This document shows positions 1 through 64,000 of a stretch of 64,000 nt of DNA, piece after piece. The notes beneath the pieces are model-generated. The model was not told the origin of the DNA. It saw nothing but the letters and a program-made list of their open reading frames with translations, and did no database searches. Numbering within the stretch: position 1 is the first letter of the stretch; each line of letters opens with the position of its first letter. Source of the DNA: Magnolia sinica (lineage: Eukaryota > Streptophyta > Magnoliopsida > Magnoliales > Magnoliaceae); assembly GCF_029962835.1 (NCBI RefSeq), contig NC_080590.1, positions 67,729,501 through 67,793,500 of the forward strand. The letters are read 5' to 3'. A program made the position numbers and the translations under genes.

Positions 1-1239
1 AATTTTCGATCGCCGAATCCGGCGCCGACAGCCTCCGTAGAACCCCATTCTCGGTTCCCGGCACCCATTTACCAGGTTCCGATCCTGGGATACTACAAGG
101 AGGATTTATAATCATTAGTCTGATTCATAATGAGCATAACCAAAAGCATAACTCACGAACAATAACCACATGAACACCATCATAAAATCCACTATGATCA
201 AAAACCTTTAAATACAGTGCGTCTGAAAGGAAAATACAATGTAACGAAAGTAACAAAACTCCAGAAACTCGGCTGCACGCTCTAACTACAGCGAGACTAT
301 GGCTGCGACTGCGTCCTAGAGTCACCTGCATGCATCAATCGTGCATAAGCTTATAGAAAGCCTAGAGGGTGGTGTAAGTGTGTGCATAATATAAGCGTGC
401 TCAGAATGCAAGGTCAGAGTAATGCGGAATCATGCTGGTGAGTACATGAATGCAATTAGCCGTACCAAGGCTATGCAGTGCAAGATAAGAATGTTATCGG
501 CCATAACACGGCCATGTGATGCGAGATGCAACTCAAGCATGCTAATCCTCATCATATATCAGTACAGTTCGCATTCTGGATAATCACCGGGGTTCAATAC
601 ACTCCAAATGGCACTGTCACTCTCCAAGCCCCACAATCCAAGTGAGCGTAAGAAACCTCACTATTCGCCTGGCCAATAGTCTGCCAATACCTATTCGGCA
701 CGTCGATAGCAGACCCATTCGCGAGCTGGTCAAACTCAGCCTAGTATTGCCCCTACCCTCGAGCGAGTAAGGCCACACCCCTTTCCAACTGACCACGACA
801 TAGTTGGAGACGCGGCCTCCTGGTATTCGGCCCTCGTGCGCTCATATATCCACTCGGTCTCGACGTTGGAGTCATCCTCTGGTACCATCGGGTTTAGAGA
901 TTTTCACCTAGGGACATTTATGGCGCCCGTATGCTAGAACCAAACATTTTCGGTATCCAATCCAGCTACCCACGATTTATTTGTGGAGGCTTTGGCCCTG
1001 ATGTCGCTAGGGCATACAATGATCACATAAATGCAAGTGCATGAATCACTCTACCAAACATGCAACAATCCTGCACGCGCCGCGCGCTTATGTAGGGCAA
1101 CTCCGCCTATCAGGGAGCCCATAAACAATCCGCCCGAAGGCATATGCTATGATCAGTCACTTCTTATAACAGGCATACATATGATGCGTATGATCATGAA
1201 TCATGGATCTATACTAAACATGTTATGTGGTGATGGGTT

Positions 1240-1482
1240 CTGATCAAAACGAATATGGGCCTAGACGGCCTGCATATTATAGGTATGGGCCTATTAATGG
1301 GCCTTAGGGAGAGTCGTAATGCGGACATTTAACCAACATTATCCTTACAATGTGGACATCAAACCAACATTGCTCCCAAGGCACGGCCTGCCATGAATCA
1401 CACATTGCAATGGGCCTTGTATACGTCCTATTGGGCCTTGACCCATGGGCCTCCAGTACATCAAATGGGCCTCATACATGGG

Positions 1483-1545
<63 letters not shown>

Positions 1546-2460
1546 GGTGGGCCTCAACGACGGGCCACAAATGCATCAAGATGGGCCTAGTCACATGGGC
1601 CTTACATACATCACAATGGGCCTCATAATATGGGCCTTATATATATCAAGGTGGGCCTTGTATGTATCAAGGTGGGCCTCAAGGAATGGCCCACAAACAT
1701 ACCAAGATGGGCCTTATCACATGGCATTAAAATATTTTTCAAAATGATTGGACGGTTTGGATGGAACACATGCATCATGGTGGGGCCCATACTAATGGAG
1801 GGTGTGGATTACAATACATACTTAAGTGGGTCCCAAGTGGGCCTACCATAATGTTTATTTTCCATCCATCCCATTAACAAGATCACTCAGACCTGGGGCC
1901 CACAATAATGTTTATTTCCACCCAACCTGGGCGCATTGTAATGTTTATTTTCCATACAACTTGTTGATAGGGTCACGTGGACCAGGGGGCCCACCATACT
2001 ATTATTTTCCATCCAACCTGTTAATAGGGTCACGTGGACTAGGGTAGGGCCCACTGGAATGTTCATTTGCCACCCAACTGTTTATAAGGTCACACAGTCA
2101 GGGGGGCCCACGGTGATGTTTATTTGCATCTAACCTATTAAAAGGCCACGTGGACCTGGGAAAACTGGAGCCCACCGAATGTGGTTCTCAAATCCAGCCC
2201 ACCCATTATGTGTGTCCCACTAGGCTGAGGGTTCAGACCAAGTTTCAGTCGCATCCAAATTTCAGGTAGGCCCAACGAGTGATTTTATATGTTTTTGGCA
2301 TGTCTTCACATGATTTTAGATGGTGTGGCCCACCTGAGTTCCGTATACGGCTGATCTTTGGGGTGGACACCTGGTCTGTGGGGTCCCAACAAATGCATGG
2401 AGTGGATGTTCGAAACGCATCACGGTAGGGCCCACAACTGGGGCTGTGAGGGCCTGCTAG
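1240..2460. repeat. GGGCC/GGGCCCAC-rich degenerate array in unit copy 1
   Basis: Short degenerate modules of about 25-60 bases repeat here, built from ATGGGCCT, CATCAAGGTGGGCCT and, further right, AATGTTTATTTTCCATCCAAC followed by GGGCCCAC. The region has no credible gene. The open frames in it only reflect the repeated words. The same word set fills the middle of the other two units. Confidence 0.75.
1487..1542. repeat. (AT)n microsatellite
   Basis: An uninterrupted AT dinucleotide tract of about 56 bases lies inside the GGGCC-rich part of unit copy 1. It produces spurious Tyr/Ile repeat reading frames on both strands. Confidence 0.97.
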
Positions 2461-3188
2461 GCCGTCCGCCCGCCAGGTGCAGGCAGAGTCTATTGCGTTC
2501 TGACAGCAGCAGCGCTGCTGTGTATGTTGTTTGTTTTAAAAAAAAAAATCTGCGTTTTTTCATAGATATGGCCCACATTTAAAAAATCCAATCCAGTCAC
2601 TGGATTCTACGGCCTCTAATTGACCAAATGAGACCAATATGCAATGTGTTCTCGGCGAATAGAAGATTCAAGATGGTTTTTAATGGTATTACCGTTATTT
2701 CCTATGGTATGGCCCGTCCAAGAATCAGATTGGTCCCAAAATTTGGCTCAATGCTTAAAAATGATCGGGGAAATAGTATGGACGGCTTGGATTATATACA
2801 AGCATCAAGGTGGGGCCTACAAAAGCAGCCCACCCCAAACTTTTAAAAAGTTTTTTTTTTTTGTAGCTGCTAGTGCACGCCCATGTCAGTACACGCACTC
2901 CATCACAGCCACACCGTCCACAGCTGCACGTCTAGCGTCCCTGGACGCTAGACAGTGTTGATACAACCCATGCACCATGGTGGGTCCCACATGTACATGG
3001 CCCACCACCATGCATATATGTATATATATATAGTATTAATATAAAATAAATATAATATATTATTTATAGCATGTGAGACTTCCCACCATCCCAAAAATGG
3101 ACGGTGGATTTCGCCTAAAATGTGGTGGGCCACACCATTGATGAATGGAGTAGATTTAACATGATTTGGTGGGGCCCACTTCATTCTA
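2461..3188. other. Non-array interior of unit copy 1
   Basis: This stretch has scattered GGGCCCAC words, short A/T runs and a small AT tract near 3016-3035. A block near 2933-2952 reads CGTCCCTGGACGCTAGACAG and contains a short hairpin around the word GGACGCTAGA. No gene is seen. Confidence 0.5.
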
Positions 3189-3194
3189 GGGAGA

Positions 3195-3238
<44 letters not shown>
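3189..3238. repeat. (GA)n tract in unit copy 1
   Basis: A GA dinucleotide tract of about 50 bases is followed by a conserved block near CCACTATGGCCCCTCC. Equivalent GA tracts lie at the same relative place in copy 2 (13965-13999) and copy 3 (31461-31494), so its position is a family trait. Confidence 0.95.
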
Positions 3239-3239
<1 letters not shown>

Positions 3240-4019
3240 TGGTGATAGAGAGGAGGGACCCCGCCACTATGGCCCCTCCATTGATACAACACATACATCA
3301 AGTGGGCCCTTCAAATTGAAAACAACGGTAGATCACTCACCTTTAGGCCTTCTCCTTGCTCCCTTAAGCTCCTAAGCTCCTTATCTTCAACTTTGATGGA
3401 GGTTGATGGGGTTTGGATGGTTGAGATGGAAGATGAGAAGGTGTAGATGGAAGATGAGCAGGTGGACCACACTTGGGAGGGAGAGGGAAGCTTGGACGTA
3501 TGGAGGGTCTTGGGTTGCTTGGGAGAGAACTTAAGAAAATAGAATAAAGGAATAAAATAAGAAAAAGAATGGATGGTATGGGGTGGTTTGAAAAATGGGT
3601 AAAAGAGGGATGGTTTAGTTTGAAATTTTTTAAAGAAGGAATGGTGAGGGAGAGAGAGGTTTGACTTGTGGGAAAAGGAGTGGGGTGGTTGTACTGGGAT
3701 AAGGGATGCATTTATGGTTGATTGATAAGACTTGTTGTAGAGATTCCCTCGAGATTCGTAATGTGCGGCGTTTTTTCAGAATAAACGCAGACCGACATCT
3801 TCTAGCCTGGGTATCGGGTCGGTGCGTGAGTCGCGGTGTTGGAACCGCGGCGATGACGCCGTCGCTAAGGTATAGGTTTCGGTTCGAACCGACTTAGGTA
3901 TGCGGGACCTGATTTAGGATCACGGGCAAACGTTGGATACGGTGCGAAGGTTGCCAAAATTCGACCAGAAGGACCGCGGAAGCCAACGGAATGGTACGGA
4001 CTACGATACGGGTCTTATA

Positions 4020-6263
4020 TTCTACCCTGCCACTTCCCGTGCTTATTCATTGCTACTGGATCGCTATTCCGGTGAATTTCATTCTGTTCTTAGGTAAGAA
4101 AACCTAACCCTAATCCGTTTTAGGGTTTCAGATAGTGTAAGTTATGAAATAGCTAACCTAATTTATGTTATAAGTTGCCAATCTGCTGTAGACAAAGACT
4201 TAGCTTTAAAACTGAGTTCGTTACAAGTCTACCGAAGAAAGGTGTGGACTATAAACGTATAGGTTATAGTTTTCAAGGCTTTCAATGTCGGTTAATGGTT
4301 TATTATTGATGTGGGTGCAATTTCACATGCAAAATGCGATGTTTGTATTGCGTTTCTGATATATATGAACTATATTGAGATTAGTGTATTCCATGTATAT
4401 GTAGAAAGTATCATATACGTAAGAAATATGAACATGTGTTTGCCATGATTAATTGTCATGTGTTTATGCTAGTTGTAAGCGTAACAACTCCTTGGTGAAA
4501 GGATTTGTCCTAATATGTGCTATCACCAACATACGTCATGTATGTTGGAATCCGTAGTCTAAGTGTTTGTAGAAATGTCTGAATGAACAAGTGTGTAATA
4601 TATTATACTTTATATGGGCGTTGAGAAGAGATTCTCAACTGCTTTAACGATGTGTATGATTTCCTCCATGCGACTTACAATCTTTGTCTGCTTAACTTAG
4701 ACATTGCTTATGTGTGAATTCATGTTTAAATTGAAATCGATCAAATGCTCACATGCTTGTATGATTGGAATTGTTGATCCATTACTGTTCTGCTTTGCTT
4801 GTGTGAGTATCTGTTATAATTGAATGTGTTTGGGACTACGGAATAGTCCAGGCAATCGACAACAGGTCCTGATATGGTGGTTGAGGTTGTCTCGCCACAT
4901 AGGACGTGATCGATGAATCCGAGCCGCACTTGGGATGTCGGCTGTGGTTAGGCCACACGGAGTGCTTACGCACTTCATGTCGATTAACTCAACGTGCGCT
5001 CGTACTAGTCGAGCTCGTCAAGTAACCCGATTGACCCGATATATGTTCACCATGTATGGACGCTACTGCTTGAATCTAAGGTACCAAACTCACCAGTGAA
5101 AACCCCTTTAACCTTGGTACCTCGATCCACTAAGACTCATAAGCTGGGCATGGTGGTATGGGACACCGTGGTTGAGCTGTCGGCCTACGCTGGGGTGACG
5201 AGCCTCCCCATAGTGACTAGTGAGCAACCCATACTCGTGAGCCGAATACGGTGGTATAGGACACTGTATTCGAGCTGTCGGCCTACACTGATAAGGTGAC
5301 GAGCCCTTTGTAGTGACCTTGAGCGTACACTAAGATTGCGTAGAGGCGATGAGCCCTTACATAGCAACAAGAGTACACTAGGCCTGCACTGATAAGATGA
5401 CGAGCCCTTTGCAGGGACCTAGAACCGTACTATCGTATGAGATTTACTAGGATTGACGACCCTAGAATGGATCATTGTTTGGGAATTGATATAAGGGAGG
5501 TACCTTAGCTTCCCAATCCTGCTGTATGAAAAGGACTAATAAGAACTTGGTAATCACGCTTATGCACCGCATTACGTGTGTGTTTGGCGTAGCAGGTCAA
5601 GCACTGAGGTAGTGTTGCATGCACGAACGTAAGATGAAGTCGTTGAGGGAGCGCAGGCGAGGGCATGCATCATTATTCATAACATTCTTGCATTAATCAT
5701 AGTACTTAGGGATGTTTGCTTGTATTGTGTTATCATTACTGCTTGACTAAATTGATAACATGTTAACCTTTGCTTTATTGTTCCACTGAGTTGATCACTC
5801 ACTCCCATGTTCTGGGACGGTGTTCTGAACACCCACTAGACTCTGTCTTAGTTGCAGATGATGATGCAACTCAGGAGGCGGAGCCTGATTACTATGATGA
5901 TCAGGACAAGTTCTCATATATGCAGTTCTCCGGGGGTTTCGCCTAGGCCATCCAGATCGATGGGGCTACAGGGTTTATTTTTGTAGTTGAACTATTACCT
6001 GTATATGATGACTCAGTGATGTATTCATACTCTGGAGATCGATCGTGATCTTTTGGTTCATACACGTTTATATACATTTTCAGTCTTCCCCTTGCGTTAT
6101 ATGAATTGATCCGTGGTATGAATTACTGTTTTGGTATAATCTCACTCATGATTAATGCACTAACACAGAAAACATTTAATCATCATTATTTATGTTGCAT
6201 AAGTGATGCGTTGGAACTCGTGGATTGAGTTTATGCTCGACCCCCGATTTTCAGGGTGTTACA
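4020..6263 (+). mobile_element. Del/Tekay-like gypsy LTR, 3' part (fragment A)
   Basis: The sequence ends in CAGGGTGTTACA, the usual 3' end of plant Del/Tekay-type LTRs. It is homologous to the next piece (6264-7976): both contain GGCCTACGCTGGGGTGACGA (5190 and 7040), CTGAGTTGATCACTCACTCC (5786 and 7519) and GAGGGCATGCATCAT. The 5' part is not in view, apparently left of unit copy 1, which probably inserted into this LTR. There are no protein domains. Age is older than unit copy 1 if the nesting is read correctly. Confidence 0.65.
5851..5946 (+). other. Short acidic open frame conserved in the LTR tail (A)
   Basis: After a TTGCAG splice-acceptor-like word, a 31-codon open stretch rich in Asp/Glu ends with FSYMQFSGGFA and a stop. 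The homologous place in fragment B (7581-7682) has a matching acidic stretch that ends LSYFQLMSGSPSA and stops at the equivalent point. It may be a short exon read by the LTR transcript or a chance conserved frame. No function is known to me. Confidence 0.35.
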
Positions 6264-7976
6264 TCTTAAGTGGCCTAGCACCAATTTTAGTATGAATTTA
6301 ATGATTATGCTTGATTAGGTGATATATTGGATAATCTAAAGAAAACCTAGGAAGGACCTCACCTTCGATCTTCTCAATCAACATAGAATGTTATGGAATG
6401 TTTGTTGTCTCTCTCATGATTGGTTATGTATTTGATGATCACATGTTCATGTCTTAATTGATTCTTGTACGATGTTTTCCTTATAGAATGTGTGATGCAT
6501 TAACCCTTGTACATTTTTGTACCATGAGATATATGAGATTCTTGGTTTCCTCACTACTCACACAACACACATGCACATTTATTTTGTAGTGTTGTTAGTA
6601 GTTACATGTATAGTAAATTTTATGTTTAATGCATGATTACATGGCATCACTTGTATAAGATGATAATTCCTAATTTGTTGAAGTGCTATTGAATATCATC
6701 GAATCCCTAGGTTGGTCAGGAAACTGAGGTGAGAGAAGGTGGCCCCATTGGTAGGATTGCCTTGAGACAAGGCCGGCGGATCTAGGCGAGTACAGATGAG
6801 CGACAGTAGTTAGACTACATGGGTCATTTGTACCCAATGTCATCCATCTTGTACACACCTAGACTGGGAAGGTCTAGCCCACGTACTGACCAATCATGTT
6901 TGTTAACCATGTTTACCCACACCTGTATGGAACTTGGAACACCCTTCAACCATTGAAGCCCATTGATAACCAAATTGAAACTGATCCACTGACTAGAGAG
7001 CCGGGCATGGTAGAATGGGACACTGTGTCTGAGCTGTCGGCCTACGCTGGGGTGACGAGCCTCCCCATAGTGACCGCGAGCAATCCCTTCTCTCAGCACT
7101 CCCCATGTGCTTGAAGTCGGGGATGGAGAACCCGACGGGATCAAGGATCGCAGGGTCTTCGCATCACACGTTGGGGGGCCATGGCCTCGCAACTAGTTTA
7201 AGGCATTGATCTCAAGGGGTGTACTAGTTTTCCCAATCTGCTGTTTGAATAGACTTAATTAAAAACTCGGCTAACACGATCATGACCGCATTGCATTAGT
7301 TAGGTTGGCGCTCGACAGTTGAGGTCGCAATGAAGGTGGTTGGTCATATGTCATCATTAGATGTAGTCGCTCGAGAAAGTGTTGTTGTGAGGGCATGCAT
7401 CATGTCATTTATCACGCATCTGCATTAACAAGATTAGTTAGGTGTTTATGAATGTTTGCCTTTCATTAAATTTATAATATAATTGATGTTTGTTACAACT
7501 TAAGACTAATAGCACCCACTGAGTTGATCACTCACTCCCACTCTGGGACAGTGTTTTAAAACACCAACCAGACTCCCATAGTTGCAGGTGACGCAGAGTA
7601 CGAGGAGCCTGGTGGCGCGAGCCTTGATGAGGAGGACGAGCTGTCTTACTTCCAGCTCATGAGCGGTTCTCCATCGGCCTAGTAGATAGATCTTGGATCG
7701 CTGGGTGTTGGACTCAGCTCATCATTCTTTTTGGACACCTTTTTATAATTTTGTTGGGCAACGCCTTGTGCGACCAATTCATATTATTTTAGAACTTGTA
7801 TATACTCATCCTCTTTTATTTCAGTAGATTAGTTGTGGTTGTGCTCTATACTTCAAGTAATTCCATACTATGCATCTAAACCTGATTAAACACAAATTAG
7901 TAAAATCGCTTATAAGTGATACCCGGGAACTTGGGAGTCAAGCATATGCACGACCCCTAATTTCCAGGGTGTTACA
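6264..7976 (+). mobile_element. Del/Tekay-like gypsy LTR, 3' part (fragment B)
   Basis: This is a second, diverged tail of the same LTR family as 4020-6263, ending CAGGGTGTTACA at 7976. Right of it the outer SIRE pol sequence starts abruptly. Fragment A is best read as having inserted into fragment B, which itself inserted into the SIRE, but the left halves are outside the window so no TSD can be tested. Confidence 0.6.
7581..7682 (+). other. Short acidic open frame conserved in the LTR tail (B)
   Basis: Counterpart of 5851-5946. It begins after TTGCAG, holds a run of Glu/Asp codons, then ends in a Tyr-Phe/Met-Gln motif with a stop at the same relative position. Conservation of frame between two diverged LTRs is the only support. 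Confidence 0.35.
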
Positions 7977-7984
7977 ATCTGCAT

Positions 7985-8450
7985 GATACAAATGTTTAAC
8001 TAGCTGGATATACAGATGCTGACTGGGCAGGGAATATCGAAGATAGAAAGTCTACCAGTGGTAGATTTTTTTATGTTGGGAATTGTTTAGTTTCCTAGCA
8101 TAGTAAGAAATAGAGTTTGGTATCGTTATTTATAGCTGAGGCTGAATACATTGCAGCTGGTAATGCTTGTACCCAGCTTATTTGGATGAAAAGAATGCTA
8201 AACGATTACGGAATTACACAAGATACAATGATCTTGTATTGGGATAACTCTAGTGCAATTAATATCTCAAAAAATCCCATCCAGCATTCTCGTACGAAGC
8301 ATATTGACATTTGTTATCACTATATTTGATAATTGGTTGAAGATAGAAGCATTTCTTTAGAATATATCTAAACGGAAAATCAGTTTGCTGACATTTTGAC
8401 TAAACCGCTTGACAGGAATAGATTTTTAAATTAAAACTTGATATTGGTAT
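7985..8450 (+). pseudogene. Copia RNase H region of the outer SIRE element
   Basis: The sequence corresponds to 27350-27800 in the inner SIRE: DADWAG-like, STSGRFFYVG-like, AEAEYIAAGNACTQLIWMK and NPIQHSRTKHIDI motifs, all typical of copia pol C-termini. RNase H removes the RNA strand of the RNA-DNA hybrid during reverse transcription. The upstream pol part is not in the window because the LTR piece ending at 7976 interrupts it. It is a broken fossil. Confidence 0.85.
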
Positions 8451-8899
8451 GTGTAATTCAAATTAATTAAAATGTGTTATTTTTGCATGCTTTAGTTTTT
8501 TTTTTTTTTTACAAAAATTTTGAAAATTTTTAAATAAAATTTATTTTTTAGTGTGTCACGACCTGTCGAGCACGTACTCGACCAATCGTGGAGCACGGGT
8601 GGGTGTCTTAAAAGGGGGAAAACACTTTATTTCTTCATTTACTTCATCTTCCTCATCGGGCCCTCTCTTGACTTGTCGAACCCATCATCATAGGATCATT
8701 GTAAGTGCTTCATTTTCAATTTCCTTTTAGATTTGGGTTATTGTATGCTTGTTTTGAAACATTTTGTAGTTGATTTGGGTTTTCCATTCCGTTTTTAAGG
8801 GTTTTAACTATAAAATCTTATCTCCTTGAAACCCATCCTCCATTTTTTTCATTCTCTTTATTGCTATCATCCAATGGAATTCGATCTAAAAGAAAGCTT
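8451..8899 (+). other. Spacer between pol and env-like region, outer SIRE
   Basis: A/T-rich sequence with a T run near 8497-8511 is followed by GTCGAGCACG/CTCGACCAATCGTGG-type palindromic words near 8565-8600, the same word class that fills the SIRE LTRs. The inner SIRE has matching words at 27903-27950 in the equivalent place. No protein domain is seen. Confidence 0.6.
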
Positions 8900-9347
8900 C
8901 TTGTGGTTCTTCTTCAAGGGCAACTCCTCTTAGGGTTAGAACCCTAAGGCCACCTGAGGAAGACCCAGAGTATGTACGGGATCTTCGCAATTAAGAAATC
9001 ATTGTAGAACGAACTGTAAATGTCGTTCATTTTGCTCTATTTCATCTTCTTCTCATCCTTACCGCTGTTGGTTGGGAAAACATTTTAAATTGGGGCGGAC
9101 CGGCATACCGCTCAATTGCTCAAGGGATGTATACATCTATCAGTGAAGCATCCCTAGATAATCTTACATTCTCTATCAATTTTAGAGAAGGGACGTTCCC
9201 TGTAGATAAACATCTCATCTCAAGACTATTGGACATCACTGTTAATGATGAAGGTATTCCTACACTAGCTGAGAAAATGTCTGAATCTGAACGACGTAAA
9301 ATTACTCGTAAATTATATCGGTTTGATGCCGAATGGAGCTTAAGTAA
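8900..9347 (+). pseudogene. Env-like gene of the outer SIRE, left part
   Basis: A coding-like stretch includes YTSISEASLDNLTFSINF and VDKHLISRLLDITV-like sequence. SIRE elements are known to carry an extra open frame after pol, called env-like, whose role is unproven. This stretch ends where unit copy 2 begins at 9348, and the matching right part lies at 14967-15640. It is a fossil. Confidence 0.6.
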
Positions 9348-11129
9348 TGTCACGCCCCAAACTCGGAAACCGGGCTCACAAAATTTTCGATCGCTGAATC
9401 TGGCGCCGACAGCCTCCTTAGTACCCCATTCTCAACTTCCAGCACCCATAAGCCAAATTCCAATCCTGGGATCCTACATGGAGGATTTTTAGTGTAAATT
9501 TTTTTTGTAAAGGAACATAACCACAAGCATAACCAAGTCACAAACGATAACATCGACACCACATATCCACTAATATAAATATTCAAGTACAATGCTGACA
9601 GGGAAATACATAAATAACAAAATCTCCAAAGTGATCTGCCACAAGCTCCTGCCTCAATGCTATTACGACCTAACGTCACCTGCACGCAATGGCCGTGCAT
9701 AAGCTTATAGAAAGCTTAGAGGGTGGTACAAGTGTGTGTCCAAGATAAGTGCGAAGCACACAAATATCAGAGTAAGTAGAAATACTGGCAAATTCATAAG
9801 TCATACAATATCAGAGTATGTAATGCAGATCGGCTATGCAAATGCGAAGTCATAAAGAGCCAAATATTAGATGTCGAGGATGCAATGCAATATACAATTC
9901 CTGACGAACCACGATTACCATCAGCCTCATCTAGGCTATATAAATGCAGCAACATAGTGACCAAAATGCCATATGCTGCGAATGTAATGCAATATGCAGA
10001 TCCTGGCAAGTCCATAATACCATCAACCTTATTCAGGATATGCAATACAAAAACATAGTAAACCAAATGTTATGTGCTGAGGATGCAATGCAATGTGCAG
10101 TGTGAATGAAATGACCAAGCTGAAGTGTGAAGTCGAGATAATAGTACGTAGTATCACAAGCTGTGGGGTTCATCATAAGGGACTTCTATCCAAACTAGCC
10201 CATACCTGATTTGGATAGCTGGACATAATGTGGTAAACTCCTGATCTCAGGTTAATCGCGTACCCAACCGAAATCATGACCATTACGAGGGTACACATAT
10301 GATCTAGTTGCGCACCACCAGCCCGAGTAGATAGTGAATGAATGAATGAGTGAGTGAGTAAAATGCTGAGTATGTAACTCCTGCTCAGTAAGTCCATATA
10401 TCAATATCGTACATCTCTGGGATCATCACCGGGGTCTAGTACACTCTATGCCAGCATGCCCCCCATGAAGCACATAACTGGGTAAGTGGAAGAGACCTCA
10501 CTATCTACCTGCCAATATCGGCCTGGCTCATCGATAGTAGACCCATTCCTGAAGCTGGGTCAGACTCAGCCTAGTCATTGCCTACTGCCTCGAGTGGGTA
10601 AGGCCACACCCCTCTCATAACCGACTATGACACAGTGGGAGAAATGGCCTGCTGGTATACGGCCCTCATGCGCTCATATATATCCACTTGGTCTAGATGT
10701 TGGAGCATCGCCTGGCCTCGGGGGTTTAAGGAATTTCACTCAGGGACATCTATGGTACCCCATGTCTCAAAATATTTCCGGTGTCCCATCTGGCCATCCA
10801 TGATATGCATGTGGAGGCCACGGCCCTGATGCCACTAGGGTGTATGGTGGTCATATCACAAAATACGAGATGCATGAATTATACCATCCAGTCATGCATC
10901 AAACCTGTGCGTACCGCGTGCTCATATGGGGCAACTCCACCTCTAAGGGAGTCCTATAAATAATCAACCCAATGGCACATGTTATGCTTAATCACTCCTC
11001 ATAACAACATGCTGATGATGCGTATGGGTATGTATCGTGAAGTATACTAAGCATGATTATACATACATCATGGTGAGCCTGTATAAGCCAGACCATGGCC
11101 CGTGTAAATGAATGAGTGGAGTGCACATA

Positions 11130-12460
11130 ATCACACACACACATGGTGGGCCTCACGCATCACAATTGGGCCTCACACATACAATGGGCCTTACGCATAT
11201 AATCGGCCTTCCCAATCAACCTCATACAATTACAATGGGTCTCACATAATCACAATGGGCCTCATATAATGACAATGGACCTCATACAATCTCAATAAGT
11301 CTCACATGGTCACAATGGGACTCATACATCACAATCAGTCCTCACATAAGGGCCTCATACAATCATAATGTTATACTATCGCATACTCATAATTGGTATC
11401 GATAACCGGCCTTTACACAAGGCGAGGTCCATAGATGGATAATAGATCCATAACATGAGGGTCAGTCCTCAACTGTGGATTTACCAAATCTAATAGCACG
11501 AATCCTTCCGTCTATGGTAAGGATAAACTCTCCTTATATCAAGGTTGGGCCTAGGCGGCCTTACCTAAATACCTAAGGATCCGAAAAGGGTTCCTTCTCC
11601 ATACTATCGTATAGCCCGTTAGATGCCCTAGGGGGCCCAAATAAGTCCTAGATGGACTCCAAGATCAAAGAAATAATCCTACTAACAACCATTGGGGGCC
11701 CGACATCTTGGCATAGCCTAATAAGGGAAGGTGGGTAATATAATCAACAATGGGGGCCCAACGGTATGGGGTAAGCCCAATAAGCGGAGATGAGAATTGG
11801 CCTAACAATGGGCCTTAGGGAGATTACAACGTGGACATTTAACCATCATTGCTCCCAAGGTAATGGGCTTAACAACGGGCCCTAGGGAGGATTTCAACAG
11901 TGGACATTTAACCACTATTGTCTCCTAGTGTGTGATCGACTTGGGATTTGAATCTAACTCTCTATGGGGCCCACAACTCTTATACAAATCAGGGAAATGG
12001 ATCGACATCGTGTATGTAACACATACATCATGATGGGCCTCACAAGGCAGCCCCATAGTGGGCATATAGCCCATAAATCAAGGTGGGCCTCTCAAGGCCA
12101 TGGGGCTCACGACCTTAGAGAAATGGATGAATGGTGTGAATATAACACATACATCGTGGTGGAATCACTCATCATAATTGGATCTCATATAAGGGCATCA
12201 TATACATCTCATCGGGCCTCACACAAGGACTACATATACATCACTTGGGCCTCAAACACGGGTCATATATTCATCACAATGGGCCTCACTACATGGACCG
12301 CATCACATTGGGCCCCAAACACAGGCCGCATATACATCACAATGGGCCTCATTACATGGGCCGCATATTCATCACAATGGGCCTCATTACATAGGCCACA
12401 TATATATCACATTGGGCCTCAAACACGTCACAGTTGGGCCCTACATATACAGTAGGTGGG
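11130..12460. repeat. TGGGCC array in unit copy 2
   Basis: Modules of about 30-45 bases repeat, such as ATATACATCACAATGGGCCT and ACATGGGCCGCATATTCATC. Similar modules occupy 18290-19520 in copy 3. The open frames across it are by-products of the repeat. Confidence 0.85.
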
Positions 12461-12479
12461 CCCTGTGTGTACAACAGGT

Positions 12480-13960
12480 GGGCCTACATCCAGCAAAATG
12501 GACAAATGGCGTGGATATAAAACACATACATTGCGGTGGCTTCCACCGTCCAGACCGCTAGATGGTGTGGATGCCACACGTGCATCAAGTCAAGGCCCCA
12601 CCGGCCTAGCCCCTGGACGGTGTGGGATAACATACGTTAAGGTGGGCCCGTCAAACAGACAATGTAGATAAAACACTTACCTCATGTGGGTCCCATCGTC
12701 CATGTGTGGACGGTGCTGGACAAACATATACATCATGGTGACCCCTAGGAGTACGGTGTGCATCCAGCACATACGTCACGGTGGTGTCCCACTGTCCAAA
12801 TGGACGGTGAGGATAAAACACATGGATCAGTGGGCTCCACTGTCCATTGCTGGACAGTGGACAACGTGGATAAAATACTTAACATGGGGGGTCCCACCGT
12901 TCTGTTGTTGGACGACGGATGGTGTGGATCAAAGCATATATCGTGGTGGGGTCCACGTCCCAGCTGGACGGTGGAGACCCCACACATGCAGGGTGGGTCT
13001 CACCGTCCAGTCAGGTGAACGGTGTGGATATAACACATACCTTATGATCAGACCCACAGAACTTTTGACGTCAATACGGCAGCTATATAGCTAATGTGAG
13101 ATACACCAGCCAATTTGCTTCTATTGCTGGTGGGTCCCACATGGGGCCCACCATAATATTATATTAATATATTATTATATTATATATATACATTTTTTTA
13201 ATTTTAAAAGCTCCAGCATCCAAGTGCATTAGACGAATGGCCTGGATGTAAGATACATACATTAAGGTGGGTAACACCGTCCAAGAGGCTAGATGGTGTG
13301 GATCAATCACATGCATCACGATGGTCCCATGGATGGAGAGCGTGGATGAAACAAATGGAGAGCGTGGATGCAACAAATGGATGGTGTAGGTGAAACAGAT
13401 GGACGGCGTGGGTATAAAACATATACATTTGGTGGGTCCCACTGTCCAGCATTCTAGACGGTGAATAAAACACATACATCAGGTGGTTTCCCACCATCCC
13501 TTGCTAGACGTTGTCGAGGTACCACACGTACCAGATAGGTCCCACGTCCAAGCTCTGGACGATGGGAATTAACAGATATATTAAGTGGGTCCCACGTCCA
13601 ACCTTAGATGGTGTGGATCTAGCACGTGCATAAGGTGGGTCCACACATGTGGCCCATCAGCAACTTAGGATTAAAGCTGATATTTGTGCTTTCCCTGCAT
13701 CCAGACCTGTCCACTGGACGGTGTGGATGATACATCACAGTGGGATTCCCACCGTCCACGTGGCTGGATGGTGTGGATGAAACACTTACATCAGTGGGTC
13801 CCACGTACACGTGGCCCACTTGATTCAAGTTGGAAAATGTGTTTTCCCATCATCCAGACATGCTGGACGGTGTGACGAAACATGCATTAGGTGGGTCTCA
13901 CGTACACATGGCCCACAGATCGACGGTGTGGATCTAATCCATTCATCAAGGTGGGCCGCA
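12480..13960. repeat. GGACGGTGTGGAT / GGTGGGTCCCAC array in unit copy 2
   Basis: Roughly 50-75-base modules repeat in the order TGGACGGTGTGGAT, AAACACATACATCA and GGTGGGTCCCACCGTCCA. Many modules contain the palindrome GTGGGTCCCAC. The module order resembles the ends of the MITE cores at 20131-20560 and 51180-51620. No protein-coding gene is supported; long frames on both strands follow the repeat. Confidence 0.85.
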
Positions 13961-13962
13961 AT

Positions 13963-13964
<2 letters not shown>

Positions 13965-13999
<35 letters not shown>
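13965..13999. repeat. (GA)n tract in unit copy 2
   Basis: A GA tract in the same relative position as in copies 1 and 3, followed by CTCCACCACTATGAGCCCTC. Confidence 0.95.
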
Positions 14000-14000
<1 letters not shown>

Positions 14001-14505
14001 GCAATGGAGGGCTCCACCACTATGAGCCCTCCCTTCCATACAAAACATACATCAAGTGGGTCCCAATACATGTGGGCCCACCAATCAAAATCAATAGTGG
14101 AGATCCCTTCTCCACCAAAATGCAAGGTCTAGATGACCTTTTCACAATGGGGAAAATAAACATCATAATGGGGTCCATGGAGAATGGCCCCATCATGGGA
14201 TGATCATATGAATCATGGTGGGCCATCGGCCACACCTAGGGTCTAAAGTGAGATCCATACCATCAATCGGTAGGCCCCACTTGGCCCATCATCAAAATAT
14301 AAATCTACTCCTACAAAACACCCACCGATTGCTAATCTTCTTGGTTCTATGGCTTTCTTAGCTCCTTGGCTTCAACTTAGACAGAGGATGATAAAGATTG
14401 AAGGGTTGTGATTAGAGATGAGGGGGTAGGAAGTCGGCCAACTTGGCTCTCTTTGGGAAGAGCTTGGACGTTTTCTCCCTTGGGTTGCTTGGGAAATGGA
14501 TTGAG

Positions 14506-14541
14506 AAAGAGAGAGAGAGTGAGAGAGAGAGAGAGAGAGAG
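14506..14541. repeat. Second (GA)n tract in unit copy 2
   Basis: A GA tract of about 36 bases with one interruption, about 430 bases before the right end of the unit. Copies 1 and 3 have shorter GA-rich words in the equivalent place (near 3649 and 31797). Confidence 0.9.
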
Positions 14542-14966
14542 GTGATGGGATGAAAAGGGATGGGTGAGTGATGGGTGTGAGTGACATGAAGGTTGACTTT
14601 GGGGATGGCTTGTGTAAGAGAGGGATAGGTTATGATGGGAGGTTTACTTGACAAGTATTGATTGATTGATGTGATGGATTAGGTAGAGATTCTCTCAAAA
14701 TTTGCAATGTGCGACATTTTCTTCGAGATGAACGCGGGCCCATAACTCCTAGCCTGGGTATCGCATCAATGCACAAGACGCGGTGTTGGAACCGCAGCGA
14801 CGGCACGGTCGCAATGGTACAAGTCTTGGGTCAAGTTGACTCAGATCTAAAGGATACGACTTAGGGTCACGCGTAAATACCAATTATAGATCGTGGTTTG
14901 TCAGAATTCAACAGGGAGGATCACAGGAGTCTACGGAATGGTACGGACTAGGATATGGGCCTTACA

Positions 14967-15640
14967 GGTAATGCCCCCCGTGCCAATTAGATGTTTCCCA
15001 AATACAGGGTTCTTCACCGCATCTTTATTGCCAATGTCTATCCTAGGTTTAGGAATAAGGCCAAACTTACCTATTTCATGTGTCGCATTCTTCATTCTGT
15101 CGTGTTTGGTATACCCATATTCTTCTTTCTCTTATCTGTTATATCATTATACAATTCCGTCTCCATCATGGCCATGGTTATATATATTTTTCCTATCTGA
15201 TGACTACATTAGCACTTCATTGTAATGTGATCATTCCGCTTGCTGGGGCACCGATAGCTATTCTTCCATTCAATAACTCCAACATCAACAAGAGGCACCT
15301 GGAGTATTTACCTGGCCAACGTGATGAGGAGGACGTAGAAGTTGAAGAAGAAGACACTCTACCTATAGACACTACAATGGATGATATTTTTGAGGAGTTG
15401 GAAACCGATGATGAGGCGGATCCTGATTTTCAGCTGTCTCACTTTGATGAGAAGGTGGGTGAGTTAAAAGTGTCACGGGACAATCTGAATGAAAGTCACA
15501 AATCTTCAATGAAATATATACAAAAATATTTTCATCGCATTACTAGGGGACTTCATCAGATTGACCGTCCATTCCACCTCCTTCTTCCTCTGGTTCTATC
15601 TTGTATTTGTTTTTATTTATGTTGGAATGTATAACTTTAA
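14967..15640 (+). pseudogene. Env-like gene of the outer SIRE, right part
   Basis: Similar to 28000-28503 of the inner SIRE: both have RLHHGH/RLHPGH, FNN(S/T)NINK, a run of acidic residues, MDDIFEELE/D and DPDF, then a charged helical tail with YIQKYFHR/YMRKYLRR. The acidic and helical tail may form a coiled coil. The role of SIRE env-like proteins is not established. It is broken. Confidence 0.75.
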
Positions 15641-16077
15641 CTTTCACTTTCTCTTGGATTATATGACTTATTCTTGGCTGACACTCTCTTTCTGATTTCT
15701 CTCTTTATGATACTCTCATGTTTTACTCTTATTCATATTTATGCTTCGTTTATTTATGATTCTGTCATCCTTTGTCAAGTTGTGACAGAAAGGGGGAGAG
15801 ACTTGTTATATTATGGTTATGAGTAGGTTATGAGTATGATTAAAATCATTTGCTTAGCTGCTTGTTATGGTAATGATTAAATCAAATGCAATGTGCAAGT
15901 GAGTGGATTGTACATTTTGGATACATGTATATTTCTTAATACAGGTACTCTACACAAGTCAAGTCAAAGCTCAAACTGAGGGGGAGTAGATTGAGGGGGA
16001 ATAGATGTTGTGAAAGAGTGTAAAGTGTGAAGTTTGTGTGTTTAAATTTTCTAAGTTTGTATTGTCACGAATTTGAC
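15641..16077 (+). other. SIRE 3' untranslated region (outer element)
   Basis: T-rich non-coding sequence with a first polypurine-like word AAAGGGGGAGAGA near 15788 and GAGGGGGAGTAG/GAGGGGGAATAG words near 15978-16003. Multiple polypurine-like words after the env-like gene also occur in the inner SIRE (near 28692 and 28755). Confidence 0.65.
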
Positions 16078-16089
16078 AAAGGGGGAGAT
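16078..16089 (+). other. Polypurine tract, outer SIRE
   Basis: AAAGGGGGAGAT directly precedes the LTR start and matches the tract at 28944-28955 of the inner SIRE. It primes plus-strand DNA synthesis in LTR retrotransposons. Confidence 0.85.
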
Positions 16090-18289
16090 TATAAGTGTCG
16101 TGATGTATAAAGCACCCTTAGTTGTCAATTTTCGATGAGATAAAACAATCTAGAGTGTGACTTATTCATGTGATGGAAAGTTCACCTTCAAGTGAAGCAA
16201 GATGGAAAGTTCATCTTCAAGTGAAGCAAGATGGAAAGTTCACCTTCAAGATCATCATTTGAAGTTTGAAAGTGCAAGACATGAAGATAGTACTACAAGT
16301 TTGAGATCTTCCTCTACTTCAAGTTCAAAGATCAAGCTACTATTTTAAGCTCACTTCAAGTAGAAGATCTACTGAAAGCTACTGAAGATTCAAGTAGTAT
16401 CTTCGATGTCCAATATTTCAGGTATAAGGGACCTTAGAAAGACCCTCGGCTTGGGTCCTTTCTTATGCAAATTATTCATGGGTTTTTATACTTTGGTTAG
16501 GCTTAAATTTGACTAGTCCAAGCCTAAGTTCAACTAGTCCAGGCTTTGGTTTGACTAGTCTAAGATTCAAACTCAAATTCAGAGTTTTTCTGGTAGTTAC
16601 TCGACCAGTCGAGTACCCTACTCAACCAATCGTGGACTGTCACGCCCCAAACTCGGAAAACGGGCTCACAAAATTTTCGATCGCCAAATCCGGTGCCGAC
16701 AGTCTCCGTAGTACCCCATTCTCTGCTCCCAGCGTCCAAACGCCAGATTCCAATCCTGGGATCCTACAAGGCGGATTTTCTAATGTACATTTAACTCGTA
16801 ATTAGTATAACCACAAGTTTACCCAAATCATAAAGGCAACATCATCAACACATATCCACTAATATAAATATTTGAATACAATGCTGAAAGGGAAATACAT
16901 ATGTCAAAAATCAAAGCTCTAGAAGTCCGTTGCATGCTTTAAGCTCAACGCTGCTGCGACCTAACGCCACCTGCACGCATCTATCGTGCATAAGCTTATA
17001 GAAAGCTTAGAGGGTGGTGAAAGGGTATGCGCAAGATAAGTGCCAAGTATACAATACAATGCCATAAATCATAGAATATCGAAAATACTGGTAAGTTCAT
17101 GGATCATACGATATCAGAGTAAGCGAAAACACTGACAAGTCCACAAATATAATCAACCATACCAAGGCTATACGATGCAAGAACATAAGAAGTTAAATAT
17201 TAGATGCCGATGATACAATACAATATACAAATCCTGATGAGTCCACGCATACCGGAATGTGCAATATGCAGTGTGAAAGAAATGACCAAGCTAGAGCGTG
17301 AAGTCGAGATGATAGTACGTAGTATCGCAAGCTGTGGAGTTCATCATAAGGGATTCCTATCCATACTGGCCCATACCGAGTTTGGATAGCTGAACACAAT
17401 GTGGTAAAACCCTGACCTCAGGTTAGTCACGCGCCCAATCGAAATCCTGACCATGTGAAGGTACACGTAACAAATAGTTGCGCACCATTAGCCCGAGTGG
17501 ATAGTGAATAAATGAATGAATGAGTATGCAATTCATGCTCAATAAGTCCACATATCAGTACGGTTCCTCTTTGGGGAATCACCGGGGTCTATTACACTCT
17601 AAACCAGATTGTCGCCCCATCGTGCACAACAAGGTGAGTGGAAGAGAGCTCATTATCTGCCTACTAATATCGGGTACAGCTCATCGATAGCGGACTCATT
17701 CCTCAAGCTGGTCAGACTCAGCCTAGCATTGCCCCTCCTCTTGGGCAGGTAAGGACGTACCCCTTTCAACTAGCCACGACACAGTGGGAGATGTGGCCTA
17801 ACGGTATACGGCCCTCAAGCACTTATGCATCCACTTAGTCTAGACGTTGGAGCAACCTCTAGAACCAAGAGGGTTCTGGGACTTTCACCCAGGGATATCT
17901 ATAACACCCCATATAGAACAGATTTTTGGTGTCCCATCTAGCATCTACGATATGCCTGTAGAGGCTACGGCCCTAATGTCGCTAGGGCGTACAGTAATCA
18001 CAACACACAATGCAAGATACATGAGTCATACAATCCAGTCATGCATTAATCCTGTGCATACCGTATGCTCGTGTGAGATAATCTCCGCCTATCTGGGAGT
18101 CTCATAACAACCGGTACTATGACATATGCAATGGTCAATCATATCTTATAACAAATATGCAGATGATGTGTATAGGCATGTATCATGATGCTATGCTATC
18201 ACATACTCATAATCGGTATCAATAACTGGTATCAACAATCGACCTCGATAATGTGGACATTTAACCAACATTGCCCCCAAGGAATGGCC

Positions 18290-19520
18290 CACAAAGAGCC
18301 TAACATATAGTGGACCCATGACCTCATATAAGGGCCAAATATACAACACCATGGGCCTCACTCAAGAGCTTAATACACATCACGATGGGCCTTCACATGG
18401 GCCTAACATACATAACAATGGACTCCATCGCCTGGCCCTCAAATGCATCACAATGGGCCTCATCATATAGGCCTCATATACATCACATTAGGCCTTAAAC
18501 ACGGGCTGAATACACATCACAACGGGCCTCAAATATAAGCCGCATATACATCACATTGGGCCTCAAACATGGGCCGAATGCACATCACAATGGGCCTCAA
18601 ATACAAGCCACATATGCATCTCATTGGGCCATGACAATCGAAATCGGCATCGACAATCAGAATCGGTATCGACAATCAGAATCGGTATCAACAATCAGAA
18701 TCGGCCTCGATAATCGACCTTGACAATCGGAATTGGAATCGACTTCAACAATCGGCCTCGACAATCGGAATTGGAATCGGCCTCAACAATCGACCTCGAT
18801 AATCGGAATTAGAATCGGCGAAAACAATTGGCCTCGACAATCGGAATCGACAATCGAAATTGGCCTCAACAATCAAAATTGGAATAGGAATTGGCCTCAA
18901 CAACCGGCCTCGACAATCAGAATCGGTATCGACAATCGGAATCAGCTTTGATAATCAGAATCGACCTCGACAATCGGCCTAAGGGAAGGTCACAATAAGG
19001 ACATTTAACCATCATTGCCCATTAATGTGGACATTTAACCAACATTGCTCCCAAGGAGTAGCCCACACAGGGCTAAACATATAGTGGGCTCGTGGCCTCA
19101 CATAAGGGCCATATATACACATCAAGTGGGCCGCATCACATGGGCCTCTCACACATCACATCGAGCCTCGCCATCTGGGCCCCTATACATCACACTGGGC
19201 CTCACTCCTGAGCCACATATATAACTCAATGGGCTGCACATATGGGCCAAAAATACATTACAATGAGCCCTACCAAATGGGCCAGAAATACATCACAATG
19301 GGCCTTGCCCATGGGCCTCATATTCAAATAGGTGTGCCTCATCATATAGGCCGGGTATACGTCATATTGGGCCTCGAACATGTGCCATATATACATCACA
19401 TTGGGCCGCACATATGGGCCTCATATACAACGAGTGGGCCACACCATTGGGCCTCATATACATCGAGTGGACCACATCCACGGGCCACACTAATGGGTCT
19501 CATCATAGGGCCAAATACAA
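18290..19520. repeat. TGGGCC array in unit copy 3
   Basis: Degenerate modules of about 30-45 bases built on CATCACAATGGGCCTCA and ACATGGGCC. It is interrupted by the minisatellite at 18635-18985. Open frames here are repeat by-products. Confidence 0.85.
18635..18985. repeat. Minisatellite of TCGACAATCGGAAT-type units
   Basis: About 350 bases consist of variants of CGACAATCGGAATCGGTAT and CGGCCTCGACAATCGG with a basic period near 12-24 bases. It is absent from copies 1 and 2 at the equivalent place, so it probably expanded after copy 3 inserted or in its source. Confidence 0.9.
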
Positions 19521-19539
19521 TCATAATGGATAGCATGGA

Positions 19540-20080
19540 AATAAAATGCATACATCTGGTGGGTCACACGTCCCGGGGATGGATGACATGGAATGAAACA
19601 CATCCATCAAGGTAGGCTCCATGATCTGGACGGTCTAGATGACCCAGATACACATGGTGGGGCCCACATCCAGCAATGGATGATGTGGATATACATACAT
19701 CATGGTGCACGCCACACAGCACACTGTCCAGATGGGTGGTGTGAATTAAAATGCATGCAATCAAGGTGGGTCCGCAGTACCGCCCACACATTGTACAACA
19801 CCATCCAAGCATTGTGGATGGTGTGGATGAAATAAATACCACATGGTGCCTTCCATAGCACCACCCAAAGATGGTCCAGTAAATCAGCACTGTCCAAGCA
19901 TTGGACGGTGCAGATAAGGCACATACAACAAGGTGGATCTCACCGTCTAGGTGAATGGACGGTGAGATAAAACATATACATCAGGTATGCCCCACAACTG
20001 CTGGCAGTGTGGGTGCAACACATATACATGTGGGGTCCACAGCTGCTGGCAGCGTGGACAAGACATACATCACGGTGGAA
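19540..20080. repeat. GGTGTGGAT / GGTGGGTCC array in unit copy 3
   Basis: The same 50-75-base module family as 12480-13960 in copy 2: TGGACGGTGTGGAT, CATACATCA, GGTGGGTCC. It continues at 20612-20770 and, beyond the inner SIRE, at 31180-31440. Confidence 0.75.
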
Positions 20081-20083
20081 ACA

Positions 20084-20608
20084 GATTGGCTACTCCCCCT
20101 ACCACCAACTAATGGCTGGTGGTCGGTGCTCTGTGGGCCCCACCATGGTGTATGTGTTTCATCAATGTCGTCCATCTATTTTTCTAGATCATTTTATGGT
20201 AGTACACAAAAAATGAGGTATATCCCAGTCTCAAGTGGACCATATTATAGGAAACAGTGTTGAATGAACGTTAACCATTAAAAACTTTTTGGGGCCCATA
20301 AAAGTATTGGATCAAACTGATCTTTGTTTCTTCCCTTCATCTGGGTCTTTATGACCTAATCAACAGATTGGATGTCAAATAAACAGTACAGTGGGCCGTA
20401 GTAGGATTTAAATGATGGATATCCAATCACTATGGTTTTCCTGTGGTGTGATCCACCTGAGATTTATATCCCTCTCATTTTTGGAATAAAGCCCTAAAAT
20501 CATCTTTAAAAATGGATGAACGGAATGTGTGAAATACATACATCATGGTGGGCCCCACAGATCACCGACCACCAGCCACGAGGCTGGTGTAAGGGGGATT
20601 AGCCAATC
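20084..20608. mobile_element. MITE with long terminal inverted repeats
   Basis: The left arm from 20084 (GATTGGCTACTCCCCCTACC) and the reverse complement of the right arm ending at 20608 (GATTGGCTAATCCCCCTTAC) match for about 65 bases, including CTGGTGGTCGGTG and the following GTGGGCCCCACC. Length is 525 bases with no transposase. No clear target duplication is visible, so the superfamily is open (Mutator-like or hAT-like are possible). Its core is shared with the element at 51025-51758. Confidence 0.75.
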
Positions 20609-20952
20609 CATTCCCCATCACGGTGGACACCACCTCTAGGCGGTGTGGATCCAGAACATGAACATCGAGGTGGGGTCCACGCACGTGGCCCATCACGTTA
20701 GAGGGATGGACGGTTAGATGAAACACATCGCATGTGGGGTCCACCTCAACAAGTGACGTCAAGACAACAGCTATATGGCTATTGTGTTGGTGGGCCAGCC
20801 ACCTGCTACCGCTAGAGGGTAGAACCCAACCATCCAACTGTTGTCCACCAAAATGGATGAATAAAGGCAAACGGTCAGCCGTCCAACTTCAAAGACTGAT
20901 ATCAAGTAATCAAAAACGTCTGATCAGCATCATCTCCAAACTCTGGTGGGTC

Positions 20953-23011
20953 TGTAAGTGCTATAGTTTATATCCCTATTTGTTGTCAAATTTGTAGTGC
21001 CAAAATCACTATTATACTCTGTTATATATAACTTGCATAAGTGAAGTTCTCTCAAGGATCAACATACATGTACAAGCTAAGCTCACATCAAGCAAAGCTC
21101 TCAAGTACAAGACTCAAGATCTTGAATGAAAGAACTGATCACAAGACAAGACTCTTGAATGCAAGAACTGCTCACAAGACTCAAGCTGAAAAGAAAAAGA
21201 AAGTACAAGGCAAGACTTAAGCTGAACTCAAGACTCAAGCTGAAACTCAAGCCACTTTCATGATTGAGCTACTTCAAGGTTTAGTCTACATCAAGACTTC
21301 AAGGCTCATTCTTCATGGTCTCTTGTTTCAATGTCCATACTTCATGATTGAGGTTTGTTTGACCATAGGATGACCTTAGAAGTAGGTCATTTCGGATACA
21401 TAAACCGAATGTTATTTTACATGTGATTGATCTGTTCTTCGACTAGTCTTAGGTCTGCTTCGACTAGTCCTAGACTTGCTTCGACCAGTCTAAGAAAATC
21501 CTCGACCAGTCGTGAGTTTGTTACAAATTACGGATAAAATCTGTTAGCCTTCGACTAGTCCAGAAATCTGTTCGACCAGTCGTAGGAGCAGTGTCGACTG
21601 ATCTTCGACCAATCGTAGAATCTACGACTCGAAGTCGGCCGAACTTTGCGGGACCTACGACCGATCGAAGGAGACCTACGACCGATCGTAGGTGACCTAC
21701 GACCGATCGTAGGAGGGCTACGACCGATCGTAGAAGGTCAAAGCATATCCCGCCGGATTTTTCAAATATATTTTTAGAGCTTCGACTAGTCGTAGAGCAC
21801 TCTAGACGATCGAAGACACGATCTTTTCACTTATAAATAGAGCACGAATCTCGAAGAAATCATCGATTTAATTATAGTATTCAAGCCAATCTTCGTCGAA
21901 CTTGAGAGATAATTTTGTGCTCCATCTAAGCTAAGTGTGCTTATTTAATATCTTCTTTCCTTAGCTTTATTTTAATTGATTTTGTTTCTTATATTCCAAT
22001 CCGATTTGAAAAGAGGAATTGTTATTCCCTTTCTTTGGAATCAAAATCAATTAAGGCAAGCCCTATTTGGTTTAATTTAAAATCTATTAGAATTAGAACC
22101 ATTGTAATCGAGTCTTGGACATTGAACTTGGACATTCAATCATCTACTTTGATTTGGTTCTACCGGTACAACGAAGAAGATATTCGTATTTTACATATTG
22201 TAAATTCCTTTCTATTATTTTGGTTTCTTTCAAGATTTGCGGAAAAATCTTGTTATATTGGTTATCCGAGGAAAGCCAGGAAAACTCGAAGTGGGGGTTT
22301 TTAATTGTGTAAGCCCACATACAAAGACACAATTGTAAGGGTTTTGGGTGAACCTGGGAAAACCTATCTTTAGTGAACGCTAATATCCCTGTGTGAGGAT
22401 ATTAGGAGTGGAGTAGCTTTTTGTGTGGCTGTTGTATAACAGTTGGTGAACACACAGGCAAACCACTATAAATCCCTTGAGTTGTGGTTGATTGATTTAT
22501 TCTTTTAATTATTTTTATTCTTTTTGTGGGATGTATGTATGGTGGTGAATGTTGTAATTATTTCAAGCTTTGTGAGAATGTTGTAATAGCTTAGAATTTA
22601 CTTTCTGCTATTCCTTTATAAGCTTGTTTTTCAATTTCATTTTGAAAGTTGTTCCAGCAAGGTTGCCCTGCCATTTTTATGGTGTATGGCTGTCCCTAGA
22701 ACAATACATCTTTAATTACAAGTTATTTCAATTCAGTTCATATTTGTTTTTGTATTCCTCTTCGATTTGAGACTTGATACAAAGACCTTTCTAGAAATAA
22801 GGTTGTCCTACCATAAACTCTGTTTTTGGTGTAAGGTTGTCCTTAGAATAACGTTTGTATCAACCTCTCAAGATCTGAATTTTGAGGTTGTTTTTCTTTC
22901 TTGCATTGTTATTTAATTTGGCTATCATTTTCTTTATTATTCCATTGTTATAAGTTTTTATTTGGCATTGTCCTATTCACCCCCTCTAGGACATATAGCT
23001 TGGCCTTTTCA
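20953..23011 (+). repeat. 5' LTR of inner SIRE
   Basis: Length 2,059 bases. The U3 part has palindromic words of the CTACGACCGATCGTAG and TTCGACTAGTCGTAG types (21430-21810), then a likely promoter: CTTATAAATAGAGCACG at 21831-21847 holds a TATA-like word. A C tract sits near the 3' end (22979-22984). Confidence 0.95.
21831..21842 (+). promoter_or_regulatory. LTR TATA box (probable)
   Basis: TTATAAATAGAG follows the palindromic array and precedes the likely R region. The same word occurs in the right LTR (about 29825), in the outer SIRE LTR (about 32421, CTATAAATAGAGG) and in the solo LTR at 58708, so it is conserved in position across SIRE LTRs. Confidence 0.65.
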
Positions 23012-23013
23012 AG

Positions 23014-23025
23014 TGGTATCGAGCC
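23014..23025 (+). other. Primer binding site, tRNA-Met type
   Basis: TGGTATCGAGCC, two bases after the LTR end, resembles the plant copia primer site TGGTATCAGAGC, complementary to initiator tRNA-Met. Confidence 0.8.
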
Positions 23026-23079
23026 TAATAGCTCCTTTTAATTCTTGGATTTAATTCTGAGCTAACGATTTAAGCTATT

Positions 23080-24150
23080 CGGATGTCAAATTTTGATAGC
23101 CTTTCATCACTAGGCCTCCACCCTTTGATGGCTCCAACTATGCTTATTGGAAAGCCGAATGAGGATCTTCCTCAAATCAATGGATGAAAATGTGTGGCAA
23201 GCCACGGTGGTGAATGGAATCCTCCTATCATGGAAGTTCTTGGGGTTGATGGTTCAAAGTCTATGAAAACCACACCATATTACCAATGGACCACCCTTGA
23301 GAAAAGTGAGAGTAGTGCAAATGCTAAAGCACTAAATGCAATTACTTACGCACTATCACCGGATGAGTTCAAAAGAATCATCTCTTGTGATCTGCAAAGC
23401 AAGCTTGGGATATATTAGAAATGACACACGAGGGTACTACAATTGTCGAAAAATCTAAAGTCCAACTCCTCACAACCAGATTTGAAGAAATTCATATGGA
23501 GGAAAATGAGATGTTTATGGACTTTTACACTAGATTGAATGACATTGTAAACTCAATGTGGGGTCTTGGCGATAAAATCCCAGAAAGTAAAGTATGTGCA
23601 AAAATATTACGCTCACTTCTTGAACGGTTCAATTCTAAAGTAACCGCAATCCAGGAACTTCGTGATACGGATAATATGAGGGTTGAAGAACTAGTTGGTT
23701 CTCTACAAACCTACGAGTTAAACTTTAAAGCTCCTAAAGGTAAATCTATCACTCTAAAATCTTCTAAATGTAGTTCAGAAGAAAATTCTGATTCAGAAGA
23801 TGACATGGCTCTTTTAGCTAAAAATTTTACAAAATTTTCAAAAGCAAGAAAAGAGTTGATTTTCAAAAATCAAATGACAAAAAGAAGTTTAGACCCAAAT
23901 CTCGAAAATCTTTGAAAGATAGTCAATGTTACAACTGTCTAGAATATGGGCACTTAGCAAATAGATGTCCTAAAAGGGACAAACCCAAGAAGAAGGGTAT
24001 GTTGGCTACATGGGATGAATCATCTGATTCTGAAGGTTCTTCTGAATCAGAAGATTCTGAAACCAAGTCGGGCAATGAGGTCAAAGCTCTTATGACTCTA
24101 GCCAAATTCACATTTTCAGATAATGACTCTACAAGTGAAGAAAATCAATA
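23080..24150 (+). pseudogene. Gag region of inner SIRE
   Basis: The frame starts with a copia gag (UBN2-type) region including PFDGSNYAYW-like and KSKVQLLTTRFEEIHMEE motifs. It is followed by an acidic/serine-rich stretch and a CCHC zinc knuckle, CYNCLEYGHLANRC (23927-23968, spacing C-X2-C-X4-H-X4-C). Gag packages the RNA into virus-like particles. It is broken. Confidence 0.9.
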
Positions 24151-24159
24151 GTGAATGTG

Positions 24160-25230
24160 AAAATGAAGATGATCTTCAAGATGCTTACAATGCCCTATAT
24201 AAGGAAAGTTGTAAAATTGTCAAACTTAAACTTCAAAAAGAAAAGTTTTCTAAACTCAAAAATTGTTTTGAATCGCTTGTTTTAGAAAAATCACAAATTT
24301 CAGATTGGTTTGAAAAATCAAAATACGATTTGGAATTTAAAAACTCTCAAATTGTTGATTTAAAATCTGAAATTGAGAAACTTAAAACTGAAGTATCTTC
24401 TCTTCTGAGTTTAAAGGACACATGGAAATATGCCCAAGGTGATCCAAAGTTAGAAAAACTTTTATCCGGATCAAGAAAATGTGGCGATCGATCCGGGTTG
24501 GGCTATGATAAAAATCAACCTCCTAAACAAAAGTATACTCCTCCTATGTTTGTTAAAGGAGAGTCCTCAAACTCAAAAGGGAAAAGTACTTATCAAGATT
24601 TTTCTAAAAATTCAAAAACTTTTCAAAAACCTAGAAATAACCATGTCAACTTTAATCCGAATCGAAATCCACTAGCTGAAAAGATAGTTGATTTACTCAA
24701 GGAGCTCTTAAAATCTAACTCTATAGGTCATTCCTACAAATATACACAAAAGAAGACCAACTATGTTCCTAAACCCAAAACAGTTATGAAATGGGTTCCT
24801 AAAGTTACCTGCTTGGTTGCTCACACTGCTTTCAAAGCAACAAGTCATTCAAAGTGGTACCTAGACAGTGGATGCTCCAGGCATATGACAGGTGACAAAG
24901 CTTTATTCACCGATCTGAAAGATATGACTGATGGTTCAGTCACATTTGGTGATGGTAGCAACTGCAAGATAATAGGCCAAGGTACGGTTCAACTTTTTAA
25001 TCTTCCTGTGTTTAAAAATGTTTTATACGTTGAAGGCCTAAAGCACAACTTGCTTAGTATATCACAAATATGTGATAATAACCATAATGTTCGGTTTTCT
25101 AATCAAAGCTGTGAGATATTAAATAATAAGGGTTCTGTAATATTAACTGGACGTAGAACGTCTGAAAATTGCTATATTATTAGTGAATCCAGCTCATCTA
25201 ATCAAACATGTTACATGGTCCATACAGACG
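24160..25230 (+). pseudogene. Gag C-terminal coil and protease region of inner SIRE
   Basis: A Lys/Glu-rich helical segment (about 24165-24420) looks like a coiled coil. Further on, WYLDSGCSRHMTGD (about 24855-24896) is the active-site region of copia aspartic protease with the DSG triad. The protease processes the polyprotein. Confidence 0.9.
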
Positions 25231-26320
25231 AGACCGATTTATGGCACAAACGTCTTGGACATGTACATTATCGAAATTTATATCGATTGAGCAAACGAGA
25301 ACTTGTAAGAGGTTTACCCAAACTTCGAAATTAGATAAAATATGTGGTGAGTGCCGGATAGGCAAACAAATAAAGAACTCACACAAAAGGTGAATTCAAA
25401 TACCACATCAAGACCACTCGAACTTCTCCACATGGACTGATAGGACCTACCATAACGGAAAGTCGTGGTGGTAAAAGTACATCTTGGTAATAGTTGATGA
25501 CTTTACGATTCACTTGGGTAGTCTTCTTAAGGGATAAATGAAACCCTTGAAGAAGTAAGAAAAGTTCTCAAAAGGATTCAAACTGAAAAATCTTCTCAAA
25601 TCAGTAAAATTCGTAGTGATCATGGATCCGAATTTGAGAATAGCAATTTTGAGAAGTTTCTATATCGACCAAGGAATATTACATGAATTCTCTGCTCCCA
25701 AAACTCCACAACAAAATGGAATTGTAGAAAGGAAGAATAGGGTGCTTCAAGAAATGGCTAATGTCATGTTGAATAGCATGAAGCTCTCTAAAAATCTTTG
25801 GTCTGAAGCAACACAGCTTGCTATATTATTAACCGAGTCTACACAAAAAAGATAATAATAAGACGGCTTACGAATTGTGGTTCAATAAAAAGCCTACTGT
25901 TAAATACTTTCGAGTTTTTGGCAGCAAGTGCTATATTTTACGTGATCATGAAAATTTGGGAAAGTTAGATACGAAGAGTGATGAAGGTATTTTTCTAGGA
26001 TACTCTTTAAACAGTCGAGCTTATAGGGTCCTGAACAAAAGGACTGGTGTGATTCAAGAATCCATCAATGTTGTCATTGATGATCATTTAAACACACCAA
26101 CTTCTAATTCAGATAATGATGAAGTACTAATCATTGATAAACCCGATACTTCATCAAATCAAACTGATTCTGAGTTGAGGACTGTTAAAGATCATCCAAC
26201 CACACAAATTCTTGGAAACCCTCTCACCGGTGTTCGCACCCGTAGACAACTTGAGGATATATGTAATTATGTATGTTTTACATCCCAAATTGAACCATCT
26301 AACGTAAAAGAAGCGCTTAC
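25230..26320 (+). pseudogene. Integrase region of inner SIRE
   Basis: LWHKRLGHVHYRNL opens the HHCC zinc-binding part, and HEFSAPKTPQQNGIVERKNR contains the catalytic glutamate region. The downstream VFGSKCYILRD and EGIFLGYSLNSRAYRV are typical copia integrase C-terminal motifs. It is broken. Confidence 0.9.
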
Positions 26321-27040
26321 TAATGAAGAACCGGATTGTTGCGATGCAAGATGAACTCAACCAATTCATAAGAAATGATGTTTGGTATCTCGTACCAAGA
26401 CCTAAAGATAAACACATCATTGGAACAAAATGGATTTTCAAAAATAAGTCGGATGAATGTGGAAATATAATTAGAAACAAGGCTAGACCGGTGGTACAAG
26501 GTTATACTCAAATTGAAGGGATTGATTTCGATGAAACCTTTGCACCGATAGCACGTCTTGAATCTATCGGACTATTTATATCCATTGCATGTTTTAAAAA
26601 GATAAAGATCTATCGGATGGATGTAAAAGTGCTTTTCTAAATGGCGATTTACATGAAGAAGTCTATGTTGAACAGCCAATGGGATTTGAAGATTCCAAAA
26701 ATACTGATTATGTGTATCGGCTTAAAAGGCACTTTATGGATTAAAACAAGCACCTAGGGCATGGTATGAGAAACTAACGAAATTTCTTTTAACTCATAAT
26801 TTTCAAATGGGATCTATTGATAAAACTCTGTTTGTTAAAAAACAAAATGATCATATCTCACTGGTACAGCTTTATGATGCTGAAATCATTTATGGATCAA
26901 CTTGTCCTGACTTGACTCCTGAGTTTGCAGATTTGATGAAATCACAGTTTGAAATGAGCATGGTTGGGGAATTGACTTATTTCCTTGGATTGCAAGTAAA
27001 GCAACAATCAAGGAATATTCTTTTCTCAATCTAAGTATGC
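26320..27040 (+). pseudogene. Reverse transcriptase region of inner SIRE
   Basis: Motifs [34 protein letters not shown] and FEMSMVGELTYFLGLQVKQ place it in the copia RVT_2 family. It copies element RNA to DNA. Several breaks are present. Confidence 0.9.
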
Positions 27041-27810
27041 CTTGAATATAATCAAGAGATTTGGATTTGAGAATGGCAAGAATTTCGATACTCCAATTAT
27101 TACTACCATGAAACTATCAAAAGACTCTAATGGTAAAAATATTGACTCAAAACTATATCAGAGTATGATTGGTAGTTTTTTATATATAACTGCTAGTAGA
27201 CATGATATTTCTCTAAGTGTTGGTATTTGTGCAAGATATCAATCTGATCCAAAAGAATCTCACTTGATTGCTGTCAAGCAAATTATTATATATGTCGCAT
27301 GTACTGTAAATCTTGGTCTCTGGTATCCTCATGAAACCAATGTCCAATTAGTTGGGTACTCGGACTGGGCTGGTGATCTAGATGATAGAAAATCAACCGG
27401 TGGTGGTTGTTTTTTATTTGAAATTGTCTAGTTTCCTGGTTTATTAATAAACAAAATTATTTTTATCTTTATACAGGTGAAGATGAGTATATTGCAGCTG
27501 GTAATGCATATACACAGCTTGTTTGGATGCAAAGAATGCTAAGTGATTATGGAATTAAACAGGATTCTATGTTATTACATTGTGATAATTCCAGTGCGAT
27601 AAATATTTCAAAAAATCCTATTCAGCATTCTCGTACTAAGCACATTGACATTAGATTTCATTATATAAGGGAATTAGTAGAAGAAAAAGTTATTCCTCTT
27701 GAATATATTCCTACTGAAAATCAACGTGCTAATATTTTCACAAAACCTCTTGATAAAAGTAGGTTCAAAAAGATGAAATTTGATCTTGGCATGTGCATTT
27801 TAAATTGATA
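27040..27810 (+). pseudogene. RNase H region of inner SIRE
   Basis: Motifs SMIGSFLYITASRHDI, GYSDWAGDLDDRKST, DNSSAINISKNPIQHSRT and FTKPLDKSRF mark the copia pol C-terminus. It corresponds to 7985-8450 in the outer SIRE. It is broken. Confidence 0.9.
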
Positions 27811-27864
27811 ATTTATGCCTTCTTGTATATTATTGTATATATTTGCTAGACTAAATTTCAATTT

Positions 27865-28503
27865 TTGTGTATATTGCAAGATATTGAATTTTTTGGGGTT
27901 TGTACGACCAGTCGTGAGTATGTCGTAGATACCCACGACCAGTCGTGGAGCAAGGGTTTCACTTCAAATGGTATCTATGCTATCTCAAATGGTACTCAGA
28001 TTTGTTTGCCTTCCTTAATCTGTCATTTCATTCTTCAGTTTCGACTCCATCCTGGTCATAGTGTCATTCCATTTGCATACTTTATGACTGTATTGGCTAC
28101 TCATATGTTAGTCGATATGCCTGTTGATGAAGCACCAATCCATCATCTGATCTTCAACAATACAAATATTAATAAGATGAAGTTGGATCTGCTTCCTGAA
28201 CAAGGTGGTGGTGTTGATGGTGGTCCTGAAGAAGCTGGTGTTGATATTAATATGGATGATATTTTTGAGGAACTGGATTCTGACTCTGCTAATGATCCAG
28301 ATTTTGTACCATCTGATGTTGATGCACGTCTGAGTGCATTAGAAGATAAAGTTGAGAATATTAATGTTAAGTTGGAGAACATGTCTGTTGCTCATGATTT
28401 GCAATTCAAATACATGCGCAAATACCTAAGGCGCTTGAACAAAGGCATGCACCAACTTGATCCTTCTATTCCTGCTCCATCTTCAAGTTCTAATTCTGAC
28501 TAG
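27865..28503 (+). pseudogene. Env-like gene of inner SIRE
   Basis: An open stretch after pol contains FRLHPGHSVIPFAYFMTV, INMDDIFEELDSDSANDPDF and LSALEDKVENINVKLENM, the last a likely coiled coil, and ends in a Ser-rich tail. It corresponds to 14967-15640 of the outer SIRE. It is shorter than the outer copy at its left. An extra gene after pol is a hallmark of the SIRE/Maximus lineage; its role is unknown. Confidence 0.75.
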
Positions 28504-28941
28504 TTTCTATGAGACTTTTGGTATGTAATAACTTTATTACTTTGCTCTTGTTTGATTGAGTTTGAGTTGGATTCTATGCTGGATATCTGTGATGCTATCT
28601 TGAGTATCTCTATGACTCTTTTGCTATACTCTATTTCCTCCTCATGTTTACTCTCATTCCTTTTTTTAGTTCTCCTTTGTCATCTTGTGACAAAAGGGGG
28701 AGAATGGTTTGTTGTTAATGTGATTGTGAGAGGAGTAGCATTGGTTATGTTACTCAGGGGGAGTGGGGTGTCAAGAAGAATATATGTTAATGTGATTGTG
28801 AGAGGAGTAGCTTGTTGAATGTTGATATGTTTGATCTTGTTGAATGTTGAAACTGGTTGAATGTTGAATGTTGAATATTGATTTGCATGTATTAACCGGT
28901 TGTTTTACTTTTGTTTGGTTATGTGTTTTGTCACTAATTTG
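28504..28941 (+). other. 3' untranslated region of inner SIRE
   Basis: T-rich sequence with extra polypurine-like words, AAAAGGGGGAGAATGG near 28692 and CTCAGGGGGAGTGGGG near 28753. A short direct repeat TATGTTAATGTGATTGTGAG / GTTGTTAATGTGATTGTGAG lies at 28711-28740 and 28785-28815. No gene is seen beyond the env-like frame. Confidence 0.6.
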
Positions 28942-28955
28942 ACAAAGGGGGAGAT
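28942..28955 (+). other. Polypurine tract, inner SIRE
   Basis: ACAAAGGGGGAGAT abuts the right LTR start at 28956. Confidence 0.9.
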
Positions 28956-31007
28956 TGTAAGTGCTATAGTTTATATCCCTGTTTGTTGTCAAATTTGTAG
29001 TGCCAAAATCACTATTATACTCTGTTATATATAACTTGCATAAGTGAAGTTCTCTCAAGGATCAACATACATGTACAAGCTAAGCTCACATCAAGCAAAG
29101 CTCTCAAGTACAAGACTCAAGATCTTGAATGAAAGAACTGATCACAAGACAAGACTCTTGAATGCAAGAACTGCTCACAAGACTCAAGCCGAAAAGAAAA
29201 AGAAAGTACAAGGCAAGACTCAAGTTGAACTTCAAGACTCAAGTGAAACTCAAGCCACTTTCATGATTGAGCTACTTCAAGGTTTAGTCTACATCAAGAC
29301 TTCAAGGCTCATTCTTCATGGTCTCTTGTTTCAATGTCCATACTTCATGATTGAGGTTTGTTTGACTATAGGATGACCTTAGAAGTAGGTCATTTCGGAT
29401 ACATAAACCGAATGTTATTTTACATGTGATTGGTCTTTTCTTCGACCAGTCTTAGTCTGCTTTGACTAGTCCTAGACTTGCTTCGACCGATCTAAGAAAT
29501 TCCTCGACCAATCGTAAGTTTGTTACATATTCCGGATAAACTGTTAGCCTTCGACTAGTCCAGAAATCCTTGACCGATCGTAGGAACAGTGTCGTCGATC
29601 TTCGACCGGTCGTAGAATCTACGACTCGAAGTCCCGCGAACCTTTGCGACCTACGACCGGTCGAAGGAAACCTACGACCGATCGTAGGTGACCTACGAGA
29701 TCGTAGGAGGGCTACGACCGATCGTAGAACGGTCAAAGCATATCCCCCGGATTTTTCAAATATCATTAGAGCTTCGACTAGTCGTAGAGCACTCTAGACC
29801 AGATAGAAGACCGATCTTTTCACTTATAAATAATGCACGCTCAGAGGAAATCATCGATTTAATTATAGTATTCAAGCCAATCTTCGTCGAACTTAGAGAT
29901 AATTTTGTGCTCCAACTAAGCTAAGTGTGATTATATAATATAATCTTTCCTTAGCTTTATTTTAATTGATTTTGTTTGTTATATTCAATCCGATTTGAAA
30001 AGAGTAATTGTTATTCCATTTATTTCGAATAAAAATCAATTAAGGCAATCCCTAATTGGTTTAATTTAAAATATATTATAATAAGAACCAAAGTAATCAA
30101 GTATTGGACATTGAACTTGGACATTCTACATTGATTTGGTTCTACCGGGCTGCTACAACGAAGAAGATATTCAGGTATTTTACATATTGTAAATTCCTTT
30201 CTATTATTTTGGTTTCTTTCAAGATTTGCCAGAAAAATCTTGTTATATTGGTTATCTGAGGAAAGCCAGGAAAACTCAGAAGTGGGGGTTTTTTTAATTG
30301 TGTAAGCCCACATACAAAGACACAATTGTAAGGGTTTTGGGTGAACCGGGGAAAACCTATCTTTAGTGAACGCTAATATCCCCTGTGTGAGGATATTAGG
30401 AGTGGAGTAGCTTTTTGTGTGGCTGTTGGATAACAGTTGGTGAACACACAGGCAAACCACTATAAATCCCTTGAGTTGTGGTTGATTGATTTATTCTTTT
30501 AATTATTTTTATTCTTTTTGTGGGATGTATGTATGGTGGTGAATGTTGTAATTATTTCAAGCTTTGTGAGAATGTTGTAATAGCTTAGAATTTACTTTCT
30601 GCTATTCCTTTATAAGCTTGTTTTTCAATTTCATTTTGAAAGTTGTTCCAGCAAGGTTGCCCTGCCATTTTTATGGTGTATGGCTGTCCCTAGAACAATA
30701 CATCTTTAATTACAAGTTATTTCAATTCAGTTCATATTTGTTTTTGTATTCCTCTTCGATTTGAGACTTGATACAAAGACCTTTCTAGAAATAAGGTTGT
30801 CCTACCATAAACTCTGTTTTTGGTGTAAGGTTGTCCTTAGAATAACGTTTGTATCAACCTCTCAAGATCTGAATTTTGAGGTTGTTTTTCTTTCCTGCAT
30901 TATTATTTAATTTGGCTATCATTTTCTTTATTATTCCGCTGTTATAAGTTTTTATTTGGCATTGTCCTATTCACCCCCCCTCTAGGACATATAGCTTGGC
31001 CTTTTCA
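28956..31007 (+). repeat. 3' LTR of inner SIRE
   Basis: Length 2,052 bases. It is nearly identical to the left LTR from its start to about 29440 and from about 30160 to its end. Differences, mostly small length changes, concentrate in the palindrome-rich middle. Confidence 0.95.
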
Positions 31008-31012
31008 GGGTC

Positions 31013-31440
31013 CCCACGTGGTGTGGCCCCACCACAATATACATATATATATATATATATAAAGACAAACATCTGGTGCATCCCACGTGGGGCCACCTCA
31101 CAGGCATGATATATATTATATTATATTATATATCTATATATATAATATATATCTTATACCAGATATTAGTCCAGCGTGCTGGACGCAATCCACAGTGGGA
31201 TCCCACCGTCCCTGATGGATGGTGTGGATCAAACACATACATTATATAAGGTGGGGCCCATAAAACAACGGTCACCAGCCAATCCATTCACCAGGTGGGT
31301 CCCACGTGTGGGACTCACTAGCTCAAGAAAGAGCTGATAATTATGTTTTTCCTTCCTTTCGTCCAATGCTTCCATCAGGTGGGTCCCACGAAGATGGACG
31401 GCATGGATAAAATATATACTTCATAGTGGGCCACACACAC
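31013..31440. repeat. AT-rich and GGTGTGGAT array, right side of unit copy 3
   Basis: An AT tract (31038-31061), a second AT-rich stretch (31110-31155) and GGTGGGTCCCAC modules continue the array interrupted by the inner SIRE. Confidence 0.7.
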
Positions 31441-31460
31441 ACACTCCATCATTCATACAA

Positions 31461-31494
31461 GAGAGACAGAGAGAGAGAGAGAGAAAGAGAGAAA
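31461..31494. repeat. (GA)n tract in unit copy 3
   Basis: A GA-rich tract with a few interruptions, followed by GGACCCCACCACTATGGGCC, in the same position as in copies 1 and 2. Confidence 0.9.
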
Positions 31495-33396
31495 AATGGT
31501 GAGATGGAGGGACCCCACCACTATGGGCCCCTCAATTATACAATGCATACATCAAGTGGGTCCCATATCAAGTGGGCCCTAAGAATTGAAATCAATGGAT
31601 CACCCACCTATTGGCCTCCTTCTTGGTCCGATGGAACGCCGAACTCCTTGGCTTCAATCTTGATGAAAGATGATGAAAAATGGAGGGTTGAGATGGGAGA
31701 TGAAAGGGTAGGAAGTGGCCACACTAAAGCTACTCTCATGGAGTTCTCTTGCTTGAACGTTGGGTTGCTTAGGATTTGCTTGAAAATGGAGAAAATGAGA
31801 GAGAGAAGATGGGATGTAAAGAGAGAGAGGGATGGGTGAGTAAGTGATGGGTGATGTGTACTTGACATGTAAGGGATGGGTTATAAGAGAGTTAACTTTG
31901 GGGATGGTGTTGTACTTGACATGATATGATATGGTACTTGATTGATTGATGTGACTGATGGGACATTCTCTTGGGCTTTGCAACGCGCAATGTTTTCCTC
32001 GAACTGAACGTGGGCGCACATCTCCCGACCCGGGTATCGCCTCGATGCACGAGACACGACGTCGAAATTGCTGCGACGATGCGGTCGTAAGGGTACAAGT
32101 TTCGATTCGAGCCGACTCTAATATATGGGACATGACTCAGGATCGCGCACAAATGCTGATAACAGATAGTGGGTCACCGGAATTCGACCGGGAAGACCGC
32201 GGAAGCCTACGGAATGGTACGGTCTAGGATACAGGTCTCACATGGACACCTGCTCGACCAGTCATGGGGACCTCAACTTGAACTCTAACAACCTTTTTCA
32301 TACTCCCTCGACCAGTTGAGCAGGCCACTCCACCAGTCGAAGGTTGATTTTATCCGATCGCGCCAAAAAATTTAAAATTTGGTTGGTTCTTAGACTAGTT
32401 GAAGGAACCATTTTTCAACCTATAAATAGAGGTCTTTTCTCATTCCAAATCATTTAGAAAAGGCACAAAAATCCTCCACTTGGAGAGAAAAATCCCCGTC
32501 ATTATCAAGATATAGTCCAGTAATTTTAGATCCTTTAATAGCTTATTTGGTTTTGTAATTCCTTGATCTCTGTTTTGTGAATCTGATTTTTTAAAGAGAG
32601 TTTTTTTTTTTTTTACTCTACCTTGTGAGATCTAAGGAATTCAAACAAATAGCCTAAGGTTTGATATAATTCAAAATTTGTTTAGAACCTAAAACCCTTG
32701 ATTATATTTATTGGACATTGAACATCTATACATCAATCGAAGCAGTTTTACGGGCTACATCAAATCTTCAAGAAGAAGATAAGTACTCTTTGTTTATTTA
32801 TTTTTAGTTTTTAAGATAAGCCAGAAAATCTCTGTATTGGTTTTGACTGAGATCAGCTAGAAAATCTCAGCGTAGGGTTTTGATTGTGATAGCCCATTTG
32901 AAAACACAACTGTATAGGTTTTAAGATGAACCTGAGAAAACCTTATTTTATAGCAAATGCCAATATCACAAGGGTTGTGATTATTGGGAGTTGAGTAGGT
33001 GTGGCTGTTTGAGAACAGTTGGTGTACACACTGAACCACTATAACTCTTGGTGTTTTGTGGTGAATGATGTATGTGATGGATGTGTATTGAATGTTTATA
33101 ATCTTTTCATGTACATGTGGTGAATACTTGTAATAGATAGCTTCCTTCCTTTGCCTCTTGTTTTAGTTTGCGATCTTGATCCTTACTGCGTTCAAGAAAT
33201 CAGGTTGTCCTACCTAAAATATTTGTTTTTGGTGTAAGGTTGTCCTTTGAACAAGGTTTGAATTTCTCAATACTATTACAATTGAGATCTCTGATTGATT
33301 CAGTTTTATTTAGTATTTTAGTTCATTATTTTTTAATTTGGCATAGTCCTATTCACCCCCCTCCCCCCTTCTAGGACTGAGAGCTCACCCTTTTCA

Positions 33397-33543
33397 AAAT
33401 CCATGTTTTTAACATTCTTTTCAATCCAAGCTCTTAGATTCACCTCGCAATATAAACTTGTATAAAATATACCCATTAAGCATTATCATGTTCATAAAAC
33501 CAAGATAAAAATAGGGAAAATATACAATATTTGACACTTAACA
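33397..33543 (-). repeat. Athila 3' LTR, U3 end only
   Basis: Matches 53681-53828 and the end of the solo LTR near 47610-47760. The rest lies left of the window, displaced by the outer SIRE. Confidence 0.85.
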
Positions 33544-33557
33544 CACCCCCAAACCAG
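33544..33557 (-). other. Athila polypurine tract
   Basis: CACCCCCAAACCAG on the plus strand reads as a purine-rich CTGGTTTGGGGGTG on the minus strand, directly beside the LTR. The matching tract lies at 53829-53842. Confidence 0.75.
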
Positions 33558-33838
33558 CATTTTGTTAGTCCCGAGCAAGACATGCGTGACATAATCTTCA
33601 ATTCTCAATGTTCAAACCTCTTCTGAAAAATAATCTTTTATATAAACAAATATGAATGAGTATAATCCACAGAGGCGAGAGTGAAATTTTGAAAACCTAA
33701 AGCTAAATCAAGCGAGCAACTAATCAAATAGGTTCTTCATTAATCACTTAAGAGCATAAGTTCATATATCAATTTTTTCCAACGTGCTCAGTGATTTCCA
33801 ACTTTCTAAAAAAAATATCATTTCATAATGTTAGTTAT
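33558..33838 (-). other. Athila 3' non-coding interior (left of the Tat insertion)
   Basis: Homologous to 53843-54145. It continues after the Tat element at 43977. No gene is seen. Confidence 0.7.
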
Positions 33839-34519
33839 TGATGCAGAAATCTGGCTCACCCTCGCCGAGCTCCGAGCACTTGTGTCGAGCCCTATAAGCC
33901 TGCACAGGAGGAAAACAAAGGAGACCCTAGCTAGAGCAGGGGACCCTCTGATGCCAAAATCAGGCTAAGAATCTGGGTCTAAGTAGTGTAGGTGGGCTTC
34001 GGGTGAGAGATTTTGGGTACTCGTTCCTGTAGATGAGTCCCTTATTTATACCATTTGATTGGAGTGAACGTGTCCGTCATTCTCGGCACGATCTCTGCCA
34101 TTAGGCGGGAACTACATGTGCGCCGATGTTGTCGGTTCCTTTATGATCTTGGTGTAATAGTTAATGCCATCATGAGTTACTGGATTAAGCTTGGCTCAAC
34201 CACACTATCTCGATTGCTCATCCGGACTTAGTTAAGGCAGACTAGCCGAGCACTGCTAACCCTGTCTAGGCTCGGATCATGTTCGATCAATTGTATACGG
34301 GCATGCCCCGAGCACTAGCAATCGGTTCGTCTAAATAGTATGAGCCCATATCCCGTCGCGGGTCGAACCTTTGTAGTTTTGTTATCTTGCCTGATGAAGT
34401 ATTTGATGCAGCCGCTCATTTGGCTAAGCAGACCTTGAACAAAGCTCGATTAAACCATCTAAAGATTTGGTTGAGCCGAGCTGACTTCAATTGGGGTCAG
34501 CTCAGATTCTCCCATAACA
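33839..34519 (-). repeat. Tat 3' LTR
   Basis: 681 bases. It matches 43299-43976 along its length, with many scattered substitutions and a few small length changes. Confidence 0.95.
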
Positions 34520-34533
34520 AAAGCCCCCCACTC
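34520..34533 (-). other. Tat polypurine tract
   Basis: AAAGCCCCCCACTC on the plus strand reads GAGTGGGGGGCTTT on the minus strand, beside the LTR. Confidence 0.8.
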
Positions 34534-35105
34534 CCTGAGTTTGCAACGCAAGCTCGGGGAGTGTATTCACGCTAGGAAGACGAGTGGGCGGGGTAGTTCT
34601 CGTTATCCCATTACATCGGGAATGGTTCCATAATAACGAGCTTCATTATCGAGGCGTCGGGTTCCCTACGACGGGCAATTCACTCCCTGGCAAGTGGTTG
34701 AAGGACACGTGTCATGGGTTGAGGAAACGAGACGATCAAATCGCCTGAGAATCCACCGTGAGCATCACAATCGAGAAAAAGGTGGGCGGCTCTTCGCAAA
34801 CCACATTAATTGTCATTAGCTGTAACCAGGGCTCGACCACGGAAGACATGTTGCTCGGACTAATAAGGCGCTGCCGCATAAGGAGTGGTGCTCGGCAATG
34901 GCTATCTGACTTCAGCAATAACTGCTAGTCATGATTACCTTTCGGCTGAGAATAGTATAAGAACCACTGCTCCACTCATTTGGTTCATCATTTGCTAGCT
35001 ATCATTCTGCCATTGTGACTTTTGGAGTGAGCGAATTCTTGTGAGTCTCCCTGTCCTCTGCTTTTTACTTTCCTAATTTCTATTTTGTCTTTCTTCAGAT
35101 TCCAA
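34534..35105. other. Region between Tat LTR and antisense gene
   Basis: No coding domain is seen. It may hold the promoter of the plus-strand antisense gene: TATAAGAACCACTGCTCCAC near 34957 has a TATA-like word about 150 bases before the first likely ATG at 35106. Confidence 0.4.
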
Positions 35106-37399
35106 TGCCGAACAGTCTAGACGACGTCCGCGAGGCCTATGCCTTCGAGGACAACAACGAGCCAAAAAGTACAAACTTTAGGGTCAGGGGGTCAGTATAA
35201 ATAACTGTTATACCCCTAGCTCCTCAGGCCAAAAAGGCTGCTGCTTGGGGCATGGGCAAGAAGAGAATCCCCTGAGCCCCCACTTCAAGGACGGATATCA
35301 CGCTTGAGGGTGGACGAGCAATGGTTAAATCCCAAATGACGGCTATCCGAGCAGAGTATCAAATCTCAAACTCTATGGATATCAGAGCCCCTACTCCGCT
35401 CGAAACCCCTAGGAACCCAGCCGAGGGCAAAATTATCATCTTCACCTGTGCTCTACAGTGTAGGATGCAGCTCCCACTCCATCCATTCATGTGGGCAATG
35501 ATGGCGCACTTAAAGCTGGCTCCTGGTCAGTTCACCCCAAATGCCTGGAGGTCACTGTTTGCTACCTTCATCATCTGGCATCAGCTCGAAAACAAGAATC
35601 TGACGTCGGATAAGTTTATGTACCTCTACCAAGCCAAGCATGACCCACAAGAGACGTGCTGGTACTACTTCTCGACGAGGCAAAATTGTGGCAAAGGCAT
35701 CGTCACTAGGCTCTCGACTTCCAACAAAGATTGGAAGAATAAGTGGTTTTAGGCTTCTGGGGAATGGGAGGCGCCTGCCTCCGAGCTCAGCAGTCTTTGG
35801 GACAGAGTGCCCACAAAATTTTCTAGGCTAGGTTAGATATTGTAATGGAATTTACATCTTCACTTTTGGGTACTTATTTTTGGAGTATAATGAGTTGTTT
35901 TTTTATCCTCTATAGTTTACACAAAGGGCTCACCAGAGCTCTCCTCTACCCTCCGAGCCCAAGTTGACAAAGCTCGGGTGCTAAAAGCGGAGCAGCGCGT
36001 CTAGCACGAGCTCATTACCCCGAAGAACCTCTATAAGTCACACCTTTATAGATAGTCCCCCCTTCTCTTTGCCCTTAGTAAGTGCCTCGTTAGCGGCTTC
36101 AGATTCTGTCGATTGAGTTTACTCTGAGCCAAGCTGTGTTTTGCAAGGATGGCCAAGGCTTCGGGTGCCAAGAAGAGGAAGCAGCCCCCTCCTCTCAGGG
36201 AGATGCTCCACACCAAGCCTCGAGTGAAGATCACCGCGCGGAAGAAGGGGACCTCTCGGGCTGAGGCCGGGCCCGCCGTGACTCTCGTCCCTACCCCCGA
36301 AATCCCCCCAATTGTCCCCTCTCATCTGCCCAGGATGTAAAGGGAAGTGGTCGGGGAAACAACTGTCGCGGCTCCCTCCCATTTTGAGCTCAGAAGGGAG
36401 ACCATGGCGGGTGCTGAGCACATCAAGCTCAATCCTCCCGAAATCAACTATCTGGTCGACCAGAACTAACTCTCCACCCAAGGGCGGGGATGCGCCAATG
36501 GCTGAGGCTCATGCCTCGGCCGCCAGCAGTAATGGAAGGCCGCTGGATCTTCTCCCCTCCCAGAATTTAGGGAGTATCCTCCCAGCTACCACATGTCCTG
36601 CTTAGCCGACTGTGTGGCTAAGCATTCTCCAAAGGCGGAGATTACTGACCTCCTCTCCCGCTGTGCCAAGGCTTTCATGACTGACATAGCTTCAATCCGT
36701 TATAAGGTAAGACCTTTTCTGTATCTAAAATATCTTGTTCTTGATCACGAGTTGTTTCTCATTCTATCCATTTTTCAGGTGGTGCCCATGTTCTTGTCGA
36801 CTTGGGAGAGGCTGCAGAAGCTGGGCAAGGAGGCAGAGAATGAAGCCCTCCTAAGGGAGAAGGCCGAGATGGAGGCACTTCTCAAGACCTCGGCCGAGGA
36901 GAGGGAGGAGTTGAAGGGTTTGTTGGCTGAGGGCCAGGTGAAGTAGTTGTTATTCTAGGGGGAGGTCAAAAAGCTCCAGTCCCACTGAGATTTGGTCGAC
37001 TCCGAGCTGATGAGACTGAAAGCCCACCTCAGCTCTATGAAGGATGACAACGCCCGGCTGGCGGTTGAGCTGAGGTAGGCTAGGATCGATGCCACTGCTG
37101 AGGTGGAGGTAGCAGTCGAGAAGGCCCTGACTGCTCAGTGTGCCGAGTTCGAAGCCTCAGACGCTTCGATAGTCGTTGCTGTTGTTGAGGAGTTCAAGTC
37201 TTCAACAGAGAGAACTACCGAGGCTGAGAAGGTCTACCACTGTGGCTACAATGCCTGTCTAGATGATGTCAAAGACCTCTATCCAAACCTCAACCTCAAA
37301 GCTCTAACTACCGAGGATGCTGAAGAGGAACAAGCCGAAGACACTCCTCTTGCCGACCAGCCCTCCAATGTTGATCTTCCTCCTCCTCATGCCGACTAA
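35106..37399 (+). pseudogene. Antisense gene of the Tat element (putative gypsy-type transposase family, Pfam PF04195-like)
   Basis: On the strand opposite gag-pol. A core region near 35321-35752 has PFMWAMMAHLKLAPGQFTPN, TFIIWHQLE and STSNKDWKNKWF-like motifs typical of the plant family called putative gypsy-type transposon. After a basic, proline-rich linker (about 36149-36300) comes a Glu/Lys-rich coiled coil (about 36790-37080) and an acidic tail with YHCGYNACLDDVKDLYPNLN. Antisense genes here are known in Tat relatives such as Grande and RIRE2; their role is unproven. The gene appears spliced and is broken. Confidence 0.75.
36707..36778 (+). other. Probable intron in the Tat antisense gene
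   Basis: GTAAGACC starts and TTTTTCAG ends a 72-base T-rich stretch lying between two coding-like parts. Intron use in this antisense gene is known for the family. A second T-rich stretch ending in CTATAG/TTTACAC (35820-35925) may be another intron. Confidence 0.5.
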
Positions 37400-37794
37400 T
37401 TCATGCCTCATCTTGTTTATCATATTTTATTTTCATTTTGATTAATACACTTAGATATTTTGATTGATCTGTTTGTTGTAGTTTGTGATACTTGTTGAGT
37501 GACGAGCTGACCTCTTCTTCAAGGGTCAGCTCGTCAAAGGGTTTCATCTCAGCATATGAGAGATGGTCCTTCGTAGCATGCTTGGATGGTAAGCCGACTA
37601 CTTCTTTAAGTGGTCAGCTCATCCATGGGACCTCTTTTCCTGTGTTGGAGGTCCCATGTAGAACGTGTAGAACATAATGGGATGATTCCATGTAGAAAAA
37701 TGCATCTTTTATCCAAAGCGTAGATTCATCACAAGTAGTGCCAACCCTTACATTAATTCCCTTAAGAATAGTAGATCTTCAGGTGCTCGGCATT
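37400..37794. other. Spacer between antisense gene and integrase end
   Basis: The 3' ends of the two convergent transcription units meet here. T-rich words near 37408-37445 could be the antisense gene's poly(A) region. GAGCTGACC/GGTCAGCTC words (37504-37530 and 37590-37620) form short inverted copies. Confidence 0.4.
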
Positions 37795-38960
37795 CTATGG
37801 GTCCAGTAGTGGACGCCCTTCCAGGTCCTCGAGACGGTAGGAGCCGGGCTTGACCGATTTGACTACTCGATAGGGTCCCTCCCAATTCAGTCTCAAGGAC
37901 CTAACTCCAGGCTCCGCCGTGTTCTGGAACACATGGCGAAGGACGAGGTCTCCCCATCGAAACCACCTCGTCTTGACCCTGGAGTTGTAGAAATGAGCAA
38001 CCTGTTGATGTCGAGCCGCAATCTGTAAGTCAGCTGTGTTCCTCAATTCCTCGAGTAAGTCAAGGCTCATCGTCATCTGCTCGGCATTTTCGCTCCTAAT
38101 AGGATTGCACTCGATCAGTGGGGAGTCCTATCTCGACGGGGACAACAGCCTTGGCGTCATAAGAGAGGGAAAATGGGGTTTCTCCCGTCACTAACCGAAG
38201 TGTAGTTTTGTACGTCCACAGCAATAACGAGAGCTCCTCGGCCCAGGCACCCTTTGCTTTTTCTACCTTGGTCTTGAGATGGCTCTTTATTATTTTATTC
38301 ATTGGTTCGACTTGGTCGTTGGATTGAGGATGCCGAGGTGATGAATAGGCATTCCTGATGTCGAGCCTATGACACATACCCCTAAATTTATTGTTGTCGA
38401 ACTGCTTCCCATTGTCTGACATAATGGTGTGCGGAATGCTGAACTGGCAAACAATATTCTTCCAGACAAAGTCTATTACTTTCTGCTCGGTGAACGTGGC
38501 GACAGGCTTGGCTTCAGCCCACTTGATGAAGTAATCAACTGCTACAATCGCATACTTAGTCTACCCTTTTCCCTAGGGCAGGGGTCCAATGATGTCGATC
38601 CCCCACTGAGCAAATGGCCATGGTCCACTCATGGGGGTCAACTCCTCTGCCGGTTGCCAAGGGACGGCCGCAAACCTTTGGCATTTGTCGCATTTCTTAG
38701 CAAAACCCCTGGAGTCTTCTTGGATCATCGGCCAAAAGTATCCTTGGCAGACAATCTTCCGAGCCAGGGCTTGGCCACCAGAATGATTTCTGCAGATTCC
38801 TTCGTGAGTTTCTCGGATCATGTACTCTGCCTCATCTGGTCGCAGACACCTTAAGTACGGTAGGGAGAAGCCTTTCTTGTACAGAGTATCCCTTATGATT
38901 ATACACTGCGTCACCCTAATCCTCAGGCATTGAGCCTCCAGTTTATCCTCGAGAACTTTG
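37795..38960 (-). pseudogene. Integrase of the Tat element
   Basis: The zinc-binding part has HEGICRNHSGGQALARK and CDKCQRFA. The core has WGIDIIGPLP and DNGKQFDNNKFRGMC, and the C-terminal part has GDLVLRHVFQNTAEPG and GPYRVVKSVKPGSYRLEDL. It inserts element DNA into the genome. It is broken. Confidence 0.9.
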
Positions 38961-39099
38961 TCATCCCTGAGGTATTCAACTATTAGAACCATCTGACTTG
39001 CCATCATCTGCACTAGGTGAGTGATCCCATGGTCGAGACAATCAATGCAAAACTTGTTAAGGAATTCCACCGGGACAATCCTCGGAATACTCCCTTCAG

Positions 39100-39650
39100 T
39101 GGTCGAGGCCAACTTCGCCAAAGCGTCGGCCCAAGAGTTCTCGACTCTTGGTATCTAGTTGATGTCACACTCGAACTTACTCATGAGTTTCCGAGCCTAG
39201 CCGAGATAGGCTATCATCCTGGCTTCCTTAGCCTCATATTCTGCTGATATTTGATTTACGATGAGATGGGAATCACACCAGATGTCAAGAGATCGGACTC
39301 CCAAGGTAATCACCAACCTGAGTCTAGCCAGTAGAGCCTCATATTCTACTTCATTGTTCGAGGCTCGAAAACCGAGCCTTGTGGCATACTGGACAGTCGT
39401 TGAGTCAGGTGCTATGAGGACAATTCCTGCTCCTCCTCATTTCAAGTGCAATGACCTGTCCACGAATAGGGTCCACTAGTTCGCAACCATTGTCTCCGCT
39501 TTGGCGTCCTCAGCAGGTGGACTGGCTCGGATGATCATGAGGTTCTCTGTTAGATTGGTAGGCGTGTCTAGGTCAGATGTTCTAACTTCATTATTCTGAG
39601 CGGTGAACTGTGCTATGAAATCGGCCACAGCCAGGCCCTTGATGGAAATT
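39100..39650 (-). pseudogene. Second (archaeal-type) RNase H of the Tat element
   Basis: Upstream of integrase, the minus strand holds a region with GLAVADFIAQF and, further on, words matching the plant Tat second RNase H (a GGAGIVL-like and a NNEVEYEAL-like stretch). Tat elements are known to carry two RNase H domains. It is broken. Confidence 0.65.
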
Positions 39651-40077
39651 CTTAGCCGATATTCAATGTTGAACTCTCCAAGCTTGACTGCCACTTGGTC
39701 AAGCACCCAGACACTTCGAGTTTCTGGAGCACCTGGCGAAGGGGTTGGTCGGTGAGGACGATTATAGAGTGCGCTTGGAAATATGGGCGAAGTCGTCGAG
39801 CAGATACTACCAATGCCAAGGCGAGCTTCTCTAGGCTCGGATACCTTGTTTCTGCTGGGATCATTACTTTGCTAATGTAGTACACAGGATGTTGCTTCCC
39901 CTCGGATTCTCTGATAAGGGCCGAGCTCACAGCCAAAGCTGAGACCGCCAAGTAGAGGAACAGTGGCTCCCCTTTCTCCGGGTTAGACAGCAACGAAGGT
40001 GACCCTAGATACTCTTTCAACTGTTAGAACGCCTACTCACAGTCTGAGGTCCACTCTACCTTCTTATTACCCTTCGG
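39651..40077 (-). pseudogene. First RNase H of the Tat element
   Basis: EPLFLYLAVSALAVSSALIR, KQHPVYYISKVMIPAETRYP and LEKLALALVVSARRLRPYFQ are typical gypsy RNase H motifs following reverse transcriptase. Confidence 0.85.
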
Positions 40078-40913
40078 CTACTGGAAGAAGAGGAGGCACT
40101 TGTCAGTTGCCCTGGAGACAAACTGGCTGAGGGCGGTCACTCTCCCGGTGAGGCATTGGATTTCTTTCAAGGTCTGAGGAGAGCTCATGTTCAGGAGAGC
40201 TTTGATCTTGTCTGGATTCACCTCAATCTCCCTCTGGCTGACTTGAAAGCCAAGGAATTTACCCAAGCCCACACCAAATAAGCACTTGGTTGGGTTCAGC
40301 CTCATCTGATATTTTCGTAGGATGGAGAAGGTCTCGGCGAGGTCTGATATGTGGTCGGCCTCCTTAACGCTCTTCACTAGCATGTCGTTGACATAGACTT
40401 CCATGGTCCGGCTGATCTGACGAGTGAACATCTTGTTCACTAGTCGCTGATAGGTTACGCATGCATTCTTCAAGCCAAAGGGCATAACTCGGTGTTGTAA
40501 AGCCCTTTATCCGTGGTGAATGTCGTCTTCTGCTTGTCCGAGGAGTGCATTATTATTTGATTGTGATCGAAGTATGCATCCATGAACATGAGGAGTTCAT
40601 TCCCGGCTGTACTATTGACCAGTTGGTCGATCCTGGGGAGGGGAAAGCCATCCTTGGGATAGGCTTTATCCAGGTCAGAGTAGTCTACGCAAACCCATGA
40701 TTTTTTTTTAGCCTTTTTTACGAGCACAACATTAGCGATCCAGTCTGGGTAATAAATTTCTTCAATGAAACCCACCTCGAGCAGTTTATCAACCTCTTTG
40801 GCGATCGCTGCGTACCTCTTGGGCTCAAAAGCCCTTCTCTTTTGCTTGATTGATTTGTGCTCTAGGTCCACATTTAGCCTATGGACCATCACCTCAGGGG
40901 CGATGCCCGGCAT
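40078..40913 (-). pseudogene. Reverse transcriptase of the Tat element
   Basis: Motifs in order: VMVHRLNVDLEHKSIKQKRR, WIANVVLVKKAKKKSWVCVD, FMDAYFDHNQI, MPFGLKNACVTYQRLVNKMF and VYVNDMLVKS (the polymerase box, normally Y-x-D-D, seen here as VNDM). It is a fossil. Confidence 0.9.
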
Positions 40914-41900
40914 GTCCCGATGAGACCATGCGAAGACGTCTTTATGTTGTCATAGGAACTCCAGCATCTGTGCCCGTTGGTCAGTGGTCAATGATGATCT
41001 AAGCTGAACTGTTCTGCTCGGGTCAGCATCATCGAGCGGGATAGTTAGAAGATCTTCCATAGGGGAGCTTCCCTCTGAGGTGTCCTCCCTAGGGTCGAGC
41101 ACATTGATTGTTAGAGCTTGCTTTGTTGTGCCCTTTCTCACGGTTATCGAGTAGCAACGCCGAGCCTCCCGCTGATCTCCTTGGAGGCATCCGACTCCTC
41201 CAACCGCTGGGAACTTCATCATGAGATGGTATGTGGATACCACCACCCTCATGGAGTTGAGTGAAGGTCGTCCGAGGATAACATTATATGTCAACGGTGA
41301 GTTCACCATCAAGGTGACTTAATTTTGTCCTTCTTCGGCCGTGACTGGGAGGAGGATCGCCCCTTCCAAGATGACTTTATCACCTGCGAAGCCGTGCAGT
41401 GGGGTCCGGATGGGTCGGAGGTGCGACCTGTCGATGCCCATCTTGTAGAATGCCTCGGAGTACAAGATGTTAGCCGAGCTCCCCGTATCGACCAGAATGT
41501 GGTATACATTCTGATTGGTTATCGTCATGGCTACCACTAAGGCATCGTCACAAGGGTGTTGAATTCCTCACACGTCATCTTCTGTGAACGTCAAGTTGCA
41601 CGGACTCATTTGCAGTTCCTTGCTCGACCTGTCAACCAAGTAGATGTAGTGCTCGGGGTCAGTACTCTGAGCATGAGCCTTTCGGGCTTGGTTTGAGTCT
41701 CCACCCCTCGATGGCCCTCCGCATATTGTCCAGATCTCGATGCCTTCGTCTGCTGCTCTGCTCGGTGGCTCATCCTTCCGAGCCTGCTTTTCCTCATTCA
41801 TGTGTTTGCACAAGTAGAGTCTCAATCTCTTCTTTTAGGTCGACACAATCACTGGTGTTGTGACCGTGGTTGCGGTAGAAGCAACAGTATTTTCACTTGT
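40914..41900 (-). pseudogene. Protease region of the Tat element
   Basis: VYHILVDTGSSANILYSEAF contains the aspartic protease DTGSS triad, and TYNVILGRPSLNSMRVVVST is the second conserved part. It is broken. Confidence 0.9.
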
Positions 41901-41969
41901 CTCGTTGGCCCGCATCTATTTTCATGCAACTTGGTCACCTCAATAGCTTCTTGTCTCGAATCTCCAAGA

Positions 41970-42068
41970 GAACTTGCTCTGGAGATGTGTTGAGGGGAGT
42001 ATATGAGCTGAACTTGCTCTGGAGATGTGTTGAGGGGAGTATATGAGCTGAACTTGCTCTGGAGATTT
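41970..42068. repeat. 40-base tandem duplication in Tat gag-protease region
   Basis: A 40-base unit beginning AACTTGCTCTGGAGATGTGT recurs at 41971, 42011 and (partly) 42051. The first two copies are nearly perfect, so the duplication is recent relative to the element. Confidence 0.95.
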
Positions 42069-43090
42069 ATCTTTGCGCTTCTTATCCCGTGGGGGGTTTC
42101 CCGAGCTCTGAGAACTTTTTAAGGAACTGAAGAACTCTTCAGCATTCGAATACATCTAAGCTCGATTCATAAGTTCCCCTAGTGTGGTCGAAGGGTTCTT
42201 TCCTATGGAAAAGAGAAACTTTCCTTCCCTGAGCCTGGCAATCATTACAGCTAGTGTCATCTTATTGGAGTAGTCCACTTGCATTGCCTCTTTGTTGAAT
42301 CGGATGATGTAGTCTTTCAGTGCCTCTCCCTCCTTTTGCTTGATAGTCAGCAGGTGGGTAGATGGCTTTCGGTGTTGTTTCCCAACGATGAACTGAGTCA
42401 ATAATGCTTTCTTGAGCTCGGCAAAGGAGCTGATCGAATTTGGCTTCAACTGTCTATACCAACTTCACGCAACTCCCATGAGAGTCAAGGAGAAAGTGCA
42501 GCATATGAACGGTCCAAAAGCTGATTGAAGCTACATCCATGACCAATAGGATTTTATGTGCTTGATTGGATCTTCAGAACCTAAATACAGCATGATAGGG
42601 GGCATCCGGAACCTTAGAGGCATTGCTGCACTCATTATCTTACTAGTAAATGGGGGTTCTGTTTCCTCCATCATTGCTTCTATAGTGGTCAGGGGCTGCG
42701 CTTGATATGCCCAGCGCATTGTGCTGATCTGCCCTCGCAGCTCATCAAGCTGAGCCTCCCATGGATCTTTGTTCTCGACCACAGCTTCTCGAGCGTGATC
42801 GGTTCGGGAGTCCTCCCACGTTTCCTCCTTTCTAGTTCATGGTGGAGGTCAGTCGGAGCTAACACTAAGGTCTCATAAACATGCATTGGGGCTTGGGTCA
42901 ATGTCTCCCGAGCTCGTGCCGGGACCCGAATAGATGCGCCTCGTGACATGCCCTCTCAAGAAGTCACAAGGGCGGGATGTTTCGCAACCATCGGAGCGTT
43001 CACCTCCTAATCAAGGGGTGGGTGATGTTTATCCATCTGTTGTTTCATTTGGCTGATCTCATTGACTAGAATTTCCACTTAGCTCTATAG
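42069..43090 (-). pseudogene. Gag region of the Tat element
   Basis: PFTSKIMSAAMPLRFRMPPI, YLGSEDPIKHIKSYWSWM and LTQFIVGKQHRKPSTHLLTI-like and NKEAMQVDYSNKMTL motifs match plant gypsy gag (retrotrans_gag). An Arg/Glu-rich N-terminal part precedes them. It is broken. Confidence 0.85.
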
Positions 43091-43273
43091 CACTTGGTAC
43101 ATGCCTCCTCAGTTACTAGATCGCTGAGTTGGTTCCGTAGGCATTCCACCTGCAGCCCAGAGGTCGAGTTTCATTGCCTGGTCGGTTCAAGATTAGCCGC
43201 AATTATTGGTGTATGTGCTTTCTTCTTCCCTCTTACCATTTTCTTTGGTAGAGTAGGAGTGGTTTTTATGTCG

Positions 43274-43292
43274 TTTCCCTCAGACAGCGTTA
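43274..43292 (-). other. Tat primer binding site (decayed)
   Basis: Read on the minus strand as AACGCTGTCTGAGGGAAAC, it resembles the common gypsy motif GGCGCCGTCTGTGGGAA next to the 5' LTR. Confidence 0.55.
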
Positions 43293-43298
43293 AAATGT

Positions 43299-43976
43299 TG
43301 ATGCAGAAATCTGGCTCACCCTCACCGAGCTTCGAGCACTTGTGTCGAGCCCTGTAAGCCTGCACAGGAGGAAAACAAAGGAGACCCTGGCTAAAGCAGG
43401 GGACCCTTTGATGCCAAAGTCAGGCTAGGAATCTAGGTCTAAGTAGTGTAGGTGGATTTCGGGTGACAGATTTTGCGTAATTATGTAGATGAGTCCCTTA
43501 TTTGTATCATTTGATTGGAGTGAATGTGTCCATCATTCTCAGCACGATCTTTGCTATTAGGCAGGAACTGCGCGTGCACTGATGTCGTCGGTTCCTCTAT
43601 GATCATGGTGCAATGGTTAATGCCATCATGAGTTACTGGATTAAGCTCGGCTCAACTGCATTATCTCGATTAGTCATCCGGACTCAGCAAAGGCAGACCA
43701 GCCAAGCACTGCTAACCCTGTCTGGGCTCAGATCATGTCAGATCAATTGTAGACGAGCATGCCCCAAGCACTGGCAATCGGTTCTGTCTAAATAGTTCGA
43801 GCCCATATCCCTCCGTGGGTCAAACCTTTGTAGGTTCACTATCTTGCCTGATGAAGTATTTGATGCAGCCGCTCATTTGGCCAAGCAAACCTTAAACGAA
43901 GCTTGGTTGAACCATCCAAAGATGTGGCCGAGCCGAGCTGACTTTAATTGGGGTCGGTTCAGATTCTCCCATAACA
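43299..43976 (-). repeat. Tat 5' LTR
   Basis: 678 bases; partner of 33839-34519. Confidence 0.95.
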
Positions 43977-44819
43977 TTATCCATGCTCATCACCTCAAGA
44001 CTAATTGGAATAATCAAGTGTTAATTCTGAACTTATCCCCATTTCCCTTCTTTTTCCAATTTTTGATTTTATATCGATGGTCTCTTTTTATTCATTCTTT
44101 TCAGATTTTACATCTTTATTCTTTTCAGATTATTTATTCTTTTCATTCTTTTTTAGTCTTTTTCATCATACATGACCTTTTTGTCGATCTCACTATTTTT
44201 TAACTGGTTCTTTTTATCTTTTTAAGGTGGATAAAATTCTTCAGACTTAATTCTCACATTTATCGATGATTCACATACTAACAATCAGAAATTCTAAGAT
44301 AATTCCCAGAAAGTAAATTGAACGTGACTTGTGATTTAGATCAACACGATATTCGAACTTCCTCTTAATCAATAAAATGTAAGAACTTAGATGATAGTCT
44401 ACTCGGTTGATCAAACTCCAACAATTCAAAGTTCAATCTCCATCTTATCATCATACTTAAAGCATTCTTAAATACATAAACTATCACTTTCCAAATTGGT
44501 TTTTAATTTAAGAAATTGATTTTTTTTTTGTTCAACAACTAAGAAAACACTGATTAGTTTACCTAATCCACACCCCCAACCTAAAACCTACATTGTCCTC
44601 AATGTAAAAGATATAAGCATGCAATGCACATGAGACAGTGGAAAGAAATGGGAAGTGATAGGAGGATAATACCTAAAGAAGAAGAATTGAAGCTTTTCCA
44701 AAGTTCTCAATGTGAAGATGGGTTAGTATGAAGACTAAACAAACTGAAATCAAACTATCCTAATCCTAAATCCTATGAAAGCAATAAACTTAACTACACC
44801 TCCATCAGATTAGGGGGTC
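43977..44819 (-). other. Athila 3' non-coding interior (right of the Tat insertion)
   Basis: Its first about 50 bases match 54148-54185. The rest is T/A-rich. CACACCCCCAACCTAAAACC and ATTGTCCTCAATGTA near 44569-44603 resemble a block often found after Athila integrase. No env-like gene can be recognised. Confidence 0.6.
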
Positions 44820-45910
44820 AATCCTGATACACAGGATTAATTAGAGGTATGGACATATCCTCGTAATCAAACTTCTCAACAAATGGCTTTAGACAATATC
44901 CATTCACTTTGAAAACATTGTCATTTGTCAGATTCTTTATATCGACGGCCCCATGAGGATAGACCTTAGTAACAGTGAAAGGGTTGGTCCAACGAGAGCA
45001 AAGTTTACCTCAAAAAAAATATAACCAAGAATTGTACAGAAAGACTTTTTGACCGGTTATGAATGATTTTCGAATGATGTTCTTGTCATGGAACAGTTTC
45101 ATCCTATCCTTGTAAATTCTTGAGTTCTCATAAGCATCATTCTAGATTTCCTCAAGTTCATTTAGTTGAAGCTTGCACAGCGAGCCAACATTGTCCAAAT
45201 TAAAGTTCAAATTTTTGATAGCCTAGTATGCTCTATGTTCCAGCTTCACAGGCAAGTGGTAAGCTTTCCCATAGACAAGTCTAAAAGGAGACATTCCAAT
45301 GGAGGTCTTAAAAGTTGTACGGTAAGCCCATAAAGCATCAGTCAAGTGGATTGACCAATCCTTACGATAGGATTAACCGTTTTTTTCAAAATTTGTTTAA
45401 TTTTTCTGTTGGAAATCTCAGCTTGCCTGCTTGTCTGCAGGTGGTGTGGAGTGCTCACTTTATGAGAGATGCCACATTTCTTCATTAAGTTCACAAATGG
45501 CCTATTACAAAAGTGTGAACCTCCATCACTAATGATGGCTCGAGGCATTCCAAACTAGGAAAAAATATTTTCTTTTAAGAATCGAATGACCATTTTATGA
45601 TCATTATTCTGGCATAAGATCGCTTCAACCCACTTAGTGACATAGTCTACTGCCAATAAGATGTAATTATTTCTAAAGGATTGCAGAAATGGCCCCATGA
45701 AATCGATACCATAGCAATCAAATGCTTCAATGTAAGAATTGGGTTCAATGACATCATATTTCGATGGGACAATTCTCTCAATTTCTGACAACGCTCATAA
45801 GCTTTGCAAAACTCATGAGTGTCCTTGAACAAAGTGGGCCAATAAAAGCCACACTACAGAATTTTGGCCATGGTCTTTTTAGCAAAAAAGTGACCACCAC
45901 AAGCCTGAGA
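44820..45910 (-). pseudogene. Integrase of the Athila element
   Basis: Zinc-binding part CGGHFFAKKT...[10 protein letters not shown]; core with [40 protein letters not shown] and STPHHLQTSRQAEISNRKIK; C-terminal part with FPHGAVDI-like ([12 protein letters not shown]) and VNGYCLKPF. It is broken. Confidence 0.9.
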
Positions 45911-46526
45911 ATAACAAAAGGAGATGACACTTTGATGTTCACTATCTGGCACACATCTCCTTAGAATTTGGTCTAGGAAATATTAAAATAGATAAAGATC
46001 ATCCCAGAAAAACTTACGTACCTCGACAAAGAATTTTTTCTTATCTTGTGTAGTCTAATGTGTCGACGTGAAACCTGTGGCAAGATGATTCGCAATGTCA
46101 GCCAACCAAGGTAATTGGGAGAGTTTAAACAATTATTAGTTAGGGAACATATCATTTATAAGTGTCATCTCAAGAAAATTGAGGAGATCAAGTCTTGAAA
46201 GATGGTCAGCCACTACGTTCTCTACTTTATCTCTTATTTCTAAATCAAATTCTTGGAGTAGAAGGATCCATCTTATTAGGCGAGGTTTTGGCATTCGTCT
46301 TAGAAAGAAGATACTTTAGTGCCACATAATCTGTGTATATGATGATCTTGGACCCAATCAGGTAGGATCTAAATTTGTCCAAAGCGAACACTACAGCTAA
46401 GAGTTCTTTCTCCATAATAGAGTAGTTCACTTGGTCATAATTTAGAATTCTACTTACGTAGTGAATAACGTAAGGCTTCTTTTCTTTTCTCTAGCCTAAT
46501 ACCGCCCCAATAGCATAGTCAAATGT
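45911..46526 (-). pseudogene. RNase H of the Athila element (downstream part)
   Basis: MNYSIMEKELLAVVFALDKF and [20 protein letters not shown] are gypsy RNase H motifs. The solo LTR that follows at 46527 splits the domain from the part at 47761. It is broken. Confidence 0.85.
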
Positions 46527-47760
46527 TGTTCACAACCCTAAGTGTAGGGTCCTAATGTAGTAATAGCTCGGTAGTCGAATCCACGGGAACTAAACTTGTA
46601 CGTATTCTAAAAATAACTAGAACTATAACTAGAAAAAAAAATCTAAATTAAAATCTAAATAATTAAGAGTAATGATGAATAATATTGATTAAAACTTATG
46701 AATTTTAAGTAGGAACTAGGATGCCAAGGATCCACTTATAACTATCAAGATACTATCTTACTTGATTCATGGAATACAAATGGAATTGGAGTCCTATCCT
46801 ATCCAATTTGAAGATAAAGCAATTTAAATCAAATCTGAACTTTTCATTGACCTAATTCTCAATGGAGGAGAATTGTGATGATTAGAAGGGATTCTATCAC
46901 CCTACCATGCCTAGGAAACGAGGGTGAACAACGAGATTTACCAATCTCATTATCTCAAAACAAAAAAAGAAGATATTCAAAGCTATCACAACATCTATTG
47001 TAATTTGAGTCACAATCAATGAAGTTCAATAAGAACAAGAATCAAAGCAAAATAAACATCCAAACACGCTACAAGCTTCACCTCTTAGCCCTAGCTAAGA
47101 GGTTTAGCCAACCATAGACATGATTGAAACCAAATCTCTTAAACAAAGTATGAAAAATAAACTAGGGAAGAAGAAAAAATCTTTGGCAGCTTCTCCACCT
47201 TTTTGTATGCTCCTTGAGACCTTTCCAAACCCTAAAAGATGCTTTGGAGCATCCTAGGGAGTCTTATTTATAGTTGTAGAACTCCAACTTTGGCACCGAG
47301 TTGGAAAAATCTAGAAACCGCCTCAAATTTATGTACTCTGTGTAGTTTTCCAAAATAGACACGGAGTTTAAACCACCTCAAATTTACGCACTCTGCGTAA
47401 TTTTTCAAAATATACCTGGAGTTTCAGAATATGCTTTTTCAGAACAATTTCAGGAATATGTTTGTTTTCAGGATAATTTCAAGATTCCTTTTCTTCACTT
47501 CAAATCTTTGGTTCTCTTCATTTTTCACTTGGTTTTCTTAGATCTTTGGCATATGAATTCTTCATTAATGACTTTCAAATCTCCAAATCTTCATTTAGTA
47601 ATCTTTTCAGCTTAAATCTTCCTTTTGGCATTAATTTCACCTTAAGCTCTTGAAATCACCTCGCACATAAAAACATGCATAATTAAATCGATTAAACACT
47701 ATCATATTTATAAAACCAAGGTATAAATAGGGGGAAATATGTAATATTTCATACTCAACA
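46527..47760 (-). mobile_element. Solo Athila-family LTR inside RNase H
   Basis: 1,234 bases, similar to 52467-53828. On the plus strand it starts TGTTCACAACCC and ends ATACTCAACA. It splits the Athila RNase H coding sequence between an EIMCDAS-like and a FDYAIGAV-like stretch. Flanks AATGT and GATGC differ by two transitions and may be a decayed target duplication. Confidence 0.8.
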
Positions 47761-48660
47761 GATGCATCGCACATAATCTCAAAAGAGATGCTCCAATCAG
47801 GTAGCTACATGATAGGTGCGGTAGTCAACATGTCCTTGAGTTTAGTGAAAGCTTCTTGGGTGCATCCTTTTAAAGTAGATTACATAAAGAATGAGAGAGG
47901 TGACTAAAGTCCTTTATGAATCGTCTGTAGAATCTATTGTGTCCTAAAAAGGATCACACGTCGTGTATACTTTTAGGAGGTGGTAGGTTAAAGGTAAGAT
48001 CAATTTTAGCCTTAACTACATCAATTCCCATGGATGAAATTATATGTCCAAGAAAAATTTCCTTGGAAACCATGAAATGGCACTTCTCCTAATTCAAAAC
48101 CAAATTCTTTTCCTCGCATCACTTTAACACATTTTTTAGATTTTCTAGACATTTGCTGAAGGATGGACCAAAGATAGAGAAGTCATCCATGAAGACCTCT
48201 TAATATTGCCCTATTATGTTAGAAAACAATTCAACATGCATCAGTAAAAGGTAGCAGGGGCATTACACAGTCTGAATGGCATCCTTCGATAAGCAAATGT
48301 ATCATAGGGACATGTGAGCATTGTCTTCTCTTTATCTTCAGAGCTATCTTTATTTTATTGTAGCCCGAATACCCATCAAGGAAGCAGTAGTAAGAGTGAC
48401 CAGTTAGCCTTTTTAAAATTTGATCAATGAAAGACAAATGGAAGTGGTCCTTCCTCATGATGGTATTTAATTTTATGTAGTCAATGCACATTCTCCAACC
48501 AGTAATGACTCTAATTGGCATGAGTTCATTAGTTACGATGGTGATTCCGGACTTCTTAGGAACCACCTGAGTTGGACTCACCCATTGACTATCGGATATA
48601 GGGTATATGATACTCACATCCAATAATTTAAGTACCTCAACCTTAACCACTTCTTTCATA
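47761..48660 (-). pseudogene. Reverse transcriptase of the Athila element
   Basis: Motifs VVKVEVLKLLDVSIIYPISD, WVSPTQVVPKKSGIT, GWRMCIDYIKLNTIMRKDHF and SYYCFLDGYSGYNKIKIAL are characteristic of Athila/Tat reverse transcriptases. The left end adjoins the solo LTR. It is broken. Confidence 0.9.
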
Positions 48661-48695
48661 TTTGGATTAATTCGACGTTGTGGTTGCCGGGAGGT

Positions 48696-49410
48696 TTATG
48701 CATTATCCTCAAGATGAATGCGGTGAGTACAAATCAAAGGATCAATTCCCTTGAGGTCTGCAATCGACCATCCAATAACTCTTTTATGCTCAATGAGAGT
48801 AGAAATAAGTATACTCTCTTGTGCCTTCTTAAGGTGGGAAGAGATCACCACCAGGTATATCTCATCTTGACCTAAGCAGACATATTTATGATCAGCGAGC
48901 AAAGGTTTCAAGTCAAGTTTCGGTGCTTTGAGGCTAGACGGTAAAGGCACTACATCGGTTTGGGGTAATTTCTCAAATTGTGGCCTCCACCAGTTAACTT
49001 CAAGTACCGACGTAACATCAAGCAAGGCATCCATCTCCCTAATCATGTCATCATCTAAGTCAAGGGAGTGGGCCAGGCAAGTCTCTAGAGTGTCAGAGTA
49101 TATAGTAAGAAGTGCTCTACCTTCCACGAAAGAATCGATCATGTTAATGTAATGAGTATCGTCATCATCCTCTAACTTTTTGTTCATATTGAAAAAGATG
49201 TTGAGCTCCAATTTCATATTTTTGAAAGATAAATTTATAATTCCATTCCTACAATTAATGATAGCTTTTGATGTAGCAAGGAATGCGCGACTAAGAATAA
49301 CGGGTATCTTAGTGCTCACATCTATGATGGGTTGAGTATCCAGGACAATAAAATCTACTGGATAGTATAATTTATCAACATAGACCAACACATCTTCAAT
49401 CATCTCTCTC
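48696..49410 (-). pseudogene. Protease and linker of the Athila element
   Basis: YVDKLYYPVDFIVLDTQPII and PVILSRAFLATSKAIINCRN match Athila aspartic protease regions. A linker to reverse transcriptase follows with LPSSLKAPKLDLKPLLADHK. It is broken. Confidence 0.85.
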
Positions 49411-50212
49411 GGTACATGAACTGAGTGATTGGCAAGTCATAACGTGGTCTGGGTGAGTTTTAATTCACCTAGACCTAGTTGTTCGTAGACCGAGTAAAGG
49501 ATCAAGCTAACACTCACCCCCAAGTCAAGAAGTGCGTGCTCAATTCGGTTGTTCCCAATTACTCAAGTGATGGTCGGGTTACAAGGATCTTTGTATTTTT
49601 GTGGCACATCTTACTTGAGGATGGCACTCACTTTTTCTATTAAAAAGATTTTCTTTTGTATGTTTTGTCGTCTTTTGGTAGTGTATAGATCTTTCAAATT
49701 TTTGGCATATGAAGGTATTTGTTTAACCGCGTCTAGTAGAGGGATATTAACCTTCACTTATTTCAACACCTCTAGAATATCCTGTGAGTTATCTAGAAGT
49801 TTTGGTGTAATCAACCGTTGAGGGAATGACGCAACTAGCTTACTTTGAGGTTTGGTTCTAACCCATGTGGAGCATTGCTAGGTCTATCATTCTTAATTTC
49901 TTCCGGGTCCTTAGGTTTCTCAACCCTCACCAGAATAGTTTTGTCAATAATCTTCCCACTCCTAAGAGTGGTGATAGACTTAGCTTGCTCTATCTGATTT
50001 GAAGAGTTTGGGTCACTTATTTCATATTACGGTTTTGGATTGGGGAGGGGTTGGGCTGGAAGCATCCCTTTCTCCTCATTCGCTAAGTGTGACTCAATCT
50101 TTTGAATTGATGATGCAAACATTTCCATTATTGTTTTGAGATCCTGGAATGCTTGCATCGTACTTTGGTTGAATAGATCTTGGTTTTGCATGAACTTTTG
50201 AATCATATCCTC
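49411..50212 (-). pseudogene. Gag-protease linker of the Athila element
   Basis: Decayed coding sequence between gag and protease, with short stretches recalling Athila (Lys/Pro-rich, then a VPKILKDE-like part). No intact domain is visible. Confidence 0.5.
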
Positions 50213-52140
50213 TTAAGGCTTCTTGTGATTTAAGAATTGTGTAATGGCCTCTTGTGGGTTAGCCGTTTGTCCATTCCTCCAATTGAAATTTGGGTGGTTC
50301 CTCCAACTGGAGTTGTATGTATTTGAGGTGAGTCCTCTGAAAGGTCTTTGGTAGTTGTTTATGACATTTGATTGCTCATTTAATATCTCTTGAAAAGCAA
50401 GAATTTTTGGCCAATTCTCAGTTGTATGTATGTTGCAAGCACAAATACCACAAACAACAACCGCAGCCTTTTCGGGTTCTCCTTTCTTTAGTTCCATGGC
50501 TTCGACCTTTCTTATGAGTTTGGTCATTCTTGCATTTATATCATCTTCCTCTTTTAAAACATAAATTCCTCCCATTTCCTTTGATTGAGTAGGCTTAGAA
50601 GTGGTAGTTCCTGAGGAGGTATCCCATGATTGTGCATTTTCAGCAAGTTTATCAAAATAATCCCACGCATCATTGGCTTTCTTGTTTATGAATTCCCCAT
50701 TACACATCATCTCCACAAATTAGTGCATGGGTGAGGTCAATCCCTCATAGAAAAAGCTTGTTATACATCATGTTTCATAACCATGTTGTGGACATGAATT
50801 TATGAGATCCTTAAATCGCTCCCAATATTGGAATAAGGTCTCATCCACTCTTGGTGAAAAATTCATGATTGCTTTCCTTAAGGTATTCATTTTATGATAG
50901 GGGAAGAACCGTTTAAGGAACTCCCCTGTCATCTCAGTTTATGTGCCAATGGACGTAGGTCTTAAGGAATGTAACCACGACTTAGCCTTTTCTTTCAAAG
51001 AGAAAGGAAACAATTTCAGTCTAAAGGGTTGTTTGATTTACCAATTGCAGTGGTAATTCAGGGTAAATGGGTATTAATTATTTACGTTTGAATTTTCAGT
51101 TGCATATTCGAGGTGATATTGACAGCAGCCTTCATTTATATCACTCTCACGTCACCCGAGAAAAAAATTATTATATTTTTGGGGTCCACCATGATATGTG
51201 TGTCTTATCCACACCTTCATCCCTTTAACCAGCTCATTTTAGCATATGATCCAAAAAATGAGGCAGATCTAAACCTCAAGTGGACCACACAGTAGGAAAC
51301 AATGTGAATTGAGCTCCTACCATTGAAAGCTTTTTGAGGGCCCTAGAAGTTTTAGATCAAGTTGATAATTTTGTTTTCCCTTTATCCATGGCTTTGTGAC
51401 CTTATGAACATGTTGGATGACAAATAAACATCAATGTGGGCCCTAGGTAAAAAATAGTTTTCAACCGTTGACGTCTTTATAATCACTATTTCTTAAGGTG
51501 TGGCTTACTTGACCTTGGGATTTGCCTCATTTTTGGACTCATACCCTAAAAGGTGTTGTTTAAAAAAGTTGGATGGTGTGGTTAAGTCACATACATCATG
51601 ATGGGGCCCACAAGTTGAAATCAGTTGTAACATGGTTTTTGTGAACGATTTTCGAGATGTAATTCCTCGCATATTTCAAACAGGTGAAATTAGTCATAAT
51701 TAATGTTTACACGTATTTACCTTGTTTTACCGTTGTAGTTAGAAAATCAAACAGCCCCTAACTGTGTCCTCAGACACGTTTGGGAAGTGCAATGTAGATA
51801 TGATCTCATTGGACTCTTTATTATATAAGTATGAACTTTCATATTCTAGTCCATGAAACTTAGGGAGGAGTTGAATTACCCCTAGTTTAATATCCACAGT
51901 TCATGCATTCAATGGAACTATCATGCAGGAAGGTGTATTCACCCCCACCGGTTGTAAATAATCTTGTAGAGTATGAAGTGGGGGTGCATTATGCACCTCA
52001 TTTTCATCTTGAACTTCCTCAACTGGAGGTTGAGGTTGAGGTTGATTTGCATCCATCACTTCTATTGACTCAGAGGGTCGCAAGTGGTGTCTAATCCTGT
52101 GATGGATAGGCAACCCTTCAACTAATCCTCCTTCACTCAA
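50213..52140 (-). pseudogene. Gag of the Athila element (split by a MITE)
   Basis: LQDYLQPVGVNTPSCMI near the N-terminus, ANDAWDYFDKLAENAQSWDT and SNTYNSSWRNHPNFNWRNGQ near the C-terminus are Athila gag signatures. The MITE at 51025-51758 lies in the middle. It is broken. Confidence 0.85.
51025..51758. mobile_element. Tourist-like (PIF/Harbinger) MITE
   Basis: 734 bases with inverted ends AGGGTTGTTTGATTT and (reverse complement of right end) GGGGCTGTTTGATTT, flanked by TAA at 51022-51024 and 51759-51761, the 3-base duplication typical of PIF/Harbinger. There is no transposase. The core 51180-51620 is homologous to 20131-20560 of the other MITE and has its own inverted GGGGCCCACCATGATG-type ends. 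Confidence 0.85.
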
Positions 52141-52442
52141 GAGACGAAGGGTGTTGTCATAGACCTACTTGGGCATGAAACACTCTCAACCCTCAAGTAA
52201 CTAAACCAAACTAAACCTAAGAATAAAGAAAACTAAAGTAAATAAGAAATCTAGAAAAGAAAGAGAGAATTGGAAAGAGGTTACTTGATTGGAGTTGTTA
52301 TATTAAGATCCTACAAAATAGAAAACAATGTTAGTTTCAAAAAGCAATTTCAGGAAAAAAAATCCTAAGAATTAAAAATAATAATAACCTTAATCTTAAC
52401 CTAATTCTAATACCAATTAATTCCAGAAAAACACAACCATAG

Positions 52443-52460
52443 TCCTCGACGGCGGCGCCA
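52443..52460 (-). other. Athila primer binding site, tRNA-Asp type
   Basis: On the minus strand TGGCGCCGCCGTCGAGGA lies six bases from the LTR. It resembles the Athila/Tat primer site TGGCGCCGTTGCCGGGGA. Confidence 0.8.
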
Positions 52461-52466
52461 AAAACT

Positions 52467-53828
52467 TGTTCACAACCCCCAGTGTAGGGTCACGATGTAA
52501 TAATAACTCGGTGAGACCAAGGTCGAATCCATAGGAACTAAACTTGTACGTATTTTGAAAAGTACTAGAAATAGAACTAGGAGAAGATCTAAATTTAAAA
52601 TCTGAATAAAAGATAGTAATTGTGAAGGATTTATCAAATATCAAAAGGGAACTAGAGCGCCAAGGATGCACTTGTAGCTATCAAGATGCTACCTTGCTTG
52701 ATTCAAGGAACACAATTGGAATTGGAGTCCTATCCTATCCAATTGGAAGATAAAGCAATTTAAATCAAATCTGAACTTTTCATTGACCTAATTCTCAATG
52801 GAGGAGAATTGTGATGATTGGAAGAGATTTCATTACCTTACCATGCCCAGGAGACGATGGTGAACAATAGGATTTACTCTCACAATCTTAAAACAAGAAA
52901 AGAAGATATCCAAAGCTATCGTAATATCTATTGCAATTTGAGTCACAATAAATCATAGAAAATCGAAAGTATTCCTTAAATTCAAACTAGAAATCAATAA
53001 AGTTTAACATAAATAATAATCAAAGCAAGATAAACATTGCAACACGCTACAAACTTCACCTCTTAGCTTTAGCTAAGAGATTAGCTAGTCATAGCTAACT
53101 CAAAAACATAAGAAAAACAGAAAAATCTACTAGAACCCATGAAGAAATTGAAGTAGAAGAACGTCGTCGGTGCTCCACCTAAGCCTCATTTCCCTTTCTA
53201 AACTCTAGAAGATGCTTTGGAGTATCCTAGGCAGTCCTATTTATAGTTGTGGAACTCCAACTTTCGCACCGAGTTGGCAAAATCTAGAAACTGCTTAAAT
53301 TTACGCACTCTGTGTAAATTTACGTACGCCTTCGATGTCATCGAAACTTGTCTAGAACTGTCTGGCAAGTTTGGCTTGAAAAATCCTAAAATTCTCGATT
53401 GAATCGAATTACCTTCGATTACACCTTCGATGCCATCGAAGTGCCTTCGATGGAATTGTCGATGCCATAGAAGTCTATTCTGACACTTTTTCGAACTATA
53501 TTTTCTAGCCCCGGAATTTCAGAATATCTTTTTTCAGGACAATTTTCAGGATTCCTTTTCTTCACTTCAAATCTTCGATTCTCTTCATTTCTCACTTGGT
53601 TTCCTTGGATCTTTGGCATGTGAGTTCTTCAATCTTGGTCTCCTAAGATCTATTCCTTGCCTTGGTGATTCCTAAGCATTAAATCCATGCTTTTAGTATT
53701 CTTTTCAATCTAGGCTCTCAGATTCACCTCGCAATACAAACATGTATAAAATATACCCATTAAGCATTATCATGTTCATAAAACCATGATATAAACAGGG
53801 GGAAATATACAATATTTGACACTCAATA
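52467..53828 (-). repeat. Athila 5' LTR
   Basis: 1,362 bases, similar to the solo LTR at 46527-47760 and to 33397-33543. It is flanked on both sides by Athila interior sequence (primer site left, polypurine tract right), see 53829-54187. Confidence 0.85.
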
Positions 53829-54094
53829 AACCCCCAACCAGCATTTTTTCAGTCCCGAGCAAAACATGCGTGACATAATCTTCAATTCTCAATGTTCAAA
53901 CCTCTTCCAGAAAATAGTCTTTTGTGTAAACAAGTATGAATGAGTATAATCCATAAAGGCAAGAGTGAAAATTTGAAAACCTAGAGCTGAATCAAGTGAG
54001 CAATCAATTAAATAGGTTCTTCATTAATCACTTAAGAGCATAAGCTCATGTATCAAGTTTTTCCAACGTGCTAAGTGTTTTCCAACTTACCCTT

Positions 54095-54132
<38 letters not shown>

Positions 54133-54187
54133 TTTCATGATGTTAGCCATGCTCATCACTTTAAGACTAATTGAATAATCAAGTGCT
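53829..54187 (-). mobile_element. 3' interior end of a second Athila copy
   Basis: Starts with a polypurine tract and matches 33544-33838 plus 43977-44025. It sits on the outer side of the LTR at 52467-53828, so that LTR is shared by two element copies. Homology stops near 54187 where unrelated gag sequence starts. An AT tract lies at 54099-54130. Confidence 0.75.
54099..54130. repeat. (AT)n microsatellite
   Basis: About 32 bases of AT repeat inside the Athila 3' interior, absent in the homologous place near 33810-33820. Confidence 0.95.
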
Positions 54188-55216
54188 GAGAATCAAATAG
54201 TTTGGGTCTCTTATCACCAATGTGCCCTCTATAACGGTTTGTATCTTCTGTTCCTTCCGTTCTTCGTTTGTTGCGAGGAACGTTACTCTTCTTTTCCTGA
54301 TCAATGACATTTGCCATCAATCTATTCTGTCCTCTTTTACCTGTTTCATTTTGAAATGCAGGCATTTTCTTGGTCATCAATTCTAATGCATGCACCTTTA
54401 TAGTGAGATCGCAGATGGTTCTTATGTTGGTACTTGTGAGTCCAAACGCGATCCCTGTTTCCATACAAATTCAAACATTTTCACATGTTCTTCTTCTTCC
54501 GGCAATTGTCTACATGATGCGGTTTTCCATCGATTGATAAATTTTTCTACTGGCTCATTCTCCCTCTACCGCACAGAAGCTAACTCGGTGATGCTGACAT
54601 CTCGATTGGAAAAGAAAAAATTAGGCATGAATGCGTCTTGCATTTGTTCCTAGGTTCGTATGGATTCCAGAGCTAAGCTTGAATACCATCGGAACGCCTT
54701 TACCGTCAAAGAAGAGCTAAACAATCGTAAATAATATTATGAAACTATAGAAAAATTACCCATGGTTGTAATAAAATGCATGAGATGTTCTTCTGGAGAT
54801 TCATCACCATTCAATTTCTGAAAATCTGGGTGCTTGAAATTTGTAGGGAATGGCACATCCTCTACTTCTCTGGGATACGACGTCCTGTATTGGAATCTTC
54901 CCGGATGCTCTTGTTCTCTCTCGGTCCCGATGACCTCTGTTATTACTTGCCGCATTTCGTCCCGGGCTATCACTCTTGTTCCAGGAGCCGATCTATGTGA
55001 CCCGGTTCTCGGTAGTTGTGAGCCTTTGAGTTGATGTTCATGGCCGTTCATAGTAGCCATCACAGGAGGAGTTACTATTTGAGACACGTTGTGAGCAAGA
55101 GTAGTTAATGCTTCTCGAAGGCTTCTGCATTCTTCCGTTAAAGTTCTTCGTGTCTGTGCCATTTCAGCCATACACCCGTTTGTAGTTGGCAATGGGTTCT
55201 GACTTGTTTCTGCCAT
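54188..55216 (-). pseudogene. Gypsy gag fragment, minus strand
   Basis: MAETSQNPLPTTNG at the start, then VEDVPFPTNFKHPDFQKLNG, ESPEEHLMHFITTMGNFSI, a WYSSL-like stretch, and DVSITELASV and EKFINRW-like parts, as in retrotrans_gag of plant gypsy elements. It differs from both the Tat and Athila gag above, so it is a third gypsy family. Its LTRs and pol are not found. It is broken. Confidence 0.75.
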
Positions 55217-55839
55217 GCATACAACAGCTTCCCCATTCCCTAATTGAGCTATTACTGAAGTGGGACAAGTATATGTTGGCGCGAAAGGACTTGACGATAG
55301 GGGATTTCCACTGGATCCTTTAATACTACCGTAGGATTCGGATGATCTTGATACAGTTTGCAGACGCGTTATTCACGATGGTGCAGTGAATTTTGTGGAA
55401 AATGATTCGTTTTCCATAGGTGATTTGCCTTTTTCCTTCCTAGTAAATCAAACAATTATGATGGGAAGGGCTGGGAAATCTTACGAAGTGAAAGAACAGG
55501 GAGAGTTTTCGGGGTATAACGACGACAGAGTGAGTTCTGGGTTTTGTTTTGCAGCATTTCGTGTGACTGGTCCTCTGATCATTTGCATTGAAGCTGGTTT
55601 GATAGCCGAGCGGGTTCAGACTTTTGATCTCCATGGAGATACGACAACCCATTCTTCGCTATCGTCCTGTGCTAACGATGATACATATATCACCCCAATG
55701 GTAGCTTACAATGTATCGCTTTTAGTCGGAGTTAGTTACTTCTTTCGGCTCAGATATTGATTGTGAGCATATTCTACGACGAACCCAGTCGGTACGAAGT
55801 ATAAAACTATCTTACTTGTAGAAGTTGCCATTGCGATTT
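55217..55839. other. Unassigned sequence beside the gag fragment
   Basis: It probably is the leader of the minus-strand gag element, but no primer site or LTR is recognised. A plus-strand open frame (55386-55760, starts MNFVENDSFSIGDLPFSFLV) has no recognisable domain. Confidence 0.3.
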
Positions 55840-55844
55840 GAATG

Positions 55845-57469
55845 TGAAAAGGAGAACTTAAGATGTCCTTGGGGGGGGGGGGGGGGGGGTGAATAAGGCA
55901 ATGTCAAATAATTGAAACAAGTGCTGAATATGTAAATAAAACAAAGATCTCAATTACTTGAATATTGAAACATTGATTCCAAATAACTCGTATGACAACC
56001 TTCACCTAAAGTTTTAGGCAGGACAACCTTATTTCATGAATTTCTTTAAAATAAAAACCTCTAACTTGTAAGAGTAAATAAAAGAATTACAATATTCACC
56101 ACACAACTGAAATTAAATACATTCAATCCACCACAAATAAAATAAAAGTATTCATCACATGGCAGAAAGAATTATAGTCGTTCTGTGCTTTAAAAACAGC
56201 CACACCTACTCCACTCCAAAAATTACTTCCTTCATAATTTTGGCTTTCACTATGAAAAGGTTTTCACAGGGTCACCTTAATAACATGATACAATTTCTTA
56301 TGATTTTCATGGGCTATCACAATAAAAACCCAAACTGATTTTACCAAGTTATCTCAGACAAAACCTAAACTGAGATTTTCATAGGAGATCTCAGACAAAA
56401 CATAAAAAGAGTTATAGAAGGTATACTTATCTTCACCGTAGAAGACGTAGGAGAAACTTGTAGTAGAAGGACCTCTTTCTTGAATATAAATGGTTCCGTG
56501 TTCAGGTAGATAGAAAGGGTCTAGGGTTCTATTGATTTTAATTATGTTGAACCCAAAAAGCTACTTAATTCAATTCTCTTCGATCTCAAAGAGGAGTATA
56601 ATTTACCCTCTTAGATTAAACTTGAAAGATTTGAGACTAAAGGGAATTGAAAAAGCTATTTAAAACAAATTATAAATACCGTCCAATAGCTTGCTAATAA
56701 CTTGAGCTTTTTTCTTTCTTGCATAAGAATTCTGATAATTAACTTGTATAATTCTGAATGAGAGAATAACTCAATTTATAGGCAAAGAAGTTAGAACTTC
56801 AGTTAACCTGAGATAGGCTTCGACTAGCCTAAGTTCAGTGGATTCGGTCTAACGGATTTCAGATTGCGTGGGATAAGAATTATCCAAAATTCGGCTGGCC
56901 CGAGGTTAACTTCAGCTGGCTGAACAGTACAATTCAGCTAACCGAATTTGACCTTCGGCTGACTGAATTCCAAAAGTTGATGTTGCTAGAATTTGACCCA
57001 AACTTTCTCGGGCCAACCAAATTTCAAGTTTGGGCTAACTGAACCAAAAGTTGGGCTAGTTGAATTTGCAACAAAAGTTTGTTATTGCTTCGGGCTTAAA
57101 GTTGAGCTGGCCGAAGAAGCTATGCTAGCCAAACCAAAAGTTAGGCTGGCCAAATTCTAGGCAAAACAAGTGAAAAAATCCATATTTAAACAATTTTGAA
57201 AGCACCTAATCCGAAGGTCTTTTTAAGGTTTTATACCACCTGAGATATATTAAATATCTGATTCTTTTTTAGCTTGAGCTTAGTCTCTGACTGTATCTTA
57301 AATTTGAGCTCGATCTTTTCTTGAACATTAGTCGATCTTGAGCTTGATCTTTTCTTGAACATAGATCGATCTTGAGCTTGATAGACCGATCTTTGAAGAT
57401 CTACTTTGAAGTGGTTTTGTCTTTACGAAATTTGACAACTTATGTGTGCTTAACATCCTAGCACTTACA
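55845..57469 (-). mobile_element. Solo SIRE-type LTR, minus strand
   Basis: 1,625 bases. On the minus strand it starts TGTAAGTGCTAGG and ends CCTTTTCA. Perfect target duplications GAATG lie at 55840-55844 and 57470-57474. Palindromic words here are of the TTCAGCTGGCTGAA type (56810-57170). A run of 19 G (55871-55889) marks the C-tract near the LTR end. There is no interior. Confidence 0.9.
55871..55889. repeat. G19 homopolymer
   Basis: An expanded form of the 5-8-base C tract present near the 3' end of the other SIRE LTRs. Confidence 0.9.
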
Positions 57470-57474
57470 GAATG

Positions 57475-57769
57475 AAATTGTAATTCTTTATAAAGGTAAT
57501 GCGATATATTGTCAGTAAGAATTTAGACAAATTTATATTTTATTTTGGAGATGAAGGGGAGGATGTTCTTGTTGAGAGTCACCACTTTGGTGTTTGTATG
57601 ACGCCAAATGGTGATAAAAGTCTTCTCAATAATTTCCAAGTTTATATTGAATGAGAAATGATTCCCTAGTGGAGTCGTCATTTTATGGGCATGGGCATTA
57701 AGGTATAACATATGACAGACAGGATCATGGGTATTCATGTGGAGGTGTAAACAAAGCTACATTCATCGA
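57475..57769. other. Unassigned sequence between two solo LTRs
   Basis: It belongs to the element into which both SIRE LTRs inserted. No domain is seen; a minus-strand frame of about 70 codons has no support. Confidence 0.3.
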
Positions 57770-57934
57770 ACGAGAAGTACACGAAATAAGCCGACAAGCA
57801 ACCATGTTATGGTCCATCTACGCAATGAGAGATTTTTGACTGGGATGTACAATAAGTTGAAGAACAAGAAGATTAGACTGGTACTGATCCTCCGAAAGAT
57901 CAATGACAACGCTTACGTTGTTGATCTTCCGAAT
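57770..57934 (+). pseudogene. Chromovirus-like gypsy pol C-terminus, left part
   Basis: [19 protein letters not shown] and [15 protein letters not shown] are typical of the end of integrase in plant chromovirus-type gypsy elements. The next part lies beyond the solo LTR, at 61076. It is broken. Confidence 0.75.
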
Positions 57935-59455
57935 TGTAAATGCTGTTGTGAAAATCTAGCACCCATAGTACTGTCAAATTTATTGTGCCAAACCATTTAG
58001 TATTTGCATTATGTTTTGAGTTGAAGTGGTCAGGTTCATGCATTTTAAAGTTGTCTACATCTTCATCGAACTTGCTTACATCTTCAAGTTGAAGTGAAGC
58101 GTGTTAAAGTTCATGTTTTCAAGATTAAATTCAAGAACTCAAGTTCAAGTTTGAAGTTCAACTACCGTACACTAAAGACTTAAGAACTCAAGCGTAACTC
58201 AAGCTCAAGTTTAAGAGATCGAACTCAAGCTTCAAGTATCACAAGATATCAAGATTCGGAAGCGAATGATGTTTTATTTGTTCCCACTTACAAACAGGTT
58301 TGGATGACCCTAGATTGACCCTAGATTGTGTCATATTCATTGCATATTCTTTGAGGGTCATTTCATATGTTTATAGGTCCTTTTCTCGACTAGTCTTAGA
58401 CCTTATTCGACTAGTCTAAGTACTGGCTCGACCAATTTAATAGTTTTCTCGACCAGTTCAAGGTTTGTTGCTATTTTTTGAAATTTTCTATTGGGCTCTC
58501 GACCAGTCCTGGAGACTGCTCGACCGGTCGTGCAGGCTCGACTCAAAGTCCAACAACATTTCTGGGTCTCACTCGACTAGTCGAGCAAGCCACTCGACCA
58601 GTCGAGTAACGGTCTTATCTTAGTGCACCAAAAATTTTGAAATTTTGTTGGTCCTTCGACTAGTCGAACCGACCCTTAGACCAGTCGAGTGAACAGTATT
58701 TTCACCTATAAATAGAGCATGAATTTCAAAGTTTATTCATTCATAAAAGCGAAATCAAGACACCACTCTAAGAGATAAGGTTGTGATATTTTTAAGCTAT
58801 ATTGTATTCATTTAATATTCTCTTTAATTAGCTTTTGTTATTTGATTTTGAGATCTTTATTCCAATCTTATATTGAGAAGGGATTTGAGTTTTCCTCTTT
58901 CTTGAGATTAAAATCAAATCAAGCTAGCCTAGGTTGATTTAATTAAAAATTATTTAGAACTAGAACATTTTCATCTATGAGACTAGACATTAAACATCTT
59001 CGTCTACATCGGATCGGTTCTACCGGACTTCTTCAAAGGAGAATTTTTAGATAAGTTATATTCTTTTTGGTTTTTAAGGTTGTACTAGAAAAATCTCTTT
59101 TTGGTTTGTCTGAGGTGATTCAGAAAATCTCAGTGTGGGGTTTTTGGAATTGTGTAACCCAATCAAAGACACAATTGTGAAGGTTTTAAGGTGAACCTTG
59201 GAAAACCTTTTTTCATAGTGAATGCTAATATCCCAAGGGAGTGGATATTAGGAGTGAAGTAGTTATGTGGCTGTTTTCTAACAGTTGGTGTACACACAAG
59301 CGAACCACTATAATTCTTGGAGTTGTGGTGGATGATTGAATGTGCTTATGTGTGTGAATGTTGTAATTAATTTTAAGCATTTATGGAGAATGTTGTAATT
59401 TATTTTATGCACTTGTGGGAATACTGTAATAACTTAGTTTATTTTATTTGCTATT

Positions 59456-60803
59456 TGTTGGGATTATATAGATTAATGTATTTCTGTATAATGTGGAAAC
59501 CGAAAAGTGCAAAATAATCAGAAATCAGGACAGGCTGAAGCACGTCTGAAACGCTGTCCTTAAAGCGTTATTTGCCCCTACTCAAGTGAATTGAGTATGC
59601 TGATAGGTTACAAGCAAACAGCTTCTAGGATACGAAGAGCCTGGTGTGGGTCTGCGTTCAGCAAACACGAAGGCCCACCAAATAGAACTCAATTACACGC
59701 TTTTTGGCAGTATTACAGTATAAAGGAAAAAATCCCAAAAGAAGAAGAAAAGAAGAGAAAAAGAGTTTTGACTTCTGCACAGGTCAGTTCAAATCTTCAG
59801 CCACTGGTTCAGTTGAACCGTTCTAGATCACACCGCTGGTCTGTTCTTCAAGCTAAGGTTTAAGCCTTGCTATGTTGCTGGAAACACTTGAATATATGAG
59901 TGGAGAAGGGCTGGCTGTCTCAGTTCGTATGGGTTTGCTGGAGTGAGTTGAGATTGTTTGGAAACCCATCCAGGTCCTCCTTTTATAGGCTATGATGGCT
60001 AGGGGGTTATGGTTTAAAAACTTAAATTCCATTAAGCCATTTCTGGCTATTAGAAAACTAGCCGTTTTATGGCCGTTTTCTGGCTGTTGTGCATGGACCA
60101 TTAAGCTGCTGCATGCTGACTGTTGTGAGACAACAGCTAGCCATTTTCTAGCTGTTGGGCTAGCCATGCAGCAGTTACAGCTGGACCCTGCACTAATGGC
60201 TCAGCTGTTACAGTTTATGCTGCAACAGCTCTTTTCAGTCCCTCTATTTATACTGAGAGATTTCTCTCTCAGTCCTTTAGTCTCTCTGCTAACCAGCCAC
60301 CCGCCATAGCCACTTAGTCGTACTGCGACTCGCGAGCCCTTTATTTATACTAAGAGATTTCTCTCTCAGTCCTTTAGTCTCTCTGCTAACTAGCCACCCG
60401 CCATAGCCACTTAGTCGCACCGCGACTCGCACACGTGCGAAGTGCAAAGTGCGCCACTAGCGCCTCTACAACCACACTGCCTCACATGCCCACGCCCTCG
60501 CACCGAGCTCGTGACCGAGACCGAGACCGAGACTGAGCCCGAGCTCGTGCCCGAGCGCGAGCGCGCGTGCGGGTGTTCCAGTGCTACGCATTGGAACACG
60601 CAAGGTCCATAGTCCACGGACTAGGTAGGTAAATGTTATAATACTCCACATCCTTCATATAAACCATAGGTTTTTCTCTTCTTTTTTCCATGTGGGACTA
60701 TTCCCAAAAACCTGCAGAAAAGTGTTTTTTCAAAACAACTTTTTATATTATATATTATTTTTATTATTAAAATATTTTTATTAAAATCAATATTTTTGCA
60801 ACA
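59456..60803. mobile_element. Solo LTR of an unassigned (probably copia) family
   Basis: 1,348 bases with ends TGTTGGGATT and TTTTGCAACA and perfect target duplications CTATT at 59451-59455 and 60804-60808. CCATGTGGGACTATTCCCA near 60688 is a word common in plant copia LTRs. There is no interior, primer site or coding. Orientation is probably plus. Confidence 0.8.
60245..60438. repeat. 97-base tandem duplication inside the solo LTR
   Basis: TATTTATACTGAGAGATTTC at 60245 and TATTTATACTAAGAGATTTC at 60342 start two 97-base units of high similarity. A GAGACC/GAGCCC hexamer-like run follows at 60507-60575. Confidence 0.9.
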
Positions 60804-61080
60804 CTATTTCCTTTGTCTCTCTATTAGTTTGAGTTTTTGATACTTACAAACGTTCTAATAAGGTTGTCCTGCCATAAGCCTTTGGTTTTTGGTGTTAAGT
60901 TGTCCTTAGAACTAAGTTTATATCAACCTCTCAATACTAGTACATTTGAGGTTGCTGTTTACTTGTACTTCTTTATTATTTAATTGTGCTATCATTCTTT
61001 ATATTCCGCATTTATTTTTTAATTTGGCATAGTCATATTCATCCCCCCTCTAGGACGTATAGATCGGCCTTTTCACGAAT

Positions 61081-61184
61081 GACATGGTGAACTCACAAAC
61101 TTTCAATGTCGCAGACCTAACCAAGTATCATAAACCAAAGCAGAATGAGAACCCGAAGACGAGTTCTTTTAAAGTGGAGGGGAC
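61081..61184 (+). pseudogene. Chromovirus-like gypsy pol C-terminus, right part
   Basis: FNVADLTKYHKPKQ and SSFKVEGTD match the last residues of chromovirus-type gypsy pol, then the LTR begins. It is broken. Confidence 0.7.
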
Positions 61185-61866
61185 TGATGTAGAGTGGGTC
61201 ATATACAATTTCATGCCCAAGATGGACTAGAAGAGGCCTGATTGGAGGTAGAAGTAATTTGGACCATTAGAACCTTAAAACGGGTATATCTCGCAAACCG
61301 GAATGAGTTATTGGACGTCTCACATGTGATTTTGGGGTAGGACGAGCTACTTTAGTCATCCAACTTGCTATACCGAGTTGCCCATGCTGAATTTGTGAGA
61401 TTCCATCATATCAATGATCGAATTTTTGTTTTATTTTCGTTTTTACTATTTTTTTAGTAAATTTTAGTTTCATTGTAACTCTTTATCCCTTGGGCTCTTG
61501 GAGTTGCATCCAACATGAAAAATGCTTAAAATAATTATGAAGATTACATAGTTGGGCAAATAGGACACTTATTAATTTTGGACGAAAACCTGATGACTAG
61601 TAGAAATCATGATGGACTATAAATAATAAGTTTACCATCTACAGTAAGTTGTGAATTTTAAGAGTTTTACTTATAATTAAGTTCCAAAACTATTTTAAAG
61701 ACTTAGTATCCCCATTTAAAGGGTTGTAAACTTGTTTATTTTAATCATCAACCAATTTAAGAATTTCCATAAATTACTCTTTCCTCGTAGATTCGAGGTA
61801 TCTCTTGGAGGAGCCTAGAGAAGTGGATTTCGCCCAACGAGGAATATGGTGATCGACCTCATCACA
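61185..61866 (+). repeat. 3' LTR of the chromovirus-like gypsy (probable)
   Basis: Begins TGATGTAGAGTGGG right after the pol end and a purine-rich AAAGTGGAGGGGAC. Ends CGACCTCATCACA. About 682 bases. The partner LTR is not in the window. Confidence 0.65.
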
Positions 61867-62498
61867 TTCATGCATGCGGCAAATGATCCGATGTGCAAAC
61901 GCAAAACTGCAAAATTCAACACAGACCGTTGTAAAAACAAGGGTTAAAATCGTTTTCTTTATTCTTCATGAACTGTACATAGCAATTAGACTGAGATTTC
62001 CAAATAGCGATAATCTATGATGAACATTTAAATCCAACAAAAAGATATGTCATAACAGAGAAAGCGATGGTTCAATCAATATTATTTCAGTCTATATTCC
62101 ATCCAACGTGGGACCCGCAATATAGACGGTTCGGATTAGGATAAAAATGGCACATAGCTTTGTACACGTGTATATATTTTTCGTGCACCTCCATCTATTA
62201 ATGTCTTTCCCATTTTGAGGAGGGAGCAAAACAACTTCCAGCTAATCTTCTTTTCTCCTGTAAAACTACCGACCGTCACGCGTACACGGTCGCGTGAGAA
62301 AGAAAGAGAGGCCTTCGCGGTACACTTGCCAACATGAAACTGATTTTTGAGATCTGGGCCATTGATCAGGTAATCTACACCCTTGATTATTTTGTGAACC
62401 TAAAATCACGTGGGCACACTTTTCAAGTATTCCGAAGTTTTTGTAGCTTAAATATTGATGGTTTGCCGATCTAAGCAGTACACCACCCCCATAAGGTC
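61867..62498. other. Non-element flank, no gene seen
   Basis: No retroelement domain. It contains G-boxes CACGTG at 62165-62170 (followed by TATATATTTT) and 62407-62412, and CGCG-containing words near 62276-62296. It may be host intergenic or promoter DNA. Confidence 0.4.
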
Positions 62499-62533
62499 TG
62501 GGATGGGACGTACGCCATTAGTTTTGTGCGGGC

Positions 62534-62539
62534 CACGTG
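62534..62539. promoter_or_regulatory. G-box CACGTG (one of four in the right flank)
   Basis: CACGTG occurs at 62165, 62407, 62534 and 63072. G-boxes bind plant bZIP and bHLH factors. Four in about 0.9 kb is more than expected by chance, but whether they act is inferred. Confidence 0.4.
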
Positions 62540-62686
62540 CCATCCAATCCATTAATATGACCCATCTCACCAACGGGAAGGTCCTTTATGAAAAATCAAG
62601 TTATTCCCAAACTCAAGTGCCCCACACCGTAAGAAAGAGTTGGGATGGAACGCCCATATTACTTGTACATAGGGCCACAGTAGTTT

Positions 62687-62699
62687 TATATATATATAA

Positions 62700-62756
<57 letters not shown>
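62687..62756. repeat. (TA)n microsatellite
   Basis: About 60 bases of TA repeat with a short AAAC interruption, inside the second tandem unit. Confidence 0.95.
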
Positions 62757-62758
<2 letters not shown>

Positions 62759-63000
62759 GCCATCCAATACGTTCATACGACTCCTTTCATGAAGATGAAC
62801 GGTCCCTCGAAGAACCACTCTATTTTTGAACTCAGGTATTCCACATCATAGCAATGAGTTGGATTGGGACAACCATCGTTGGTTGTGTATGCGGCCACCT
62901 TATTTTATATATGCGATCCAATCCACTTATATTACTTGTGTAATGAAGACGAAGACCTCTTTAAAAATCATGCCATTCTGATTTTTACGATGATTTTACA

Positions 63001-64000
63001 CAGTTTCCTTAGGCCCACCTGAGTTTTGGGATATTGTGATGTTTTGGATCAATGCCTAACATGAGGTGGCGCACGTGATGGACGGAATGGATCTCACCCG
63101 CGTGCAGTTGTTGATCACGTCTACAAATATCACACCTCTACGTATCACGCAAGCTTTTTCCATATTTTACTAGAAGCCTATTCTACTCAATCACTCCTTA
63201 TATCTAGAGAAAAGCATAGTCACGGTGTTATCTACCTGATGAACGGATTGGATCTTCTACACGTATTCCATGTTTAGATGTCGGACGTGAAGCCTCCGTC
63301 GAAATGACGCGCGCAAGAACGCTCGGTATTTTACAAGGCGCTGAAATGGGAAAGTGGAGAAATGAAAAAGGCTAAGGAGGGAGGGTAAAACGGTCATTTT
63401 TGGAGTTTCGGGAATTACTTGCTTGCATGGACTCTACTCCTTGGTAGATAAAAACAACCAAAGACCTTTCTGGATGACGATTTCGGGGCCTGTTTGGGAG
63501 ACACCCATTGCATCCAAATTGCATTGGATTTTGTTTCCACTCCCAAATTCCCATAAAACCCAGAAAAAATTCTGGGTTTTCTTCTATCTTCCTGCTTCCT
63601 CCTTCTGAGGCATTGGCAATGAAAACAAGCAAAACTCTTGCCTTTTTCCTTTCCTTTGGGTGGCTTTTCACTATCAAAAACCAATAAAGGAAAGGTGCTT
63701 TTAAATTTTTTTTTTTTTTAATTTTTATTCCTTCCTTTACTTCTTTCAGAGTAGATTTGGAGCTGGTTCCTTTTTTGCAAAGGCAGGAAGTTGGGTTCCT
63801 TTCTTCAATGGAAAGATTGGATTTTTGTAGCTGCTTTTAATCAGTTCGAGTTCAAGGAACTTGAATCATTTCCTTTTCAATCCTAACCAGAAAAGAATAT
63901 TGTTCTTTTTTTTTTTTTCCTTCTACAAAATTTTTGATTTTTTTTTTTTCTGTTGGGTTATGAGATGGGTTTTATGAACTTGTTGTAATCAGTTCCAATT
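63001..64000. other. Right-hand flank, possible 5' region of a host gene beyond the window
   Basis: No domain is seen. The last 500 bases are T-rich with CT-rich stretches (63580-63610, 63720-63750) and several T runs, a texture common in plant 5' leaders and first introns. A 22-codon plus-strand frame starts at 63619 (MKTSKTLAFFLSFGWLF). TTCTTTCAG near 63742 could be a splice acceptor. GGGGCCTGTTTGG at 63486 recalls MITE ends but has no partner in view. Confidence 0.25.

Follow-up and report, generated by a model that had tools for sequence, protein, structure and literature searches.

The window, a stretch of 64,000 nucleotides from Magnolia sinica (contig NC_080590.1), contains a Sirevirus-type element of the Ty1/copia group, here called the inner element, on the plus strand, to which all features below belong unless stated otherwise. 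Its LTRs, at 20953..23011 (5') and 28956..31007 (3'), are 94.7% identical, and GGGTC at both outer ends of the element is a likely target-site duplication. The internal domain (23012..28955) was read as stop-to-stop pieces, of which separate ones match, above the Pfam cut-off, copia gag, zinc knuckle (CCHC), Pol beta-barrel, gag-pre-integrase and RVT_2 (PF14223, PF00098, PF22936, PF13976 and PF07727). An integrase match in an internal piece (PF13683) falls under the cut-off, and three of the eight internal pieces are without a Pfam match. A polypurine tract with an AT/TG attachment site (AT|TG) occupies 28947..28957, with GGGGGAGATTG at 28947, and the AAAGGGGGAGAT|TG directly before the 3' LTR matches the polypurine tract and AT/TG site given for Sireviruses in PMC2829016. 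The pattern leading from polypurine tract to LTR start, GGGGGAGATTGTAARTGC, has 4,596 matches in the 1.84 Gb genome, compared with 0 for a reversed control. Near the 3' ends of both inner LTRs lies a polyC-rich signal (CACCCCC..CTAGG), the C-rich stretch of the 5' LTR being followed by AGTGGTATC. The copia-type gag, CCHC and RVT_2 matches, the terminal polypurine tract with AT/TG, the polyC-rich signal, and a TATA box placed after a cluster of repeated motifs mark the inner element as Sirevirus-type.

In the inner 5' LTR, the palindromes of U3 form an array that spans 21430..21823 with a period of 21. Its unit cores are at 21441, 21462, 21483, 21504, 21553, 21574, 21607, 21659, 21680, 21701, 21722 and 21784, with an additional decayed core near 21804, and the TATA box TATAAATA is located downstream at 21832..21839. 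In the 3' LTR the array covers approximately 29440-29815, followed by a TATA box at 29825. The inner element represents what we call family A, and LTRs of two further families are present. A family B LTR with the start TGTAAATGC extends over 57935..59455 as judged by BLAST match, with related sequence resuming at 60857-61075; its array of 10 units (58384..58690) has the last core at 58679 and the TATA box at 58707, an offset of 28 bp. On the minus strand, a solo LTR of family C (55877..57470, ends approximate) has an array at 56790..57150 with the core GGC-YA-GCC, of a decayed TTCGGC..GCCGAA type, and the last unit of this array lies 28 bp before TATAAAT at 56780. Remnant arrays are found in an older LTR (32250..32430, TATA at 32421) and in another old LTR (16504..16640), where TTTGACTAGTCCAAGCC-like units and CTCGACCAGTCGAG follow a 21-bp period; a further TATAAATA at 16863 belongs with the latter array. 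Two other tandem repeats were observed, namely an irregular array at 18633-18975 with a unit of approximately 19 bp (GACAATCAGAATCGGCATC), flanked by other short-period arrays, and a 97-bp repeat of two copies with 94% matches at 60240-60430, in the gap that separates the two parts of the family B LTR matched by BLAST.

The palindromes of the window are the known Sirevirus "repeated motif" (RM) cluster. In PMC2829016 (Bousios et al. 2010), RMs are described from 13 Sireviruses, all of them palindromic, with element-specific sequence and positioned upstream of a conserved TATA box; a CGG-CCG core is present except in Tnd-1, and a role in regulation is suggested. Like those RMs, the arrays considered here have many dyad-symmetric units in the upper half of the LTR, before the TATA box, and extra copies near the linker between pol and env. 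Unlike them, families A and B have no CGG-CCG core, the core being CGAC-YA-GTCG, although Tnd-1 likewise lacks it according to the same text; family C does possess a CGG-CCG core, though not all units of its nine copies are full CGG..CCG. In the inner element, two extra palindromes of the same core (ACGACCAGTCGT) are located between pol and the 3' LTR (27904..27945). A decayed palindrome pair was also noted near 8560-8588 (within 8556-8590), beside sequence related to positions 27363-27809 of the inner element. Both pairs are placed like the RMs near the env position in PMC2829016. For maize Sireviruses, the palindrome region is described as fast-varying and small-RNA-attracting in PMC10760457 and PMC5311732, which cite Bousios 2016. 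Maize Opie and Ji share with the present elements a variable, palindrome-rich regulatory region of the LTR, but have the motif CACCGGACNNNGTCCGGTG (PMC10760457) and small-RNA data, whereas the array here is known from its sequence. The array and its variation between elements are already known from these three sources. A limited search of the Sirevirus literature did not find the step of 21 bp, the constant offset of 28 bp or a test of array-wide against unit-wide change.

Palindromic units and their register with the TATA box

All six palindrome strings quoted in a preliminary description of the window are present: CTACGACCGATCGTAG at 21676, 21697, 21718, 29672 and 29712, TTCGACTAGTCGTAG at 21781 and 29773, CTCGACTAGTCGAG at 58572, CTCGACCAGTCGAG at 16600 and 58593, TTCAGCTGGCTGAA at 56911 and TTCGGCTGACTGAA at 56954. 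The 6+2+6 geometry ascribed to them is not universal, as CTACGACCGATCGTAG is 6+4+6, TTCGACTAGTCGTAG is imperfect and TTCGGCTGACTGAA has four of six Watson-Crick pairs. The CTCGAC..GTCGAG strings, attributed to an outer LTR as well, occur in the 57935 LTR (and at 16600), and neither is found in the LTR remnant at 32250. As for the self-complementary arms, the palindromes are real, but many units are non-palindromic outside the 8-bp core. Among 467 exact-core units in 70 sampled LTRs, the most frequent 4+4 flank combination is CTTC..CTAG (38 units), in which the inner pairs are not complementary, compared with 26 units for CTTC/GAAG, 23 for CTAC/GTAG, 18 for CTTC/GTAG and 10 for CTAC/GAAG.

When scored against dinucleotide shuffles (perfect arm of 6, gap 0-4), inverted repeats in the U3 arrays are far above chance. 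The inner 5' LTR has 5 palindromes against 0.69±0.80, the inner 3' LTR 5 against 0.63±0.80 and the 57935 LTR 4 against 0.41±0.67, with as many in 0 of 300 shuffles in each case; for the solo LTR the count is 3 against 0.61±0.77 (8 of 300 shuffles), and with one mismatch permitted its 13 against 8.15±2.96 (21 of 300) is not significant at 0.05. The wider sample consisted of 3' LTRs picked irrespective of array content, namely 70 of the 4,596 matches, taken in order from the top of a listing of 100, all on one contig (C1) and not spread over the genome. At least three units are present in 64 of these 70 LTRs, and 10-13 units in 50, so that high-copy palindromic U3 units, which characterize RMs, do occur in most of the sample. 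The 64 arrays, which leave aside the six LTRs with fewer than three units, contain 208 perfect 6-bp-arm palindromes compared with 32.8±6.2 in shuffles, and 44 of them reach p<=0.05 as single arrays (100 shuffles per array).

The unit core is GAC-YA-GTC, or CGAC-YA-GTCG in families A and B, and GGC-YA-GCC in family C, as represented by the solo LTR. With at most one mismatch, 7-13 cores are found in 22 family A copies and 7-11 in 30 family B copies; the 22 A and 40 B copies that were read are the best matches to the query and so are close relatives. All nine family C copies have GGCYAGCC cores (at most one mismatch), 4-10 per copy and many of them after TTC. Neighbouring units are separated by exactly 21 bp in 341 of 610 instances in the 70 sampled LTRs, 21 bp is also the commonest spacing in the nine family C copies, and the pattern 21-21-21-49/50-21...62 is common to families A and B. 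Of 59 LTRs, 48 have a distance of exactly 28 bp from the start of the last core to TATAAAT, and four more have 49 bp (28+21), 11 of the 70 sampled LTRs being without a usable pair. For family C, the 28-bp offset comes from a single copy, the one in the window, where both the 21-bp and the 28-bp register are retained despite the GGC..GCC core. In LTR pairs of 55-80% identity among 27 LTRs, the fraction of 28-bp intervals with no net length change is 0.83 directly upstream of the TATA box, compared with 0.44 just downstream and 0.30 at the LTR start; in the subsequent intervals on the array side it is 0.70, 0.59 and 0.80, and then, farther than about 110 bp from the TATA box, 0.33-0.48. For the array as a whole, gap density is only slightly lower than in the flanks (4.27 against 5.3-5.5 per 100 bp, at 70-80% identity). 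A helical-phase statistic for the spacings other than 21 bp (R 0.39 at 10.5 bp, higher at 10.0) depends on ancestry and was discarded.

Change of the arms between families

The preliminary description held that the arms change between copies while their pairing persists. Of 114 candidate arrays, 108 were aligned, comprising 64 from the 70 sampled LTRs, four of family A and 40 of family B. The alignment yielded 13 orthologous unit columns, and this claim holds beyond independence in seven of the 13 units and fails on tree simulation for the five upstream ones. In each of the seven downstream units, at least one of pairs 2-4 is matched more often than independence would give; for the last unit this is pair 2 alone. 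In the five upstream units such an excess is slight or absent, being small at unit 165 and at unit 219, and pair 1 is mostly mismatched in all five (0.01 to 0.31 paired). On a tree built from 209 spacer columns, with arms evolving independently in 1000 simulations, the seven units have 1089 of 1620 cells paired at pairs 2-4 against 758±81 simulated, a count reached in 0 of 1000 simulations, although the simulated standard deviation is too small because the units are not mutually independent. When the 35 combinations of unit and pair are tested singly in the seven units, two give p<0.05 (0.031 and 0.007). At pairs 2-4 of the five upstream units, no excess is present, with 731 of 1539 cells paired against 727±91.

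In the seven units, pairing of a left arm with its partner at pairs 2, 3 and 4 amounts to 0.670, 0.843 and 0.520, compared with 0.662, 0.751 and 0.505 for non-partner arms, the right arms of other units in the same LTR. Since the partner has hardly any advantage at pairs 2 and 4, and a larger one at pair 3, the change is largely array-wide. Shuffling within LTRs reveals clear unit-specific pairing at pair 3 (449 of 530 against 385±6.6), a weaker effect at pair 4 (265 of 530 against 247±7.9) and none at pair 2 (360 of 530 against 366±6.1). The arm type belongs to the array largely, but not wholly. The same shuffle gives an excess for the five upstream units at pairs 2-4 (731 of 1539 against 687±11), which is absent from the tree simulation and may reflect unit-specific composition. 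In this way two look-alike readings are distinguished, pairing within a palindrome and the sharing of a half-site by the units of an array, and the latter covers most of the pairing observed here and is accompanied by the fixed register to the promoter.

A predicted regulatory array and its alternatives

With a probability of roughly 0.58, we take the array to be a promoter-proximal cis-regulatory array of Sirevirus-type Ty1/copia elements, composed of predicted half-site pairs for a dimeric protein in register with the TATA box. The half-site pairs, with GAC-YA-GTC or GGC-YA-GCC as core, have two-fold symmetry, are in many cases separated by approximately two turns of DNA and keep a fixed TATA register. 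Each would be bound by a putative DNA-binding protein, dimeric or present in two copies, that recognises the two half-sites together. The preferred half-site would drift in an active lineage, and a change would spread, or be selected, along the array; such array-wide change would make the arms look "compensatory" between families. The fixed register to the TATA box favours DNA binding, and among the mechanisms offered in the preliminary description, a dimer-binding enhancer array is favoured by this register and by the array-wide half-site, the binding itself being a prediction. Retroviral LTRs such as that of HTLV-1 have 21-bp enhancer repeats and promoter-proximal protein sites in U3. The likeness, repeated U3 units approximately two turns apart, is an analogy only, as element and sequence are unrelated. 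Counting against the regulatory reading are the partly unit-specific pairing, the excess of pair-4 restorations on terminal branches over non-partners (given below), the gap density of the whole array, which is only slightly below that of the flanks, the fall in length protection at more than about 110 bp from the TATA box, and the 21-bp spacing, which could be a relic of tandem duplication.

It is conceivable, if doubtful, that the array in addition records shifts in the DNA preference of the putative symmetric protein, arrays of about ten units having switched their half-site in both arms and over much of their length. The switches would be from GGC..GCC to GAC..GTC or the reverse, and would, just as tentatively, involve TTC..GAA, CTC..GAG, TAC..GTA and CAC..GTG. 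If true, the LTRs would preserve, like a series of fossils, the joint evolution of a regulator and the sites it binds, with unit identity and TATA register unchanged. Thousands of copies in one genome could reveal the turnover of promoter binding sites, and may help decide whether the Sirevirus palindromes have their role in transcription or as small-RNA-attracting features.

A function in RNA seems to us improbable. The U3 of the 3' LTR would be part of the transcript, where the palindromes would fold and feed small-RNA silencing. The array does fold better than its shuffles (z -4.24 for the inner element and -4.51 for family B, 0 of 100 shuffles being as good), and small-RNA hotspots are reported to lie on maize LTR palindromes (Bousios 2016, as summarised in PMC10760457 and PMC5311732). 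However, the predicted folds pair units with one another, and the two-nucleotide centres cannot close a hairpin unless inner pairs are lost. When the seven pair positions are counted together for the seven units, G-T shows no excess over A-C (236 against 290), and it is rare in the three core pairs (47 against 129); G-T slightly exceeds A-C in the outer four pairs (189 against 161), clearly so at pair 3 (63 against 27), in counts whose cells are not independent and which, like the CpG counts given below, include more decayed cores than the tree simulation. The RNA hairpin of the preliminary description retains the good folding and the outer-pair G-T at pair 3, and lacks an overall wobble excess. 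Neither does an RNA function predict a fixed offset to the TATA box.

Neutral concerted evolution, in which slippage, unequal exchange or conversion would homogenise the units and match the arms through copying, is an equally unlikely account. It agrees with the nearly equal pairing of non-partner arms at pairs 2 and 4, and with a flank identity of 0.469 between units within one LTR compared with 0.39-0.40 between non-orthologous units of distant LTRs, a comparison that admitted units with up to two core mismatches, by which core conservation is inflated. On the other hand, orthologous units remain distinct across distant families (identity 0.53 against 0.40), and self-complementarity and the fixed register are unexplained by copying alone.

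The last alternative is hairpin-templated correction inside each unit, by which pairing would be restored after mutation of one arm. Among 20 reciprocal sister pairs, most changes in the seven units affect a single arm, with 33 one-sided and 3 double changes at pair 1 (4.3 expected); double changes number 1 against 0.3 expected at pair 2, 1 against 0.6 at pair 3 and 4 against 2.3 at pair 4, and four in total keep the pairing. The compensatory differences for which the preliminary description suggested testing are found as a between-family excess in seven of 13 units; among sisters, mostly one arm has changed. Breaks outnumber restorations on terminal branches at pair 1 (101 against 14), pair 2 (39 against 5) and pair 3 (38 against 11). 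Correction would agree with the 19 double changes at terminal pair 1 (11.9 expected; 10 with pairing kept, against 5.3 for non-partners) and with the 41 restorations at terminal pair 4 (16.8 for non-partners), counts that leave room for some unit-level pairing. Internal branches have 3 double Watson-Crick switches at pair 2 and 5 at pair 3, where the expected numbers of double changes, whatever their type, are 0.5 and 0.2, but non-partner units give 3.2 and 3.3. In the orthologous units of family B, 1204 cells are paired compared with 1193.8±4.9 (53 of 2000 permutations as high), a small excess that may be explained by copy age, and double CpG decay left 18 compensated and 11 uncompensated units (p=0.26), with 13.7 and 9.7 for non-partner units. 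Given the mostly one-sided sister changes, the non-partner controls and the CpG decay without significant compensation, hairpin-templated correction is highly improbable.

The CCGATC state of family A units

The string CTACGACCGATCGTAG equals CTACGACCAGTCGTAG with AG changed to GA, a minority state that disrupts the innermost C-G pair. The change from CCAGTC to CCGATC is patchy, being found in seven of 22 family A copies at units that are otherwise CCAG, and it differs between the two LTRs of the inner element; the three CTAG units are preserved in all 66 cases from the family A copies. Base-calling errors can arise in methylated CHG context. The CHG context of the affected sites, together with private transversions in the 3' LTR, leads us to suspect an error of base calling or assembly. 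These transversions, mostly to A or T, form a cluster with a small deletion at 29924-30135 that is private among 22 aligned copies and looks like poor assembly quality; downstream of it, the inner 3' LTR has no private differences. That the CCGATC state is in part such an artefact has, in our judgement, somewhat less than an even chance, and would be compatible with the other explanations. CCGATC could also be a real young variant, and an artefact does not account for the array as such. In the 70 sampled LTRs, GACCGATC is present in 8 of 494 scanned cores, and six occurrences of GACTGATC represent a separate spacer site, five of them in near-identical context.
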